NCBI RefSeq assembly: GCF_014279775.1
Contig: NZ_CP047961.1
Span: 1,674,001-1,738,000, forward strand
DNA: 64,000 nucleotides
Direction: 5' to 3'
Source of the DNA: Synechococcus sp. PROS-9-1
Lineage (GTDB): Bacteria; Cyanobacteriota; Cyanobacteriia; PCC-6307; Cyanobiaceae
Part shown: piece after piece, positions 1 through 64,000 of the stretch
How the letters are laid out: each line of letters opens with the position of its first letter
Numbering within the stretch: position 1 is the first letter of the stretch
The notes under the pieces: model-generated
What the model was told of the DNA's origin: nothing
The model's database searches: none
Seen by the model: only the letters and a program-made list of their open reading frames with translations
Program-made: the position numbers and the translations under genes

Positions 1-1
1 T

Positions 2-775
2 CTCACCTACCGCCCCTCCGGTCCTGCCACAAGACGGGTGGTCTTGGTTGGCAAGGGCCTCACCTTTGATTCCGGTGGTTACAACCTGAAAGTGGGTGCT
101 GCTCAGATCGACATGATGAAATTCGATATGGGAGGCAGTGCAGCGGTGCTTGGCGCGATGCGCTCGATCGCTGAGCTGCGCCCCCAGGGGGTGGAAGTGC
201 ACATGCTGGTGGCGTCATGCGAAAACATGATCAACGGTTCTGCCGTGCACCCAGGTGACATTGTCACCGCGTCCAATGGCACCACGATTGAAATCAACAA
301 CACAGATGCAGAAGGCCGGCTCACCCTCGCTGATGCCTTGGTTTACGCATCCGAGCTCGAACCCGATGCCATCGTCGACCTGGCCACATTGACCGGTGCC
401 TGCGTGGTTGCCCTTGGCGACGAAATTGCTGGGCTGTGGACTGGAGACGACTCGCTTGCCAGCGCCTTAGAGGGCGCAGCAAAGGATGCAGGTGAGGGGC
501 TCTGGCGTATGCCAATGCACCAGGCTTATCGCAAAGGCCTCAAGTCACTCCTTGCGGACTTGAAAAACACAGGTCCCCGTCCAGGTGGCTCTATTACCGC
601 CGCTTTATTCCTCAAGGAATTTGTCAAAAGCTCCATCCCATGGGCCCACATCGATATCGCCGGAACAGTTTGGAGCGATAAAGGGAGAGGACTAGATCCG
701 GCTGGAGCGACGGGCTACGGAGTCCGCACCTTGGTGCATTGGGTGTGCAAGCAATCGCAGCAGGCCGAGACCTAG
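2..775 (+). CDS. pepA: Leucyl aminopeptidase (PepA), C-terminal part
   Basis: The reading frame is open from the left edge, so the start lies outside the window; about 257 codons remain of a family usually near 490 residues. The product is a cytosolic M17 metalloaminopeptidase that removes N-terminal residues from peptides. The whole catalytic domain is here: the [11 protein letters not shown] segment (metal-binding Lys and Asp), the FDMGG Asp, and the family signature NTDAEGRL with its Asp and Glu ligands. The first ATG-like position in the frame (38) is internal and is not the true start. A small conserved gene follows 13 bases downstream on the same strand. Confidence 0.95.
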
Positions 776-788
776 GGTTTTCACAACT

Positions 789-1043
789 GTGAACCAACCC
801 AAACCGATGGCTTCCAGACCCTTGCGCTGGTACGTGAGAGCTCAACTTGGAGTCCTGCTTTTGCCTGCAGGACTCTGCCTCTTTGGGGAAGCGATCAGTC
901 GACGAATCATCCAGCTGCTCGGCCAGGACCGCGGTCCTTGGTTCTGGTATGGAACTCTGAGCCTGATCTGCATCAACGCAGGAATCGGCTTAATGATCGA
1001 AAGCGGTCTTCTCAGCGGCTATCCAGGCCGACGAGCGGATTAG
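789..1043 (+). CDS. Small conserved membrane protein
   Basis: This gene encodes 84 residues from a GTG start; an ATG at residue 7 (position 807) is an alternative. Two hydrophobic stretches are visible, about residues 19-36 (LGVLLLPAGLCLFGEA) and 53-72 (WYGTLSLICINAGIGL), so it is probably a two-span inner or thylakoid membrane protein. I recognise no catalytic motif. It lies directly behind pepA and may be cotranscribed. Its stop codon overlaps the stop of the convergent minus-strand gene. Function unknown. Confidence 0.65.
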   Translation: MNQPKPMASRPLRWYVRAQLGVLLLPAGLCLFGEAISRRIIQLLGQDRGPWFWYGTLSLICINAGIGLMIESGLLSGYPGRRAD

Positions 1044-1213
1044 GACGCAAGCGCAGCCACCGCACGTGGGCACTCAAGGGAATGTATTTGCCAGCGCGCC
1101 CGCTTAGAACAAGTCGACAACACACGATCCAAATCATCTGAGGCCTGCTTCGTCGACGGATAAGGACCAACGTGACGCGTCACCAGACCATCCTTGATCG
1201 TCAGCAGATACAT
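1040..1213 (-). CDS. Small conserved hypothetical protein
   Basis: The 57-residue protein starts MYLLTIKDGLVTRHVGPYPS. I chose the internal ATG at 1213 because a good GGAGGG ribosome site stands six bases upstream; the frame can be extended to 1315 but that part is rich in Arg and Ser and looks non-coding. No known domain is recognised. The hydrophobic-charged alternation suggests a small folded soluble protein. It converges with the pepA-side gene, and the stops overlap. Confidence 0.5.
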   Translation of the reverse strand: MYLLTIKDGLVTRHVGPYPSTKQASDDLDRVLSTCSKRARWQIHSLECPRAVAALAS

Positions 1214-1354
1214 ACAGTCCCTCCGCAAATATTGGGTGAATGGTAAGGACAAAGCGCTAGAGCGTCGAGAGGGGAAAACCCGAATCTTCACTGAGAGACG
1301 TCTGAATGAAATCAAAGTTCAAATTACAGATTATCATCGGTTTTTGAAAAGGGG

Positions 1355-1987
1355 TCATGGCGCCACTGGAGTGGCCCAGGCTGTCCCCGATCGTGCACGC
1401 TCGCCCCACACGGCATCGAGGCGGCGATCTCGTCCACAACTGAAGCGGTAATAGCGATAACGAAGCTCATTATTATTGGCATAATCTTGGTGATAATCCT
1501 CTGCCGGCCAGAACTGAACTGCATCACGAATCTGCACTTTAATCTTAGATTTTGAGACCCCTAATTCACTTGCAGCAGAGGCAGCACTTGATTGAGCGGC
1601 GGTGGCTTGCTGCTCGCCAGCGGTGAAAATCACTGGCCGATACGAGTCGCCTCTGTCACAAAACTGGCCTTGGCCATCGAGAGGGTCAATATTCCGCCAA
1701 TAATGCTGCAAAAGATTGGAATAACTAATTTTATCGGAATCAAATCGCACACTTACTACTTCTTGATGCCCACTTTTTTCACCACTAACTTGTTGATACG
1801 TGGGATTCTCCACATGACCACCGCTATAACCACTTTCAGCCGAAATCACACCTTCAATATCCTCTAAATCATGTTCAAGGCACCAAAAACAGCCACCCGC
1901 AAGAACCGCATCCTGGACAGATGCCAGGGCTGCCATTGGGCTCAACAACATGATGCTGGTCAAAACCAGCGGGATCAACGCACGCAT
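1355..1987 (-). CDS. msrA: Peptide methionine sulfoxide reductase MsrA, exported
   Basis: MsrA reduces methionine-S-sulfoxide in proteins, repairing oxidative damage. The catalytic motif GGCFWC is at residues 31-36 (Cys33 nucleophile), followed by the typical ESGYSGG and GHQEVV segments. A hydrophobic N-terminal stretch (about residues 4-22) is a likely signal peptide or anchor, so the enzyme probably acts in the periplasm or thylakoid lumen. The ATG at 1987 was preferred to the longer frame because it falls 4 bases after the lpxB stop and begins the signal sequence. It is the last gene of the envelope operon. Confidence 0.92.
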   Translation of the reverse strand: MRALIPLVLTSIMLLSPMAALASVQDAVLAGGCFWCLEHDLEDIEGVISAESGYSGGHVENPTYQQVSGEKSGHQEVVSVRFDSDKISYSNLLQHYWRNIDPLDGQGQFCDRGDSYRPVIFTAGEQQATAAQSSAASAASELGVSKSKIKVQIRDAVQFWPAEDYHQDYANNNELRYRYYRFSCGRDRRLDAVWGERARSGTAWATPVAP

Positions 1988-1991
1988 GAGC

Positions 1992-3176
1992 TCAAGTGGG
2001 CTGTTTGATCTGGTCAAGAATGGCTTCGGCAGCACGATCGGTCACACCCGGTTCACCAAGGGTGTCACGCAAGCGCTGATAGCCATCCAAAACCCTTTGC
2101 CGATCCGCTTGGTTATCCAATAGAGGAATGGCCAATGCCACAAGCTGATCGGCGTTGAAATCCTCCTGCAACAGCTCCGGCACCAGACGCTCCTTCAGCA
2201 AAAGGTTGACCGGCGAGATGTGATCCACCTGGAAACGGAGAATTCTCCGCGCCACCCACGCTGTGACACGGCTGACGCGATAGCCAACCACTTGCGGAAC
2301 ACCCTGAAGAGCTAATTCCAAATTCACGGTGCCCGATTTACCCAATGCAAGGTCGGCAGCTGCAAACAGGTGGGGCTTCATGGCATCCGCCTGATCAGCT
2401 GGAATGACCGTCCCGCTAACCCCCGCTTGGTCAAGGGCCTGCTGCAATGGCTCCTCAAAGCGCTCCAATCCGGCTGGCACCATCACATGGAGTGATGGAT
2501 CACGAGCCTGAAGGGTGGCTGCAGCCTGCACCAATTCGGGCATGAGATAACGCATTTCCTGAGGCCGTGATGCAGGCATCAACAACAACAGGGCTCCTTC
2601 TGCGGGCAAGCCCAAGGCACATCGAGCAGCCTGGCGATCGGAAGAAACCGGAACCATATCGAGGAGGGGATGTCCCACCCAGGTGACATCAGCGCCTCGA
2701 CCGGAATAGAACTCGGCTTCTTCAGGAAAAATCGCCAGGATGCGATCTGTGAACTGCAGCAAACTTTTGGTGCCTCCTTCGCCAATGCGCCAAGCCCATT
2801 CCTGGGGAGCGATGTAATAAGTAATTGGCACATGCGGCAGACGGGATCTGAGGCTGTGGCCCAAACGCACGTTGGCGCCCATGTAATCGATCAACACCAC
2901 ACCATCGGGGGGGCGCTGCTTCAACACCCTGTCGACTCTGGCTTGCAATCGAATCGTGGGCACAACCAAAGGGAGGGCTTCCCACAGACCAATCGCGCCC
3001 ATCGGAGAGGTATCAGCAAGCAACTCAGCTCCAGCAGCCTGCATCCGCTCACCCCCCAGAGCGAGGACTTCTAAATCAAGTCCCCGACGCTTCGCGACAC
3101 GCCAAAGAGCCTGAATCAACAGGCTTCCCTGCAAATCTCCTGACACCTCGCCGGTGCTGATGAGCAGACGCACCAT
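1992..3176 (-). CDS. lpxB: Lipid-A-disaccharide synthase LpxB
   Basis: LpxB joins UDP-2,3-diacylglucosamine and lipid X to form the lipid A disaccharide at the cytoplasmic face of the inner membrane. The 394-residue length fits the family. The N-terminus has the expected STGEVSGDL glycine-rich motif and the centre has the family block [10 protein letters not shown]; the C-terminal half shows [12 protein letters not shown], a typical GT19 donor-site segment. The ATG overlaps the lpxA stop (TGATG), which implies translational coupling. Confidence 0.96.
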
Positions 3177-4027
3177 CAGCGACTCGATGGAGGAGGCATG
3201 GGGCCCCGTCGACCTGTCGACAAGGAACCCTCCAAAAATGTACAGAGATGGTTAGCGGCAGGCAGCAACGCCTGCTGCCTCGCAAGGTTTAAGCCATCAG
3301 AAATGACGTGATCAGAGCGATAAAGCAATGACCAAATCTCCTGCAGCTGTTTGAATTCCTTCCCCCCCTCAAGGCGATGCAGGCCCTGACGTTTCAAGCC
3401 AACACGATTAAGCCCCCGCACCCTGCCTGGATGACCTTCAACAAGACAGTACGGAGGAACATCACGATCCACACGTGTCATGCCGCCAACCATGGCCATG
3501 CCGCCGATGTGAACGAATTGATGAATCCCTAAACAACCACCGATCACTGCCCGATCTTCAATCAACACGTGGCCTGCCACTTGGATGCCATTCGACATCA
3601 CAATGTTGTTTCCAAGCAAACAATTATGCCCAAGATGGCAATAAGCCATGAGCAAGTTGTTATCACCAATCCGAGTCTGCTCCCCTTCATCAGTGGCACG
3701 ATTAATCGTGACGCATTCACGAATGGTGTTGTGATCACCAATAACAACCTCCGTCGGAGCACCTTTGTATTTCAAGTCCTGAGGTTCTTGCCCCAAACAA
3801 GCTCCGGGGTAAATGCGATTGTGAGCACCGATACGTAGTCGACCATCGAGCACCACATTGGGGCCAATCCAGGTATTAGCCCCAATGCTCACCTCAGGAC
3901 CGATCACGGCTCCAGGACCGATCACAACGCCATGGGCGAGCTCTGCTCGGGGGTCGACCACCGCCATCGGATGGACCTGAGCGGGGCGATCGTCCGTGAT
4001 CACTGATGTGGAGAGCTCATCACTCAT
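3176..4027 (-). CDS. lpxA: UDP-N-acetylglucosamine O-acyltransferase LpxA
   Basis: LpxA performs the first acylation of lipid A synthesis. The 283-residue protein has left-handed beta-helix hexapeptide repeats from about residue 20 to 190 (for example [20 protein letters not shown]) and the conserved HNCLLGNN and IHQFVHIG segments around the catalytic His region, followed by a helical C-terminal domain. A TTG at 4036 would add three residues and overlap the fabZ stop; the ATG at 4027 is more likely. The C-terminal tail is rich in Pro, Arg and Ser. Confidence 0.95.
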
Positions 4028-4032
4028 CACGA

Positions 4033-4497
4033 TCAATCCACCAGAGAAAACATCAGCTCACCGGAGCAGACCAGCTGTCCATCCACCGTGACCTCCGCCT
4101 TGACTTTGCCAAAACGCTTGCGTTTAAGGCTGAGCAACTCACAAGTAATCCTCAATTGATCTCCAGGGACCACCGGCCGACGAAAACGAACTCCATCAAT
4201 TCCGGCGAACACGAACAAGCCCTTTGGGAGATCTGGCATCTGGGTCACAATTAAGCCCCCCACTTGAGCCATCGCTTCAACAATCAAGACTCCAGGCATT
4301 AAAGGGCGACCAGGGAAATGCCCCTGGAACTGTGGCTCATTCAAGGTGACGTTCTTGATCGCTACTGCGCGTTCACCTGGAACGTGCTCCAGCACCCGAT
4401 CCACCAAAGCGAACGGATAACGATGCGGCAGCAACCCCATGATCTGCTCGGCATTCAGCACCGCAGAGGGCGTGTCGGTAGAGGCAAGAACGGTCAA
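4033..4497 (-). CDS. fabZ: 3-hydroxyacyl-[ACP] dehydratase FabZ
   Basis: FabZ dehydrates 3-hydroxyacyl-ACP in fatty acid elongation and thereby competes with LpxA for the same acyl pool, which explains its place between lpxC and lpxA. The hot-dog fold motif [11 protein letters not shown] contains the catalytic His60, with Glu74 in EAMAQ. The start used is TTG at 4497, 5 bases from the lpxC stop, with no clear ribosome site; GTG at residue 13 and ATG at residue 20 ([10 protein letters not shown]) are alternatives, and the conserved domain begins at that Met. Confidence 0.93.
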
Positions 4498-4502
4498 GTG
4501 GC

Positions 4503-5357
4503 TCAGCGTTGGGGAACGAGTTGATCGGCAAGTGCCGCGGCCAACTCAGTATGAAGGCCGTGGGATCCTCGATAGACCAGCACCTGAGCTTGAGGAAAAC
4601 CCACGAGAGCCAGATCTCCGATTAGATCCAAGATCTTATGGCGCACTGGTTCATCTGGGAAACGCAGCGGGGGATTCAACCAGGAATCTCCATCACAGAC
4701 GAGGGCGTTATCCAAAGCGCCTCCACGAATGAGACCAGAGGAGCGAAGTTGTTCCACTTGCTCGCGAAAACCAAAGGTCCGAGCAGGGGCGATCTCATCA
4801 ATAAACCGCTGAGGGGTGAGCTCGAGGGCCAATTGCTGACGACCTATGGCTTGTTGAGGGAAATCGATCACACCAACCAGCGTGAAGCGATCAGCAGGCG
4901 TCGCAACGATGGCGCTATTACCGCGATAAAAAGCCAGCGGGGCAGACAGCACCACCGGGGGACGACGTGGTGTCGACGCTGCAGTTAATCCGGCTTCTGC
5001 GATCGCCTCAACCCAGCCCAATGCGGAACCATCAAGAAGCGGAATTTCTGTACCCGAGACCTGGACCTCAACATGGGAAATCCCGCAGCCCGCAAGAGCG
5101 GCCAGCAGATGTTCAACTGTGGAAAGCCGTCTGTCTCCGAAGTCGAGGGTGGTACAGAGCTGGCTGTCGCGCACCTGAGAGGGGTCTAGACGGACAGGTT
5201 TTGACGTTTGATCAAGCCAGCGCACGTAGAACCCTTCCTGCTCAGAGGGAGCAAGGGTGACTAGACATTGCTGTCCGCTATGCAGGCCAATCCCTGAACG
5301 CGACACAGTGGATGCCAACGTCCATGGCCCGTCGTAATCCGCAGGCCAAGACACCAT
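4503..5357 (-). CDS. lpxC: UDP-3-O-acyl-N-acetylglucosamine deacetylase LpxC
   Basis: LpxC is the zinc enzyme of the committed step of lipid A synthesis. The 284-residue protein shows the family order: GIGLHSGQ near residue 23, [10 protein letters not shown] with zinc ligand His83, [12 protein letters not shown] with the second His and Asp ligands, and the catalytic HGLHTEL near the C-terminus. The ATG at 5357 overlaps the bamA stop (TAATG); a longer frame to 5393 reads into bamA and is unlikely. Confidence 0.96.
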
Positions 5358-7621
5358 TAGAACTTCCAGCCCACACCTAAGTTGAATCTCCACTCACCGG
5401 TGAAATCCTGACTGGCAACCTCAAGACGAAGGGGTCCGACTGGCGTTGTCACGATCACACCTGTACCGATGGAGAAGCCTGATCCTGGTTTTTTGAGCAA
5501 TTTGCCAGGTTTTCCGGGAACACTGCTCTGGGAACCAAAGTCAGTACCCGCATCAGCAAAAATCTCTCCAGCGAAAATACTGATAATCGGGAAACGATAT
5601 TCCAAGGTTGCTTCTCCGTAACTACGTCCAACCGCTAGGTCGCAGTCGTGCCAACCACGCACTGAATTCGAACCACCCAAGCAAAAGGCTTCATAGGGAG
5701 GGAGATCTCCAACAATGGAACCAGTCTTGAGCTGAATACCAATGGCTTGCGGACAGTTTGCTTTTTCGCCTGGCTTTGGCCTGCAACCCTTAGCAATTTT
5801 CAGCCAATTCACCGGAAAGAATTGCGTATAGCTTGCCTTCACGCGGTTGAAGGTTGGAGAATTTTCCCCAACTGAAAGGAATTGCTCCGTTCCAAAACTA
5901 AAGAAATTACCCGAAGTGGGATTCCTAGTATCGTTCAGAGTGTTGTAGGTCGCAGCAAGTCTCAAGCCAGCAAGATTGTTTTCAGTGGCACAGTTGTAAG
6001 AGATACAAATAACATCTTCATTTGGAATATCTCCGTTGCCCTTGCTAGAGGTTCCATAAACACGCGAGGAGCCTTCAAAGTTGATTGGCCGAATACTCTG
6101 AACATTTAAACCTGCAAGAACCTGCCATGGAGCATTTTTATAGGGATTGCCTCCGTTAAGAGGCCTCGCGAAAATGATATTTCCACCAACCCTTTGCAAG
6201 GCAACAGAGTCACCCTCATAATCAAACCAACTGTCATCAGGAAAGAGGGCTGAAGCATCTCCAACATTGTCGAACTTCCTACCAGCAGGGTTGTTGGTTT
6301 TACTAATTGAGTAAGCGCGGGAAGATTTGTTGTCTTCGTAATCAGTGAGAGTAACAATGTCTCCATTGTTTTGGCTCCGAAACACCTGAGGCACTTCGCG
6401 ACTCAAGAAAAGAGACGTACGGAACGATGTGCGATGTGCATCGCCCTTGATCCATGGATCAGTAAACGTGACATTAGCCAGACCGCCGTACTGTCCGTAG
6501 GTGAGGTTGAGAGCTACGTTCCATGCCCGTCCAAATAAATTGCTGTCTTGGAGTTGAACCTGTCCAAACACACCTTGACTTTGGCTGTAGCCCAAGCCAC
6601 CTGAAAGAGAACCGGTTGACTGCTCAACGATTCCCAAAACAATGTTGACTTCGCCTGGATTTCCAGCAACAGGCTTCAGTGAGACTTTGATATCACTAAA
6701 CAACGATGTTCCATATAGGCGCTTGATATCACCCTCAAGTTGATTTCGATTAAAGGCCTCACCTGGCTTGATCGAGATTTCTCTCGTAACGACCCAAGGT
6801 TTGGTTTTTCCGCGAATTGGCTCACCTTTCTCGTTGGTTGTTTCGCCTTCCTTGTTGAGGAACTGCACCTCAACGCCAGCAACAGTGCCGATCACAACTT
6901 TGAGCTGTACAACCCCAACTGGACTGACTCTCGTTGGACCGGTGACTCTCGCAAGGGCGTAACCCTCGCTGGAGTACCACGTCTGAAGCTCTTTCATCCG
7001 AAGCTGAAGTTCAGCGAGGTTGAGCGTGCGTCCGTAGTCAGAGCTGAAGGTGTCCTCAATGACCTGTGGAGGGATCTCATTGTTTTCAGGAAGGAGCTCA
7101 ACCTTTGTGAGCACGGGATTGGGTACAACCTGAACGAAAAGTTGCACGCCAAGAGGGCCATTAACGGGTTCGATGCGTACATCCGAGAACCAGCCGGTGG
7201 CGTAGATCGCTTCCAAATCAATTTTGAGCTCATCCCTGGTGACGCGGCTACCAGGGCGAACGGTCATGGCGTCATAAGCAGCCAATTCCACACGCTCTTG
7301 CTCAGGGTGACCATCGATCCCATCGATCATCACCTCTGTAATCAGCACTCTGGGCTGCGCAGGTCTCTCGTCTTCTCCAGCAACAGTCGCTTCCTGTACG
7401 CCTTCAAACGCGTCCACCTCAACAGATTGAGGCTCGGAGTTATCCCCGTTATCCCCAGTTAACGCATCCTCGAGCTGGATCTGTTCCTCAGAGCTCTGAT
7501 CGGAGTCAGCCTCAGCTTGCGCTCGAGCAGGAAGGCTGGTCAGAAGCGGCAGGGCCAGAGCAAGCCCCAATGCTCCCCGCCGAACGGCGTTCCTGGTTCG
7601 GTCTGAGGAGGGATTGACCAT
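5357..7621 (-). CDS. bamA: Omp85-family outer membrane assembly protein BamA
   Basis: This 754-residue protein folds and inserts beta-barrel proteins in the outer membrane. It has a signal peptide (about residues 1-35, ending PARAQA), an acidic Gln/Glu/Asp-rich linker, POTRA domains from about residue 92 to 330, and a C-terminal beta barrel ending in Trp-Lys-Phe, the expected aromatic terminal residue. The segment GGSNSVRGW is the conserved barrel-closing VRGY-like motif of loop 6. It sits immediately upstream of lpxC in the operon, so barrel assembly and lipid A synthesis are coregulated here. Confidence 0.95.
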   Translation of the reverse strand: MVNPSSDRTRNAVRRGALGLALALPLLTSLPARAQAEADSDQSSEEQIQLEDALTGDNGDNSEPQSVEVDAFEGVQEATVAGEDERPAQPRVLITEVMIDGIDGHPEQERVELAAYDAMTVRPGSRVTRDELKIDLEAIYATGWFSDVRIEPVNGPLGVQLFVQVVPNPVLTKVELLPENNEIPPQVIEDTFSSDYGRTLNLAELQLRMKELQTWYSSEGYALARVTGPTRVSPVGVVQLKVVIGTVAGVEVQFLNKEGETTNEKGEPIRGKTKPWVVTREISIKPGEAFNRNQLEGDIKRLYGTSLFSDIKVSLKPVAGNPGEVNIVLGIVEQSTGSLSGGLGYSQSQGVFGQVQLQDSNLFGRAWNVALNLTYGQYGGLANVTFTDPWIKGDAHRTSFRTSLFLSREVPQVFRSQNNGDIVTLTDYEDNKSSRAYSISKTNNPAGRKFDNVGDASALFPDDSWFDYEGDSVALQRVGGNIIFARPLNGGNPYKNAPWQVLAGLNVQSIRPINFEGSSRVYGTSSKGNGDIPNEDVICISYNCATENNLAGLRLAATYNTLNDTRNPTSGNFFSFGTEQFLSVGENSPTFNRVKASYTQFFPVNWLKIAKGCRPKPGEKANCPQAIGIQLKTGSIVGDLPPYEAFCLGGSNSVRGWHDCDLAVGRSYGEATLEYRFPIISIFAGEIFADAGTDFGSQSSVPGKPGKLLKKPGSGFSIGTGVIVTTPVGPLRLEVASQDFTGEWRFNLGVGWKF

Positions 7622-7668
7622 GAGGTGGTGCGGATACCGGCCGAAATGGCCGCAAATGTCCGGTGACC

Positions 7669-8421
7669 TTACCCGTAGTTGCGTGGTTTAGGGGTTGCCC
7701 CTTGGACCCGTTTGCAGACCTCCCCGTAGGCCTCGATCACTCCGCCAAGGTCTTGACGAAAGCGATCCTTATCCAAAATGCGCTCCTTTTCATCCAGACT
7801 GTTCATATCCCAAAGGCGGCAGGTGTCTGGGCTGATCTCATCAGCAACAAGTAATTCACCCACTGCATTGCGTCCCAGCTCGAGCTTGAAATCCACCAAT
7901 TGCAGATTGAGACCAAAGAAGAAAGGGGTCAAAACAGCATTCACCCGCCTTGCCAACGTCTCGATTTCCTGACGACTTTCCGGACTGACTAGGTCAAGTA
8001 GAAACAAGCGAGACTCTGTCAAGAGAGGATCACCAAGATCATCATCTTTGTAGTAAAGATCCAGCAGTGCCGGATCCAACGCTGCTCCTTGAGAAATAGG
8101 GGTTTGACGGCAGAGTGATCCGGTTGCCACATTGCGCAGCACCACTTCAATCGGAATCACCTTGACCCGTTGGACCACCATCCAATGTTCCGACTTTAAT
8201 CCGCAGTAATGGGTTGGTATTCCTTCCCGTTCCAGCAACTCGAACAGACACGCTGAGATCTGACAATTAAGACGGCCTTTGTCTTCCAGTTGTGCACGCT
8301 TTTGGGCGTTAAAAGCGGTTGCATCATTCTTGTATTCGACCAAAACCTCAGCCTCATTGCTAGAGGCATAGATGCGCTTGGCCTTGCCCTCATAGAGGAG
8401 CGGCCCATGGGTGCTGGTCAT
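7669..8421 (-). CDS. purC: SAICAR synthase PurC
   Basis: PurC joins aspartate to CAIR in purine synthesis. The 250-residue protein has [10 protein letters not shown] at the N-terminus (ATP-binding), the central [12 protein letters not shown] block, and the C-terminal [10 protein letters not shown] and [11 protein letters not shown] motifs, all diagnostic. Its ATG overlaps the TGA of the upstream hypothetical gene by the ATGA arrangement. It is followed by bamA after 47 bases. The other purine gene here, purD, lies close by on the opposite strand. Confidence 0.97.
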
Positions 8422-9404
8422 GGCGTGGCCAAAGGATTGGAAGCAGGAGCTTCGGATGAATCCGATTCTCCCAGGGAGGCATGGCCACCGGGAGATCGAG
8501 GAGAGCGGAGCTGATCCTCAAGGTCTTGCAAACGCTGTGGATCGAAGTCAGGGGAGATCTGTTCCAGCTCAAGCAGGGTGAAGAGGTCATCAACCCGGCT
8601 TGCCAAACGACGCAACCGTTCGCGAGGTCGGTCAGCATCACCCCCCTGCTGCAGCGCCAAACGCAACTGCAGGCGGAGCAAATCTTCCGCCAGACCCCAG
8701 GCTTGCTCAGCTGCAGCTTGATCCAAGGCCGCTTCCAGCAACAGATCACTGCGCTCTAGATCAAGCGGAGCCAGCAGTTCGGCAGCTTGGCCAAGCCTGC
8801 GCGATGCCACAACGCCTGGAGTACGACCCGCCAGGAGCACCGTGACGGCCTCCTCGGGCCGGCCAGCTGCCAACTCATGGTTCGCAAGCAGATCAAGAGC
8901 AGAGCGCGTGAGCGGCAAACCATCCTCCGATTGGCCCACGATCAACAGTTCAGTATCGAGACGCGTGAGATCGCCATCAGCCAAACGCCGCAGGGCAAGC
9001 ACAGCGCGATCTTGATCGAGGGCTGCACTGGCGGCTTGCCATGAGAGCAGCAACCACTCCCTGCGCTGTGATCCTGGTCCAGGCCCAAATCGACTCAGCA
9101 CAATCTGGGTGCTGTCGGGAGCCTTACAGGCCATCAGCGCCCGGGCATTCGCCATCACAACTGCCAACGGCTGCGGGGAAGGCGCCACCAGCATCAAACG
9201 ATCGCGCAGTAAACGAAGGCGCTCTTGCAGTCCAAAACGATCCGCATCGGCACAAGCCGCCGACAACTGAGGAATGTCACCTTCTTGGAGGACTGTTTCA
9301 AAGGCCTTTAGGGACATCGGCAGAGCGACAGGAGGCACAGGAGCCGCGTCCAACGGCGGTGCTGCCGCCAACAAAAACAGCAGTGGCAGGGAGGAAAGCC
9401 CCAT
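8418..9404 (-). CDS. Conserved cyanobacterial protein, probably exported
   Basis: The 328-residue protein starts at the ATG at 9404 ([20 protein letters not shown]), which begins a clear signal peptide; the frame can be extended upstream but without hydrophobic character. The mature part is rich in Leu, Ala, Asp and Arg and appears all-helical, with repeated ALD/LLL-type helices reminiscent of TPR-like solenoids, although I cannot assign a defined repeat. It is the first gene of the purC-bamA-lpx operon and overlaps purC by 4 bases, which suggests an envelope-related role. Function unknown. Confidence 0.7.
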
Positions 9405-9506
9405 GGGCTGACAGTCGTTCAACAAAGATGGACAGGTCAGGGCAACGCGCCGAGCATTGCGTCTGAACTCCAAACCTAGGGGTCACCCCCCGTTTCGCAC
9501 CCGCCC

Positions 9507-10844
9507 ATGTCCATCTCCACCACCCGTCCCCTCTCGCTGCCACCGTTGCGCAATGTGCTCGTGGTCGGAGGTGGCGGACGAGAGCAGGCGCTGGCCTGGG
9601 CATTCAGGCGCTGCCCCGAGATCGAAGGCATATGGATCAGTCCTGGAAACGCTGGAACCAGCGATTTGGAAGGCTGCACTCCGCTGGCGATCGCAGAAAC
9701 TGACCACGAAGGCATGGCTGCGGCGTGCAGCGACCATGCCATCGATCTGGTGGTGATCGGTCCAGAAGCCCCCTTGGCCGCTGGTCTGGCAGACACACTT
9801 CGAGGACAAGGCGTCGCAGTCTTCGGTCCGAGTGCGGAGGGTGCACAGCTCGAAGCGAGCAAAGCCTGGGCGAAGCAACTCATGCAAGAAGCCGGGATTC
9901 CAACGGCTGGCTACTGGACCGTGGCCAACGAACAGGATGGCCTCGCCCTTCTCCAACAACTGCAGCGCCCTTTAGTTGTGAAGGCGGATGGGCTCGCGGC
10001 GGGGAAAGGGGTCACGGTGGCGAACACCGTGGAGGAGACGGCCGCCGCCATTCAAGAGGCATTTGAAGGGCGCTTCGGACGAGCCGGTGAGCAGCTTGTC
10101 CTGGAAGAACGCCTAACCGGGCCAGAAGTCTCCGTGTTTGCCCTTTGCGATGGCGAGGACATGGTTTTGCTTCCGCCTGCGCAGGATCACAAACGACTTT
10201 TGGAGGGGGATCAAGGACCAAACACTGGGGGGATGGGGGCTTATGCACCGGCCCCCCTTCTCGATCAAGCGGGTCTAGAGCAGGCGCGCGAACAGATTCT
10301 GGAACCAACCCTTGCGGCTTTACGCAAGCGAGGAATCCTCTACCGGGGGGTGATTTATGCGGGTCTCATGCTGACTGACGAGGGGCCACAGGTGATCGAA
10401 TTCAATTGCCGGTTTGGCGATCCTGAATGCCAAACCCTGATGCCTCTCATGGGGCCTGAACTCGCTCGAGTGCTCCAGGCCTGTGCGCTCGGACGTCTTG
10501 CAGATGCCCCAGCGCTCACACAGGTGAAGCGGTGCAGTGCCTGCGTGGTGGCGGCAGCAGCGGGATATCCCGTCAGCCCCCGCAAAGGCGATCCGATTGC
10601 GGTTGCGTTCAGCCCAGGTCCAACCAACACGGACCAACGTCAGTTGTTTCATGCAGGTACGCGACACAGCACTGAGGGGGTGCTGGAGACCTCCGGCGGC
10701 CGCGTTCTGGCGATGGTGGCTCAAGCAGCAGATTTCGATCAGGCCTTCGCAAAGGCCTACGAAGGATTAATGCAGGTCCGATACGACGGCATGCAATTCA
10801 GAACAGACATTGGCCATCAAGTGCGCACACCTAAGCTTTCTTAA
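9507..10844 (+). CDS. purD: Phosphoribosylamine-glycine ligase (GARS) PurD
   Basis: PurD makes glycinamide ribonucleotide, the second step of purine synthesis. The 445-residue length is slightly longer than usual because of a short N-terminal extension before NVLVVGGGGREQALAW. The ATP-grasp core is present: VVKADGLAAGKGV (ATP-binding Lys), GPEVSVFALCDG, the DHKRLLEGDQGPNTGGMGAY signature and EFNCRFGDPECQ with metal-binding Glu and Asn. It is divergent from the purC operon with about 100 bases between the starts. Confidence 0.97.
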   Translation: MSISTTRPLSLPPLRNVLVVGGGGREQALAWAFRRCPEIEGIWISPGNAGTSDLEGCTPLAIAETDHEGMAAACSDHAIDLVVIGPEAPLAAGLADTLRGQGVAVFGPSAEGAQLEASKAWAKQLMQEAGIPTAGYWTVANEQDGLALLQQLQRPLVVKADGLAAGKGVTVANTVEETAAAIQEAFEGRFGRAGEQLVLEERLTGPEVSVFALCDGEDMVLLPPAQDHKRLLEGDQGPNTGGMGAYAPAPLLDQAGLEQAREQILEPTLAALRKRGILYRGVIYAGLMLTDEGPQVIEFNCRFGDPECQTLMPLMGPELARVLQACALGRLADAPALTQVKRCSACVVAAAAGYPVSPRKGDPIAVAFSPGPTNTDQRQLFHAGTRHSTEGVLETSGGRVLAMVAQAADFDQAFAKAYEGLMQVRYDGMQFRTDIGHQVRTPKLS

Positions 10845-10857
10845 GTTTTGATGCGCC

Positions 10858-12939
10858 ATGAGTAGCGGTTCGGCACCAGCTTCTGCGAACTCGACTACGT
10901 CCTCATGGGCAGGGTCAGCCTCTTCTGATACTGCAGCAGAGCAGGAGGGCCTTTGGAGTGGCATCCGCCTCTGGTGGGCCGAATTCAGCCTTCAGACCAA
11001 ACTTTTGGCCATCGCCACGCTGGTGGTGAGCCTGATGATGACCAGCATCACCTTTTTCGCGCTCAATGGCATCCAACGTGATGCGGTGATGAATGACACC
11101 CGTTACGCCCGCGATTTAGGGCTGCTGTTAGCGGGCAATGTCACAGAGCTGGTGGCAGAAGGACACGACCGAGAGCTGGCCAATGTGGCCGAACAGTTTT
11201 GGCGTTCAAGCCGCAGCCTTCGCTACATCTTTTTTGCAGATCCAGAAGGCGTTGTTTACCTCGGTATTCCCATCAGTGGGAATGACGCTGACACCAGAGG
11301 AGACCTACGTCTCAATCGACGCCTCGAACTCCCTAGTGAACTGAGATCGAGGCCTAAAAATCCCCTCGTCCGTCAACATCTAACGCCTGAAGGGCAGGTC
11401 ACCAATGTTTTTGTGCCCTTGATTCATGAGGGTCGCTATCTCGGCGTTCTCGCCCTCGGAGTGAATCCCAATGACTCGGCTCTTGCCAGTGCCTCCCTCA
11501 CCCGAGAGGTCACCGTGGCCGTCTTTATTTCAATCTGGGTCCTGGTGATTCTTGGGGCTGTCTTCAATGCGCTGACCATCACCCGACCCGTCAAGGAGCT
11601 GCTCCGCGGCGTTCGCTCGATTGCTGCTGGAGATTTCCAAGCCCGTATCGGCCTCCCTGTAGGCGGCGAACTTGGGGAGTTGTTGGATGGATTTAATGCG
11701 ATGGCCTCGCAGCTCCAGGACTACGACGCAGCCAACATCGAAGAGTTGCAGGCTGCCCAGGTCAAGCAGGCCTCGCTGATCGCAACGATGGCGGACGGTG
11801 CGGTCTTGCTGGATGAGAAAGGTCAAATTGTGTTGGCCAATCCAACCGCTCGACGCTTGTTTCGCTGGGAGGGACGCAATCTTGAAGGACAGGATTTTCT
11901 CAATGCGATCCCTGACCTGTTAGCCATTGAGCTGCATGAGCCTCTCGATGGAGTCCTGAATCAAGGCCGTGACAGCAATGATTTACGAAGCAGCATCGGG
12001 GAGCCGCCACGCACCCTGCGTTTCGTGCTCCAAGCCGTACGCGAACCCAGCGGAGAAAATTTAAAAGGAATCGCGGTGACGATGCAGGACCTCACCCGCG
12101 AAGTGGAGCTCAACGCGGCCCAGAGCCGCTTCATCAGCAACGTGTCGCATGAACTGCGCACTCCGCTGTTCAACATCAAGAGCTACGTCGAAACCCTCTA
12201 CGAAATGGGGGATCAACTCAGCGAGAAAGACAAGCAAGAGTTTCTCGGCGTTGCCAATGATGAAACAGATCGGCTCACACGACTCGTGAACGATGTACTG
12301 GATCTTTCCAGACTCGAAGCCCATCCCAGCGTTCAGTTTTCTGAACTCGATCTCAGGCCTGGCCTAGAGCAAACCCTGCGCAGCTATCAACTGAATGCAT
12401 CCGACAAACAAGTGGAACTAGACCTGGAGGCATCGATCGATCTGCCAGACATTCTTGGCAATTGGGACCTGCTCCTCCAGGTGCTGGACAATCTCGTTGG
12501 GAATGCTCTCAAGTTCAGCCGTAGTGGCAGCCGCATCGTGTTACGCGCCTATGCCTGGCCCGACAGCTGCTGGATGGCACCTCTTCCTGAAGATTCGCTT
12601 GAGGCACCGCAATGCGAAATGATTTCACCCCTTCCAAAATTACGGGTGGAAGTGAGTGACACGGGTTATGGAATCAGCGAAGACAAACAACAACGAATTT
12701 TCGAACGGTTTTATCGCGTAGAAAATGCGGTCCATACGGAAGTGGGAACTGGCCTTGGTCTCTCCATCGTGAGAGGCATTTTAGAGAAACACAGCAGCGT
12801 AATTCGCATGGCAAGCGAACCAGATGTAGGGACAACATTTTGGTTTGACTTACCTCTAGCCCAATCAGACCAAGACGAAATCAAACTGCAAGCTGAGCGA
12901 CAAAGTCGCTATGACCAAGATGAGATCGAACTGAATTGA
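10858..12939 (+). CDS. nblS: Sensor histidine kinase NblS (Hik33/DspA family)
   Basis: This 693-residue kinase is the essential cyanobacterial stress and high-light sensor that phosphorylates RpaB/NblR-type regulators. Visible layout: first membrane span about residues 44-66, an extracytoplasmic sensor region, second span about 217-240, HAMP, a PAS domain at about 300-400, then the dimerisation domain with SHELRTPL (phospho-acceptor His431), and the ATPase domain with the N box NLVGNALKFS, G1 DTGYGIS and G2 GTGLGLSIV. The start is 13 bases after purD. The family regulates hli genes and phycobilisome degradation, which is relevant to the hli gene in this window. Confidence 0.93.
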   Translation: MSSGSAPASANSTTSSWAGSASSDTAAEQEGLWSGIRLWWAEFSLQTKLLAIATLVVSLMMTSITFFALNGIQRDAVMNDTRYARDLGLLLAGNVTELVAEGHDRELANVAEQFWRSSRSLRYIFFADPEGVVYLGIPISGNDADTRGDLRLNRRLELPSELRSRPKNPLVRQHLTPEGQVTNVFVPLIHEGRYLGVLALGVNPNDSALASASLTREVTVAVFISIWVLVILGAVFNALTITRPVKELLRGVRSIAAGDFQARIGLPVGGELGELLDGFNAMASQLQDYDAANIEELQAAQVKQASLIATMADGAVLLDEKGQIVLANPTARRLFRWEGRNLEGQDFLNAIPDLLAIELHEPLDGVLNQGRDSNDLRSSIGEPPRTLRFVLQAVREPSGENLKGIAVTMQDLTREVELNAAQSRFISNVSHELRTPLFNIKSYVETLYEMGDQLSEKDKQEFLGVANDETDRLTRLVNDVLDLSRLEAHPSVQFSELDLRPGLEQTLRSYQLNASDKQVELDLEASIDLPDILGNWDLLLQVLDNLVGNALKFSRSGSRIVLRAYAWPDSCWMAPLPEDSLEAPQCEMISPLPKLRVEVSDTGYGISEDKQQRIFERFYRVENAVHTEVGTGLGLSIVRGILEKHSSVIRMASEPDVGTTFWFDLPLAQSDQDEIKLQAERQSRYDQDEIELN

Positions 12940-12987
12940 CGCAATTTCTGTTCAATTCAGTATCGAAATTTCGAGGCCAAATAATGC

Positions 12988-14523
12988 CTATTCTGGAGCA
13001 ACTCCACGGGCAATACGCGACAATTCACTTCGCTCATCCATCGTTACTCGGTGAGGAACGCCGCTAATGATTCTCTCGAAATTCGAGAATGAATCCTGAA
13101 TTTGTGGTCCATTACCAGTGATCAAGAATTCTCGAATACCGCGATCATGCCAGGATCCACGCATCTTGAAAACATTGATTGCTCGAGCCATCTCACCACG
13201 TATCTCGACATACTGAAGCAATAAAATTGTGTCAGTGATCGTTGAGATATGGGAGTCAGTGATCGAATGACTTCCCATAAATTCTTCAGAAGTATTTGTA
13301 AAAAAGCCTGCAATTTCTTCTTGCTTAGCATACCCAGTTAAGGCAATCACAAATTGCCTAAAGGCATTGCGGCTTACACCACGTGCCAACGCAGACAAGG
13401 AGTCAATCGCCATTCGCGTTGGCTTGAATTGACTGATTTCAGTTTTAATAATCTGCAAGTGGTCTTCTAGACCAGTGGACTCAGGGTAGGCGCAAATAAT
13501 CTTCAGAAGGCCATCTTGCTCCATCTGCTCAAAATCAATGCCCCAGCTTGTGCCATTACGCATTAATTGAGCACGTGATTCTTCATAGGCAAACAAGATT
13601 GCTCGCTCTTTATTACTGCAGGCGTCCTCAATGAATTTTGAAACCAATAGCGTCTTTCCTGTACCCGTCGCTCCGGTCGCGAGGATGATTGAATCCTTGA
13701 AATAGCCGCCACCACACATCTCATCGAGCCGCGGAACGCCAGAACTCACGCGCACATTGGATGAACGCTGAGTGAGCCTCATCGCCCCAAGAGGGAAGAT
13801 GCTGATCCCATGGGCACCCATCGTGAACGGAAACTCACCCTTCATGTGGGTGGTGCCTCGCAACTTGAGAATCTCAACAGTGCGTCGTCGGCGCTCGCCC
13901 TCAAGCACATTGCGGAGGATCACAACATTGTCAGAGACAAACTCTTCAACGCCATAACGCGCAATTGGCCCATATTCATCAATTCGCTCAGTGGTCATCA
14001 CAGTGGTGACGCCGATCTCTTTCAAGCGTGCAATCAGACGGAAGATCTCCCGTCGAACAACAAACACTGCGTCGTACTGTTGAAAGACAGCCGTAATCGA
14101 ATCGATTGCCACCCTTTTGGCTTTGTACTTTCGGATGGCGTAATTAATTCTTTCGATCAGGCCAGACAGATCGAAACTGCCCGCCACATCCTGACCATCC
14201 GGATCCGGTGAAGCATCAAGAATAAAAAGCTTGTCTTGCTCCACCATCTCCTGCAAGTTCCAGCCAAAACTTGCAGCATTACGCAAAATATCGAGTGGCG
14301 ACTCCTCAAACGTGACAAAAATCCCGGGCTCATCGTAATCAGCAATTCCATTGTGTAAGAAATGCAAGGAAAAAACAGTTTTACCCGTTCCGGACGTTCC
14401 GCTTATCAGGGTGCTGCGTCCAATTGGCAAGCCGCCATGGCACACATCATCAAAGCCCTCGATTCCAGTCGGAAGCTTCTGGACCTGCATCTGAGGGGAA
14501 CCACTTGAGCTAGAAATCTGCAT
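12988..14523 (-). CDS. kaiC: Circadian clock ATPase/autokinase KaiC
   Basis: KaiC is the clock's central hexameric protein. Two RecA-like domains are visible: CI with Walker A GTSGTGKT at residues 42-49 and CII with GATGTGKT in the second half. The autophosphorylation site SHISTITDT, with its adjacent Ser and Thr, is intact, as is the downstream RGEMARAINVFKMRGS segment. The ATG at 14523 gives 511 residues and has an AAGG ribosome site 8 bases upstream; a TTG at 14544 would add seven residues. It follows kaiB after 66 bases. Confidence 0.97.
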   Translation of the reverse strand: MQISSSSGSPQMQVQKLPTGIEGFDDVCHGGLPIGRSTLISGTSGTGKTVFSLHFLHNGIADYDEPGIFVTFEESPLDILRNAASFGWNLQEMVEQDKLFILDASPDPDGQDVAGSFDLSGLIERINYAIRKYKAKRVAIDSITAVFQQYDAVFVVRREIFRLIARLKEIGVTTVMTTERIDEYGPIARYGVEEFVSDNVVILRNVLEGERRRRTVEILKLRGTTHMKGEFPFTMGAHGISIFPLGAMRLTQRSSNVRVSSGVPRLDEMCGGGYFKDSIILATGATGTGKTLLVSKFIEDACSNKERAILFAYEESRAQLMRNGTSWGIDFEQMEQDGLLKIICAYPESTGLEDHLQIIKTEISQFKPTRMAIDSLSALARGVSRNAFRQFVIALTGYAKQEEIAGFFTNTSEEFMGSHSITDSHISTITDTILLLQYVEIRGEMARAINVFKMRGSWHDRGIREFLITGNGPQIQDSFSNFERIISGVPHRVTMDERSELSRIARGVAPE

Positions 14524-14589
14524 AACCGCGACCTTGCTCTCCAACGTTAATAAGGAAAATCCACAGCACCCTCTAGATCACCCCGTGAC

Positions 14590-14949
14590 TTAAGAATCTG
14601 CCTCCTCGACGTCCGGGACATCCAACGCATCCATCAGGGAAGAGCTGAGGTCGTTGTCAATAAGCTCATCGTAAAGAAGATCAAGTCCGATCAGCACTCG
14701 TTCGCGATCAGAAAGGTCACCAATAATCCGACGCACAGGAGGGGGAAGAATTTTGGACAACGTGGGCGTTGCCAGAATTTTGTCCTCTTCTGCAAGCTGA
14801 GGATTTTTCAAGACATCAATGACCTTCAAGGCATAGACACCCTTAAATTCCGTTTCAAGAATATTGCGAAGAGTCTTGAGTGCACGCATCGAATTCGGCG
14901 TATTGCCAGCCACATAAAGCTTGAGGATATAAGTCTTGCGCGGGCTCAT
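14590..14949 (-). CDS. kaiB: Circadian clock protein KaiB
   Basis: KaiB binds phosphorylated KaiC and reverses KaiA stimulation; it is a fold-switching thioredoxin-like protein. The sequence shows [18 protein letters not shown] and the conserved [20 protein letters not shown] and [11 protein letters not shown] segments. At 119 residues it is longer than the roughly 100-residue freshwater protein because of an acidic tail ([16 protein letters not shown]). Its ATG overlaps the kaiA stop by 4 bases, so the two are likely translated together. Confidence 0.97.
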
Positions 14950-15842
14950 AAGGTCACCTCAGAATCCTGAAGCTGACGGCGCTGAGATCCAGCAGGAACC
15001 AAGGGAATATCTCCAGGGACTGAGCGTCGGTACATTTCACAGAGGTGAGCCATGACATCCAACAGTGCAAGGCGGTAATCCTGAAGGAAGTCGTCTTTAT
15101 GCCCTTCAAATCTGAGTTGTTTCCAAAAGTCGTCAATCAGAGTCATGTGGATCTCAACGGTTTGGGTAATGGGCAAGTCGCCAAAAAAAGCGGTATTGAC
15201 AAAACTCTCTAAAGCCTGATTGGCAGCAGCTGGGTCACGGAAATAACCAATCAACAGATCTCGATAAGTGCGCTGCAGCGACTGCAGCAGCTCACGCTGC
15301 TCATGGGGCGGAAGATTGGCCAAGAATCGCGAGGGATCTCGCTTATAAAACACACCGAGGTATCCAAGCCTCTCCTGCAAGCGGCTCGTCAACTTCCAAA
15401 CACGTCCCTCCGGCTGCACGCCCACCTGATCCGATTCAGCAGATCCCCCTTCTGGGCGAATATCTTTCTGACCGTGGCGAAGAAAGCGTGAAATCGCTGC
15501 ATCAACGTTGTAACCAAGCTGCTCAACCTGATCGCCTGGCAGGTGAACTTCTTCGGGATGGTAATCAACACGCCCCATCAAGTCGCCCACCACAACGGCC
15601 GGGAAGAGCAAACCACGAGCTAACAAGTCCTCTCGTGTCTGCTCTTGGAGGAGAGATTGCTCAATTACTACAGCATCAACAGCCTCACGTTGTTGTTCCA
15701 AAGCGGAAACAACATCAACCGCTGAGTCCTCCAGTCCTAGATCCACCGGGGTGTAGCGATTGCCTGGCAACCACTGACAGCAAGCTGATTCGAGCTCAGG
15801 CGACCTCAATAACAACGCGATCGTGAGTGCCGGCCTGGTCAT
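14946..15842 (-). CDS. kaiA: Circadian clock protein KaiA
   Basis: KaiA stimulates KaiC autophosphorylation. The N-terminal pseudo-receiver half ([20 protein letters not shown]) and the helical C-terminal KaiC-binding half (for example [20 protein letters not shown] and [20 protein letters not shown]) are both present, so this is a complete two-domain KaiA of 298 residues. The ATG at 15842 matches the usual N-terminus; a longer frame reaches 15932. Full-length KaiA separates this organism from Prochlorococcus, where kaiA is lost or reduced. Confidence 0.95.
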
Positions 15843-15977
15843 CCAAAACGAAAAGTGTTCAAGTGAATCTTGACGAAAGAGAGCATGAAGGTCGAGGATC
15901 TTTGTTTGTCTTTCGATTGCGGCACAGGCCAAATCGGTGGCTCCTAAGTCTCCGAGCCTGTTCGCGTCCCGTAGCCC

Positions 15978-16355
15978 ATGGCAGAAACCAGCAGCAGCAG
16001 CTCACAAACCACTCCAGAGACAGGCTCGTACGCCATCGTCGAGGCCTCTGGTCAGCAATTTTGGGTGCAACCCAACCGTTATTACGACCTCGACAGGCTT
16101 CATGCCGACGTCGACGCCAAGATCACCCTCGATAAGGTGCTTCTGGTCAAGAACGGTGACGACGCCACCGTTGGCAAACCCTACGTCCAAGGCGCCAGTG
16201 TGGAACTCAAAGTGATGGCTCATCGTCGCGGTCAAAAAGTGATCGTCTACAAAATGCGCCCCAAAAAGAAAACACGCCGTAAGAATGGTCATAGACAGGA
16301 GCTCACACGAGTGATGGTCGAATCCATTTCCGTCGGCGGCAAAGCCATCAGCTGA
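15978..16355 (+). CDS. rplU: 50S ribosomal protein L21
   Basis: This 125-residue large-subunit protein binds 23S rRNA. The N-terminal Ser/Thr-rich extension of about 20 residues precedes the conserved [13 protein letters not shown] core; the basic [14 protein letters not shown] segment is the rRNA-binding loop. It is divergent from kaiA, with 135 bases between the starts, and forms the usual pair with rpmA 41 bases downstream. Confidence 0.97.
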
Positions 16356-16396
16356 TTCCCTCAACCAGCTCCCTCACTCCATCTCTTTGATTTCCC

Positions 16397-16666
16397 ATGG
16401 CCCACAAGAAAGGCACAGGCTCAACCCGTAACGGACGCGACTCCAACTCCAAACGTCTCGGCGTGAAGGCCTACGGCGGTGAAACCGTCACGGCTGGTTC
16501 CATTCTCATCCGCCAACGTGGCACCTCTGTGATGCCAGGCGTCAATGTTGGTCGTGGCAAGGATGACACCTTGTTTGCGTTGATCGACGGGATCGTCAAG
16601 TTTGAGTCGATCCGACGCGGACTTCGCAATCGCAAGCGCATCACTGTTGCTGCAGCTGCTCAGTAA
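16397..16666 (+). CDS. rpmA: 50S ribosomal protein L27
   Basis: L27 sits near the peptidyl transferase centre. The 89-residue sequence begins [20 protein letters not shown] and contains [10 protein letters not shown], both diagnostic. No N-terminal propeptide is present, so the mature N-terminus is made directly. It ends 43 bases before a very strong terminator, after which the accessory island begins. Confidence 0.98.
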
Positions 16667-16709
16667 TCCAAACGGACCAAACAACAGAGAAAAGATAAAA
16701 AGTCTGTTC

Positions 16710-16751
16710 AAAAAAGAGCAATGGTCCTTGATGCGACCATTGCTCTTTTTT
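16710..16751 (+). terminator. Strong bidirectional intrinsic terminator after rpmA
   Basis: Two 17-base arms, AAAAAAGAGCAATGGTC and GACCATTGCTCTTTTTT, are perfectly complementary around an 8-base loop. The A tract on one side and T tract on the other make it a terminator in both directions. It insulates the rplU-rpmA operon from the accessory island. Confidence 0.95.
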
Positions 16752-16797
16752 GTTGGGGAAGTCAAGAGGGGAGTTTGCAAGCCTGCACTGCAAGACG

Positions 16798-16840
16798 TTC
16801 CGTTCCATTCCATTCCATTCCATTCCATTCCATTCCATTC
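16798..16840. repeat. Pentanucleotide microsatellite (TTCCA)7
   Basis: Seven perfect TTCCA units run from 16803 to 16837, flanked by a degenerate TTCCG unit on the left and a partial TTC on the right. On the minus strand the unit reads TGGAA and creates an ATG in every frame across the tract. Such simple repeats are rare in picocyanobacterial chromosomes and are prone to slippage. It lies at the left edge of the accessory island, in no supported gene. Confidence 0.95.
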
Positions 16841-16869
16841 AAAGCCTGGAACAACTCAAAGAGAGATTC

Positions 16870-17109
16870 TCAACGGTGCCTGATGAGCGCATAGAGGAGA
16901 ACTTTGCGGGCATCCCCCCGCTCCTCTGAAAAACACGAACCAAGACATTTGATGAAAATGCCAGCGTTAGCAGAAAGATTGGGAATCGATCGCAGATGAC
17001 TGCAGCGTGAAGCCCAACCTTGAGTCCAATGCCCTAGATCAACAGAGCTGATTGGTATCAACAGAGTCGTTTTTTCAATCAAAACAATTTCGATGGACGC
17101 TGAGGCCAC
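16870..17109 (-). CDS. Hypothetical small protein (uncertain)
   Basis: A 79-codon frame begins with GTG (MASASIEIVLIEKTTLLIPI) and ends near the microsatellite. The first 30 residues look like an ordinary folded protein, the rest contains a KVLLYALIRHR tail; no family is recognised. There is no clear ribosome site. It may be a real island gene, a remnant or chance; its position between the terminator and the HLI-side genes is the only support. Confidence 0.3.
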   Translation of the reverse strand: MASASIEIVLIEKTTLLIPISSVDLGHWTQGWASRCSHLRSIPNLSANAGIFIKCLGSCFSEERGDARKVLLYALIRHR

Positions 17110-17136
17110 GGATAGCCGCAGGAAGCTTTAAGTTTT

Positions 17137-17334
17137 ATGAACTTCTCAGTCAAGATTCTTCAGATGTCAACCGAAATCCGCAACTGGGACCTTGTTGCCA
17201 AAGCGATGGAAACAGCTGGGTCAACTTCAAGCCAAATGTATATCCGCGCCAAAGCCCTGGCGGAAGGGAAACCTGATCCAATGCCCACAAGCTTTCCTCA
17301 AGCACCTCACAGCATCTCCGCTGTTGCTGGCTGA
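17137..17334 (+). CDS. Small hypothetical protein upstream of HLI
   Basis: The frame encodes 65 residues from ATG 17137 (an AGGAAG ribosome-site candidate lies 14 bases upstream) or 56 from ATG 17164 (MSTEIRNWDLVAKAMETAGS). The sequence has a helical, acidic first half and a Pro-rich end. It is followed after 48 bases by the HLI gene on the same strand, so the two probably form a unit. No family recognised. Confidence 0.5.
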   Translation: MNFSVKILQMSTEIRNWDLVAKAMETAGSTSSQMYIRAKALAEGKPDPMPTSFPQAPHSISAVAG

Positions 17335-17382
17335 TCAAAAGCCTCAACACACAGAACAACAAATTCTCCTTTTCATTGAACC

Positions 17383-17526
17383 ATGACCGATCAAACAACA
17401 TCCCGATTCGGCTTCGTTGACTTTGCCGAGACATGGAATGGACGCCTCGCCATGATCGGGTTTGTCATAGGCCTTGGGACAGAATTGCTCACAGGTCAAG
17501 GAATTCTGAGCCAAATAGGTTTCTAA
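17383..17526 (+). CDS. hli: High-light-inducible protein (HLI/SCP), single helix
   Basis: This 47-residue protein carries the chlorophyll-binding ELIP/CAB motif AETWNGRLAMIGF at residues 15-27, with the Glu, Asn and Arg ligands, inside one membrane helix. HLI proteins bind chlorophyll and carotenoids in thylakoids and protect photosystems and pigment synthesis under excess light. It is shorter than the 60-residue ORF limit. Its place next to the bilin lyase suggests it is a member of the colour-acclimation island rather than a general hli copy. NblS-family kinases are known regulators of hli genes. Confidence 0.92.
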   Translation: MTDQTTSRFGFVDFAETWNGRLAMIGFVIGLGTELLTGQGILSQIGF

Positions 17527-17719
17527 ATCACAATCGACATGAAGGATTATCAGAGCCTTCCTAGCCAACATTGACATAGGCCTAGATTATATCGAAGCTT
17601 ACTAAAAGAGTGCAAAATACGTGTCTACTAGAAACTAATTTCATCTTTCAAAATAGCCTCTTCGTCTTTAACGCAAGCTTACAATAACGTGATCATCTAG
17701 TATCATATTACCAACTTAG

Positions 17720-18949
17720 TCAGTGCTGATAATCAAGCTGTTGTTTTTCAATCAAACGTGCTAAAACTTGTTGGCACGTCCAGCGAAGTGGTCTCCAAAA
17801 AGCAGATTCAGAAAGTTCGTAGATTAGCTCCATTTGATCGTAGAGTTCAAGTTCAAGACAAGCCCAAGCTGCAGCTATTCTCGACTTTGTATATTGAGGA
17901 GTGGTTTCTGAAAGAGCAGCTCGCACCAAATCACTTTTTTGGTGAAATTTACGCAAACCAATAATGCATGTAAGGTAATAGTGTGTGACGTAATCAGACC
18001 AAAGTCTTTCTTGCATACTATCAACAATTTCAAGACAACTCTTAGAATCGATAGTCATTAGGCTTAATGCCGCCCCATATTGACGCGCTTCGTCCCTATG
18101 ACTCAGATTCCTCTCTATTTCGGCAGCGTCCATATCACAATGCCATTCAGCTTTGAAATTTAGATATTGAGGATTGTCAGTCAAAAGTTGCTCTAAAAGC
18201 GAGTGATTCTTTGAAGTGGAAATTGAGTTATTAACATCAACGATATCAAAGAAACTTTTTGCCCTTAGGGACATAGAGACTGGTGCACGCACCAAATCTG
18301 GAAGTCTGCATTCATCACCAGCATCACCTAAGTCAATCACAGCCGAACGTCTTTTGCCGGCCACCAAATCGGTAAGTTGTGGAACTAGTGGATCTAAAAG
18401 ATCAACTCTACCGTATATCCTTGCCTGATATGCACGTGCTGCACCAGAAACCAAGACACTCTCATGAGAACAAAGCTCATAGATAACGGATTGCGATTTT
18501 GGGTTCCTAATTTTCAGCCTGGTATGAGCTTGAACAACTGCACGCATCTGCGTAACCTCACCATTCAAAAGTGCTAAGAGTAGATCAATATCAATAGGGA
18601 GTGGCTCCCAACCAATCCGGATCAAGGAGGTAATTGCATTAATAACAGCCTCGCTGTCAGTACATTTCAAAACACCAACTAAAGTTGGTATTGCTCGCAC
18701 ATCTTTTCTCCTTCCTAGTGCTTCAATAGATTTTCGACGCGTTATCCTGTCATACAATTCATCAATAGAAAGCTTCTCAACAGCATGCAGAAGCAACTCA
18801 AATGATTCCTCAGTGGCACTCAAGCCAAGCCTGGTGGCTGCAAAATAACGATCTGCAGGTCTTTGAACATTTAAGGTGTTCTCTAACAAGAGCTTTAACG
18901 CATCACTTTCACTCATCCCTTGGACAAGAACATCAAATCTTTCAGCCAT
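17720..18949 (-). CDS. mpeZ: E/F-type phycobilin lyase, MpeZ-like (lyase-isomerase)
   Basis: The 409-residue protein consists of HEAT-like helical repeats and has the phycobilin lyase landmark YDRITRRKSIEALGRRKD near residues 66-83, followed by IPTLVGVLK repeats. E/F lyases attach bilins to phycobiliprotein cysteines. In type IV chromatic acclimation, MpeZ attaches phycoerythrobilin to the MpeA subunit of phycoerythrin II and isomerises it to phycourobilin; MpeW is the alternative in the other island type. Length, the N-terminus MAERFDVLVQGMSESDAL and the adjacent AraC pair favour MpeZ. Whether it is MpeZ, MpeW or MpeY cannot be settled without alignment. Base composition is AT-richer than the core genes. 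No strong ribosome site precedes the ATG. Confidence 0.75.
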   Translation of the reverse strand: MAERFDVLVQGMSESDALKLLLENTLNVQRPADRYFAATRLGLSATEESFELLLHAVEKLSIDELYDRITRRKSIEALGRRKDVRAIPTLVGVLKCTDSEAVINAITSLIRIGWEPLPIDIDLLLALLNGEVTQMRAVVQAHTRLKIRNPKSQSVIYELCSHESVLVSGAARAYQARIYGRVDLLDPLVPQLTDLVAGKRRSAVIDLGDAGDECRLPDLVRAPVSMSLRAKSFFDIVDVNNSISTSKNHSLLEQLLTDNPQYLNFKAEWHCDMDAAEIERNLSHRDEARQYGAALSLMTIDSKSCLEIVDSMQERLWSDYVTHYYLTCIIGLRKFHQKSDLVRAALSETTPQYTKSRIAAAWACLELELYDQMELIYELSESAFWRPLRWTCQQVLARLIEKQQLDYQH

Positions 18950-19246
18950 AAGGATAAGATGAATAAAAAATTCTACTCAAGCAATCAATTGCAAACGTAA
19001 AAAATACATTTCATAAGGATTATATTGGCAATTTTTATTTACATAAGCTCAGAATGCACATTACGGAAACGCAGTGTTTCGGTTTTCATAGTTCAACAAA
19101 GCGTGCCGAGTGTGTTGAGCAAAAGCCCCCAAGAGGAGTGGCAAACAGCCTTAGCTAACTAGCTATTAAAAGAGATCAGGACAAATCAATTATGAAAAAT
19201 TGGCGAAAAAGATGAAGTTATCAACTTTCTTCAAAAGTCTAATAAT
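18950..19246. other. Intergenic region upstream of the lyase
   Basis: These 297 bases hold no supported gene and probably contain the lyase promoter. They are AT-rich. Two palindromic TAGCTA hexamers separated by AC occur at 19152-19165, and a short GAAAC/GTTTC inverted repeat near 19077-19091. No clear terminator was seen. Confidence 0.5.
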
Positions 19247-19414
19247 TTATTTGGATCGCTTATCAATCAATTCAATCAAATGAGCATCATGCTTATCGCA
19301 AAATTCAGAAACACACTGCCTAAGGATATGCCCTATAGATAAAGACTCTGTATAGCAAAGAAGCTTGAGCTTTTTATGTAGCTCATCATTCAACTCAAAA
19401 GTAATTCGCTTCAT
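19247..19414 (-). CDS. Small ribbon-helix-helix (CopG/Arc-like) protein
   Basis: A 55-residue frame begins MKRITFELNDELHKKLKLLC and continues YTESLSIGHILRQCVSEFCD. The pattern, a short beta strand (RITFEL) then an amphipathic helix, a turn and a second helix starting SIGHILRQCV, is that of ribbon-helix-helix DNA-binding proteins. Such proteins bind operators as dimers, or act as antitoxins; no toxin partner is visible. It stands alone between the lyase and the AraC-type regulator pair, on the same strand. The start has no strong ribosome site. It is too short for a 60-residue cutoff and may be missing from annotations. Confidence 0.7.
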   Translation of the reverse strand: MKRITFELNDELHKKLKLLCYTESLSIGHILRQCVSEFCDKHDAHLIELIDKRSK

Positions 19415-19612
19415 TCTTGATGACGATAGATTTCCCAGAAACTCGTAAAATAAATCTCTAGATTCATCCTATTCTAGTCTTTTTGGTAAGAATCGGATAC
19501 CAATAGAACGATCTTAATATTTCTGTTGGCTTCAGGCTTGGGGGAAAAACCCTACTGTCTTTAGGCCAAATCAATCTGTCTTGCGATGCTAGGTCAATAC
19601 TTGCAAGTCCGT

Positions 19613-20569
19613 TCACAAAAGGGTGGCGCGTTTAAGCGTTTGACTTGGCAACTCTCCAAAACTAGTAAAATATCTTCTCGAAAATCTACCTTGATGCTTA
19701 AAGCCAAAACGAATCGCTATTTCCCGAATAGTATTATTATCACAAGTTGAGGTCGTAGTGTGATAAATCATCGACCTTCTAGCCTCCTCAAGCCTTACCT
19801 GTGTCATCATCTCAATAATTCCCATGCCAAAGGTATCTTGGCATGCCCTATATAAAGAAGCTTGGCCTACATTCAAGTGCTGGCAAACTTCTGACAAAGA
19901 CATTGGAGAACTCATCTTATAAGGATCATGAGAAAGATCAACAATCTCACCAAGCAAACGCTGATTCTTTGCCTGTTTCTTTTTAAACAATCTACGACTT
20001 CCTTCTTCGAGACATATAGTCATCAAATCATAGTATTTAGAAGGATTTGAAATTTCTTTAGCAAGGTCCCTTCGAGTAAGTCTACGCAATTGGGAGAATG
20101 CTTCATGATCGATCGCTAAGCCCATAGCATGATTTAAATTCTCAATGGCATGACTTGCTTTACATTCTTGAAGTTTATCAAGCAATATTTTCTTGTCTAA
20201 CATGCATGCCGTAGAGGAACATGACTCAGAATATTTCCCCCATGAATCACCTGGTTTTGAATTAAAAGTATTAAAACCTCCAAGGCTATTATCGTTCATA
20301 CTAAAACCTTCGCAGTAACCAAAAGGATAATTTGCCTTCCTCATTGGTGTTATCCAATTAAAATCAACAGACCAACTTGTGCCCCATCCCTCATATAAAA
20401 GGGGTTTTGATGCACTGATCTCGGCTATAGCCATAGAAGAAGAATTTTTATGCGCCATAGAATAACTACCTTCACCACTTTCAAGCTGAGTAATTCTTGT
20501 AACTTGACCATATTCCTGAAGAGTCTCAGATAATTGCAATGGATCTGTATAGGCGAATTTGATTTTCAT
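19613..20569 (-). CDS. fciB: AraC-type transcription regulator, FciB-like
   Basis: The 318-residue protein ends in an AraC/XylS helix-turn-helix domain: MSLSEVCQHLNVGQASLYRA is the first HTH and IREIAIRFGFKHQGRFSRRY the second, both well conserved. The N-terminal part, about 200 residues, has no recognised ligand domain. Its ATG overlaps the stop of the upstream regulator by 4 bases. Tandem regulators FciA and FciB control type IV chromatic acclimation in marine Synechococcus; assigning B to the downstream gene is from order only and could be swapped. Confidence 0.75.
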   Translation of the reverse strand: MKIKFAYTDPLQLSETLQEYGQVTRITQLESGEGSYSMAHKNSSSMAIAEISASKPLLYEGWGTSWSVDFNWITPMRKANYPFGYCEGFSMNDNSLGGFNTFNSKPGDSWGKYSESCSSTACMLDKKILLDKLQECKASHAIENLNHAMGLAIDHEAFSQLRRLTRRDLAKEISNPSKYYDLMTICLEEGSRRLFKKKQAKNQRLLGEIVDLSHDPYKMSSPMSLSEVCQHLNVGQASLYRACQDTFGMGIIEMMTQVRLEEARRSMIYHTTTSTCDNNTIREIAIRFGFKHQGRFSRRYFTSFGELPSQTLKRATLL

Positions 20570-21600
20570 GACATACTTCCTCTACGCAAGTCAGAAACAA
20601 GAACACTCATCTTGCTTGCTTTATCAATTGTGTCTTCAGGACTCTCTAGGAAAGTCCTAAAATAAAGACGTTGAAAAGAATCCCAATTTTTGAAGCCATA
20701 ATATAAAGCATTATGCTGTTTGGTAAATTGCTTTAAGCCACGGGGAACGTGTGGATTTAGATAGGACTTCTTGACTTGTTCTAGACGTATACTTTTAATC
20801 AGATCAAGAATATTCATATTAAAGGTCGATCTACATGCTTGACCTACAGATTCCTGCTCAGAATTCAAGTATTTGGTAATTTCTCCAATCGTCAAGGGTG
20901 GCAAGCCTGGTCTATCTTCATGCAATAATTTAACAAGGTCCTCTATCAGTTCAGTCGAATCAGATCTCTCGGTGATCTGATTCTGTTGCTCACAAGAATC
21001 CTCCAAAGTCGCAATGGCTAAATCATAAAATCCACTAGCTGTGGTGATTCCCTTCGTAAAATGCTTTTCGAATAAATTCTTAAGCTGATAACTAGCAGTA
21101 CTCTTTGAATCGATACCGATACATTCTTCAATCCTCGCATATGCATTATAAGCATTCATCTCATCAATTTTTTCTTTCAATATTTTCCACTTCAGACTCA
21201 TGCAACAGAGGAGGGTATTGGCCCCGACAATATCCCATGTGTTACCTCCGGTTTTATTTAAGCGATTAAATCCAGCAATGCTCAAATCCTTCATCTTATG
21301 ACCACTAATAATGGTATTACTGCTGGGCTTTATGCCTTGATTATTTATCCAACAAAATGCAATGGAATTTTGATTAGCTTCTTCTTCATAAAGCAATGTT
21401 TGATTTGACTTGAAAATTTCAAGGTGAACATTATTGATCGGAGCGCAGATCGAACTTGTTTGCAATTCACCTTTGCTTAGCTGGGTGATATTGCAAGAAA
21501 AATTTGAAGTGGAGTAATATTCATTATAATGATTCTTGCAATATGTTTCCATTCCAAGCAAGTTGCTGAAAACATATTCTTTTGCCTTCCTTGCCTTCAT
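20566..21600 (-). CDS. fciA: AraC-type transcription regulator, FciA-like
   Basis: The 344-residue protein resembles its downstream partner in layout: an unassigned N-terminal region with several cysteines (including LLCCMSLKW), then an AraC-type C-terminal domain. The first HTH (LTIGEITKYLNSEQESVGQA) is recognisable but the second (YYGFKNWDSFQRLYFRTF) is diverged. It is the first gene of the pair and is divergent from the Nif11-domain gene. FciA/FciB-like proteins respond to blue or green light and set expression of the lyase; the A/B assignment is tentative. Confidence 0.75.
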   Translation of the reverse strand: MKARKAKEYVFSNLLGMETYCKNHYNEYYSTSNFSCNITQLSKGELQTSSICAPINNVHLEIFKSNQTLLYEEEANQNSIAFCWINNQGIKPSSNTIISGHKMKDLSIAGFNRLNKTGGNTWDIVGANTLLCCMSLKWKILKEKIDEMNAYNAYARIEECIGIDSKSTASYQLKNLFEKHFTKGITTASGFYDLAIATLEDSCEQQNQITERSDSTELIEDLVKLLHEDRPGLPPLTIGEITKYLNSEQESVGQACRSTFNMNILDLIKSIRLEQVKKSYLNPHVPRGLKQFTKQHNALYYGFKNWDSFQRLYFRTFLESPEDTIDKASKMSVLVSDLRRGSMS

Positions 21601-21923
21601 CTGATTGCTACCTTGGTGTGCTGTCTCTAAAAATCAAGCAGGTGTAAACTATAATCTCTATTCGTTTCTCGCTGAGATATTGTGAGGATCTATGACATTT
21701 AAAATTTAACGCTCTGATCTTAGGCATCGACAATGCTAAGGCAATCAAGTATAGTGTGATAATTATTTACACAATGACGCCGAAAGGTCTCTTGCAGAAT
21801 TCATAGAACCGAAAAGTCGTATTCCCGATATCTGCATTGTACTTAATATTATACGCAGTGAATACAATTTCGTCTCAATTTTGAGTTAATACAGTGTATA
21901 TATCGAGTAGAGATGATTATGCC
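21601..21923. promoter_or_regulatory. Divergent promoter region of the regulator pair and Nif11 gene
   Basis: This AT-rich gap separates two divergent start codons and must carry promoters for both. A TATAAT hexamer lies at 21650-21655, and GTGTAAA (21642-21648) recurs inverted as TTTACAC (21766-21772), a possible pair of binding sites. No experimentally known operator can be named. Confidence 0.4.
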
Positions 21924-22247
21924 ATGTCTAAGTCTCAATTACATGCATTTATTGATCGAGCACGTAGTGACGAACAATTTCGTTCTCGGCTCTCATCAAT
22001 GAATCCAAAACAGATCATAGAGTTTGCAGCAGAGAGTGGATTTCAGTTTTCAGATGAAATCAAAGGGAGATTTATCAATCGATGGAAAGGAGTTTATTTT
22101 TGCCCTCAGGCTATTGAGGTTGGAATCCTATGTCCAGGATTAGTGCCACCTGGCTATAAAAATCTTCTTCACTATTCTCAATCTACGTGCAGTTCTTCAA
22201 ACCTTAAGGAAGAAGAGCATGATTTCAGGGCCGGCGGTGTTTATTAG
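21924..22247 (+). CDS. Nif11-domain protein
   Basis: The 107-residue protein starts MSKSQLHAFIDRARSDEQFR, the typical Nif11-like domain beginning; a GTG at 21894 would add ten residues. The domain covers about residues 1-50. The remainder (for example WKGVYFCPQAIEVGILCPGL) has four cysteines and ends RAGGVY. Nif11 domains occur as leaders of some peptide natural products and also in unrelated small proteins; the Gly-Gly is only two residues from the end, so a secreted peptide is unlikely. Proteins of this type are reported in colour-acclimation islands, but the function is unknown. Confidence 0.75.
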   Translation: MSKSQLHAFIDRARSDEQFRSRLSSMNPKQIIEFAAESGFQFSDEIKGRFINRWKGVYFCPQAIEVGILCPGLVPPGYKNLLHYSQSTCSSSNLKEEEHDFRAGGVY

Positions 22248-22562
22248 CCAAAACAATTGGATGGGCTTGTAAGACTATAAACTGGTAGATCTTTATCTTT
22301 CTTAAAAGGGGATAATTCAAATAACCAAATAGATTGTAATGTGATTGAATCAATATGCAGTTGATTTTTGATCAATGGTTAAGGTCAGGGCAAATCCCTG
22401 CATGCAAAGGCGTGGCATGAAAGTAGCTGCTATTAGCGAAATATATTAATCTTCCACTTAATCTCTCATGCAAGAGATCGTTCAAGAAGGTTTTCAATGC
22501 AATCGTCAATCTCCTAATGACTCAATCACAAGCAAGCATTGCGATATTCTATCGTGCCTAAA
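22248..22562. other. Gene-free right edge of the island
   Basis: These 315 AT-rich bases contain no ORF with coding character, no tRNA and no clear terminator. Composition shifts to the higher-GC core pattern at the methyltransferase gene, so the island's right boundary is probably here. Confidence 0.4.
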
Positions 22563-23357
22563 CTAGCAACTAAAAGTCGCGGTCTTTTCCACGGGTTTAT
22601 ACACCCTTGTTGTAATCAATAGTGGGTGAAAGACTTCAAGGAAGTGCGACTGCAGCGTACGAAAAAAGCAATCAACAAGGTCGGGGGCGTCAAAGTGAAA
22701 AGGATATTCGCCGCTATGTCCTTTAAAGAAATACCAGTTTAATAAGGCCCGTCCGTCCTCATTCATGAATGAGTGGAATTGCATGAGCTGATCAGACGGA
22801 TCAGGAAGGTGTTCTAAGACATCAAGACAAACAACCGTATCGAAACTTTGGCCACTGAGATCTGCAAGATCACGATGAACCGACATTTTTTGATCCAAAC
22901 CAAGAGCAACAGCCCTGGACCAAACGAATGCCCTGTTCTCTGGATTCAGATCAACAAAATGAACCCGATCAACAGAGTCCAATGCCGCTGCAGCCAAGGC
23001 ATGGGTCCCAATCCCTCCCCCAAAATCAAGAACGGTGCCTCGAGCAAAATCCTCCTGCAAACGAAGCGTGTCTGCGATGTAGTCAGAGCTGCTGAGATGC
23101 CATGCCGCCAATTCAAAGAGATGCCCCGTTCCCACGGTGGTCTCGTAAAAATCAGTGGCTTGATCCGCTTGAAAAGCACCCGGATGCAGTGCGGCTAAAT
23201 CATCCTTCCCATCGGGTAAGCGCTGATCCACCTGCTCCAACGTGAGCTGCAGATATTCAGCCAAATGGTCACGAACAGAAAAGCCGCTGTGCAAGAAGGT
23301 CTCGATGTCCATGCGGGGAGAATTGCTCAGACTTTGCATCTTCTGCCGGTAGGACAT
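22563..23357 (-). CDS. Class I SAM-dependent methyltransferase
   Basis: The protein has 264 residues from ATG 23357 (MSYRQKMQSL); other starts at 23339 or 23312 are possible. Motif I VLDFGGGIGTHA, the acidic loop VHFVDLNPEN and the FDTVVCLDVLEHLPDP motif are those of Rossmann-fold methyltransferases of the methyltransferase-11/23 type. The substrate cannot be inferred. It is divergent from truB, with only 11 bases between this start and the GTG proposed for truB, so at least one start is probably later. Confidence 0.75.
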   Translation of the reverse strand: MSYRQKMQSLSNSPRMDIETFLHSGFSVRDHLAEYLQLTLEQVDQRLPDGKDDLAALHPGAFQADQATDFYETTVGTGHLFELAAWHLSSSDYIADTLRLQEDFARGTVLDFGGGIGTHALAAAALDSVDRVHFVDLNPENRAFVWSRAVALGLDQKMSVHRDLADLSGQSFDTVVCLDVLEHLPDPSDQLMQFHSFMNEDGRALLNWYFFKGHSGEYPFHFDAPDLVDCFFRTLQSHFLEVFHPLLITTRVYKPVEKTATFSC

Positions 23358-23368
23358 CGTCAATGTAG

Positions 23369-24307
23369 GTGCAGGCCGGATGCCACATTCAGAACAACCG
23401 CCACTGGAACCCCTTGGATGCACCACTCGGCTTCGTGGTGATCGACAAGCCCTCAGGTCTCACCTCCCACGCCTGCGTGAGCCGTATGCGTCGCGTGCTC
23501 CAAACAAAAAGAGTCGGTCATGGAGGCACCCTGGACCCAGCCGTAACGGGCGTTCTGCCGATTGCCGTGGGCCAGGCCACGCGACTGCTTCCCTACCTGC
23601 CAGGGGAGAAAACATATCGCGGTGTGATTCAGCTGGGAACCAGCACCAGCACTGATGACCTGCAGGGAGAGGTCGTTGCGGTTCAGAACTGGCCGCGTTT
23701 AAGCCTGGAGGAGATGGATCAGGCCCTCAATCCATTCCGGGGCAGCATCGAGCAGTGTCCGCCGCAGGTTTCAGCGGTTCACGTCAACGGAGAACGCGCC
23801 CATACCAGGGCCCGCCGCGGCGAGGTGATGGACTTACCAGCCCGCAGTGTGACCATCCACTCCCTCTCTCTTAATCATTGGGATCCCGAGCAAGGCAAGC
23901 TCACCCTTGAAGTGCACTGCTCTGCTGGCACCTACATCCGTTCGTTGGCCAGAGATCTTGGCCAAGCCCTCGGATGCGGCGGTTGCCTGGACTGGCTGCG
24001 GCGCACCCAAGCGCTGGGATTCGTGGAGGCCAATGCGATTGCACTGCCAGTGCATCCCAATGAACAAAGCACTCCAACGATGGAGCCACTCACCCTCATC
24101 CCTCCCCAGCTCGCCCTAACCCACCTACCAATCCGAATGCTCTCCGAGCTCGAACGCAACGACTGGAGCTGCGGACGCACGATTCCCCATCAAAATGGAG
24201 AGGGGCCAACCGTTGTTCTCAGTGCTGACAACATCATGTTAGGAATTGGAATCGCCAATAGCGAAGACCAGCTCAAACCCAAGGTCGTTTTTGAAGCGCG
24301 CGGCTGA
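23369..24307 (+). CDS. truB: tRNA pseudouridine-55 synthase TruB
   Basis: TruB makes pseudouridine 55 in the T loop of tRNAs. The catalytic motif [15 protein letters not shown] contains the Asp nucleophile, and [17 protein letters not shown] and [15 protein letters not shown] are family landmarks. The GTG at 23369 gives 312 residues, but the conserved fold begins at LGFVVIDKP, so a TTG at 23414 is an equally good start. It is followed by the YebC gene after 17 bases. Confidence 0.94.
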
Positions 24308-24324
24308 TCCCTCTCCTGCTCCCT

Positions 24325-25071
24325 ATGGCCGGCCACAGCAAATGGTCTCAAATCAAACGCACCAAGGCGGTGGTGGACGGGAAGCGGGGCGCGCTTTTTA
24401 CCAGGCTTGGGCGCGAGATCACAGTGGCAGCACGCAACGGAGCTGACCCAAACGGCAATTTTCAGCTGCGAACAGCCATTGCAAAAGCGCGATCGGCAGG
24501 ATTACCAGCAGGCAACATTGAGCGAGCGATTGCCAAAGGATCGGGCCAAGGAGAAGCAGGCTCCGGCCTTGAATTGATTCGCTACGAGGGATATGGCCCA
24601 GAAGGGATGGCAGTCCTGGTGGAAGCACTCAGCGACAACCGAAACCGCACGGCGGCCGAGGTACGCCTTGCCTTCAGCAAACACGAAGGCAAGCTCGGAG
24701 AAGCCGGTTGCGTGAGTTATCTCTTTGAACATCGCAGCCAGGTGCGACTCGAGGGCCATTGCGAAGAAGAGTCTCTCCTGGAGACCCTTCTCGAACTCGA
24801 TGCAGAAGGGTATGTGTTGCAAAGCGATGGCAACACCATGGTTCATGGTGGCTTCGAAGCCCTCGAACAGCTTCAACAGGGGCTGCAGGATCGTGGCTGG
24901 TCCGTGATGACTTGGGAGCACTGCTGGCACCCCCTGGCGATTGTGGAGATCCAAGACCCACTCCTTTCAGAAACCTGCCAACGCTTACAAGAAGCCTTGG
25001 AGTCGCTGGATGATGTCTGCAGCGTGAGCACCAACCTTGCGTCAATCGAGGAAGCTATAAAATTGGAATAA
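24325..25071 (+). CDS. yebC: YebC/PmpR-family protein
   Basis: The 248-residue protein begins [20 protein letters not shown], diagnostic of the family, and has the three-domain acidic surface with [19 protein letters not shown]. Family members were called transcription regulators, and more recent work links some to translation of proline stretches. It follows truB closely and is probably cotranscribed. Confidence 0.93.
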
Positions 25072-25133
25072 ACCTAGTTGTCAATAACCCTTAGCAATTA
25101 AGATCGATAATTCTTCTCTTAACAGAGACAAGA

Positions 25134-26024
25134 TCAATGAGCTTGTTTGCCCACAGTGTCGTCATAGGCATCAAAGTTCACCAAAGCTTTGAGTTCAGGA
25201 AAACTGAGCATGGTCTCGGGAGTTTTTCCGTTCTGAAGATCCTTCACGGCTTGCCGCATGGCAAATGCTGCGGACGCAAGCAGAGTAAGGGGATAGGCCA
25301 CTAGGTTGAAACCCATGGCTCCAAGTTGTTCGGGTGAAAGCAACGGAGTCACGCCCCCCTCCAACATGTTCGCCATACGCTTGCCAGGAACCTCATTGCA
25401 AAAGCGCTGCATCTCTTGTTCTGAACGTGGCGCTTCCAGAAACAGCACATCAGCACCAAGGTCGGCAAACGCTTTTAATCTCCAAAGCGCTTCATCCAGC
25501 GCACGCCGCTCTCCGTAGCGTTCCGCAAACGCCGATCGCGCATCGGTTCGAGCCACGATCACGAGATCAGCGCCCTGGCGGCGGGCTTCAACAGCAGCAC
25601 TCATGCGCTCGACCGCATTATCACGGTCTACGACCTCCTTCACCCCGGCATGACCACAGCGTTTGGGAGAGATCTGATCTTCCAGCATGATCCCGGCAAA
25701 ACCTGCCTGCTTGAACTGGTGCATGGTGCGCTGCACATTGGCTGCGTTGCCATGGCCCGTATCCCCATCACCAATCACTGGAATCGAGACGGCATTGCAG
25801 AGGTTACGGCCTTGATCCAGCATTTCTGTCACCGTGAGCAGGCCCGTATCAGGCAATCCAGCACGAGCTGCTGCCACGGAGAACCCACTCATGAATGTGA
25901 GCGGGCAGCCCGCTTGTTCCACAATCCTTGCCGATAGGGCATCAAAACAGCAGGGCATCACATGGCAGGACTCTTGCGACAACAACGCCCGTAAGTCCGA
26001 GGCGGTTCCTGCTATTGGGGTCAT
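25134..26024 (-). CDS. Isocitrate lyase/PEP mutase-family enzyme
   Basis: The 296-residue TIM-barrel protein carries the family motif KRCGHAGVKEV (the KKCGH loop with catalytic Cys), the metal-binding GDGDTGHGNAANVQRTM, and MLEDQISPK. This is the short (PrpB/phosphonomutase) branch; methylisocitrate lyase, oxaloacetate decarboxylase or carboxyphosphonoenolpyruvate mutase are all possible. No prpC or phosphonate genes are nearby, so the substrate is open. It converges with yebC. Confidence 0.85.
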   Translation of the reverse strand: MTPIAGTASDLRALLSQESCHVMPCCFDALSARIVEQAGCPLTFMSGFSVAAARAGLPDTGLLTVTEMLDQGRNLCNAVSIPVIGDGDTGHGNAANVQRTMHQFKQAGFAGIMLEDQISPKRCGHAGVKEVVDRDNAVERMSAAVEARRQGADLVIVARTDARSAFAERYGERRALDEALWRLKAFADLGADVLFLEAPRSEQEMQRFCNEVPGKRMANMLEGGVTPLLSPEQLGAMGFNLVAYPLTLLASAAFAMRQAVKDLQNGKTPETMLSFPELKALVNFDAYDDTVGKQAH

Positions 26025-26264
26025 GAGTCAGGGGCCTCCATCTGCATCGTTGGGACAAGCAAGGAAGAAAAAAGCAAAGGAATCCTGGATAACCACCTCA
26101 GTTCGAGAAGCAAAAACCAAAAACAAGCTGCAAGCCACTCAATCTCACATTTTAGAAAGCGATGAATCCAAGGCTCATAATGAACAGGAAGGTCCAGGAA
26201 AGACCTAAGACATCAGAGACACCTCATCAAGAGATACAAACCAATCAAAAGCCAAGATCCAATC

Positions 26265-27404
26265 ATGCAAAGAGGGGAAATAAGCAACACAGGGAGGCTG
26301 TACTTTTTAGATCAAATCAAAGCCGTAATGATCGCCATGGTCATTGCAACTCATACGATATTAGTGGGCACACTTTTCACAACTGACATCAAGAACACGA
26401 TTGAATTAGCACCTACTTATGAAGCAGTAAGTTTTTGGTTTGGCTGGATCTGCAATACATTTTATATGAATATCCTATTCCTAATCTCAGGCTACCTCGT
26501 ACCGAATTCAGTGCACAAAAGAGGAATTAAACATTACGTCAAACACCGTTTACTACGCCTTGGAATTCCTCTAATAATTGCAATTTTACTACTTAACAAT
26601 ATAACACCATTAGCAGGCCTACTCATTCCAGGTAGTACTGTATTTGGGCAGGGAATAAACAAGCTTCCACTCAATAGGATTGGCCCACAATGGTTCCTTT
26701 TAGTACTCATCTTATTCAATGCAATATACTGCTGCTGGGCTTTTGCCAGAAAAAGCACATTTCTAGTTGACAATACAAAACCTGTACCCGGCTGGCGATC
26801 CTGGCTGATCAGCGCTGCAACTCTTGGAGCACTGGAGCTAGCAATGGGTCATTTTTCTGGCTTTTGGACTGACTTAAAAGACTCCAATTTCGATGGACTT
26901 GGCTATCAGGGAATGCACCTCTGGACGTATGGCTTCTTGTTCTTTGTTGGTTGCAAGGCAGCATCACACCATTGGTTAGAACGTATTAACAAGCGCCTGG
27001 CATTGCGGTGGCTATATCTATCTCTGGTGGCTACACTTGCACTAATGACAGCAAACTATGCACCATTCATACTATCCCATAGCAAGGAATCCTTGGAGCT
27101 TATTACACCATTAATGGCATTTTCAACTCCATTCATCGGCTGGGGTTTTATCGCTGCAATTTTATCTTTGAGCCAAGCAAATGAACAGCTGGACAGCCAT
27201 TGGCTAGCAAAAGCAGGCAAGGACAGTTTTGGCGCCTATTTGATTCACATACCGGTCCTTGCTGGGGCCATGCTCAGCTGTTATTCATTAGGAATAAAGA
27301 ACATCTGGATACTTGGATTTGGGGCAACAGCGATAGCCATCTTCTTATCATTTTTAGCGAGCCACCAACTGCGTCGAATTCCTATGATTAGAAATATTAT
27401 TTAA
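26265..27404 (+). CDS. Acyltransferase 3-family membrane protein
   Basis: The 379-residue protein has about ten hydrophobic spans. Its start (YFLDQIKAVMIAMVIATHT) carries the expected Arg/His-region of acyltransferase-3 proteins, with a His in the first membrane helix and an ISGYLVP segment followed by an RLLRLGIPL helix. Members O-acylate sugars of lipopolysaccharide or exopolysaccharide. It is isolated, clearly AT-rich compared with the core genes, and probably acquired. The start is ATG; upstream 240 bases hold no gene. Confidence 0.85.
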   Translation: MQRGEISNTGRLYFLDQIKAVMIAMVIATHTILVGTLFTTDIKNTIELAPTYEAVSFWFGWICNTFYMNILFLISGYLVPNSVHKRGIKHYVKHRLLRLGIPLIIAILLLNNITPLAGLLIPGSTVFGQGINKLPLNRIGPQWFLLVLILFNAIYCCWAFARKSTFLVDNTKPVPGWRSWLISAATLGALELAMGHFSGFWTDLKDSNFDGLGYQGMHLWTYGFLFFVGCKAASHHWLERINKRLALRWLYLSLVATLALMTANYAPFILSHSKESLELITPLMAFSTPFIGWGFIAAILSLSQANEQLDSHWLAKAGKDSFGAYLIHIPVLAGAMLSCYSLGIKNIWILGFGATAIAIFLSFLASHQLRRIPMIRNII

Positions 27405-27530
27405 CCACTCATCGTTCATGAGTAAAGCCATTAGCCACAAGCGCAGCAACAACACCATTTGTCGTATCACAGGCTACGTGACTTCTCGGAAAGCCATGCA
27501 AAATGGATAGGCCTTCATTGATCAGCATTA

Positions 27531-27803
27531 ATGACCTTTTTGATGCATTGGACGTTCAAAACTGGTTATCACGCAATTGCGGCTAAAAAGTTTTTATCAA
27601 CAGGTGCACCATTTCCGGAATGCAAATCATGGAAACGGTTTCACGGCCCTGGCTCGGTAGAAGGCTGGATTTTGGTTGAAGCAGATAATGCTGATGCCTG
27701 CTACGAGCACGCTGCTGAATGGGCTGAGTATTTGGATTGGGAGGTAACCCCTGTTCTTGCTGACGATCAGGCAGGTCCCTTCATGGCCAAGGTTTACAGC
27801 TGA
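27531..27803 (+). CDS. DUF3303-family protein
   Basis: The 90-residue protein (86 from ATG 27543, MHWTFKTGYHAIAAKKFLST) matches the DUF3303 pattern: TGAPFPECKSWKRFHGPGS, GWILVEADNADACYEHAAEW and EVTPVLADDQAGPF. These are small dimeric ferredoxin-like-fold proteins of unknown function common in cyanobacteria. It ends just before an inverted repeat that can serve as terminator. Confidence 0.85.
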   Translation: MTFLMHWTFKTGYHAIAAKKFLSTGAPFPECKSWKRFHGPGSVEGWILVEADNADACYEHAAEWAEYLDWEVTPVLADDQAGPFMAKVYS

Positions 27804-27814
27804 TCTCAGCCCTC

Positions 27815-27865
27815 AGGAAGGAACTCCCGCTAAAAGCTGAGTTTTTGCTGTGGGGGTTCCTTCCT
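27815..27865 (+). terminator. Inverted repeat, probable terminator of the DUF3303 gene
   Basis: GGAAGGAACTCCC (27816-27828) pairs with GGGGGTTCCTTCC (27852-27864), a 13-bp stem with one non-pairing position and a 23-base loop. There is only a weak T tract afterwards. It lies 12 bases after the stop codon. Confidence 0.6.
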
Positions 27866-27947
27866 TCAAAAGCACCACCTCTACATATTATTTGATTCGC
27901 AATAAGATTTGCATTAGCATAAGAAAATGTAGCGACAAGATTAAGCA

Positions 27948-28448
27948 ATGAACCTAACCTCAGCGGCAAAAACATTGCAGGATAGTCGGATCAAACAAAC
28001 ATTTATCCCTGTATCTATAGTTCTTACGCTATCACTATTGTGGCCATTACTTGCAAAAAGCCACTACGAGCATTCCACAAGCCATGGAGTCAAGATTGAG
28101 GAGTTAGCAAACTCCAGCAAAATGTGGGATGGCAGTAAGTTGCCGAATTATCCCGATGGGCCGCCAAAGATCAAAGTCCTTAGGATCCAAGTAGCAAGCG
28201 GAGTGACCTTACCTTGGCACTACCATCCTGTGATCAATGCAGCAGTGATTTTACAAGGAACATTAGAACTGCAATTAAAAGATGGAAGCCATAAGATTTA
28301 CCGAAAAGGCGATGCTTTGATTGAAGTCGTCAATACGATTCATACCGGTAAAGCATTAGGGCCTATCGACGTGGATCTGATTGTGTTCTATGCGGGAGAG
28401 GAAGCAATACCCACAACAGTTCTAGCTGAACACCAGATCAATCGATAG
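27948..28448 (+). CDS. Cupin-domain protein with N-terminal anchor
   Basis: The 166-residue protein has an N-terminal hydrophobic stretch (FIPVSIVLTLSLLWPLLA, about residues 19-37), then a cupin barrel: GVTLPWHYHPVINAAVILQG provides the two-His metal motif, and RKGDALIEVVNTIHTGKALG the second motif with a His. It is likely anchored on the periplasmic or lumenal side. The catalytic role is not predictable. It is an isolated AT-rich gene. Confidence 0.8.
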   Translation: MNLTSAAKTLQDSRIKQTFIPVSIVLTLSLLWPLLAKSHYEHSTSHGVKIEELANSSKMWDGSKLPNYPDGPPKIKVLRIQVASGVTLPWHYHPVINAAVILQGTLELQLKDGSHKIYRKGDALIEVVNTIHTGKALGPIDVDLIVFYAGEEAIPTTVLAEHQINR

Positions 28449-28457
28449 CAATACTGG

Positions 28458-28625
28458 TCAGCAACCGTTCACAGAAATCTGGATATGTACAGATAGAAAG
28501 AACCACCCCATTAAGAATAGACAGTCCATGGAACGAGCATATGGACTGGCATCATCCTTTGTAATTTCATTGGCTTCAATTGCTGCAAGTAATCGATACG
28601 CAGCGGCCCGTTGCTTTTGATCCAC
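28458..28625 (-). CDS. Hypothetical small protein or pseudogene remnant
   Basis: A 55-residue frame starts with GTG and reads MDQKQRAAAYRLLAAIEANE then ITKDDASPYARSM, which has coding character. The remaining tail is hydrophobic (FLMGWFFLSVHIQI) and out of keeping; in the second alternative frame the downstream sequence also reads like coding (LNGVVLSICTYPDFCERLL), so a frameshift is suspected. An AGGGGG tract precedes the GTG by 9 bases. It lies in the same frame as the 58-residue ORF upstream, separated from it by one stop codon. Confidence 0.35.
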   Translation of the reverse strand: MDQKQRAAAYRLLAAIEANEITKDDASPYARSMDCLFLMGWFFLSVHIQISVNGC

Positions 28626-28631
28626 TGCCCC

Positions 28632-28808
28632 TTACCCCCTAATCATGGAGAGGGAGTGAAGCAGAGTTGGAGCTGCCATCTCAGACACAAACTTCTCGAA
28701 AGACAGCTTCGTTTGGAAATAGCTTGGTTCATATTTAAAGGGAATAGACATTAATTCAACGAGCTCTCTTCGCTCTTTCCTCATGGCAAAGACTGGAAGT
28801 ACAAGCAT
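28632..28808 (-). CDS. Small hypothetical ORF
   Basis: The 58-codon frame starts MLVLPVFAMRKERRELVELM and continues SIPFKYEPSYFQTKLSFEKF; a later ATG at 28784 gives 50 residues. The charged, aromatic-rich composition suggests a genuine protein. No ribosome site is evident and no family is recognised. The TAA stop is followed in the same frame, after six bases, by the GTG of the next ORF, so these may be two halves of one gene broken by a nonsense codon. Confidence 0.35.
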   Translation of the reverse strand: MLVLPVFAMRKERRELVELMSIPFKYEPSYFQTKLSFEKFVSEMAAPTLLHSLSMIRG

Positions 28809-28863
28809 CAAAGGTAGGTCTGAGTGATGAGATCACTATCAGCCACCAACATCCAAAAAGACT

Positions 28864-28911
28864 CCCCCAAACGGGTGATAGGAGACACCATATGCGTCAC
28901 CCATTTAGGGG
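28864..28911 (-). repeat. Inverted repeat, stem fully pairable on the minus strand
   Basis: CCCCCAAACGGGTGA (28864-28878) and TCACCCATTTAGGGG (28897-28911) are complementary at 13 of 15 positions. Both mismatches are C-A in a plus-strand RNA but become G-U wobbles in a minus-strand RNA, so the minus transcript could form a continuous 15-bp hairpin with an 18-base loop. It stands upstream of the minus-strand small ORFs and is not followed by a T tract. Confidence 0.6.
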
Positions 28912-29029
28912 AGCTATAACAATTCCTGCATCAAAAGGAACTTCCATAAAGGACATTGAAAACGGGCTATTGAAACCGCTAAACTTTCAAGGAGTTCAAG
29001 ACAAAATCATCTACAATTAAAGGGGACCC

Positions 29030-29182
29030 ATGAAAATAAGACAACTAATACCGGCCAAGCTCACTGATCTGCTCGACAAAGTCAGACGAAGGATTGCCTA
29101 CGTACCAGCGGTGAGCGATACGGTTTCAGCCATGAAAGATCTTGGCATCGACCTAAAAGAGGAGAAAAAGGGCAACAAGTAA
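29030..29182 (+). CDS. Small basic hypothetical protein
   Basis: A 50-residue frame reads MKIRQLIPAKLTDLLDKVRR and ends DLKEEKKGNK. A strong AGGGG ribosome site lies 4 bases upstream of the ATG, which is the main support. The product is helical and very basic. No family is recognised, and it is below the ORF length limit. Confidence 0.5.
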   Translation: MKIRQLIPAKLTDLLDKVRRRIAYVPAVSDTVSAMKDLGIDLKEEKKGNK

Positions 29183-29270
29183 GGCCCTTCAAGAGATCCA
29201 ACCGATCAGTACGAGGGATAACGTTTTGGCCTTTCCATCCTCATTCCTGTTGTTCAGCAGTAGATCTTTG

Positions 29271-29822
29271 CTATTCAGCCCCCCCTATTCCATGCAGTTC
29301 CTTGAGGAACCAACAGTCGCAACCACCATGACCTGTTTGACCAAGGGGGCGTTCAATCTTTAGGAATCCCCAAGCCCGATAAAGCCGTTGAGCCGCCACC
29401 ATTCCCGAAAGAGTTTCGAGATAAACCCAGCGATAGCCAAGCACACGAGCCTGTTTCAACAGGCTCCGCATAAGCCGCCAACCAATACCCTTCCCCCGCG
29501 CTGATGGAGCTAAGTACATCTTCTGCAATTCGCAAGTAGCCTCCACACCTCTTAAGGGTCCAAGTCCAGCTCCCCCAAGAATATTCCCACCCTCCACGGC
29601 CACGAGATAAATCGATCCAGACGCGGCGTAGGTCTTGCTCATGGCATCTAGCTCCGGATCTTGCCAAGCAAAACCGGGGCGATCAGCACCAAATTCCACA
29701 AGTGCCGCCCGAATCAGTCTGGACAAGTCCGTTTCATCCAAAGGGTGGAGCGGCCGAAGATTTACCTCTCGTCCTTTACTCAAAAGGATGACCGCCAAAA
29801 AAGTTAACTCCTCGAGGTTCAA
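29271..29822 (-). CDS. GNAT-family N-acetyltransferase
   Basis: The protein is up to 183 residues; the frame begins at TTG 29822, and the fold starts near residue 20 (VNLRPLHPLDETDLSRLI), so a later start is likely. The acetyl-CoA-binding motif A MYLAPSARGKGIGWRLMRSL is clear, and YLETLSGMVAAQRLYRAWGF is motif B. The substrate is unknown; the adjacent genes give no clue. Confidence 0.85.
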   Translation of the reverse strand: MNLEELTFLAVILLSKGREVNLRPLHPLDETDLSRLIRAALVEFGADRPGFAWQDPELDAMSKTYAASGSIYLVAVEGGNILGGAGLGPLRGVEATCELQKMYLAPSARGKGIGWRLMRSLLKQARVLGYRWVYLETLSGMVAAQRLYRAWGFLKIERPLGQTGHGGCDCWFLKELHGIGGAE

Positions 29823-30048
29823 TCAAGACAACCCCTGTCAACAAGCTCTGATGACAGACATCTTCACCAAACAAAGCGCGAAAGGAAATTCAATCTCAAC
29901 ATTAATCAACTAAGCTAAAGAACGCGAAAATCAATCATGTATTCCATGCATTCAGTATCTTTGGTGTGACAAGTGCTTCCAAAGCAACAACAGTAAGAAC
30001 ACTAGGCCATAAGCGCTTTCATGCTATATTTAAGAAAACATAATCTAC

Positions 30049-30225
30049 ATGCTAGATATTTTACCTGGATATTATATTATCTTCTTAGCGCTAGGACTGG
30101 CAGCGGTTCTTGTGGTCTTTTTTTATTCCTTTACGCGAAATTCCAACTACGAAGTGCAGCAGCGAGCTAAAAAGCTTCAGCAAAAGAGGCAAAAAGAGAA
30201 TCAAATCACATCAGACGATGGATGA
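30049..30225 (+). CDS. Small single-span membrane protein
   Basis: The 58-residue frame starts MLDILPGYYIIFLALGLAAV and has one membrane helix at about residues 8-27, followed by a charged, coiled-coil-like tail (YEVQQRAKKLQQKRQKEN). This N-out/basic-tail layout is typical of genuine small membrane proteins, so chance is unlikely. No family is recognised. Confidence 0.6.
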   Translation: MLDILPGYYIIFLALGLAAVLVVFFYSFTRNSNYEVQQRAKKLQQKRQKENQITSDDG

Positions 30226-30407
30226 TCTCCAAGGGATGGGTGGGCCAGAACACCTTCTTGGCGCTCAAAACGGGAGTAGCCGTTCCATCCCCGGTCTATG
30301 ACTGCCTGTGCTGGCTCCGTGGGAAGAACGCTTTCCAAGCGATGGTTTGACCTGATTCCGGACGCTAGGCAATGCCATAACAGCATTGAAGCGAGAGCAA
30401 CAATCAC
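30201..30407 (-). CDS. Hypothetical small exported protein (uncertain)
   Basis: From a GTG with an AGGA ribosome site 5 bases upstream, the 68-residue frame has a signal-like start (MIVALASMLLWHCLASG) and a tail with WNGYSRFERQEGVLAHPSLG. It overlaps the plus-strand small membrane protein by 25 bases in convergent orientation. A plus-strand frame (30298-30558) covers the same stretch and cannot be excluded. Confidence 0.35.
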   Translation of the reverse strand: MIVALASMLLWHCLASGIRSNHRLESVLPTEPAQAVIDRGWNGYSRFERQEGVLAHPSLGDHPSSDVI

Positions 30408-30715
30408 GCCATTCCTAATCTCGTCGGTTTTGCTTCTGATAGCAATGCGCCATTGCACCGATGTGCTTTTCGCTCGCCTGCGCCACAGTTTGTGTATCGA
30501 AATCGGAGGAGCCATGACGGCCGATACTCCACCTCAGCAGATCAAAGAAGCAGCCTGACCACTTGGCCCCTGCTCCAACAGTTTTTCACCCAACGGCGAG
30601 TTCCGTCCTTCGGTAGGCAATCTCTTGAACGCCACGTCGATCGACACTCCATCTGCACCGAAACAGGTGCCCTAAGGAGTTCAACCACTCACCACTTAGG
30701 AACCAGGCCCCAGGC

Positions 30716-30736
30716 GCCAAACGCCAAACGCCAAAC
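30716..30736. repeat. Heptanucleotide tandem repeat (GCCAAAC)3
   Basis: Three perfect GCCAAAC units stand in tandem, followed by a partial GC. It lies about 100 bases before an orphan terminator and is in no supported gene. Confidence 0.9.
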
Positions 30737-30840
30737 GCTTCGCACTCCTCTTTCCGTTCACTGTTGTCGTTTCGAGGTTCACGCTTCTCCGATACAGATT
30801 CACTGGATCTTGGTTAGCGATATGCATAAACGAGCGAGCT

Positions 30841-30885
30841 AGGCCGTCTCTTCCATCCGGGAGGGGCGGCCTCTCTTCTTTTACA
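30841..30885 (+). terminator. Intrinsic terminator without an assigned gene
   Basis: AGGCCG (30841-30846) pairs with CGGCCT (30867-30872), with inner TCTC/GAGG pairing possible, and is followed by a pyrimidine tract CTCTTCTTTT. No gene with good coding character ends in front of it, so it may end a small RNA. Confidence 0.55.
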
Positions 30886-31236
30886 GCTCAAATCAAAGTC
30901 ATAGACGAAGATTTGGCGTATTTTTATGATTCGCTATCAACTGCAAATCAAAACCAACAAAGGACAAGGTAGATTTTGTCAGGGATAAGCACGCAACACA
31001 CTGATCAGCAGTAGATAGATATTGACCCCCAGCCCTAGACGTGTAGACGACTAGATGGAATAGCAAAGATCAGCATAGACTCCTAAAATCACAATTCTCT
31101 CCTAAGAAGCTATCAAAGAAACGGAGAAACAATTGTAATATTTAATAGGGCGAAGCAGGATTTTTATCCTTCATTCTCATCTCACTTCCTTTCTCTTTAG
31201 GGATATGAATTATCCGGCCCTCCGCGTGCAAGGCTT

Positions 31237-31509
31237 TTACTTTCTTCCCGTCAGATCATCCCAGCTAACCGCAGTATCAACACCCTCAATACATTGATTC
31301 AATCGATGACGAGGAATCTGGTAACCATCATAAAGGGAATGCTGCTCAATGGCTTTAGAGTGGCTCAATCTGAGCCTCATTAGAGGCTCCTGTTTTGCAT
31401 CAATAGAATCAGACTTATCAGTACATTCATCGGGAGCCATAAGTTTAGACGCAAAACATAGTGTTGAGATAAATGGTGCGCGGTAATTATTTGGACGACT
31501 CAATTCCAT
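31237..31509 (-). CDS. Hypothetical protein
   Basis: The 90-residue protein starts at the ATG at 31509 (MELSRPNNYRAPFISTLCFA) and ends with DTAVSWDDLTGRK. It overlaps the end of the preceding gene by 23 bases, which suggests translational coupling. A weakly hydrophobic N-terminus could be a signal sequence. No family is recognised. Confidence 0.5.
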   Translation of the reverse strand: MELSRPNNYRAPFISTLCFASKLMAPDECTDKSDSIDAKQEPLMRLRLSHSKAIEQHSLYDGYQIPRHRLNQCIEGVDTAVSWDDLTGRK

Positions 31510-31783
31510 CGTGATAGTCATCTAATAGCAATGAAACTCCATTAAAGTAAGCGCACAATTCGCCACGCAGCTGTGCGTAATAGCTCAAAGCTTCCTTGCT
31601 ATAGGCATGGCCCATTTCCTTCAAAAGATTGTCAGTAAGCCTATCCAATGCCTGGTGGGCGACAACCAGATCCACATGGATCAGATCCCTCCTTTCATTC
31701 GAAGTGATTGGGTCATTACTGCCAGAAGCACAGCGCGGATTAGCCTCTATCAATTGCTGTCGAAATGCTTCAATTTCGCTCAT
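31487..31783 (-). CDS. Hypothetical protein
   Basis: From the ATG at 31783 the protein has 98 residues, beginning MSEIEAFRQQLIEANPRCAS. The content is predominantly helical and acidic (VAHQALDRLTDNLLKEMGHA), with coding-type codon use. The frame extends upstream to 31873 without obvious sense. It is the middle member of a three-gene minus-strand string. No family is recognised. Confidence 0.55.
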   Translation of the reverse strand: MSEIEAFRQQLIEANPRCASGSNDPITSNERRDLIHVDLVVAHQALDRLTDNLLKEMGHAYSKEALSYYAQLRGELCAYFNGVSLLLDDYHDGIESSK

Positions 31784-31803
31784 CGGATCATGAACCCGTT
31801 GCT

Positions 31804-32013
31804 CTAGAAAAATATGATATCCGTTTCTATCATCCTGGTTAATCCAGATACATGACAACGTGTTAGAGAACACGCATCATGAAATACCTTGAAGTCTGCA
31901 GCTGCAGCAGTGGCTGGCCATGCCTTATGTAGCAAATCAACCAACTCTGCAGCGGGCTCATCGACCGAACTCTTGATAAGGAAAGCCAAAGGAGTCAAGC
32001 ACATTATTTTCAT
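31804..32013 (-). CDS. Hypothetical small protein
   Basis: The 69-residue frame starts with ATG (MKIMCLTPLAFLIKSSVDEP) and ends ETDIIFF. It precedes the 98-residue gene by 20 bases on the same strand. A second ATG four codons in is equally usable. No ribosome site or family is evident. Confidence 0.35.
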   Translation of the reverse strand: MKIMCLTPLAFLIKSSVDEPAAELVDLLHKAWPATAAAADFKVFHDACSLTRCHVSGLTRMIETDIIFF

Positions 32014-32260
32014 CTAAATCCATTGGCATGACAAGGATTACCACTTTATTCAGCAATGACAAGATCTCTCTTGAAGGCAGGTCTCGCTTTTCAAGTGAGG
32101 GGAATAAGTTCCACTCCACTACACAAATCAATTTCCAAAGAGCAGCACACATTTGCATCAATGGCTACAAAATCTCTGAAGGTCAAAATACTCATTGCAG
32201 GCATTTAGCATCAGATTTAACAAGAAAAGATTGTCCAGGTAACAATCAATACGCCCCCTT

Positions 32261-32404
32261 ATGACGACCGCGATTCATGGTGAATGGACAACAGGCTTAA
32301 CCTCTATGGAATTATTCGTTGGCATCTGCATCATCCCATTTCTGAGCGCTCTATTTATTCAAGCCGGCCAAGATGAACACTCTGAAGACCATGATTTCCT
32401 TTGA
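32261..32404 (+). CDS. Small membrane protein
   Basis: The 47-residue frame starts MTTAIHGEWTTGLTSMELFV and has one hydrophobic helix (about residues 17-35, ELFVGICIIPFLSALFIQ), then an acidic tail GQDEHSEDHDFL. The amphiphilic layout resembles genuine cyanobacterial small membrane proteins. There is no clear ribosome site. It is below the ORF length limit. Confidence 0.5.
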   Translation: MTTAIHGEWTTGLTSMELFVGICIIPFLSALFIQAGQDEHSEDHDFL

Positions 32405-32517
32405 CTAATAAGGTTCAAGCTCTTTTCAAGTTGGTCTGAGCAATAAGCTTCAATCCCATTAAAAACTACAAAACAGGAGATTACTACTTAGCAATTCGAA
32501 GAAATTTAACCTTTAAT

Positions 32518-35500
32518 TCATCGCGTAGGTTCCGCCTTTCCCCAGCCACCACCGCCAGGCGTTGCAATCCAAAGCCGATCACCGGCTTGAACCCTCTGCT
32601 CGAAGCAGCCTGGTTGTTCTTGCCAGGGGCCTTCACCTTCACTCAACCAAGTCATCCCCAGAGCACCTGCCTGCCCACCAGCCAAACCAAATGGCGCAAC
32701 GCGGCGAGACCCAGACAGCAGAGCCACCGTCATAGGTGAAAGAAAACGAATCTCACGCTCAAGTCCATCACCACCTGACCAGCGTCCTTTTCCCCCACTG
32801 CCCCGGCGCAGCTGAAACCGTTCCAAACGCACAGGAAATCGTTGCTCGAGGATTTCCGGATCTGTGAGTCTGGAGTTGGTCATGTGGGTTTGTACACCGG
32901 ATGACCCCTGAAAACCCGGACCTGCCCCACCACCTCCGGCAATCGTTTCGTAGTACTGAGAGCGTTCATCTCCAAACGTGAGGTTGTTCATCGTTCCCTG
33001 CCCCGCCGCCATCACCCCCATCGCTGCGAATAACAGGTTGCAGAGCGCCTGAGAGGTCTCCACATTGCCTGCCACCACTGCAGCTGGGGGGTGTGGATTC
33101 AACAGTGATCCCTGGGGGACCACCAAAGTAAGCGGCTCAAAGCAACCCGCATTGAGGGGGATTGATTCATCCACCAAGCAGCGCAGCACATACAAGACAG
33201 CAGCTTTGGTGACTGCTAGCGGAGCATGAAAGTTGTGCTCTCCCTGGGGGCTCGTCCCCGTGAAATCCAGGCAAGCTGCTCGCGCTTTGTGGTCCAGATA
33301 CAAAGCAAGCTCCAAACGGCCGCCATGGTCTAACTCCACGCTGAACTGCTGATCCGCCAAACGACTGATCACACGACGCACCGTTTCCGCAGCATGGGTT
33401 TGAACAAAATGCATGTAGCGATTGACGCGCCTGGGGCCCTCACGCAGCATCAACTGTTCGAGCTGGTCCACGCCGAGGCGGTTGGCCGCCACCTGAGCCT
33501 GTAAATCCGCCCAAAGCACATCGGGAGAGCGCGGCGACTGCCGCTCTGCCCTCAAAATCGCCTTCCAGCCATCCACATCCAAGACTCCACCTCGCAGGAG
33601 TGGCCAGTTGCGGAGCCGTAGGCCTTCCTCTCCGATCTCACGACTGAAAGGAGGCATGGAACCAGGCGTGAGCCCCCCGACATCAGCGTGGTGTCCGCGA
33701 CAAGCAACGTAGTAACTCGGGCGTTCCCCCTCTCCGAAGACAGGGGTCATCGCCGTGATGTCTGGGAGATGGGTGCCTCCGTGATACGGGTCGTTGCTGA
33801 GCACTGTTTCGCCCGGTTCCAGAGGCGGGCGTTCTCCGCGTTGGATCTGGTGCAGCAGGTCCACCACCGCCTCACCCATGGAGCCCAAATGCACGGGGAT
33901 ATGGGGAGCATTGGCAACCAATGCCCCGTTGTGGTCGAACAACGCACAGGAAAAGTCCAACCGCTCGCGGATATTCACAGAGCGGCTCGTCTGCCGAAGC
34001 CGCTCCCCCATCTGCTCAGCAATCACCATGAAGCGGTGATGAAACAGGCTCAAGTCCACCGGATCTGGAACATCAACAAGCTGATCCCGAGCTGACCGTT
34101 GAAACGGCAGCTCAGCAGCAGTGAGCAGCAAGCTGCCAGCGGAGTCGCAGCGGGCCCACCAGCCAGGCTCCAGCACGGTGCAGCCCGTGGCATCAAGAAT
34201 CAAGGCTGGGCCCTGCAATGGCTCACGCAACAAAGCATCGCAGCGCTGCACCACAGGAACCTCCAGCCAACCCAGCCCAGCCCAGTGAATGGTGGCTGTT
34301 GTTCTGAGAGCTCCAGACACCGACTGGGGCGCTGATGCCATCTGGGTGTCGTCGTGAATGCGGGCTGGTGCCGCAACAACCTCAACCTCCAACCGCTCCA
34401 ACATCAAGGCTGTGGTGCGGGAAGGCTTGTAGCCAAAGCGCTGATGGTGAGCTTGGTCAAACTCACTTTCCAACTCTGAAAGTTGCAGGGTGGAGGTGAG
34501 ATCAGTGATCGGGATTAGCAATCCCTGTTCGGACGAAGCATCCCGAAGTTCAAGCCGAATGCGCTGCTCAAAGTGGGACGCATGGCCTGCTCCAGCTGCC
34601 TGCAGCTTCTCCTCAGCAAAGCCCAACTCCTTGCGAATCCTTCCAGGAAGGGACGCCAACAAGTCCGCTTCAAGAGCACGCCTCACAACGACCTGACGCC
34701 ATTCCCGCAGGCGCGCCTGACCCAGGCCAAAAGCCGACAACACTCCAGCGAGTGGATGGATCAAAACTTGGCGGAGACCCAGCACTCCCGCGACTCGGCA
34801 TGCCAGTTGTCCGGCCGCTCCTCCATAGGCCACAAGCGCGCCTGCACGAATGTCGTGACCACGAAGCAACGACACCTGCTGAATGGCATTAGCCATCGTT
34901 TCCACCGCGAGATCAAGCGCTCCCTCCGCAAGCGACTCAGGATCGCGTCCCAATCGGCAAGCAAGCTCCCCAAAGCGCTGCCGTACCACCTCCAGATCCG
35001 GACGCAAATCCTCCGCTGGGCCGAACACTGGGGGAAAGGCCTCCACCTGCAATCGACCTAGAAAAAGGTGAGCGTCGGTGATTGTTAAGGGGCCGCCACA
35101 GCGATAGCAAGCTGGTCCAGGGCTAGCGCCTGCAGAGCGAGGACCAACCTGCAAACGATCGCCGTCACTACGAATGATCGAGCCCCCACCTGCGGCGACG
35201 GTATGGATCGGAAGGCGTGCAGCAGAAAGCTCGAGGCCGGCAATTTTGGTCTCAGCACTGCGCTCCCAGTCCTTGTCAGAGGCTCCTGCTGGCAAACAAA
35301 ACACATCGGTGCTGGTGCCACCCATGTCCACACCTACGAGCGCCTGACCTCCTAGGCCAGCATCCACTGCTGCTGCAACCGCCCCGACCATTCCGCCAGC
35401 AGGCCCAGACAGGATTGTGTCCTTCGCCAACAGTTGCTCAAGACCTTGCAAACCACCACTCGAGGTCATCACCCGCAGTCGTGTCTGCCCTCCAAGTGAC

Positions 35501-36189
35501 TGCATCACCTGTTGGAGATAGCGAAAGAGCAGCTGTTCCACCGCTGCCTCAACGACGGTGGTCTGAGACCGGGGGACCAGGCGCGGCAGTGGGCTCACCT
35601 GGTGGGAGCAAACCACCGTGGTGAAACCGATCGCTTGCGCCAACTCAGCCAGTCGCCTCTCATGGCACGGCTCACGCCACGCATGCATCAGGGCAATGGC
35701 GCAGGCGTTGATACCGGCACTGCGATGAACGCTAAGCGTCTTCTCCAGCTCTGGATCAAGGCAAAGCGGTTCCACCTCTTTCCCATCGGCATTCAATCGC
35801 CCCCCGGATTCAACAACCGCCACTGCAAGCGACTTCGGAGCAGGAATCTCCAGTGCGAACAGATCAGGGCGATGTTGATCACCAATCAACAACAACTCCG
35901 CCAGACCCTGGTTGGTGATCAAAACAACAGGCTCCCCTGCCCCCTCAAGCAGGGCATTGGTGGCGACTGTTGTTCCCAATCGCACCTCCTGGATCAAGCC
36001 CGGCGGAATGTGGGCCGCCGGAGGCAAACCCATCACCTCTCGGATGGCACGAACAGCGGGATCACCACGATCGATCGTTGGCTCTGAGAGCACTTTGCGA
36101 ACCACAAGCTCACCACTGGGAGCGCGACCCACCAGATCCGTGAAGGTTCCGCCACGGTCAATCCAAAAGTGCCATTGGGGCATCGTCAT
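32518..36189 (-). CDS. Fused hydantoinase/5-oxoprolinase (HyuA-HyuB type)
   Basis: At 1223 residues this is a single-chain 5-oxoprolinase-like enzyme, with both halves that are separate HyuA and HyuB genes in many bacteria. The first half has the N-terminal WIDRGGTFTDLVGR and LVGVDMGGTSTDVFCLPAG phosphate-binding motifs of the actin-like domain. The second half begins near residue 720 and has the ATPHVP-like HIPVHLGSMGEAV and NDPYHGGTHLPDITAMTPVF blocks. Such enzymes open 5-oxoproline or hydantoins with ATP. The ATG at 36189 (or 36183) fits; it lies 4 bases after the nagB stop. Confidence 0.9.
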   Translation of the reverse strand: MTMPQWHFWIDRGGTFTDLVGRAPSGELVVRKVLSEPTIDRGDPAVRAIREVMGLPPAAHIPPGLIQEVRLGTTVATNALLEGAGEPVVLITNQGLAELLLIGDQHRPDLFALEIPAPKSLAVAVVESGGRLNADGKEVEPLCLDPELEKTLSVHRSAGINACAIALMHAWREPCHERRLAELAQAIGFTTVVCSHQVSPLPRLVPRSQTTVVEAAVEQLLFRYLQQVMQSLGGQTRLRVMTSSGGLQGLEQLLAKDTILSGPAGGMVGAVAAAVDAGLGGQALVGVDMGGTSTDVFCLPAGASDKDWERSAETKIAGLELSAARLPIHTVAAGGGSIIRSDGDRLQVGPRSAGASPGPACYRCGGPLTITDAHLFLGRLQVEAFPPVFGPAEDLRPDLEVVRQRFGELACRLGRDPESLAEGALDLAVETMANAIQQVSLLRGHDIRAGALVAYGGAAGQLACRVAGVLGLRQVLIHPLAGVLSAFGLGQARLREWRQVVVRRALEADLLASLPGRIRKELGFAEEKLQAAGAGHASHFEQRIRLELRDASSEQGLLIPITDLTSTLQLSELESEFDQAHHQRFGYKPSRTTALMLERLEVEVVAAPARIHDDTQMASAPQSVSGALRTTATIHWAGLGWLEVPVVQRCDALLREPLQGPALILDATGCTVLEPGWWARCDSAGSLLLTAAELPFQRSARDQLVDVPDPVDLSLFHHRFMVIAEQMGERLRQTSRSVNIRERLDFSCALFDHNGALVANAPHIPVHLGSMGEAVVDLLHQIQRGERPPLEPGETVLSNDPYHGGTHLPDITAMTPVFGEGERPSYYVACRGHHADVGGLTPGSMPPFSREIGEEGLRLRNWPLLRGGVLDVDGWKAILRAERQSPRSPDVLWADLQAQVAANRLGVDQLEQLMLREGPRRVNRYMHFVQTHAAETVRRVISRLADQQFSVELDHGGRLELALYLDHKARAACLDFTGTSPQGEHNFHAPLAVTKAAVLYVLRCLVDESIPLNAGCFEPLTLVVPQGSLLNPHPPAAVVAGNVETSQALCNLLFAAMGVMAAGQGTMNNLTFGDERSQYYETIAGGGGAGPGFQGSSGVQTHMTNSRLTDPEILEQRFPVRLERFQLRRGSGGKGRWSGGDGLEREIRFLSPMTVALLSGSRRVAPFGLAGGQAGALGMTWLSEGEGPWQEQPGCFEQRVQAGDRLWIATPGGGGWGKAEPTR

Positions 36190-36193
36190 GGAT

Positions 36194-36976
36194 TCAATGC
36201 CCTTCCTCACCCCATGCCGCATCGTCCACCCACAACCAAAGTTTTGGGTGACGCCGTAGCCAGCTGGCAGGCACCTCTGGATCACCATCCAGATCCAACG
36301 CCTTGCGCAGGATCCCCGCCTTAGGCGCACCGGTCACGATCAAGTGAAGTTCATTCGCCGCCAGGATCTCGTGCAGGCCCAGGGTGATCGCTTGCTCCGG
36401 AACCAACCCTGGACTGCCCTGGAACGCAGGGGCATTTTGTGATCGCGTAGCGGGGCTGAGTCTGACCACACGACAGCGCATATCTGGACCACATGGGGGC
36501 TCGTTAAATCCCACATGCCCATTACTGCCCAATCCCAACAGCTGCGAGCCAATCCCACCAGCGCTGCGGATCTCAGCTGCAAAATGATCAGCGGCCGCCT
36601 CAGGGTCGGCAGCAGCTCCATCTGGCAACAACACCTGCGCCGGATGAAGCCCGAGTGGCCGCACCAGGTGATGCCCCATAAAGGCAGAGAAGGAGCTGGG
36701 ATGCTCCGGTGACAAACCCACATATTCATCAAGATTGAAACTGAGCCAGCGCTGACGCAACAGCTGCAGACGGTCCGTAGGCCAATCCCTTAAACGTGAG
36801 ACCAATGCGGCATAAAGCGGCTCCATGGTGCGTCCCGTCGCCAAACCAAGGGGCCGAAATGCCTGTTGCTCAAGAGAGTCCCGCACTCCTTGTTCAAGCT
36901 GATCAACCACAGCCTCCATGAGCTGCAGCGGATTGCGCCTGCGCACGATGGTGATCGTGTCTGGAATCTTGAACAC
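36194..36976 (-). CDS. nagB: Glucosamine-6-phosphate deaminase NagB
   Basis: NagB converts glucosamine-6-phosphate to fructose-6-phosphate and ammonia. The 260-residue sequence has LATGRTMEPLYAAL, the LDEYVGLSPEHPSSF catalytic block, GLGSNGHVGFNEP and a metal-free C-terminus typical of the family. The start is GTG (MFKIPDTITI), 18 bases after the SpoIID-like gene. Its role may be recycling amino sugars from cell wall, which fits the upstream SpoIID gene. Confidence 0.92.
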   Translation of the reverse strand: MFKIPDTITIVRRRNPLQLMEAVVDQLEQGVRDSLEQQAFRPLGLATGRTMEPLYAALVSRLRDWPTDRLQLLRQRWLSFNLDEYVGLSPEHPSSFSAFMGHHLVRPLGLHPAQVLLPDGAAADPEAAADHFAAEIRSAGGIGSQLLGLGSNGHVGFNEPPCGPDMRCRVVRLSPATRSQNAPAFQGSPGLVPEQAITLGLHEILAANELHLIVTGAPKAGILRKALDLDGDPEVPASWLRRHPKLWLWVDDAAWGEEGH

Positions 36977-36994
36977 GAAGAGCTGCCACTGACA

Positions 36995-38407
36995 TCAACC
37001 CCACCAGGCTGACTCTGAACGGAGCCGAAGCGCCACAGTTGGGTCATCACTGGAGCGATAGGGGCGAATCTCTGCACCGCGGTAATAGTGCAAAAGAATC
37101 TGACGAAAATCAGCACCCTGAAGCGCCAGTCCATGGGCTCCCCACTGACTCATGCCAACCCCATGCCCAAAGCCTTGACCACGCGCTTCGAGAACGATCT
37201 CACCCACCCTGAGGTGAGGACGTGGCTGATTAAAGGCTGACGGGTTGAGAGGGGGGAGCGGCGGTGGTGGCAGTAGAGACGCCAGTCGACCTGAGGTGCT
37301 GGAAGAGGTATCAGGAGCACTCGCAGAGTCTTGCCAAAGACCAATCAAAGGAGGGGCTGCTTGATGGGCTGTCTCAGCAGATGCGATTAAAGACTCGGTG
37401 GAACCATTGATGAGCTCGAATTGAACCATCGTGCTTTTGAGGCCGAGACGCTGGCGAAGCTCCCTGCCGGTCAACACCAAAGAGCCACGTGGGCCCTGCA
37501 CACGCGCCGTACGCACCCGACCGGTTGAGCTTGTCTTGAGAACCTGCAAGCGCTTGACGCCTCCGGTTTCTCGAAAGAGCTCACGCAGCGCATCATCATC
37601 AAAACGTTTGTTCCAGCGATGCGCCGGACTGTGCTGATCGTGATCCGCAACGCTGACCAAGTAGGGAAGTTGATTGCGCCAAACCTCACCACTGGGTTCC
37701 GTTGCACCACCAGAGCTGCTGTGAAACACAGCATTGATCATCCGGCCAGCGTGAACTAAGACCAACGAGCGCGTGCTTTGAACGGCTTCGATCGTGCTGG
37801 GGGTTTCGGATTCAACCCCGCGGTACACCTGGCTAGACACGCTGGCCTTCACATCGAAGTCTCCAGCCTTCCCGAGCTGTCTGAGGGCATAGGTGCGCGC
37901 CGCGACGGCCTGAGCTTGCAAGGCCGGCAACGGCCAACGATGGGGCATTTCACTCCCCACCACACTGGCCAGATAGGTCTCAACCCCAAGGTGGTTCACC
38001 ACCTGCACCTGGCCGCGACGCACTAAAAACTGCAACCGCCCGCGATAACGCCGTGAGCCGAGCCAGATCCCTCGGGGATCGTCGCTTTGCACCTCGATCG
38101 CAGAGCGAGCTGAAAGTGAGCGAGACGACCCGTCGCTCATTTGACCTCTGATCTTGAGGCGCCCCGCTCGCAGACGCACCTCGATCGCGCGCATGCGTTG
38201 GTTGCCGCCGCCCAGACCCCTCACCTGCAATGGCTGCTGGCCATCAGCGCGAAGCCTCACCACCGGAGCTTGAGACAGCAACACCCGCATGGACGGCTCC
38301 TGTGCCGCTTGCGCAACCCGCTGATCAAAGCTGACCGCCATCACAGCGATCGGCATGGTCAAAGCAGCAGCCAGCACAGGAAAGAACGCTGACGTACGAG
38401 TGAGCAC
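36995..38407 (-). CDS. SpoIID/LytB-domain protein
   Basis: The 470-residue protein has a signal-like N-terminus (residues 5-25), the SpoIID domain with [14 protein letters not shown] and [17 protein letters not shown] blocks, a proline-rich linker near residue 380, and the terminal [20 protein letters not shown] motif. SpoIID enzymes are lytic transglycosylases acting on denuded glycan; cyanobacterial members probably take part in septal peptidoglycan remodelling. The start is GTG. The operon continues with nagB. Confidence 0.9.
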
Positions 38408-38497
38408 TACAAGCGGAACCAGGCAGCTCAGTGTGACCTGATGATTCGGACGCGGCTAGGTCCCCATGGCAGATTTGATGCGTCAGCGCGTTGTGAC

Positions 38498-39442
38498 GTG
38501 CAGGTCACCTTTCTTGGAACCAGTTCAGGCGTGCCCACCCGTGGGCGCAATGTTTCGTCTGTGGCGCTGCGTTTGCCACAGCGATCAGAACTGTGGTTAT
38601 TCGACTGCGGAGAAGGAACCCAACATCAATTTTTGCGCTGCGACTTGCGCCTCTCCCAACTGAGAAGAGTGTTCATCACCCACATGCATGGTGACCATGT
38701 CTTTGGCCTGCCAGGGCTGTTGGCGAGTTTGGGGCTCGGCGGCACAAGCAATGGGGTGGACCTCTACGGCCCTGACCCCTTGGATGCGTATCTCCAAGGG
38801 GTTCTGCGCACGAGTTCCACCCGCATCGGCTATCCGCTTGCGATCCATCGCGTACACGAAGCAGCCGAACAGAACAGCGTTGTGTTCGAAGACGACGATC
38901 TGATCGTGACCGCGGCCCCCCTCAACCATCGCGTTCCGGCTTACGCCTATCGAGTCGAACAAAAACCAAGAGCAGGTCGCTTTGACATCGATAAGGCCCG
39001 AGAGCTACAGATCCCGCCGGGGCCGGTCTATGCAGCTCTGAAGCGCGGCGAATCGGTCAAGTTGGACGACGGTCGAACCATCGATGGCCGGACCTTATGC
39101 GGGCCAGACCAGCCTGGTGTGAGCGTTGTGTATTGCACAGATACCGTCTTCTGCGAAGCAGCGGTGCAGTTGGCTCAGGGAGCCGACCTGCTGATCCATG
39201 AATCAACCTTCTCCCATGCCGAAGCCGACATGGCTTTCAAGAGGCAACACTCCACAAGCACCATGGCGGCCCAGACCGCTGCGGAAGCCGGCGTTAAGCA
39301 GTTGGCGTTGACCCACCTCAGCCCTCGCTATGCCCCTGGAAACGCAGTCACCGCCGACGATTTAGTTGCCGAGGCCCGTGCCATTTTCCCGAACACAATT
39401 TTGGCCAAGGATTTCCTCAATGTGGACGTGAATCACTCTTGA
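38498..39442 (+). CDS. rnz: Ribonuclease Z
   Basis: RNase Z trims tRNA 3' ends. The metallo-beta-lactamase motif HMHGDH is at residues 62-67, and [11 protein letters not shown]-like [14 protein letters not shown] begins the protein. An ATG at 38441 would add 19 residues outside the conserved fold; the GTG at 38498 gives the typical [11 protein letters not shown] start and 314 residues. It precedes psbV on the same strand. Confidence 0.93.
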
Positions 39443-39559
39443 TGAGCGTGCCCGCGCTGCAACAGTTCGTGATCACTAGACCCTCTAGGGCCTCATCCGC
39501 ATCCCACCCCGTGATACAAGGACTTGGTGCGCTGTCTACGTCAGTCTCTGACATCTTTC

Positions 39560-40072
39560 ATGGCCTCTTTTTTCTCCACATTGCGTCGATCCTTGAATCG
39601 ACTGCTGATCGCACTGCCGGTGCTGCTTGGACTATTGATCAGTGCCCCCGCCCAGGCCGCCCAGTGGGATGCCGAGACCCTCACGGTGCCAGCTGACGGC
39701 GATGGCGCCCTGGTCACCTTCAGTGAGCAGGAAATCAAGACAGGACGGAAGGTGTTCAACGTCAGCTGCGGCACCTGCCACGCCGGCGGTATCACCAAAA
39801 CCAACCAGAATGTAGGCCTAGATACTGAAACGCTTGCGCTGGCCACTCCAGTCCGTGACAACGTTGCGGCTCTCGTGGATTACATCCAAGACCCCACGTC
39901 CTATGACGGGGAGTACAGCATTGCCGATCTGCATCCCAGCATGCGCAGTCGAGATCTTTACCCCGCCATGCGCGATCTCACCGATGAAGATCTTCGCCTG
40001 ATGTCTGGGTACATCCTGGTAGCTCCCAAAGTCTTGGGTGTCGAATGGGGCGGCGGAAAAATTTACTTCTAA
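39560..40072 (+). CDS. psbV: Cytochrome c550, PSII extrinsic protein PsbV
   Basis: PsbV stabilises the oxygen-evolving cluster on the lumenal side of photosystem II. The precursor has 170 residues with a signal peptide (cut after SAPAQA, residue 33). The heme motif CGTCH is at residues 70-74, and the second axial ligand is His125 in ADLHPSMRS, that is His41 and His92 of the 137-residue mature protein, exactly as in the family. The ATG at 39560 gives a normal signal peptide; the frame to 39524 is an overextension. A strong terminator follows. Confidence 0.97.
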   Translation: MASFFSTLRRSLNRLLIALPVLLGLLISAPAQAAQWDAETLTVPADGDGALVTFSEQEIKTGRKVFNVSCGTCHAGGITKTNQNVGLDTETLALATPVRDNVAALVDYIQDPTSYDGEYSIADLHPSMRSRDLYPAMRDLTDEDLRLMSGYILVAPKVLGVEWGGGKIYF

Positions 40073-40376
40073 TCCTTTGATTAGATAATTCCGCCACAAA
40101 AAGTGTGAATAAAGGGCCTCAAGCAATCTTGGGGCCCTTTATTTATGCATAGAAGACGCATAAAAAGCCAGCGATAAAGCATGTCCAGAGATTCAGGCTG
40201 AATCCCTCAAGACGAGATCCAGCAAAGGCCAAAACAACAAGGCAACAAACGTCTATTAACTTAATTTAAATAAAATGTTGGCACCTTGCGAAACAAAAAA
40301 TTTCAACCAGACCACGTAATATTTTCAACCAATTCAAGATATATTCTACGTAAAGAAATCTGGAGTCTCTTCAACA
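40073..40376. other. psbV-to-linker intergenic region
   Basis: Apart from the psbV terminator this 304-base gap contains no supported gene. The last 120 bases are AT-rich and probably contain the linker promoter; no motif can be named. Confidence 0.5.
40108..40143 (+). terminator. Intrinsic terminator after psbV
   Basis: AAAGGGCCTCAAG (40111-40123) pairs with CTTGGGGCCCTTT (40128-40140) with one mismatch around a 4-base loop, extended by AAT/ATT. It lies about 40 bases after the psbV stop. The A/T tracts on both sides make it potentially bidirectional. Confidence 0.85.
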
Positions 40377-41282
40377 ATGCTCTCCTCAACATCAGTCATC
40401 ACAAGCTTTGGCGGTGAACGCGAAGCTACGCCCTCTATCTCATATAAGAGTGCACAGAATAAATCTTCCCAGTCCGCGGCACTACGCAATAGCGAATTCA
40501 AGCGAAGACAGTGCGAGGGAATGAAACTCGCCATAGGCCCTCGCCTTCACAATCAATGCGGGAGCAAAGTCACTTTCGAGGACTATCCGGACCTGTCTGC
40601 AGAGGCACTAGAGAAGGCTCTAAGCGCTGCCTACCAACATGTCTATGGCAATGCACATGTCATGGACAATGAGAGATCCGCTTCTCTTGAAGCACAATTA
40701 AGAGATGGGCGCATTTCGATTCAAGATTTTGTACGGGGGCTCGCTAAATCTGACTTCTACAAGAAAAACTTCTACGACAAATGTTCTCCAGAAAGAACAA
40801 TTGAGCTCGATTTCAAACATATTTTAGGGAGGACACCTCATGATCAAAGCGAGATCAGCAAATACATTGAAATCCAAGCGTTAAAAGGGCATCATGCTGT
40901 GATTGATGCAATGGTGGACTCAGCCGAATATTCAGAAACATTCGGACGATATACAGTTCCTTATATGAGGTCTTGGCTTTCACAAGCAGGATCAGCTCAA
41001 TCAGCATTCAATAGAACGGCTGCGGTTTGCCTTGGATATGCATATAGCGACAAAGCTATCGGAATCAACTCAAGGCTTAGTCAAGGCTTAAAAACAGGGC
41101 AAGCAGACAGCATTGTCTTCCCACATGCATCAAAACTGAATTTCTCTGGACCAAACCTGATTCTTAAGAGAGGAAAGCCAGCAGCATGGGTCACAAAATC
41201 AGCAACTGTTCTAACAATCGCCGGAACAATCGAAGTAACCCGAATCATTCTCACGATTGCCTTTAGCGCCTTCGCTTCTTGA
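40377..41282 (+). CDS. Phycobilisome rod-linker protein with hydrophobic C-terminus
   Basis: This 301-residue protein has the linker domain of phycobilisome rod linkers from about residue 45 to 190: FEDYPDLSAEALEKALSAAY, the VRGLAKSDFYKKNFYDKCSP block and ELDFKHILGRTPHDQSEISK. In place of a CpcD-like C-terminal domain, it ends in a hydrophobic helix (VLTIAGTIEVTRIILTIAFS). CpcG2/CpcL-type linkers have the same feature and tether rods to photosystem I or the NDH complex; this one has a longer Ser-rich N-terminus. It is away from any phycobilisome gene cluster. An alternative is a linker for a phycoerythrin rod. Confidence 0.8.
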   Translation: MLSSTSVITSFGGEREATPSISYKSAQNKSSQSAALRNSEFKRRQCEGMKLAIGPRLHNQCGSKVTFEDYPDLSAEALEKALSAAYQHVYGNAHVMDNERSASLEAQLRDGRISIQDFVRGLAKSDFYKKNFYDKCSPERTIELDFKHILGRTPHDQSEISKYIEIQALKGHHAVIDAMVDSAEYSETFGRYTVPYMRSWLSQAGSAQSAFNRTAAVCLGYAYSDKAIGINSRLSQGLKTGQADSIVFPHASKLNFSGPNLILKRGKPAAWVTKSATVLTIAGTIEVTRIILTIAFSAFAS

Positions 41283-41492
41283 CGAAGAGATTGAGGCGAA
41301 TGCATCCTGACCATAAAAATGCAGGATACGTTTGTCTCCAGACAAGATCATCTCTCGACCAAAAGATCGGAGAGTTGTGAAATCCTTGGACCTAATTGCG
41401 TAATATTATTCTTTTCATTGCATAGTGCTCAGCTCCACTTGATTCGTCTATAGGAACTGAGCCGCAATCATGCTCTTCTAATCTTTAAATTC

Positions 41493-41786
41493 ATGACAAA
41501 AGGCTATTGGGTTGTGACTGGCAATATTCACACCCCCCTAGGGATGGTTCCTTATATCAAAAAATTCACCGCTTGGCTTCCAACAGTCGGCGCGCGTTTA
41601 CTAATACGTGACCTTCAGGCTGATGTAAGGGAAGGCACTCCTGGCTCAGTCAATATCATTGTTGAATTTGATTCAAAAGAGAAAGCAGTCACTGCGTATG
41701 AATCAACAGAATACCAAGAATTAATTAATCTCAGGCTTCAGCATTCAGATCTCAGCCTCACCATCACAGAAAAATTGTTAGACTAA
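41493..41786 (+). CDS. DUF1330-family protein
   Basis: The 97-residue protein has the conserved start (KGYWVVTGNIHTPLGMVPYI), a central GARLLIRDLQADV strand and the VIIEFDSKEKAVTAYESTEY segment of DUF1330 ferredoxin-like dimers. Function is unknown. It is preceded by an AT-rich intergenic region and stands as a single gene. Confidence 0.85.
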   Translation: MTKGYWVVTGNIHTPLGMVPYIKKFTAWLPTVGARLLIRDLQADVREGTPGSVNIIVEFDSKEKAVTAYESTEYQELINLRLQHSDLSLTITEKLLD

Positions 41787-42039
41787 CATCCCAATAAGTC
41801 AACACTCTGCTGACAAATCCTGCCTCTTTGCATTGACTTCAAAGCGAGATGTTGTTTTTTCACAATGGCCATAGGCGCAGCATTAGAGCAGTAAGTTCTA
41901 TGCCACAGAGAAAATATTAGCTCAACTGATCAGTGAAAAGCCTGAAGATTCAAGACACTTTTGAAGAACAATAAGGATCAAGCCCATCTCTCCTCACAAC
42001 AACTAATCCGAAGAATGCAGTCTGCCTAGCAAAGTGCTT

Positions 42040-42459
42040 TCAATGTTGCTCTTCAGCAAATGACTGCGAAGGAGTGTGATTCAAAGCGAGCATTGATTTT
42101 GGTAGCCGGCTGTACCACCATTCCTGCAACTCAGGCGTCAAACGCATCGAAAAGAGCGTTAGGAGAGTAGCTGTAGGGCGAGAGCCCGGCTGGAGCAACT
42201 CAACCGAATATGAGGGGCAGCGCCTGGAAGCAAGATCTGGCACAAATCGGCGCCCCACCCGGCGCCAACTTGGCTCCTTGCTGCGCCAAGCCAAGCGACA
42301 ACAGGGCCAGGGGAGCTCCTCCCGATCAAACAAACGACAACAGGGTCCAATCACCCGAAAGCTGTACTGCCCCCCTGGACTGGCATGCACCGATCCATGC
42401 TCTAGCAGTGCCTGAACATCCGAACGCAATGCAGAAACAGGTGTCACGGGAATGACCAA
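42040..42459 (-). CDS. Conserved picocyanobacterial hypothetical protein
   Basis: The frame encodes up to 139 residues with a TTG start; a GTG four codons later is an alternative. It is rich in Arg, Pro and Trp, with several Cys pairs (CCRLFDREELPWPCCRLAW) and a C-terminal block RLTPELQEWWYSRLPKSMLA that looks conserved. No metal or catalytic motif can be asserted. It is downstream of petF on the same strand, behind the petF terminator. Confidence 0.6.
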   Translation of the reverse strand: MVIPVTPVSALRSDVQALLEHGSVHASPGGQYSFRVIGPCCRLFDREELPWPCCRLAWRSKEPSWRRVGRRFVPDLASRRCPSYSVELLQPGSRPTATLLTLFSMRLTPELQEWWYSRLPKSMLALNHTPSQSFAEEQH

Positions 42460-42480
42460 AGCCTAAGAGCCGTATTCACA

Positions 42481-42506
42481 TTAAAAAGCCACCCGCGAGG
42501 GTGGCC
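42481..42506 (-). terminator. Intrinsic terminator after petF
   Basis: On the minus strand GCCACCC pairs with GGGTGGC around a 4-base loop, followed by TTTTTA. The stem is 7 bp and G-C rich. It stands 44 bases after the petF stop. Confidence 0.85.
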
Positions 42507-42549
42507 AAACGATCGCTTTGATGACGACCTCAGCTCAGGGCTGAAGGAC

Positions 42550-42849
42550 TCAATAAAGCTCTTCTTCAGCGTGAGTTTTGATGGTGCAATCCGAGGTGGG
42601 GTAAGCCACACAGGTCAGAACGAAACCAGCTTCGATCTGGTCGTCGTCCAGGAAGCTCTGGTCGGACTGATCAACGGTGCCGGCAGTGATTTTGCCTGCG
42701 CAAGTGGAACATGCGCCTGCACGGCAGGAGTAGGGAAGATCGACGCCTTGCTCTTCAGCAGCATCGAGGATGTACTGATCGTCAGGAACTTCGATGGTAT
42801 TGTTAAGACCTTCGCTCTCGCTGACCAGGGTGACCTTATAAGAAGCCAT
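42550..42849 (-). CDS. petF: [2Fe-2S] ferredoxin PetF
   Basis: The 99-residue plant-type ferredoxin carries electrons from photosystem I to FNR, thioredoxin reductase and others. The cluster ligands are Cys42, Cys47, Cys50 and Cys80 ([10 protein letters not shown] ... VLTC). The longer frame to 42966 would add 39 residues without homology, so the ATG at 42849 ([11 protein letters not shown]) is the start. It is a single-gene unit with its own terminator. The substrate for FtrV and the FTR complex is this kind of protein. Confidence 0.97.
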
Positions 42850-42990
42850 GGATGGAAGTAATGCGCAGAGATCGGATCGATCTGAATCTGCTGGACGGAA
42901 CCATTCTACATCGGACAGACGCCTTGATACGGGATTCATCAGGGTTTTCTGTTGAAGCCCAATCAAAGAAGGGGCATTAATAAGAAGGGC

Positions 42991-43887
42991 TTATCGAAAA
43001 ATGCGCTTGATTTCGAGCAGGCCCCAGCGACCCTGTTCCCCGATTGGCCTTGCCTGCCAGCCATATTCAGCCAAAACCTCAATCAGCCGAGGTGCCTGAT
43101 CCACCAAAAGGCCACTCAAAAGTCCGCGACCTGTGGACTTCAGCACAGAAGAGAACTGCGGGGCTAGAGCTTCGATCACCGGAGCCAGGATGTTGCAGAG
43201 GAGCAAATCGGCCTCCTCTCCGTTCAACAAGGTCGCAAGCGTGTCGATCGATCCATGGCTAACGCGAAGTTGCTCGGCCTTCAAACCGTTGAGGGCAGCG
43301 TTGTCTGTCGTCGCACGAACCGCCAGTGAGTCGGTATCTGCAGCGAGAACCTCGCTGGCGCCAAGAGCCAAAGAAGCCAAGCCCAAGACTCCACTCCCGC
43401 AGCCCAAATCGGCCACCCGCTGATGGTGGGGCGGCATCGCCTCGAGAGCTTCCAGGCAGAGGCGAGTGGTGGGATGACTTCCGGTCCCAAAAGCGCTGCC
43501 AGGGTCCATCTTCAAAACCAAACGGTGGGCGTACTCCTCAGGGACCTGCAGCCATGCCGGAAGGATCAACAAGCGCTGACCCACCGGATCTGGTTGCCAG
43601 TGCTTCTTCCAACTAAGACTCCAGTCTTCATCGGCCAACTCCTCCCAAAGCGGCTCTGCCAAGGCGAGTCCAAAAGTATCCGCCATCGGGCGAAGGCTGT
43701 TCAGCAACTGATCCCGTTGATCCTGCGGCCACTCCGACGCTGGAAGCCATGCCAGCAGTGTGCGCTGATCCGGCGACTCTGGGGCATGTTGAACAGCCAA
43801 GCGATGCAGCCCTAGGGACTCCAACTTCCAGAGAAGAGACTCCTCAAGGTCAGGAGGCAAGGGCAAGGAGAGGCGCCACCACATCAC
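42991..43887 (-). CDS. prmA: Ribosomal protein L11 methyltransferase PrmA
   Basis: PrmA trimethylates ribosomal protein L11. The 298-residue protein has the N-terminal substrate domain, motif GTGSHPTTRLCLEALE, and the SAM-binding motif VADLGCGSGVLGLASLALGA. ATG or the second Met is the start. It overlaps the serA stop by 4 bases, so the two are translationally coupled. Confidence 0.93.
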   Translation of the reverse strand: MMWWRLSLPLPPDLEESLLWKLESLGLHRLAVQHAPESPDQRTLLAWLPASEWPQDQRDQLLNSLRPMADTFGLALAEPLWEELADEDWSLSWKKHWQPDPVGQRLLILPAWLQVPEEYAHRLVLKMDPGSAFGTGSHPTTRLCLEALEAMPPHHQRVADLGCGSGVLGLASLALGASEVLAADTDSLAVRATTDNAALNGLKAEQLRVSHGSIDTLATLLNGEEADLLLCNILAPVIEALAPQFSSVLKSTGRGLLSGLLVDQAPRLIEVLAEYGWQARPIGEQGRWGLLEIKRIFR

Positions 43888-45470
43888 AGCGTGACCGGAT
43901 GGGCTTCCTGAATGCCGTTAATGCCATGAATGGTGGTCAACAGGGCGGGTGGAATCGGGTCATCAATACTGAGAACCATCACGGCATCGCCACGAACGAT
44001 GCGACGCCCCACCTGCATTGATGCGATGTTGACATTGTGCTCTCCGAGAAGAGAGCCAAGGTGACCAATGATGCCTGGCATGTCGCGGTGCCTGGTGAAC
44101 AGCATGTGACGGCTGGGCGGAACATTCACCGGAAATTCATCAATGCTGGTTACGCGCAAATCACCGTCGGCGAACACCGCACCGGTGACGCTGTGACCTC
44201 CCTGACCACCGCGAGTGGTGAGCTGCAGCGAGCCACCTGCAAAATCGCGACTGGCATCGTCTTTAATTTCCAGCACATGAATGCCTCGGCCCTTGGCCTC
44301 TAGCGATGCATTCACATAGTTGATCCGATCTCCCAGCGCAGTACTGAGCAAGCCCTTAAGGGCTGCTACCACAAGGGGCTGTGAAGGGTGGCTGGCGAAT
44401 TCACCTTGCAAGCGCACCTCCAACTCCTGAATCTGACCGCCACTGAGTTGGCTCACCAACAAACCGAGGGTTTCCGCCAACTGGAGATGGGGCTTGAGGC
44501 GCTCCATGATCTCAGCACTGAGCCCTGGAATATTCACGGCGCTGCGGGCAGGCAGCCCCAGCAACACATCACGAATTTGTTCAGCGACATCGACCGCCAC
44601 ATTTTCTTGGGCCTCTTCCGTCGATGCTCCGAGATGAGGGGTCAAGACAAGTCCTCGTTCAACGGCGCGCAGAGGGGAGTCCTGAGCCAACGGTTCAGAG
44701 GCAAATACATCCAGACCGGCCCCAGCGATCACCCCGGATTCAATCGCTTCCGCGATCGCAGGCTCATCAACAATTCCACCGCGCGCACAATTCACAATCC
44801 GTGCCGTACTTTTCATCGTGCGCAAAAGCTCGGCATTCACCAGATTTTCCGTATCAGGTGTGCGAGGAATATGCAGAGTGATGTAATCGGCCTGCTGGAA
44901 GAGTGCTTCCAGAGTGGTGAGACGCACCTGCATCTGCTGGGCACGTTCTGCAGAGATGAACGGATCAAACGCGATCACATCCATGCCCATCGCTTTCGCG
45001 ACGCGAGCGACGTGGGAGCCAATTTTGCCTAACCCCACCACGCCGAGAACTTTTTTATAGAGCTCATTTCCCACATATTTTTTGCGATCCCACGCCCCAG
45101 ACCGCATCGAACCATGGGCTTGCGGCACATGACGAGACACCGACAGCAACATCGCAAGCGCATGCTCTGCCGCTGCGATCGTGTTGCCCTCTGGTGAATT
45201 CACCACCAACACACCGCGTTGAGTAGCCGCAGGTACATCCACGTTGTCGACCCCCACGCCGGCACGACCGATGATCCGCAACCGATCAGCAGCCTCAATC
45301 ACATCGGCTGTGACCTGGGTCCCTGAACGGATCATTAGGGCGTCGTAATCACCAATGATCGATTTGAGCTCTTCCGGTGACAACCCAATGCGCTCATCGA
45401 CTTGAGCCACTTGGCCAAGGATGTCGAGCCCCGCCTGATCAATGGGGTCTGAAACAAGAACTTTTGTCAT
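43884..45470 (-). CDS. serA: D-3-phosphoglycerate dehydrogenase SerA
   Basis: SerA makes phosphohydroxypyruvate, the first step of serine synthesis. From the ATG at 45470 it has 528 residues in the long form: substrate domain, NAD domain with GVVGLGKIGSHVARVAKAMG, an intervening domain, and a C-terminal ACT regulatory domain (residues about 450-528, DMPGIIGHLGSLLGEHNVNI). The Arg, Glu and His catalytic residues are in the NCARGGIVDE and PHLGASTEEA segments. It forms an operon with prmA. Confidence 0.95.
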   Translation of the reverse strand: MTKVLVSDPIDQAGLDILGQVAQVDERIGLSPEELKSIIGDYDALMIRSGTQVTADVIEAADRLRIIGRAGVGVDNVDVPAATQRGVLVVNSPEGNTIAAAEHALAMLLSVSRHVPQAHGSMRSGAWDRKKYVGNELYKKVLGVVGLGKIGSHVARVAKAMGMDVIAFDPFISAERAQQMQVRLTTLEALFQQADYITLHIPRTPDTENLVNAELLRTMKSTARIVNCARGGIVDEPAIAEAIESGVIAGAGLDVFASEPLAQDSPLRAVERGLVLTPHLGASTEEAQENVAVDVAEQIRDVLLGLPARSAVNIPGLSAEIMERLKPHLQLAETLGLLVSQLSGGQIQELEVRLQGEFASHPSQPLVVAALKGLLSTALGDRINYVNASLEAKGRGIHVLEIKDDASRDFAGGSLQLTTRGGQGGHSVTGAVFADGDLRVTSIDEFPVNVPPSRHMLFTRHRDMPGIIGHLGSLLGEHNVNIASMQVGRRIVRGDAVMVLSIDDPIPPALLTTIHGINGIQEAHPVTL

Positions 45471-45616
45471 CCAGCGGCGGGAGAGAGCCACCATGAACTG
45501 TAGGGATCAGCCCGAAGCTTCTCCTCTAAGTGTCTTCCAGCCCAAACAGTTCCAAGAGAATCGGCTCCAGGGGAAACAGTTCCGAGAGAGAATGATCATT
45601 CGGCTGCTGTTTTTTC

Positions 45617-46174
45617 ATGCCCGTTTGCGTTCTGGTTCTCAATGAGCGCATTGCTGCCGACCGTCTTCGCCTCTCGCTCCAAGACTTAGGCACGCCATTG
45701 CTTCGCGTCGCCCTCGTGGCACCCGCCCCCGGGAAAGGGTCCGAACCACAGGAACAACAACCCATCTCTGATTCTGATTTGCCCGCTGAGGCGATGGACG
45801 ATGTTGACCTGCTCAACCCAAGCCTGGCGCGCCGTCGACGTCAGAAATCGATGGCGCGCTGGTTGATGCCCTTCGGATTTTTTGCCGGCTGCACCTTCAC
45901 CCAGATCACCACGCTCGACACTTTTGCAATCTTTGGTCCCTGGGGAGAAGCCTTGATTGGAGGACTTCTGGGCATGGGCTCAGGCCTCATGGGTAGCTAT
46001 GCGGCCGCCGCCAGCGTGCCGTCTGAAAACGAAGACGGCGTCAGGATCCTGCGCAATCGGAACATCGAAGGCTGCTGGCTGCTGCTCTTAGAAACGAGGC
46101 CAGGGATGGAATTGCCTTGGCAAACCGTCCAAAAGGCACGTCCCCAGCAAGTGGTTCGCCTCAGCGAACTATGA
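45617..46174 (+). CDS. Conserved cyanobacterial membrane protein
   Basis: The 185-residue protein begins MPVCVLVLNERIAADRLRLS, with a soluble N-terminal ALVAPAPGKGSEPQEQQPIS region and two hydrophobic helices at about residues 83-133 (ARWLMPFGFFAGCTFTQITT then IFGPWGEALIGGLLGMGSGL). Its stop overlaps the start of the S4-domain gene (ATGA), so they form a unit. Function is unknown; coupling suggests a photosystem II assembly context. Confidence 0.7.
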   Translation: MPVCVLVLNERIAADRLRLSLQDLGTPLLRVALVAPAPGKGSEPQEQQPISDSDLPAEAMDDVDLLNPSLARRRRQKSMARWLMPFGFFAGCTFTQITTLDTFAIFGPWGEALIGGLLGMGSGLMGSYAAAASVPSENEDGVRILRNRNIEGCWLLLLETRPGMELPWQTVQKARPQQVVRLSEL

Positions 46175-46950
46175 GTCTTCCTCGCGATGCTCTGCTTCGG
46201 ACCTGCAGGCATCCCACAACGATGGGCGCATTGATCGACCTTGCGGAAGACGTTCAGCGGACCAGACAACCGCGATGGAGTCCCTTCTTATCAGCCTTGG
46301 TGCTGGAAGATGCCAATCAGCTTGAGTCACTGGCAGAACTAAAGATCAGCCGTGATGGCGGCTATCCCGGAGCAGAACGCAAGCGGTTGCTGATCCAACA
46401 CGCAGCCTCCCCAGAGCCTGAGCCCCCTTGCCCTTTAGCTGGTCTGAATGTGGAGGGGAATTTCCTGTTCGATCCAACCTCTCCCGAAGAGATGCGTCTG
46501 GCCCTGCAACGCATCGGCATAGCTGACGAGTCTCTCGGTGACCTATGGATTCGTGGAGATAGGGGAGCCCAGGCCATTTGCACTCCGGAAGCCGCGGCCC
46601 TGCTGCAGGGACAACGAGGCAGCCTTCGCGAGGTGATCATCGCCTGCGAATCCTTGCCACTCGAAGCACTGCAATGGCCTGTTCAGAGAGTTGCTCGCCG
46701 GTTGAGCAGCGTTGAGGCCTCATGCCGTCTTGATGCCATTGTCTCTGCAGGCTTTGGCATCTCCCGCTCAAAAGTCGTCAAACAAATCAAAGAAGGGCGT
46801 TTGCGGCTCAATTGGGAACCCGTGCGGCTGGCAAGTAGGGATTTAAAAGTTGGAGACCGCCTGCAGCTTCAAGAGAGAGGCAGCATCGAGGTCATGAACA
46901 TCGAACGCACGAAACGCGAGAGATGGCGCGTTGACATCCTCCGCCAGTGA
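46171..46950 (+). CDS. Photosystem II S4-domain protein
   Basis: The 259-residue protein has a C-terminal S4 RNA-binding domain: RLDAIVSAGFGISRSKVVKQ and LNWEPVRLASRDLKVGDRLQ. Cyanobacterial members (TIGR03069-type) are named photosystem II S4 domain proteins and are thought to act in PSII assembly or RNA binding. The ATG at 46171 overlaps the stop of the preceding gene; an extended frame to 46117 is not needed. Confidence 0.85.
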   Translation: MSLPRDALLRTCRHPTTMGALIDLAEDVQRTRQPRWSPFLSALVLEDANQLESLAELKISRDGGYPGAERKRLLIQHAASPEPEPPCPLAGLNVEGNFLFDPTSPEEMRLALQRIGIADESLGDLWIRGDRGAQAICTPEAAALLQGQRGSLREVIIACESLPLEALQWPVQRVARRLSSVEASCRLDAIVSAGFGISRSKVVKQIKEGRLRLNWEPVRLASRDLKVGDRLQLQERGSIEVMNIERTKRERWRVDILRQ

Positions 46951-47046
46951 GTGGAGTGGATTTAAACGGCACTCCAACTGCTAACTTCAGTGCCTGGTTG
47001 AGCCATTCATCAACCACCCATCTCAAAGGACAAACTTGAGAGCTGG

Positions 47047-47118
<72 letters not shown>

Positions 47119-47145
47119 CTTCCCTTTAGGGACAGGAGTTGGACA

Positions 47146-48525
47146 ATGGCATGCAGCTTGATCGTGGGGCTTGGCCGCTCCGGGGTCGGCGCAGCGCGCC
47201 TCCTTCATGCTCAAGGCCATCACGTCATAGTGCTCGAAAGGGACGATGGTCCCCAACAACAATCCAAGGCACAACAACTAAGAGATCAAGGCATCCAAAC
47301 CGAGCTGGGATGCCCTCTTGAGTTCTCCAGCTTTCAAGCCTGGTTGGATCAAGTTGAGCAAGTCGTGATCAGTCCAGGGATCCCCTGGGACCATCCCACC
47401 TTGATGCAGCTGCGCGATCACGGCGTCACCGTGAGAGGTGAAATGGCCGTGGCATGGCAAGCCCTCCGCGAGTGCCCTTGGATTGGGATTACAGGCACGA
47501 ACGGCAAAACCACCGTGACGCATTTGCTGCATCACGTTCTCAACCAAGCGGGACTGCATGCCCCGATGGCAGGAAATGTGGGCGATTCCGCCGCAGAATT
47601 AGGGCTGCAGTGCATGGATCCAGCCCAGACCCAACCGGATTGGATCGTGATGGAGATGAGTAGTTACCAAATTGAATCAGCGGTTGAAGTAAGACCAACC
47701 ATTGGCATTTGGACCACGCTGACTCCCGACCATTTGGAGCGCCACAAAACGATCGATGCCTATCGCGCGATCAAACAAGGACTTCTGGAGCGCTCTGAAC
47801 ACGCAATTTTGAATGCTGATGACGCACACCTCAGCAGCCAACGCCTCTCATGGCCCCAGGCAGCCTGGGTAAGCGCTTCGAGCACAAAAGCTGGTGAAAA
47901 AGGTCTTGCCCTTTGGATTGATGAGAAAGGGATGGTGTGTCGTCACGAAGGCCCCCTATTCCCAGCGAACGCAATCGGCATGCCTGGTCAACACAATCAG
48001 CAAAACATGCTGATGGTTGCGGCAGCAGCGCTGGAAGCCGGAGTGTCTCCTGAATTGATCGAGGCCGGGCTACGCAGCTTTTCGGGAGTTCCCCATCGAC
48101 TAGAAGCTCTCGGCATAACCCATGGCATGAACATCTTCAACGACAGCAAAGCCACCAACTACGACGCCGCAGCCGTAGCCCTCGAAGCCGTGCCAGGTCC
48201 AATTGCCCTGCTTGCTGGTGGGCAAACGAAAGAAGGTGATGCGCATGGATGGCTTGAGCTTCTGCGAAAGAGGGCTTCCTCCATCACCCTTTTCGGGCGC
48301 GATCGAGAGATGCTGAGAACACTGATTCTTGATTCAGGCTTTACAGGACCTGTGAGTTGTCACATTGATCTCGTTGATGCGGTTCCTTCCGCCATACAAG
48401 CTGGGAAGCAACTCAACGCCGTCAGCCTTTTGCTTTCACCAGCTTGCGCCAGTTTCGACCAATACCAAGACTTTGAGGCTAGGGGCGATCACTTCAGAAA
48501 AATTGTCAACCAATATCCCCAATGA
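47146..48525 (+). CDS. murD: UDP-N-acetylmuramoyl-L-alanine:D-glutamate ligase MurD
   Basis: MurD adds D-Glu to UDP-MurNAc-L-Ala in peptidoglycan synthesis. The 459-residue protein has GLGRSGVGAARLL at the start, the ATP P-loop GTNGKT at residues 117-122, and the Mur-ligase HNQQNMLMVAAAAL and IFNDSKATNYDA motifs. A GGAG ribosome site is 7 bases before the ATG. Confidence 0.97.
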   Translation: MACSLIVGLGRSGVGAARLLHAQGHHVIVLERDDGPQQQSKAQQLRDQGIQTELGCPLEFSSFQAWLDQVEQVVISPGIPWDHPTLMQLRDHGVTVRGEMAVAWQALRECPWIGITGTNGKTTVTHLLHHVLNQAGLHAPMAGNVGDSAAELGLQCMDPAQTQPDWIVMEMSSYQIESAVEVRPTIGIWTTLTPDHLERHKTIDAYRAIKQGLLERSEHAILNADDAHLSSQRLSWPQAAWVSASSTKAGEKGLALWIDEKGMVCRHEGPLFPANAIGMPGQHNQQNMLMVAAAALEAGVSPELIEAGLRSFSGVPHRLEALGITHGMNIFNDSKATNYDAAAVALEAVPGPIALLAGGQTKEGDAHGWLELLRKRASSITLFGRDREMLRTLILDSGFTGPVSCHIDLVDAVPSAIQAGKQLNAVSLLLSPACASFDQYQDFEARGDHFRKIVNQYPQ

Positions 48526-48530
48526 ATAGT

Positions 48531-48562
48531 TAAGGACGTGCCATCTTCCTCCGAGGTCCTTA
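48531..48562 (+). repeat. Short inverted repeat after murD
   Basis: TAAGGAC (48531-48537) and GTCCTTA (48556-48562) can form a 7-bp stem with an 18-base loop, directly after the murD stop. There is no T tract, so it is not a classical terminator; it could protect or end the transcript. Confidence 0.4.
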
Positions 48563-48685
48563 GACATTCACTGATAGGGACACCATCGAGGCCCTTAAAG
48601 CCGATCTGACTTAGTTTTCAGTTTTCCTTCGCAAACTAAAGGCACAGGGCAATTGCGAAGGCCCCATTTCCGCAAATCCATCACC

Positions 48686-49156
48686 ATGACTGACATCTCA
48701 TATTGGTTAATGAAAAGTGAACCTGATGTTTATGGAATTGAGCATCTGCGAAAAGAGAAGAGCACCCTTTGGGATGGCATTCGCAACTACCAAGCTCGTA
48801 ACTTCATGCGCACCATGAACGTTGGAGACCAGGCCTTCTTTTATCACTCGAACTGCAAGCCGCCAGGAATCATCGGCCTAATGGAGGTGACGGAGACCGG
48901 ACTCGTGGATCCAACTCAATTTGATCCAAACTCCAAGTACCACGATTCCGCTTCCAAACCAGACTCACCGCGCTGGGATTGCGTACGACTCGCCTATCGC
49001 GGTCAGTTCGCTGACATGTTGACCCTTGATGATCTTCGCGAGTCGTACCAAGCAGACCAACTGACTGTTGTGCGTCGCGGAAATCGACTTTCCATTCTTC
49101 CGGTTGACACAGAAATCGCGATGGATTTATTAAAGAGGCTTGGACCACTTCAATGA
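48686..49156 (+). CDS. EVE-domain protein
   Basis: The 156-residue protein starts at ATG 48686 (MTDISYWLMKSEPDVYGIEH) and has the EVE fold signature with KSEPDVYG, WDGIRNYQARNFMR, GDQAFFYHS and a final LTVVRRGNRLSILPV. EVE domains bind modified bases in DNA or RNA. The frame extends upstream to 48653 without support. The final codons overlap the start region of the next gene. Confidence 0.92.
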   Translation: MTDISYWLMKSEPDVYGIEHLRKEKSTLWDGIRNYQARNFMRTMNVGDQAFFYHSNCKPPGIIGLMEVTETGLVDPTQFDPNSKYHDSASKPDSPRWDCVRLAYRGQFADMLTLDDLRESYQADQLTVVRRGNRLSILPVDTEIAMDLLKRLGPLQ

Positions 49157-49910
49157 TTCGCTCGCAAGTATTTCTGCTGAGCGACTGCCGATTGCCACCA
49201 TTATTCCAAGGGCCTGGATCGGCTTCAGGAAAGCTCCTTGGTCCTTCATCGGCCTCACTGCATTGATGCTGTGCTGCCTGATGGGCTTAGGTGTGGTCGC
49301 ACGAGATCTCCAGCTCAGCAGCAATCGCTTGCTTCAATACACCGGCGATTTTGTGCTCGTGATGGCGGCACTTGTGCCGCTAGCTCCCTTGTTGGCTCTG
49401 CTGCAGCTGGCAGACGAACACCTGCCCGGAGGACTGGATCGAAACCCAGAGCAACCCACGGCAAGACGCCGATTTCTTTGGTTGCTGAAGCAGACCTGCG
49501 GCCTTACGGTTTTAGAGGTCCTCATCGGCATTGGCGGAATCAGTTCGATTCGTCTTTTGAGTCAATTTTTGGCACCACACAGTGGTGTTCTCGCCAGCTT
49601 GGTTGTCGTGTTGGGTGGTGTCGCCATCGCCATCTGGTTGGTTGGCCAGCTTCTCTCCATTCCGTTGCTGATCCATCACGGCTATCGGCCACTCCGAGCC
49701 ATGGAGCACAGTCGCAAACTTGTTCAAGCCAATCGCCTCAAAGTAATGGCCTTGATTGGACTTCTTCTAGGAATCAACTTGCTTGGGCTCATGGCAGCGA
49801 GCCTCGGACTGCTCTTCAGCGTTCCGTTTAGCGCCCTTCTATTGATGGCCAGCTGCCGGACTCAAACATCGTGGCGAAGAGAGTCGCGACGGAACATGTT
49901 GCCAACGTAA
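49140..49910 (+). CDS. Conserved polytopic membrane protein
   Basis: The 256-residue protein starts with TTG, overlaps the EVE gene by 17 bases, and has about five membrane spans (for example SFIGLTALMLCCLMGLGVVA and LASLVVVLGGVAIAIWLVGQ). The last helices contain LIGLLLGINLLGLMAASLGL. No catalytic motif is visible. Similar proteins are conserved in marine Synechococcus; function unknown. Confidence 0.75.
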   Translation: MDHFNDSLASISAERLPIATIIPRAWIGFRKAPWSFIGLTALMLCCLMGLGVVARDLQLSSNRLLQYTGDFVLVMAALVPLAPLLALLQLADEHLPGGLDRNPEQPTARRRFLWLLKQTCGLTVLEVLIGIGGISSIRLLSQFLAPHSGVLASLVVVLGGVAIAIWLVGQLLSIPLLIHHGYRPLRAMEHSRKLVQANRLKVMALIGLLLGINLLGLMAASLGLLFSVPFSALLLMASCRTQTSWRRESRRNMLPT

Positions 49911-50179
49911 AGGCGGGTGAGCTCTCGGGAGTCGGCACCGTTCTGAACAAGAAATCCCGCCAAAGCAGCCTGAACGAGTCGGTACTGATCCCAATTCGGG
50001 CAACGCTCAATAAAGTCCGCCATGGCCTGGTGCAAGGGCAAGGGCATGTCGGATTGAAAACTAACGATGTCCTCTTCCTGGACGGGCTCAGGCGTTGCTT
50101 GGCCTGCAACAACAGCTTCGGAATCAACAACCTGATCGGTCAACAATTGGCCTTGAACCACTCCAGACTCCTTCGTCAC
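49862..50179 (-). CDS. DUF2811-family protein
   Basis: The 105-residue protein ends with the DUF2811 core: SFQSDMPLPLHQAMADFIER, CPNWDQYRLVQAALAGFLVQ and RELTRLYVGNMFRRD. This family is cyanobacterium-specific and of unknown function. GTG at 50179 is used; the conserved part begins near residue 38, so a later ATG at residue 45 is possible but would cut the domain. It converges with the membrane protein, overlapping 49 bases. Confidence 0.8.
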   Translation of the reverse strand: MTKESGVVQGQLLTDQVVDSEAVVAGQATPEPVQEEDIVSFQSDMPLPLHQAMADFIERCPNWDQYRLVQAALAGFLVQNGADSRELTRLYVGNMFRRDSLRHDV

Positions 50180-50495
50180 CTGGCCCAGAATCTATGGCCT
50201 GTTCTCCACAAGCACAAGGGGCTAGCGAGAGAGGCAAATCAACCCATCGGCAACCAATCTCTCCATGAGACTGAGGCCATAAACGCAGTACTGAACTGGG
50301 ATTAGTCCTTCCCCAGGGGACCCGCAGGCCGCACTCGTATATACCACATGAGACCCAAAAGATATGTTTTTTCCACGGGGTGCAGCCCGCAACTCAAAAA
50401 CGACGCATCAGCCTGTGGAAAAGCTGTGCGGTTTGCCCTGCATCTCCGTGGAGAAATCAATAAAGACTGATTGATCAGACCAACTAATCCGATGT
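50180..50495. other. Intergenic region between DUF2811 and DUF1818 genes
   Basis: These 316 bases contain no ORF with coding character; a minus frame at 50302-50553 is a shadow. TATATAC near 50338 resembles a promoter element but no start can be assigned to it. Confidence 0.4.
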
Positions 50496-50864
50496 TTAAT
50501 CCCACACTGTTCTCAAAGCAGCCAAGAACGCTTGAGCGGCTGTAGCAGGCCAAGCGCCTTCCAGTCCTCGCCGTTGCATCCCATTGCCTTGAAGCACCAC
50601 CTGCAGCCCCCAGCGATCACGGGTGCCATCGAAACACCCCCACCACTCCTGCTGTTCCAACTCCAGGGTGATGGATTCCTCCTCCATCAGCTGATCACGG
50701 ATCAGCATGTATTGGTGCTCGAGCTCTACAAGAAGGGCATACAGCCCCTTCACTTCCATCTCAGTGAGCTCTACTGCCCAAGACTCCCCTCCGATGAGGA
50801 AGGGAAAGTCCTTACGGCTCAAGTCACGGGCGAGACGCCAGCCAGGCCCCTCCTGCTGGATCAT
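50496..50864 (-). CDS. DUF1818-family protein
   Basis: The 122-residue protein has the DUF1818 features: [40 protein letters not shown] and [20 protein letters not shown]. The family is found in cyanobacteria with unknown function. Its start overlaps the rpoZ stop by 4 bases, so they are translated together. Confidence 0.88.
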
Positions 50865-51088
50865 CCAGGCAGGAGATCAGGCTGATCCTGCTCATCGGAG
50901 AGCTCAACGATGGCGCGATGAACCGGCTTCACGCTGGATTCCTCAAGGAGACCATCAAAGTCATCAAAACGACGCTGCTTTGCGCGAAAAGCGATCTTGA
51001 CTGTTGTTAGATAACGGTTGGTGGACTGACGAATCAAGCTCTCGCCACGCTTCGCGAGGTCTTTTGAGTCCACACCTGCAGAAATCAT
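50861..51088 (-). CDS. rpoZ: RNA polymerase omega subunit RpoZ
   Basis: The 75-residue protein matches the cyanobacterial omega subunit: [40 protein letters not shown] and [20 protein letters not shown]. Omega helps assemble RNA polymerase around the beta' subunit. It is the first gene of a two-gene unit with the DUF1818 gene. Confidence 0.9.
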
Positions 51089-51114
51089 CTCTGTCTAATC
51101 ATCGACACTTCACT

Positions 51115-51399
51115 CTAGGTGAGCAAATCGCTGTGAAACGGAACCTGCATGAGATAAGCGCGCTGGGGACGACCCGGCACACGCAAAACGATCTGGCGAC
51201 CTAAGCCCATCGCGAGGAGTGGACGTCTGAGGTGAGACATCAAACCACTCACCTCTTCAAGGTGTTTGCCATCCATGCACTCAATCCGAATGCATCCCCA
51301 ACCACGGGACATGCGGCAATCACGCAGCGGTTCCAACTCAGCCTCAATCTCTGGATCCTCCCTGTAGAAGGAAAACACCAGGCGTCTCAACCGATCCAT
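51115..51399 (-). CDS. Conserved cyanobacterial hypothetical protein
   Basis: The 94-residue protein starts at the ATG at 51399 (MDRLRRLVFSFYREDPEIEA) and ends with the conserved LRVPGRPQRAYLMQVPFHSD. The longer frame to 51567 runs across the start of the divergent Hsp70 gene and is unlikely. A CxxI segment (GWGCIRIECMDG) is noted. Function unknown. Confidence 0.7.
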   Translation of the reverse strand: MDRLRRLVFSFYREDPEIEAELEPLRDCRMSRGWGCIRIECMDGKHLEEVSGLMSHLRRPLLAMGLGRQIVLRVPGRPQRAYLMQVPFHSDLLT

Positions 51400-51432
51400 C
51401 GCTGGGCCCCGTAGCCTTGACTCCTTATCAAG

Positions 51433-53070
51433 ATGACCATGGCTGAGGTTCAGCCCCCAAAGGACGAACAAAACCTTCATCTTTCCGCTCAAGGAACTCT
51501 TGCCATCGACCTTGGGAGCACCAATACGGTGGTGGCCTTTCAGGACGGCAGCGCCGCCACCCCTCAACTTCTAGACCTCCCACCGATCAGTCAGCGCTTA
51601 GGTGAAGTCCCGAGCCTTATCTGGAGCAACGCTCGTCCCAACCATCAACCTCTTGTAGGCCGGCAAGTCCTCGATAGCGGACTCTCCGATGGGACATCCC
51701 TAGAACTTCATCGTGACTTCAAACGCTGGATCGGAGTTTTAGACAAATCCGACCTGCCATCCCATCCCCTCAGCCCTGAGCAAGCTGGCGAAATTCTGTT
51801 GCACCAGATCTGGAAATGCCTCCCAAAGACAGTGTCGGTGAAGCGGCTGGTGCTCACAGCTCCGGTTGATCAGGCCCTTGGTTATCGCCAATGGCTGTTG
51901 CAGGCCTGCAGGAGCCTTCCGGTTGACGAGGTGGCGCTCGTAGATGAGCCAACAGCCGCAGCCATAGGCGCAGGACTGCCTGCAGGCTCCAAGTTGTTAG
52001 TAGTGGATCTTGGCGGGGGCACGTTGGACCTCTCCCTTGTCGCTTTAGAAGGAGGAGAGGGAAGGGCAGCTCCACTGGCGCAGCTGCTGCGCTTTCGGGG
52101 ACTAGACCTCAAAAACAGCAAACAAACCCTGCGCTCGGCAAGGGTCTTAGGGAAAGCCGGCATCGCCCTGGGCGGCAGGGATCTTGATCACTGGATCCTG
52201 GATCACCTTCTCCCCAACGATCCCGACCTGATTCTGAGAAGTCAGACGAGCCTTTTAAATGCGGCTGAACGTTTGAAATGCCGCCTCAGCAACCCCGATG
52301 TCGGCGAGGGACAGACCCTCAGTGAGTTGGCCAGCAGCACCGACCTCGCGCATCCCATCACCTTGTCGCTCAATCGCAACCAACTCAACGCGCTTCTTGA
52401 GCGCCGTGGATTGCTCAAGGTTCTTGAGGGACTGCTCGATCGCACATTGGCCTCGGCCCGCCAGCAGGGCTGCGGACCAGAAGACCTCAACGCCGTCGTC
52501 GCCGTTGGTGGTGGAGCTCATCTTCCGCTAATGCGCCAATGGTTATCAGAGACCATGCAGCCGGTGCCTTTGCTGACACCACCACCTGTTCAAGCCGTGG
52601 CCACCGGTGCGCTCCATCTCACCCCTGGGGTGAGGATCAGAGATCTCCTTCAAAAAGGTGTGTATTTGCGCTGCTGGGATCGTCGTAGTAACGCCCATCA
52701 CTGGCATCCCTTATTTCTGAGCGGCCAGCCATGGCCCTCTCTTCAACCTTTAGTGCTGAAGCTAAGCGCAAGCCGCCTCAATCAAAAGGATCTTGAACTC
52801 GTGCTCGGTGAACCCCAAGGCGAACGGCGACACGAAGTGGTGTTCGTCGGAGGGCTCCCCACCGTTCGAGACAACAGCAACGCTCCAGACACCATTCGAC
52901 CTCTTTTAAACAAGACCATTCACCTTGAGCTCAATCCACTTGGCCAACCAGGAGAAGATTGCCTGCGCCTCGCTTTTCACCTTGATGACGACGCTCAACT
53001 TGTCATGAGCGGGGAAGATTTAAGAACGGGTTTGGCCATCGAACCGTGCACTCTGATAACTGTGCAGTAA
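51433..53070 (+). CDS. Divergent Hsp70-family protein
   Basis: The 545-residue protein has the actin-like ATPase core: GTLAIDLGSTNTVVAFQDGS (phosphate 1), VDLGGGTLDLSLVALEGGEG (phosphate 2) and NAVVAVGGGAHLPLMRQWLS (adenosine). It lacks the standard DnaK C-terminal EEVD-type lid; the last 150 residues are an unusual beta-rich region. It is smaller and more diverged than DnaK1-3. It probably acts on a limited set of clients with the hypothetical gene behind it. Confidence 0.85.
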   Translation: MTMAEVQPPKDEQNLHLSAQGTLAIDLGSTNTVVAFQDGSAATPQLLDLPPISQRLGEVPSLIWSNARPNHQPLVGRQVLDSGLSDGTSLELHRDFKRWIGVLDKSDLPSHPLSPEQAGEILLHQIWKCLPKTVSVKRLVLTAPVDQALGYRQWLLQACRSLPVDEVALVDEPTAAAIGAGLPAGSKLLVVDLGGGTLDLSLVALEGGEGRAAPLAQLLRFRGLDLKNSKQTLRSARVLGKAGIALGGRDLDHWILDHLLPNDPDLILRSQTSLLNAAERLKCRLSNPDVGEGQTLSELASSTDLAHPITLSLNRNQLNALLERRGLLKVLEGLLDRTLASARQQGCGPEDLNAVVAVGGGAHLPLMRQWLSETMQPVPLLTPPPVQAVATGALHLTPGVRIRDLLQKGVYLRCWDRRSNAHHWHPLFLSGQPWPSLQPLVLKLSASRLNQKDLELVLGEPQGERRHEVVFVGGLPTVRDNSNAPDTIRPLLNKTIHLELNPLGQPGEDCLRLAFHLDDDAQLVMSGEDLRTGLAIEPCTLITVQ

Positions 53071-53145
53071 ATGGTCCGTCCACACACCGTTGAGAGTCCT
53101 TTCTGCCCTCCATAGAAAGGAGTTGCCGCAAAGAGGCTTTGGACT

Positions 53146-53988
53146 TTGGCGCTGCGTCGCCACCTGCCCCATTTTTGGATCACCGCGACCCTTGGTGGAG
53201 TCGCAGCACTTTGTGCTGCGACTTATTTATGGGAGCAACAGCTGCCGCTGAAATTAACTCGGGCGCTCTCCAGGGATGACCTGCCAGCCTGCTTGCGCTA
53301 TGGAGAGCAACTAGCCTCCTTGCGTTGGCTCGGACAGAAAGCGCCTGAAGAGCTTGCCATTTGTCGACGAAGGCTGGCTCAACAAACCTGGGGTCAAGCT
53401 GATCCAGGTCAAGCTCTACTCCTTCAAGAGCAGCTCGTGAATTCAGGCGTTGGCTCTCCACAGCAAAAAGAGCAAGATCAAAGGCAGCTAAAACTCTGGC
53501 GCGATGAGCTGCGCGACCAGGCTCTCACTCAATTTCGCGCTGGAAACTTAGACGAAGCAATGACCATGCTTCGTCCGCTGGAGAAGCACGATGGTCGACC
53601 CGGAAGCCGCTTAAGCGAAAGCCTCAAGGAAAGCTGGAATCGCAATCGCCTTCAGCTTGAACAGCTGAGAGAGTTTGTGAACCAAGATCAGTGGTGGGAA
53701 GCACTCAGCGCCCTCAACCAGCTCGATCATCCCTGGTGGCAACGCCAAGCCGAACCAATACGCCAGGAAGTAGAGCAGGCCATTGACGATTTAAGAGACC
53801 AGAAAGAACACCACAGCCATGGAGCCTTGCCGGCTCACACTGTGGCGAGAGATCTATTGAACGACGTAGTGGAAGCACACATCCGCGAAGGAATGCCTCC
53901 GTGGGAAGCATTCATGGCCGGTTGCAACGATCTAGGCGGCACCATCATTGAGGACGGCCCTGAGACGTTGTGTCAGGCCAAGAACTAA
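53146..53988 (+). CDS. Conserved hypothetical membrane-anchored protein
   Basis: The 280-residue protein starts with TTG, supported by an AGAGG ribosome site 9 bases upstream. One N-terminal span (HFWITATLGGVAALCAATYL, about residues 9-28) is followed by a helical, Gln/Leu/Arg-rich domain that resembles a TPR-type solenoid (QFRAGNLDEAMTMLRPLEKH). It follows the divergent Hsp70 by 75 bases and may be its partner. No enzyme motif. Confidence 0.7.
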   Translation: MALRRHLPHFWITATLGGVAALCAATYLWEQQLPLKLTRALSRDDLPACLRYGEQLASLRWLGQKAPEELAICRRRLAQQTWGQADPGQALLLQEQLVNSGVGSPQQKEQDQRQLKLWRDELRDQALTQFRAGNLDEAMTMLRPLEKHDGRPGSRLSESLKESWNRNRLQLEQLREFVNQDQWWEALSALNQLDHPWWQRQAEPIRQEVEQAIDDLRDQKEHHSHGALPAHTVARDLLNDVVEAHIREGMPPWEAFMAGCNDLGGTIIEDGPETLCQAKN

Positions 53989-54044
53989 AGAAGGGCCTTG
54001 AACTGACTCTCCGTGAGACAATCGCCTGACTTGAACGGACGTCC

Positions 54045-54266
54045 ATGCAGCCGGGTGACAAGGTTGTCGTCTCCACCAGTGTTGTTGTTTTCAATCACCC
54101 CCAACATCGTGGAGAAAGTTTCGATATGGAAGGAAGTGAGGGAGAGGTTTTCAAGGTGCTCGACGATTGGAAGGGACGTCCAATCAGCCCAACCCTTCCT
54201 GTCGTTGTGGCTTTTGGCCGTTATAAAGCCCACTTCCGAGCTGACGAGCTGACCCCGGCGAGTTAA
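54045..54266 (+). CDS. ftrV: Ferredoxin-thioredoxin reductase variable subunit
   Basis: The 73-residue protein fits the variable chain: QPGDKVVVSTSVVVFNHPQH, GSEGEVFKVLDDWKGRPISP and VAFGRYKAHFRADELTPAS. With the catalytic beta chain (not in this window) it reduces thioredoxin with electrons from ferredoxin, linking light to enzyme regulation. ATG follows a GTCC; no strong ribosome site. Confidence 0.9.
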   Translation: MQPGDKVVVSTSVVVFNHPQHRGESFDMEGSEGEVFKVLDDWKGRPISPTLPVVVAFGRYKAHFRADELTPAS

Positions 54267-54277
54267 GGCAAGCCTGA

Positions 54278-54847
54278 TCATTCAGGGTTGTTTTCATTGA
54301 CGCGTCGAAGGAAAACGCCCTCCTCCCCATCCAGGGCAAGCAGGCGCAGTTCGATGCTTTCCGATCGACGCGTCGGCACAACCCTGCCGCAGAAATCCGG
54401 CTGAATTGGCAATTCCCGATGGCCTCTGTCCACCATGACCAGCAAGGAAACTCGGCGTGGTCTGCCCCAGGCCTGGATTGCCTCCAGCGCGGCTCTCACA
54501 GTTCGCCCCGTAAAGACAACGTCATCGACGAGCACAACATCCCTTCCCTCCACGCTCACGGGAAGGTCGGTGGCCTGGACCATGCGCACACCCACTCGAC
54601 CTAAATCGTCGCGATGGAAGGTGGGGTCGAGCGTGCCAGTGGCAACAGCGTGACCGCTCTGATCTTTCAATGAGCTAGCAATGACACCAGCCAATTGAAC
54701 GCCGCGGGTTGGGATCCCCAGAAGCACCAGAGATTCAACGGTTGGCACAGACTCCAAAACCTGAGACGCCAGGCGCGTCACAGTTTTTCGCAAGTCATCC
54801 GCAGAGAGAATTTCAATCCGATCATCCCCAACGTCTCGATCTGCCAT
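54278..54847 (-). CDS. pyrR: Bifunctional pyrimidine regulator/uracil phosphoribosyltransferase PyrR
   Basis: The 189-residue protein has the PRPP-binding motif VVLVDDVVFTGRTVRAALEA and the N-terminal SADDLRKTVTRLASQVLESV. PyrR binds pyr mRNA or converts uracil plus PRPP to UMP. No pyr operon is nearby, so here it probably acts mostly as the enzyme. It converges with ftrV. Confidence 0.92.
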   Translation of the reverse strand: MADRDVGDDRIEILSADDLRKTVTRLASQVLESVPTVESLVLLGIPTRGVQLAGVIASSLKDQSGHAVATGTLDPTFHRDDLGRVGVRMVQATDLPVSVEGRDVVLVDDVVFTGRTVRAALEAIQAWGRPRRVSLLVMVDRGHRELPIQPDFCGRVVPTRRSESIELRLLALDGEEGVFLRRVNENNPE

Positions 54848-54954
54848 CGCTTTCTTTTAAGGCGATCAGTGTATGAACGATTTTCGCCAGCACGATCAGC
54901 TTTTGCAAACCTGAACAGTACGAATCAAAACCTTTTGGGCATCAAGGAGGTAAC

Positions 54955-56625
54955 TTGCATCAGCAGAGGGACTTAAGAACTGAGATTGACGGAGTGAACG
55001 TACCGAACAACCTCGAAACGAATCTTCTCCGCAACGGTTCCGTTGCACCTGTGGTTCTTGCGATCCTGGATGGCTGGGGGATCTGTGACTCGACTGAGCA
55101 CAATGCCATTCGCAGCGCGTCAACTCCTGTCATCGATGCGCTCTGGCATGCCTATCCCCATGCGCTTATTGAAGCGAGCGGATCTCATGTGGGTCTCCCC
55201 GACGGTCAGATGGGGAATTCAGAAGTAGGCCATCTCACCATTGGAGCCGGGCGGATCATCCGTCAAGAATTGGTGCGTATCAGTGAAACCGTGCGCGAGA
55301 AGCGGCTTGGCGGCACCTCAGCTCTTCAATCGGTCGCCGAACGTCTACGCAACACTGGTGGCACCCTCCATCTGCTCGGCCTCTGCTCCGATGGCGGCGT
55401 ACATAGCCATGTAGACCACGTTTGTGGACTTCTCGAATGGGCAGAAGAAGAGGGTCTGAAGAACGTCGCTATCCACGCCATCACAGACGGTCGAGACACC
55501 CCGACCCAAAGCGCACCAACACACCTGAGCAAAATCCAAGCCGCGATCAGCAGTCATGGGATTGGCCGCATTGCCAGTCTGTGCGGCCGCTACTGGGCGA
55601 TGGATCGAGACCATCGCTGGGAGAGAACAGAACGGGCTTTTGCCTTACTGACCGATCCTGATTTGGACCGTAACGACAATGAGCCCTCGTCCGTCTTGGC
55701 CAGCAGCTACGCCAAAGGCATCACCGACGAATTCTTAGAACCCGTTCGCTTCTCCGACGATCCACTTCGAGATGGTGATGCGTTGCTGATGTTTAACTTC
55801 CGTCCAGATCGAGCCAGACAGATTGTTCAGGCCCTCACACTCCCGGAGTTTGAAGGCTTCAAGCGCATTCATCAGCCAACGCTGGATGTCGTAACGTTTA
55901 CGCAATATGAAACTGATCTGCCTGTCTCCGTTGTCTTTCCACCCGAATCACTCGATCAGCTTCTGGGGCAGGTGGTCGCAGATGCCGGCCTGAAGCAGTA
56001 CCGCACAGCAGAAACTGAGAAATATCCCCATGTCACCTACTTCATGAATGGGGGAATAGAACAACCCCTTCAAGGAGAAAAGAGGCACCTCGTTCCCTCT
56101 CCCCGTGTCGCCACCTACGACCAAGCACCTGAGATGTCAGCCGACACTCTCACCGAAAGCTGTGTTGCTGCGATCCAGCAGGGTGAGCACTCCCTCGTTG
56201 TGATCAACTATGCCAACCCAGACATGGTGGGACATACCGGCATGATGGAAGCCGCGAAGCAAGCGATTGAGACTGTTGATCGCTGCATCGGCAAACTCCT
56301 GGATGCCGTGGGGCGAATGGGTGGCACGTTGCTGATCACTGCAGACCACGGAAACGCAGAGCGCATGCAAGGACCAGATGGTCAAGCCTGGACAGCACAC
56401 ACCACCAATCCAGTCCCAGTCATTTTGATCGAGGGCGAGAAACGCAAGGTCCAAGGATTGGGGAATTCCATTTGCCTCCGTGAGAATGGAGGGCTTGCCG
56501 ACATTGCGCCAACGCTTCTTCAGCTGCTCAATCTGGACAAACCCAAAGCCATGACGGGAATCTCCTTGATTGAACCAATCGAAGCCTCAGCTCCAGCCAA
56601 GACCAAGCTGCCTCAACCCGTTTAA
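54955..56625 (+). CDS. gpmI: 2,3-bisphosphoglycerate-independent phosphoglycerate mutase
   Basis: GpmI interconverts 3- and 2-phosphoglycerate with two manganese ions. The alkaline-phosphatase-type sites are visible: [16 protein letters not shown] (metal Asp), [16 protein letters not shown] (catalytic Ser), [18 protein letters not shown], and the terminal [10 protein letters not shown]. The frame opens at TTG 54955; the GTG at 54994 gives a normal length. Ribosome sites do not decide between them. Confidence 0.94.
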
Positions 56626-56638
56626 GTAAGATCAACTC

Positions 56639-56869
56639 ATGCTTACGACTGTTCTCTCTTGGGTTTGGATCGGCAGTGGCGCCGTTCTGATTCTTCTTGT
56701 TCTCTTGCATAGTCCCAAAGGGAATGGAATGGGAGGGATTGCGGCAAGTGGAAGTTCATCGTTCACCAGCTCTAGTAGTGCAGAAGCAACCCTCAATCGC
56801 ATTACCTGGACAACACTTTCATTTTTCCTAGCTTTAGCTGTCATTTTGAGCGCAGGCTGGCTCGGCTAA
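56639..56869 (+). CDS. secG: Preprotein translocase subunit SecG
   Basis: The 76-residue protein has two membrane helices (VLSWVWIGSGAVLILLVLLH and TWTTLSFFLALAVILSAGWL) around a Ser/Gly-rich loop GIAASGSSSFTSSSSAEATL, the expected SecG layout. It helps the SecYEG channel. It follows gpmI by 13 bases. Confidence 0.92.
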   Translation: MLTTVLSWVWIGSGAVLILLVLLHSPKGNGMGGIAASGSSSFTSSSSAEATLNRITWTTLSFFLALAVILSAGWLG

Positions 56870-56890
56870 GTCAAGTTTCGTCCAGCCAAT

Positions 56891-57091
56891 TCACCGTTCA
56901 CAAACCCTTGAATGAAGGCTTATAAAAGCCATAGAGACAACAAAAGCAGCTGTTATACCGATTTGATGGGAACGAAGGAGATCTACCCATTCGGCATAGG
57001 CCTTTTCTCCATGGGACTGCACATTAATTCCCAGGTTTTCCGCTTCTTCTTCTACCCGGAGTCTCAGGCCCAGTCTTTGAGTTCTGTTCAT
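56891..57091 (-). CDS. Hypothetical small membrane protein (groL-secG gap)
   Basis: From ATG 57091 the 66-residue frame reads MNRTQRLGLRLRVEEEAENL and contains one span (IGITAAFVVSMAFISL). The charge pattern and helix make chance less likely, but the ribosome site is weak. Upstream frame to 57217 overlaps the groL terminator and is not believed. Without it the 319 bases between secG and groL would be empty. Confidence 0.5.
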   Translation of the reverse strand: MNRTQRLGLRLRVEEEAENLGINVQSHGEKAYAEWVDLLRSHQIGITAAFVVSMAFISLHSRVCER

Positions 57092-57134
57092 TGCTTTCAG
57101 CAGCAAACACAGATGGATTGCTGGCAACCCATCC

Positions 57135-57170
57135 ATTAAAAAAGCCCCCGCGTGAACGAAGGCTGAAAAC
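57135..57170 (-). terminator. Probable terminator after groL
   Basis: On the minus strand AGCC and GGCT pair with partial inner pairing, followed by a TTTTTT tract. It is 20 bases beyond the groL stop. Confidence 0.6.
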
Positions 57171-57188
57171 ACATTTGGGAAACTTGGT

Positions 57189-58820
57189 TTAGTAGTCGAA
57201 GTCGCCACCCATGCCACCGCCGCCAGCAGCAGCTTCTTTCTTCTCTGGCATATCAGCCACGATGCATTCTGTGGTCAGCACCATGCCAGCGATCGAAGCA
57301 GCATTTTGCAAACCAGAGCGAGTCACCTTGGCCGGATCAACAATGCCAGCAGCAAGCATGTCGACATACTCACCGTTGGCAGCGTTGTAGCCCTCGTTAA
57401 ACGACTTGGACTTGACGTTTTCAGCAACGACAGCACCATTCACGCCAGCATTTTCAGCGATGCGCATCAGGGGAGCGGTCAGCGCTGAGGCCACGATGTT
57501 TGCACCGATCAACTCTTCGCCGGACAGGTTGGCGGCTGCCCACTCTTCCAAGATTGGTGCCATGTGAGCCAAGGTTGTACCGCCACCAGGAACGATGCCC
57601 TCCTCTACAGCGGCCTTAGTGGCATTGATGGCATCTTCCAGACGAAGTTTCTTGTCCTTCATCTCTGTTTCGGTTGCTGCTCCCACCTTCACAACAGCAA
57701 CGCCACCGGCCAGCTTGGCTAAGCGCTCTTGGAGCTTCTCCTTGTCGTAGGTGGAATCGGTCTCATCCATCTGTTTCTTGATCTGCTCGCAACGCGTCTT
57801 CACCGCCACCTCATTGCCTTCGGCAACAATCGTGGTGGTGTCTTTATTGATGGTGACGCGACGGGCAGTACCCAACATCTCCAGCTTGGCATTTTCAAGC
57901 TTTAGACCTTGGTCTTCCGTAATCAACTGGCCGTTGGTCAACACCGCCATGTCTTCGATCATCGCTTTGCGGCGATCACCGAAACCGGGAGCCTTCACTG
58001 CAGCCACATTGAGCACGCCGCGCAAGCGGTTCACCACCAAGGTGGCGAGGGCTTCTTTCTCAATGTCCTCAGCAATAATCAGAAGAGGCTTACCAGTGCG
58101 AGCAATTTGCTCAAGAACAGGCACCAAATCTTGTACCAAGCCGATCTTCTTATCGGTTAAGAGGATGTAGGGCTCGTCCAGAACCGCTTCCATCCGCTCA
58201 GTATCTGTTGCGAAATAAGGGGAGATATAGCCCTTATCGAAACGCATGCCCTCAGTGACCTCAAGCTCGGTCTCCATGGATTTCCCTTCTTCAAGAGATA
58301 TCACACCTTCTTTGCCAACTTTGTCCATGGCGTCGGCAATCATCTTGCCAACTTCTTCGTCATTACCGGCAGAGATCGTACCGACCTGAGCAATGGCGTT
58401 GCTATCTGCAATCGGTTTTGCATTTTCTTGAATCTTGCCAACCAAGAAATCGGAAGCCTTATCAATACCCTTCTTCAGGGTGATTGCGTTAGCGCCGGCT
58501 GCCACATTGCGAAGGCCTGCTTTCACCATGGCGTGAGCCAAAACGGTAGCCGTTGTGGTGCCGTCACCGGCAGCGTCATTGGTCTTAGATGCAGCCTGAC
58601 GAATGAGAGCAACACCGGTGTTTTCGATGTGATCCTCAAGCTCGATCTCCTTGGCGATCGTGACTCCATCATTAATAATCTGAGGAGCGCCAAATTTCTT
58701 TTCAAGAACCACATTGCGACCTTTAGGGCCGAGGGTTACTGCAACAGCTTCGGTGAGAATGTCGATGCCTTTTTCGAGAGCACGGCGTGCATTCTCGCTA
58801 TAAATAATTCGCTTAGCCAT
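57189..58820 (-). CDS. groL: Chaperonin GroEL (operon copy, with GroES)
   Basis: The 543-residue protein has the conserved start [42 protein letters not shown] ATPase segments and a C-terminal [10 protein letters not shown]. It folds many cytosolic proteins in the GroES-capped chamber. The start is ATG at 58820; the upstream bases read CCTCCT, the reverse complement of a ribosome site, so translation probably uses the leader or coupling with groES rather than a Shine-Dalgarno. Marine Synechococcus normally have a second copy elsewhere. Confidence 0.96.
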
Positions 58821-58890
58821 AGGAGGCAATTAAAAAAGATGTAAGAGGAAAATTCAGTCGTTTCTGAGATAAATCTCAGAGGGATTGCGG

Positions 58891-59202
58891 TCAGCCCACA
58901 ACAGCGAGGATGTCTTTTTCAGACAGGAGCACGTACTCGTCGCTACCAAGCTTGATGTCCGTACCGGCGTACTTGCTGTACAGAACCTTGTCGCCGATAC
59001 CGACTTCAGGCGCCTGACGACTGCCATCGTCATTCGACTTGCCAGGACCGACCTGGACAACTTCGCCCACTTGAGGCTTTTCTTTGGCTGTATCAGGAAG
59101 AAGGATGCCGCCTGCAGTCTTCTCCTCGGATTCAGAGATTTTTACGAAGACGCGGTCTCCAAGAGGCTTAACGGTGGAGACGCTGAGGGAAACAGCTGCC
59201 AT
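58891..59202 (-). CDS. groS: Co-chaperonin GroES
   Basis: From ATG 59202 the 103-residue protein starts [20 protein letters not shown] and has [20 protein letters not shown] (mobile loop) and [16 protein letters not shown]. It is the GroEL lid. The upstream CIRCE element lies 53 bases before the start. It is cotranscribed with groL, 70 bases downstream. Confidence 0.96.
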
Positions 59203-59254
59203 GAGTAATTGAGGAGCAGGGACAGGGCGCTTGGCGCCACTCAAACGATGCGAG

Positions 59255-59281
59255 TTAGCACTCGAGGTCGTTGAGTGCCAA
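59255..59281 (-). promoter_or_regulatory. CIRCE operator (HrcA site) of groES-groL
   Basis: TTAGCACTC at 59255-59263 and GAGTGCCAA at 59273-59281 are separated by exactly 9 bases, the CIRCE layout TTAGCACTC-N9-GAGTGCTAA with one mismatch in the second arm. It would bind HrcA and repress the chaperonin operon, as known in cyanobacteria. The site is also within 143 bases of the divergent atpD start. Confidence 0.9.
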
Positions 59282-59330
59282 AGCTAGAGCCGCTAGTGGG
59301 TCCTGCACCAGCGGTGACCTGTGCGGGTGA

Positions 59331-60887
<1,557 letters not shown>

Positions 60888-60958
60888 TTATTTTCGGAGC
60901 GCTTGCGCTCCGATCATGACCAGCAATTCGCTTTCCCATTCTCCGCAGCCTTCTTTTC

Positions 60959-61366
60959 ATGTCACTCACCCTCCGCGTTCTGGCACCAGACCAGAGTGTG
61001 TTCGATGGCTCGGCCGATGAGGTAATCCTCCCCAGCACAACCGGCCAAGTCGGCATTCTTCCAGGTCACGTCTCTCTGCTTGCTGCGCTAGACGTTGGGG
61101 TTCTCAGAGTGCGTACCAATAGCGATTGGCAATCCATTGCCTTGATGGGTGGCTTCGCAGAGATCGAATCCGATGACGTCACCGTTTTGGTGAATTCAGC
61201 TGAACTCGGCGTCAATATTGATTCCACATCCGCTGAAAACGATCTTTCAGCTGCTCGCACTGCCGTCACCAAGCTAGAGGGTCAGCCTTCTACTCCTGAA
61301 AAAGTGAAAGCACAGCAGCTTTTCGAGCGTGCAAGGGCTCGTGCTCAGGCAAGCAAATCAACCTAG
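60959..61366 (+). CDS. atpC: ATP synthase subunit epsilon
   Basis: The 135-residue protein has the N-terminal beta barrel (SLTLRVLAPDQSVFDGSADE, STTGQVGILPGHVSLLAALD) and a C-terminal helical hairpin (SAARTAVTKLEGQPSTPEKV). Epsilon couples gamma rotation to F1 and inhibits ATP hydrolysis. It ends the atpD-atpC operon before a terminator. Confidence 0.96.
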   Translation: MSLTLRVLAPDQSVFDGSADEVILPSTTGQVGILPGHVSLLAALDVGVLRVRTNSDWQSIALMGGFAEIESDDVTVLVNSAELGVNIDSTSAENDLSAARTAVTKLEGQPSTPEKVKAQQLFERARARAQASKST

Positions 61367-61395
61367 GTCGTAAATGGCAACAATCGATTTCAAGC

Positions 61396-61420
61396 AAGCA
61401 CCCTGTAAGGGTGCTTTTTT
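61396..61420 (+). terminator. Intrinsic terminator after atpC
   Basis: AGCACCC (61397-61403) pairs with GGGTGCT (61409-61415) around a 5-base loop and is followed by TTTTTT. It lies about 30 bases after the atpC stop. Confidence 0.9.
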
Positions 61421-61505
61421 ATGGATTGAATTTTGCTTCCGAAGCTGAACAACCTCAACTGCAACGTGCAAGATCCTCAAAAGAACATCCTCAAAAGCAT
61501 TAAAA

Positions 61506-61525
61506 AGCCCCGTCGAAACGGGGCT
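61506..61525 (-). terminator. Intrinsic terminator after PSRP-3 gene
   Basis: AGCCCCGT and ACGGGGCT form an 8-bp stem with loop CGAA (61514-61517). On the minus strand it is followed by TTTTTA, so it serves the PSRP-3 gene, which stops at 61564. Confidence 0.85.
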
Positions 61526-61563
61526 AAAAACTTGATCAATGAACAACGAAAACCTTCGATCGA

Positions 61564-63005
<1,442 letters not shown>

Positions 63006-63009
<4 letters not shown>

Positions 63010-63101
63010 TCCGCAAAGACTGGCCCTTGCTTCTTAGAGCGATGGTCCTGATGATCTTGTCCGTCGATTTGGTCTGGATCTCCCTGCAAGTGGTGAGCTG
63101 A
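63006..63101 (+). CDS. Possible tiny membrane protein
   Basis: A TTG overlaps the HAD stop (TTGA) and opens a 31-residue frame LIRKDWPLLLRAMVLMILSV ending LQVVS, a single hydrophobic helix with a basic N-terminus. It may be translated by coupling with the HAD gene; no independent ribosome site is seen. It could be a chance frame. Confidence 0.3.
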
Positions 63102-63107
63102 ACGTCT

Positions 63108-64000
63108 TCAACGCTCCATCGAGGCAACGTCCTTCAAAGCCGTAGCCGTTAAGACCTCGTAGCCATCCTTGAGAACGGCCACATCATCTTCAATGCGAAT
63201 ACCAATTCCTTTCCAGCGTTCATCGATTTCAGGCTGACCATCCGGAACCGATAGCCGGTCGCTGACATACAGACCAGGTTCCACTGTGAGCACCATGCCT
63301 GGATCAAGCTCCACGTGGTGCTCACCAAGTCTGTAGGCGCCAACATCGTGCACATCCAAACCAAGCCAATGCCCGGTGCGGTGCATATAAAGATGGCGAT
63401 AGGCACCCTGCTCGATGATTCCATCGGCTTCTCCAGCCAAAAGCCCGAGATCCAGCAAACCATCGACAAGCCGTCGTAACGCGGTTTGATGCACCTCCTC
63501 CGCAGTGCCTCCAGGCCTGACGGTGGCAATGGCCGACTCCTGAGCACTCAGAACAAGTTCATAGAGAGCTCGCTGTTCTCCACTGAAGCTGCCATTCACT
63601 GGAAAGGTGCGGGTGATATCACCGTTGTAGTAATCACCGATTGAGCAACCGGCGTCAATCAGCAGCAAATCACCGTCCTTGAGAAGGTCTTGATTATCGA
63701 TGTAATGCAAGACGCAAGCGTTATCACCTCCTGCAACGATTGAGCCATAGGCCGGGCCCCGGGTCCCTTGATCGAGAAAGTGAAACTCGATGAGGGCCTG
63801 CACCTGCCGCTCACTCATCCCCGGCTTCACAGCGGCACGCGCCAACTCATGGGCCTCGGCTGAGATGCGACACGCTTCACGCATCCGATCGAGCTCCGCC
63901 GGATCTTTGCGCAAGCGAAGTTCATGCAACACCGGGCAGGGCGCGACCAAACCAAGCGCCGCTGCTCCCCGTCGCGAGGCGCGATCCAACTGTTCAGACC
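63108..64000 (-). CDS. pepP: Xaa-Pro aminopeptidase (aminopeptidase P), C-terminal part
   Basis: The coding frame continues past the right edge, so the N-terminal third is missing. The pita-bread catalytic domain is complete: metal ligands in LLLIDAGCSIGDYYNGDITR, the HRTGHWLGLDVHDVG histidines, LTVEPGLYVSD and the final IGIRIEDDVAV. The enzyme removes residues before proline, with two manganese ions. A leading TTG at 63989 is internal. Confidence 0.93.
   Translation of the reverse strand, partial: SEQLDRASRRGAAALGLVAPCPVLHELRLRKDPAELDRMREACRISAEAHELARAAVKPGMSERQVQALIEFHFLDQGTRGPAYGSIVAGGDNACVLHYIDNQDLLKDGDLLLIDAGCSIGDYYNGDITRTFPVNGSFSGEQRALYELVLSAQESAIATVRPGGTAEEVHQTALRRLVDGLLDLGLLAGEADGIIEQGAYRHLYMHRTGHWLGLDVHDVGAYRLGEHHVELDPGMVLTVEPGLYVSDRLSVPDGQPEIDERWKGIGIRIEDDVAVLKDGYEVLTATALKDVASMER

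Follow-up and report, generated by a model that had tools for sequence, protein, structure and literature searches.

We found that a phycobilisome linker gene at 40377..41282 (+ strand) of the window encodes a 301-amino-acid protein that combines two kinds of linker. Its body is that of phycoerythrin-II (PEII) linkers and its hydrophobic C-terminal tail is homologous to the tail of CpcGII, so we describe it as a PEII-type rod linker with a CpcL-type tail. (The window is the whole stretch of 64,000 nucleotides that we analysed, G000:C1:1674001-1738000, from a one-contig genome of 2.27 Mb.) By its ORF, its Pfam match, and its orthologue alignment, the gene is mpeF. We propose, with moderate confidence, that MpeF attaches PEII rods to the thylakoid membrane separately from ordinary phycobilisomes, with photosystem I as the probable site. 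This turns a membrane-anchored PEII antenna into a concrete hypothesis.

The mpeF gene has been known and named since 2007, and the passages on linkers in that paper (PMC2246261) mention neither the tail nor its relation to CpcGII. The pattern of mpeF with mpeZ that we describe below is our addition. In the literature that we covered, which was mostly open access, we found no published link of MpeF or MpeG to CpcL, and one may be in print elsewhere.

Identity of the linker

The sequence-only reading of this DNA had described a CpcL-like linker with a normal rod-linker domain and a membrane-like helix in place of the CpcD domain. The rod-linker domain is indeed ordinary: PF00427 covers residues 74-198 (40596..40970, + strand; Pfam E = 1.7e-45), an AF2 model from 22 rows is confident across it (pLDDT mostly 70-94), and a Foldseek search with the model retrieves PF00427 structures, including chains of the CpcL-PBS entry 8hfq. 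(An AF2 model from 8 sequences had a mean pLDDT of 36 and was discarded.) The replacement of the CpcD domain also held up: Pfam lists no CpcD domain in MpeF at E up to 1, and the C-terminus is hydrophobic.

The likeness to CpcL stands for the tail and not for the body. The nearest relatives of MpeF outside its own group are the N-termini of MpeD (42-50% identity), with MpeG close behind. Across six genomes, MpeF scores 210-237 bits against MpeD N-termini versus 54-63 bits against CpcGII frames. In a tree of 88 linker rows with the tails removed, all MpeF sequences fall in one clade among the PEII linkers (98/94), MpeG forms a separate clade (100/98), and MpeC, MpeD, and MpeE form one clade each. 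On these comparisons, the body of MpeF is a PEII linker of the MpeC/MpeD/MpeE kind and not of the CpcG/CpcL type. A quick tree places MpeG beside MpeD, and a single group of MpeF and MpeG is neither shown nor rejected (p-AU = 0.156). Given that MpeF and MpeG show no clear grouping, PEII linkers may have acquired the CpcL-type tail on two occasions.

Full-length orthologues of MpeF are present at 87% identity in the genome that we take to be CC9311, at 57% in that of CC9902, and at 58% in that of BL107; the three genomes are among our set as G213, G089, and G242. Six et al. 2007 (PMC2246261) gave the name mpeF to an extra PEII linker gene in BL107, CC9311, and CC9902 and called a further such group, from RS9916 and RCC307, mpeG; neither lies in the phycobilisome region. 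(In one place, the paper's linker section terms the RS9916 gene mpeF.) Our ORF agrees with the MpeF of that paper in its PEII-linker body and in its position outside the rod cluster.

Upstream of the linker domain, the segment C46...GPR...C61 (40512..40559, + strand) aligns with the bilin-binding segment of PEII linkers. Its putative role is taken from PMC2246261, where a PUB is described as linked by two cysteines in the corresponding part of MpeD. We aligned the protein with 11 further full-length MpeF and 5 shorter proteins, which we call the X form (L017 and L033-L036). The pattern C-x(5-8)-G(P/A)R-x(3-4)-C is present in 12/12 MpeF, 9/10 MpeG (both cysteines are lost in the MpeG of G273), and 0/5 X-form proteins. 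The X form has lost the bilin segment and kept the linker domain and the tail, so these two can persist without it.

The hydrophobic tail

The C-terminal 35 residues of MpeF (residues 267-301; 41175..41279, + strand) are hydrophobic, with a best 19-residue Kyte-Doolittle mean of 1.77. These maxima are 1.59-2.16 for MpeF (n = 12, with this protein included), 1.89-2.02 for the X form (n = 5), 1.25-1.74 for MpeG (n = 10), and 1.55-2.28 for CpcGII (n = 30). They are 0.81-1.27 for MpeD, 0.33-0.96 for CpeC, and 0.60-1.22 for CpeE (14 of each), and 0.72-1.75 for MpeC/E (n = 19, one of which is within the MpeF range). On the octanol scale, the tail of CpcGII is the more hydrophobic of the two (mean of -5.6 kcal/mol, versus -1.7 for MpeF), and the MpeF helix contains one Glu and one Arg. 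The AF2 model from 22 rows shows residues 270-300 as one helix at low confidence (pLDDT about 48-62).

The gene for CpcGII is in the rod cluster, outside the window (L070, G000:C1:493876-494631), and the protein has a hydrophobic CpcL-type tail in all 30 genomes that we aligned. The tails of MpeF and CpcGII from the same genome are identical at 14 of 34 positions without a gap, and the alignment scores 72, versus 19.2 ± 3.9 for shuffled tails (z = 13.6; none of 5,000 shuffles scored as high). Comparison of tail profiles links both MpeF (97.3%, P = 7e-11) and MpeG (95.4%, P = 6e-9) to CpcGII, and gives only 26% (P = 1e-4) for MpeF with MpeG. The Glu and Arg of the tail helix form an E-x-x-R pair (E286 and R289 in MpeF) that is common to 17/17 MpeF and X-form proteins and 30/30 CpcGII and is found in 0/10 MpeG.

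We also built an HMM from the 30 CpcGII tails alone and compared it to the linkers of 14 genomes, the MpeF/X/MpeG set, the ORFs of the window, and distant cpcG loci. It found CpcGII in 14/14 cases (11 of these are training rows) and all 27 of the MpeF, X-form, and MpeG proteins (E = 5.6e-10 to 5.6e-6). Beyond these, it found a single distant CpcL-like protein (L141, E = 3e-4), and all of the next matches were at E ≥ 0.5. None of MpeC/D/E, CpeC/E, or CpcGI were found in the same set: the profile skips the soluble linkers, and the C-terminus of MpeF did not align with a soluble domain. These results show homology between the tails of MpeF and CpcGII, beyond mere hydrophobicity. (The bare tails had no match in PDB.) By this homology, insertion of MpeF into the membrane by its tail is likely, if not certain.

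CpcGIII (L155 and L156, from genomes that we take to be CC9311 and CC9902) also ends in a hydrophobic stretch. The HMM missed other hydrophobic-tailed homologues of cpcG, including cpcGIII of CC9311 (E = 2.7), and the tail of Anabaena CpcL, which was found in photosystem I bands (PMC11165356), differs in sequence from that of MpeF. The homology is therefore with CpcGII, and what connects MpeF to proven CpcL is a common architecture. The link between CpcGII and proven CpcL is likewise one of architecture, and the body of CpcGII is a better PDB match to CpcG than to CpcL.

Genomic setting of mpeF

The gene had been placed outside the phycobilisome region, and the complete genome bears this out, with mpeF at 1,714 kb and the linker genes of the rod cluster at 483-496 kb. 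The source genome has 13 matches to PF00427, and these include a soluble-tailed cpcG at 1,939 kb and a 1258-amino-acid frame with four matches at 1,757-1,760 kb, which by its size is presumably apcE.

Within the window, mpeF lies in a 2.0 kb islet of low GC content (40073..42090; 43%, versus 58% in the flanks) along with a downstream gene of the DUF1330 family (41493..41786, + strand). A gene of this family adjoins mpeF or mpeG in just 9 of 25 genomes and does so in differing contexts, and we did not count DUF1330 as part of the MpeF system. Upstream of mpeF, a block that aligns in seven genomes (40283..40300, + strand) is a possible control element; with up to 3 mismatches allowed, the window has no other match to it (0.28 expected by chance). 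The block was not found upstream of the genome's own mpeZ, and a search of three of the four mpeZ upstream regions (all except L137) found no control motif common to mpeF and mpeZ. Scanning viral contigs with a sequence pattern did not turn up mpeF.

Purifying selection acts on mpeF: across six pairs, dN/dS is 0.10-0.16 for the whole gene (0.13-0.59 for the short tail alone).

Elsewhere in the window, 26265-32264 has lower GC content and few genes, including an acyltransferase (PF01757) and a DUF3303 gene, and may be a small variable region.

Co-occurrence of mpeF with mpeZ

From its gene content, we infer that the CA4-A island lies at 17.7-21.6 kb of the same window. The sequence-only reading had drawn no connection between this island and mpeF. 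It contains a bilin lyase with HEAT repeats (17720..18949, - strand), which is of the mpeZ type judging by gene content, and a pair of AraC-type regulators, which by gene order would be fciB (19613..20569, - strand) and fciA (20566..21600, - strand; its HTH is below the Pfam cut-off). The AraC pair and the HEAT lyase fit the CA4-A gene content given in Humily et al. 2013 (PMC3877281). A small Nif11-domain protein (21894-22247) adjoins the fci genes.

We compared the presence of mpeF and mpeZ across 60 genomes, 50 of which were chosen for matching MpeF or its kin and 10 of which were added. Either mpeF or the X form is present in 15 genomes, and mpeZ is present in all 15 of these (at least 62% identity); fciA of CA4-A is present in 12 of them (it is absent from G271, G289, and G295). 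Altogether, 19 genomes have mpeZ, and of the four mpeZ genomes without mpeF, three have MpeG (G253, G024, and G097) and G267 has neither. MpeG shows no such link to mpeZ (3/10). Among 31 genomes of the genus, 16 have mpeF, 17 have mpeZ, and 15 have both; the exceptions are G422 with mpeF only (80% complete), G416 with mpeZ only (70% complete), and G253 with mpeZ and MpeG. The two genes are 19-23 kb apart in four genomes (G000, G213, G075, and G283), 131 kb apart in G101, and 0.29-1.08 Mb apart in five other MpeF genomes with both genes on one contig, so the match cannot be put down to simple linkage in every genome.

Fisher's exact test for mpeF and mpeZ gives 7e-11 over the 60 genomes, which we do not take at face value because 50 of these genomes were chosen for MpeF matches and because kinship leaves few independent pairs. 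On a serA tree of 28 of 30 genomes (without G123 and G131), mpeF needs 5 changes and there are only 4 independent pairs on well-supported branches. In about 2 of these 4 pairs, mpeZ changes in the same way as mpeF, and in none does it change in the opposite way. We consider the link suggestive and not established, and relatedness may explain the pattern.

Two close relatives, G231 and G034 (98-99% identity in serA), lack both genes. The counterparts of window positions 40072 and 42091 are only 117 and 133 bp apart in G231 and G034, so that mpeF and the DUF1330 gene are absent, and neither genome matches window 16752-19247, within which mpeZ lies, at the island site. G231 keeps the fci genes, with one stop in fciA, and G034 keeps pieces of them. 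The features of G231 fit the description of WH8016, which is without mpeZ and has a stop in fciA (PMC3877281). The mpeF site is also empty in G239 (WH7803) and G204. The more distant G295 carries mpeF at the same place, so loss in G231 and G034 is the simpler reading. In a tree of the three genes beside the site, G231 and G034 fall inside the mpeF-bearing genomes, although this is not strong (84/94); a single clade of the seven mpeF genomes was not rejected (p-AU = 0.094, with one AG-686-F08 gene partial), and the serA tree leaves the fork of G231 and G034 open. Overall, we favor the loss of mpeF in these two genomes.

Proposed role and alternatives

We propose that the PF00427 domain of MpeF would sit in the cavity of a phycoerythrin-II hexamer, that the two-cysteine segment could carry a bilin as in MpeC, MpeD, and MpeE, and that the C-terminal helix, as the same CpcL-type tail that CpcGII has, would fix the hexamer to the thylakoid membrane. 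In strains with CA4-A blue/green acclimation, this would yield a membrane-bound PEII rod that has no core and that, like CpcL rods, most likely passes its energy to photosystem I. Any light regulation of MpeF would be a further prediction. It is solely the resemblance to CpcL that would point to photosystem I or NDH as the partner. CpcL rods go to photosystem I in Synechocystis (PMC10322944) and Anabaena (PMC11165356), and the hydrophobic C-terminus of CpcL ties a core-less rod to photosystem I (PMC6479007, PMC9415938), with the tail itself unresolved in the cryo-EM structure (PMC10322944).

Published mass spectrometry is consistent with a membrane tail. In phycobilisome preparations, CpcGII and the MpeF/MpeG products of RS9916 and RCC307 were undetected, and the other PEII linkers were detected (PMC2246261). 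According to the paper's table, these two strains carry MpeG, so the non-detection concerns MpeG and not MpeF itself. The authors' reasons were either no expression or the proteins' biochemical properties. A shared membrane tail would explain why both CpcGII and the MpeF/MpeG products were absent from phycobilisomes.

Several points weaken the model. PEII emission overlaps poorly with chlorophyll a, and direct transfer from PEII to chlorophyll is spectrally poor. The tail has a low octanol score, its helix contains Glu and Arg, and the AF2 helix is of low confidence. The body of CpcGII is CpcG-like, its link to CpcL is by architecture, and it was once seen in a phycobilisome fraction, from WH8102 (PMC2246261); the undetected products may simply not have been expressed. 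The mpeZ pattern has exceptions, and four independent pairs are too few. A broader proposal, that CA4-A strains build a second, core-less, blue-light PEII antenna that is anchored by MpeF and drives photosystem I, is tentative, and we lean slightly against it. If it is true, then blue/green acclimation also redistributes energy between the photosystems, beyond swapping bilins.

Another reading, which we consider rather unlikely, is that MpeF is anchored in the membrane but docks PEII on NDH-1, on photosystem II, or on no complex, for instance at a site of assembly or chromophorylation. The homology of the tail argues for the membrane without singling out a partner, the mpeZ pattern would suit a role in assembly or with the chromophore, and the X form retains the tail without the bilin segment. 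However, CpcL has been described with photosystem I (PMC10322944, PMC6479007, PMC11165356).

We think it improbable that MpeF acts, under certain conditions, as a rod linker in ordinary phycobilisomes, with its tail lodged within the rod or capping it and kept out of the membrane. The replacement of another PEII linker by MpeF or MpeG under some conditions was proposed in PMC2246261, and the weaker octanol score, the charged residues of the helix, and the one sighting of CpcGII in a phycobilisome fraction would agree with this. However, none of the soluble rod linkers in our set have the tail, and the MpeF/MpeG products went undetected where other PEII linkers were present. That mpeF is a passenger of its islet with little effect, matching mpeZ by shared ancestry alone, is very unlikely: the low-GC islet is missing as a block in some relatives and the few changes on the serA tree give no significance, but the gene is under purifying selection, occurs in several genomic contexts and in two genera, and is absent along with mpeZ from G231 and G034.

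Comparison with known systems

MpeC, MpeD, and MpeE share with MpeF the PF00427 domain, the N-terminal two-cysteine bilin segment, and PEII, but they are without such a tail. MpeG is similar to MpeF in its PEII-linker body, its two-cysteine segment, and a tail that the CpcGII-tail profile finds; it differs in having its own clade and a longer tail, in lacking the E-x-x-R pair, and in showing no tie to mpeZ. CpcL and CpcGII both have PF00427 and no CpcD domain, as MpeF does, and they end in a hydrophobic helix that is of the same kind in CpcL and the same in CpcGII. Unlike MpeF, they have a CpcG-type body and no bilin segment, and cpcGII is inside the rod cluster. Gain and loss of the tail were already suggested within the CpcG/CpcL family (PMC10053587); in MpeF, the CpcGII tail is found on a phycoerythrin linker. 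In PMC9415938, annotated cpcG genes were screened for such tails, and this screen may have passed over the mpe genes.

If our favored reading of MpeF as a membrane anchor is correct, the blue-light phycoerythrin of CA4-A strains could be wired directly to the membrane, perhaps to photosystem I. Descriptions of CA4 in marine Synechococcus speak of an exchange of the bilins on phycoerythrin. One parallel is CA1, which uses CcaS and CpcL and yields CpcL rods in green light (PMC9415938). Like CA1, the MpeF case would pair acclimation to light color with a membrane-tail linker, here through CA4-A genes and a PEII linker in place of CcaS and CpcL.
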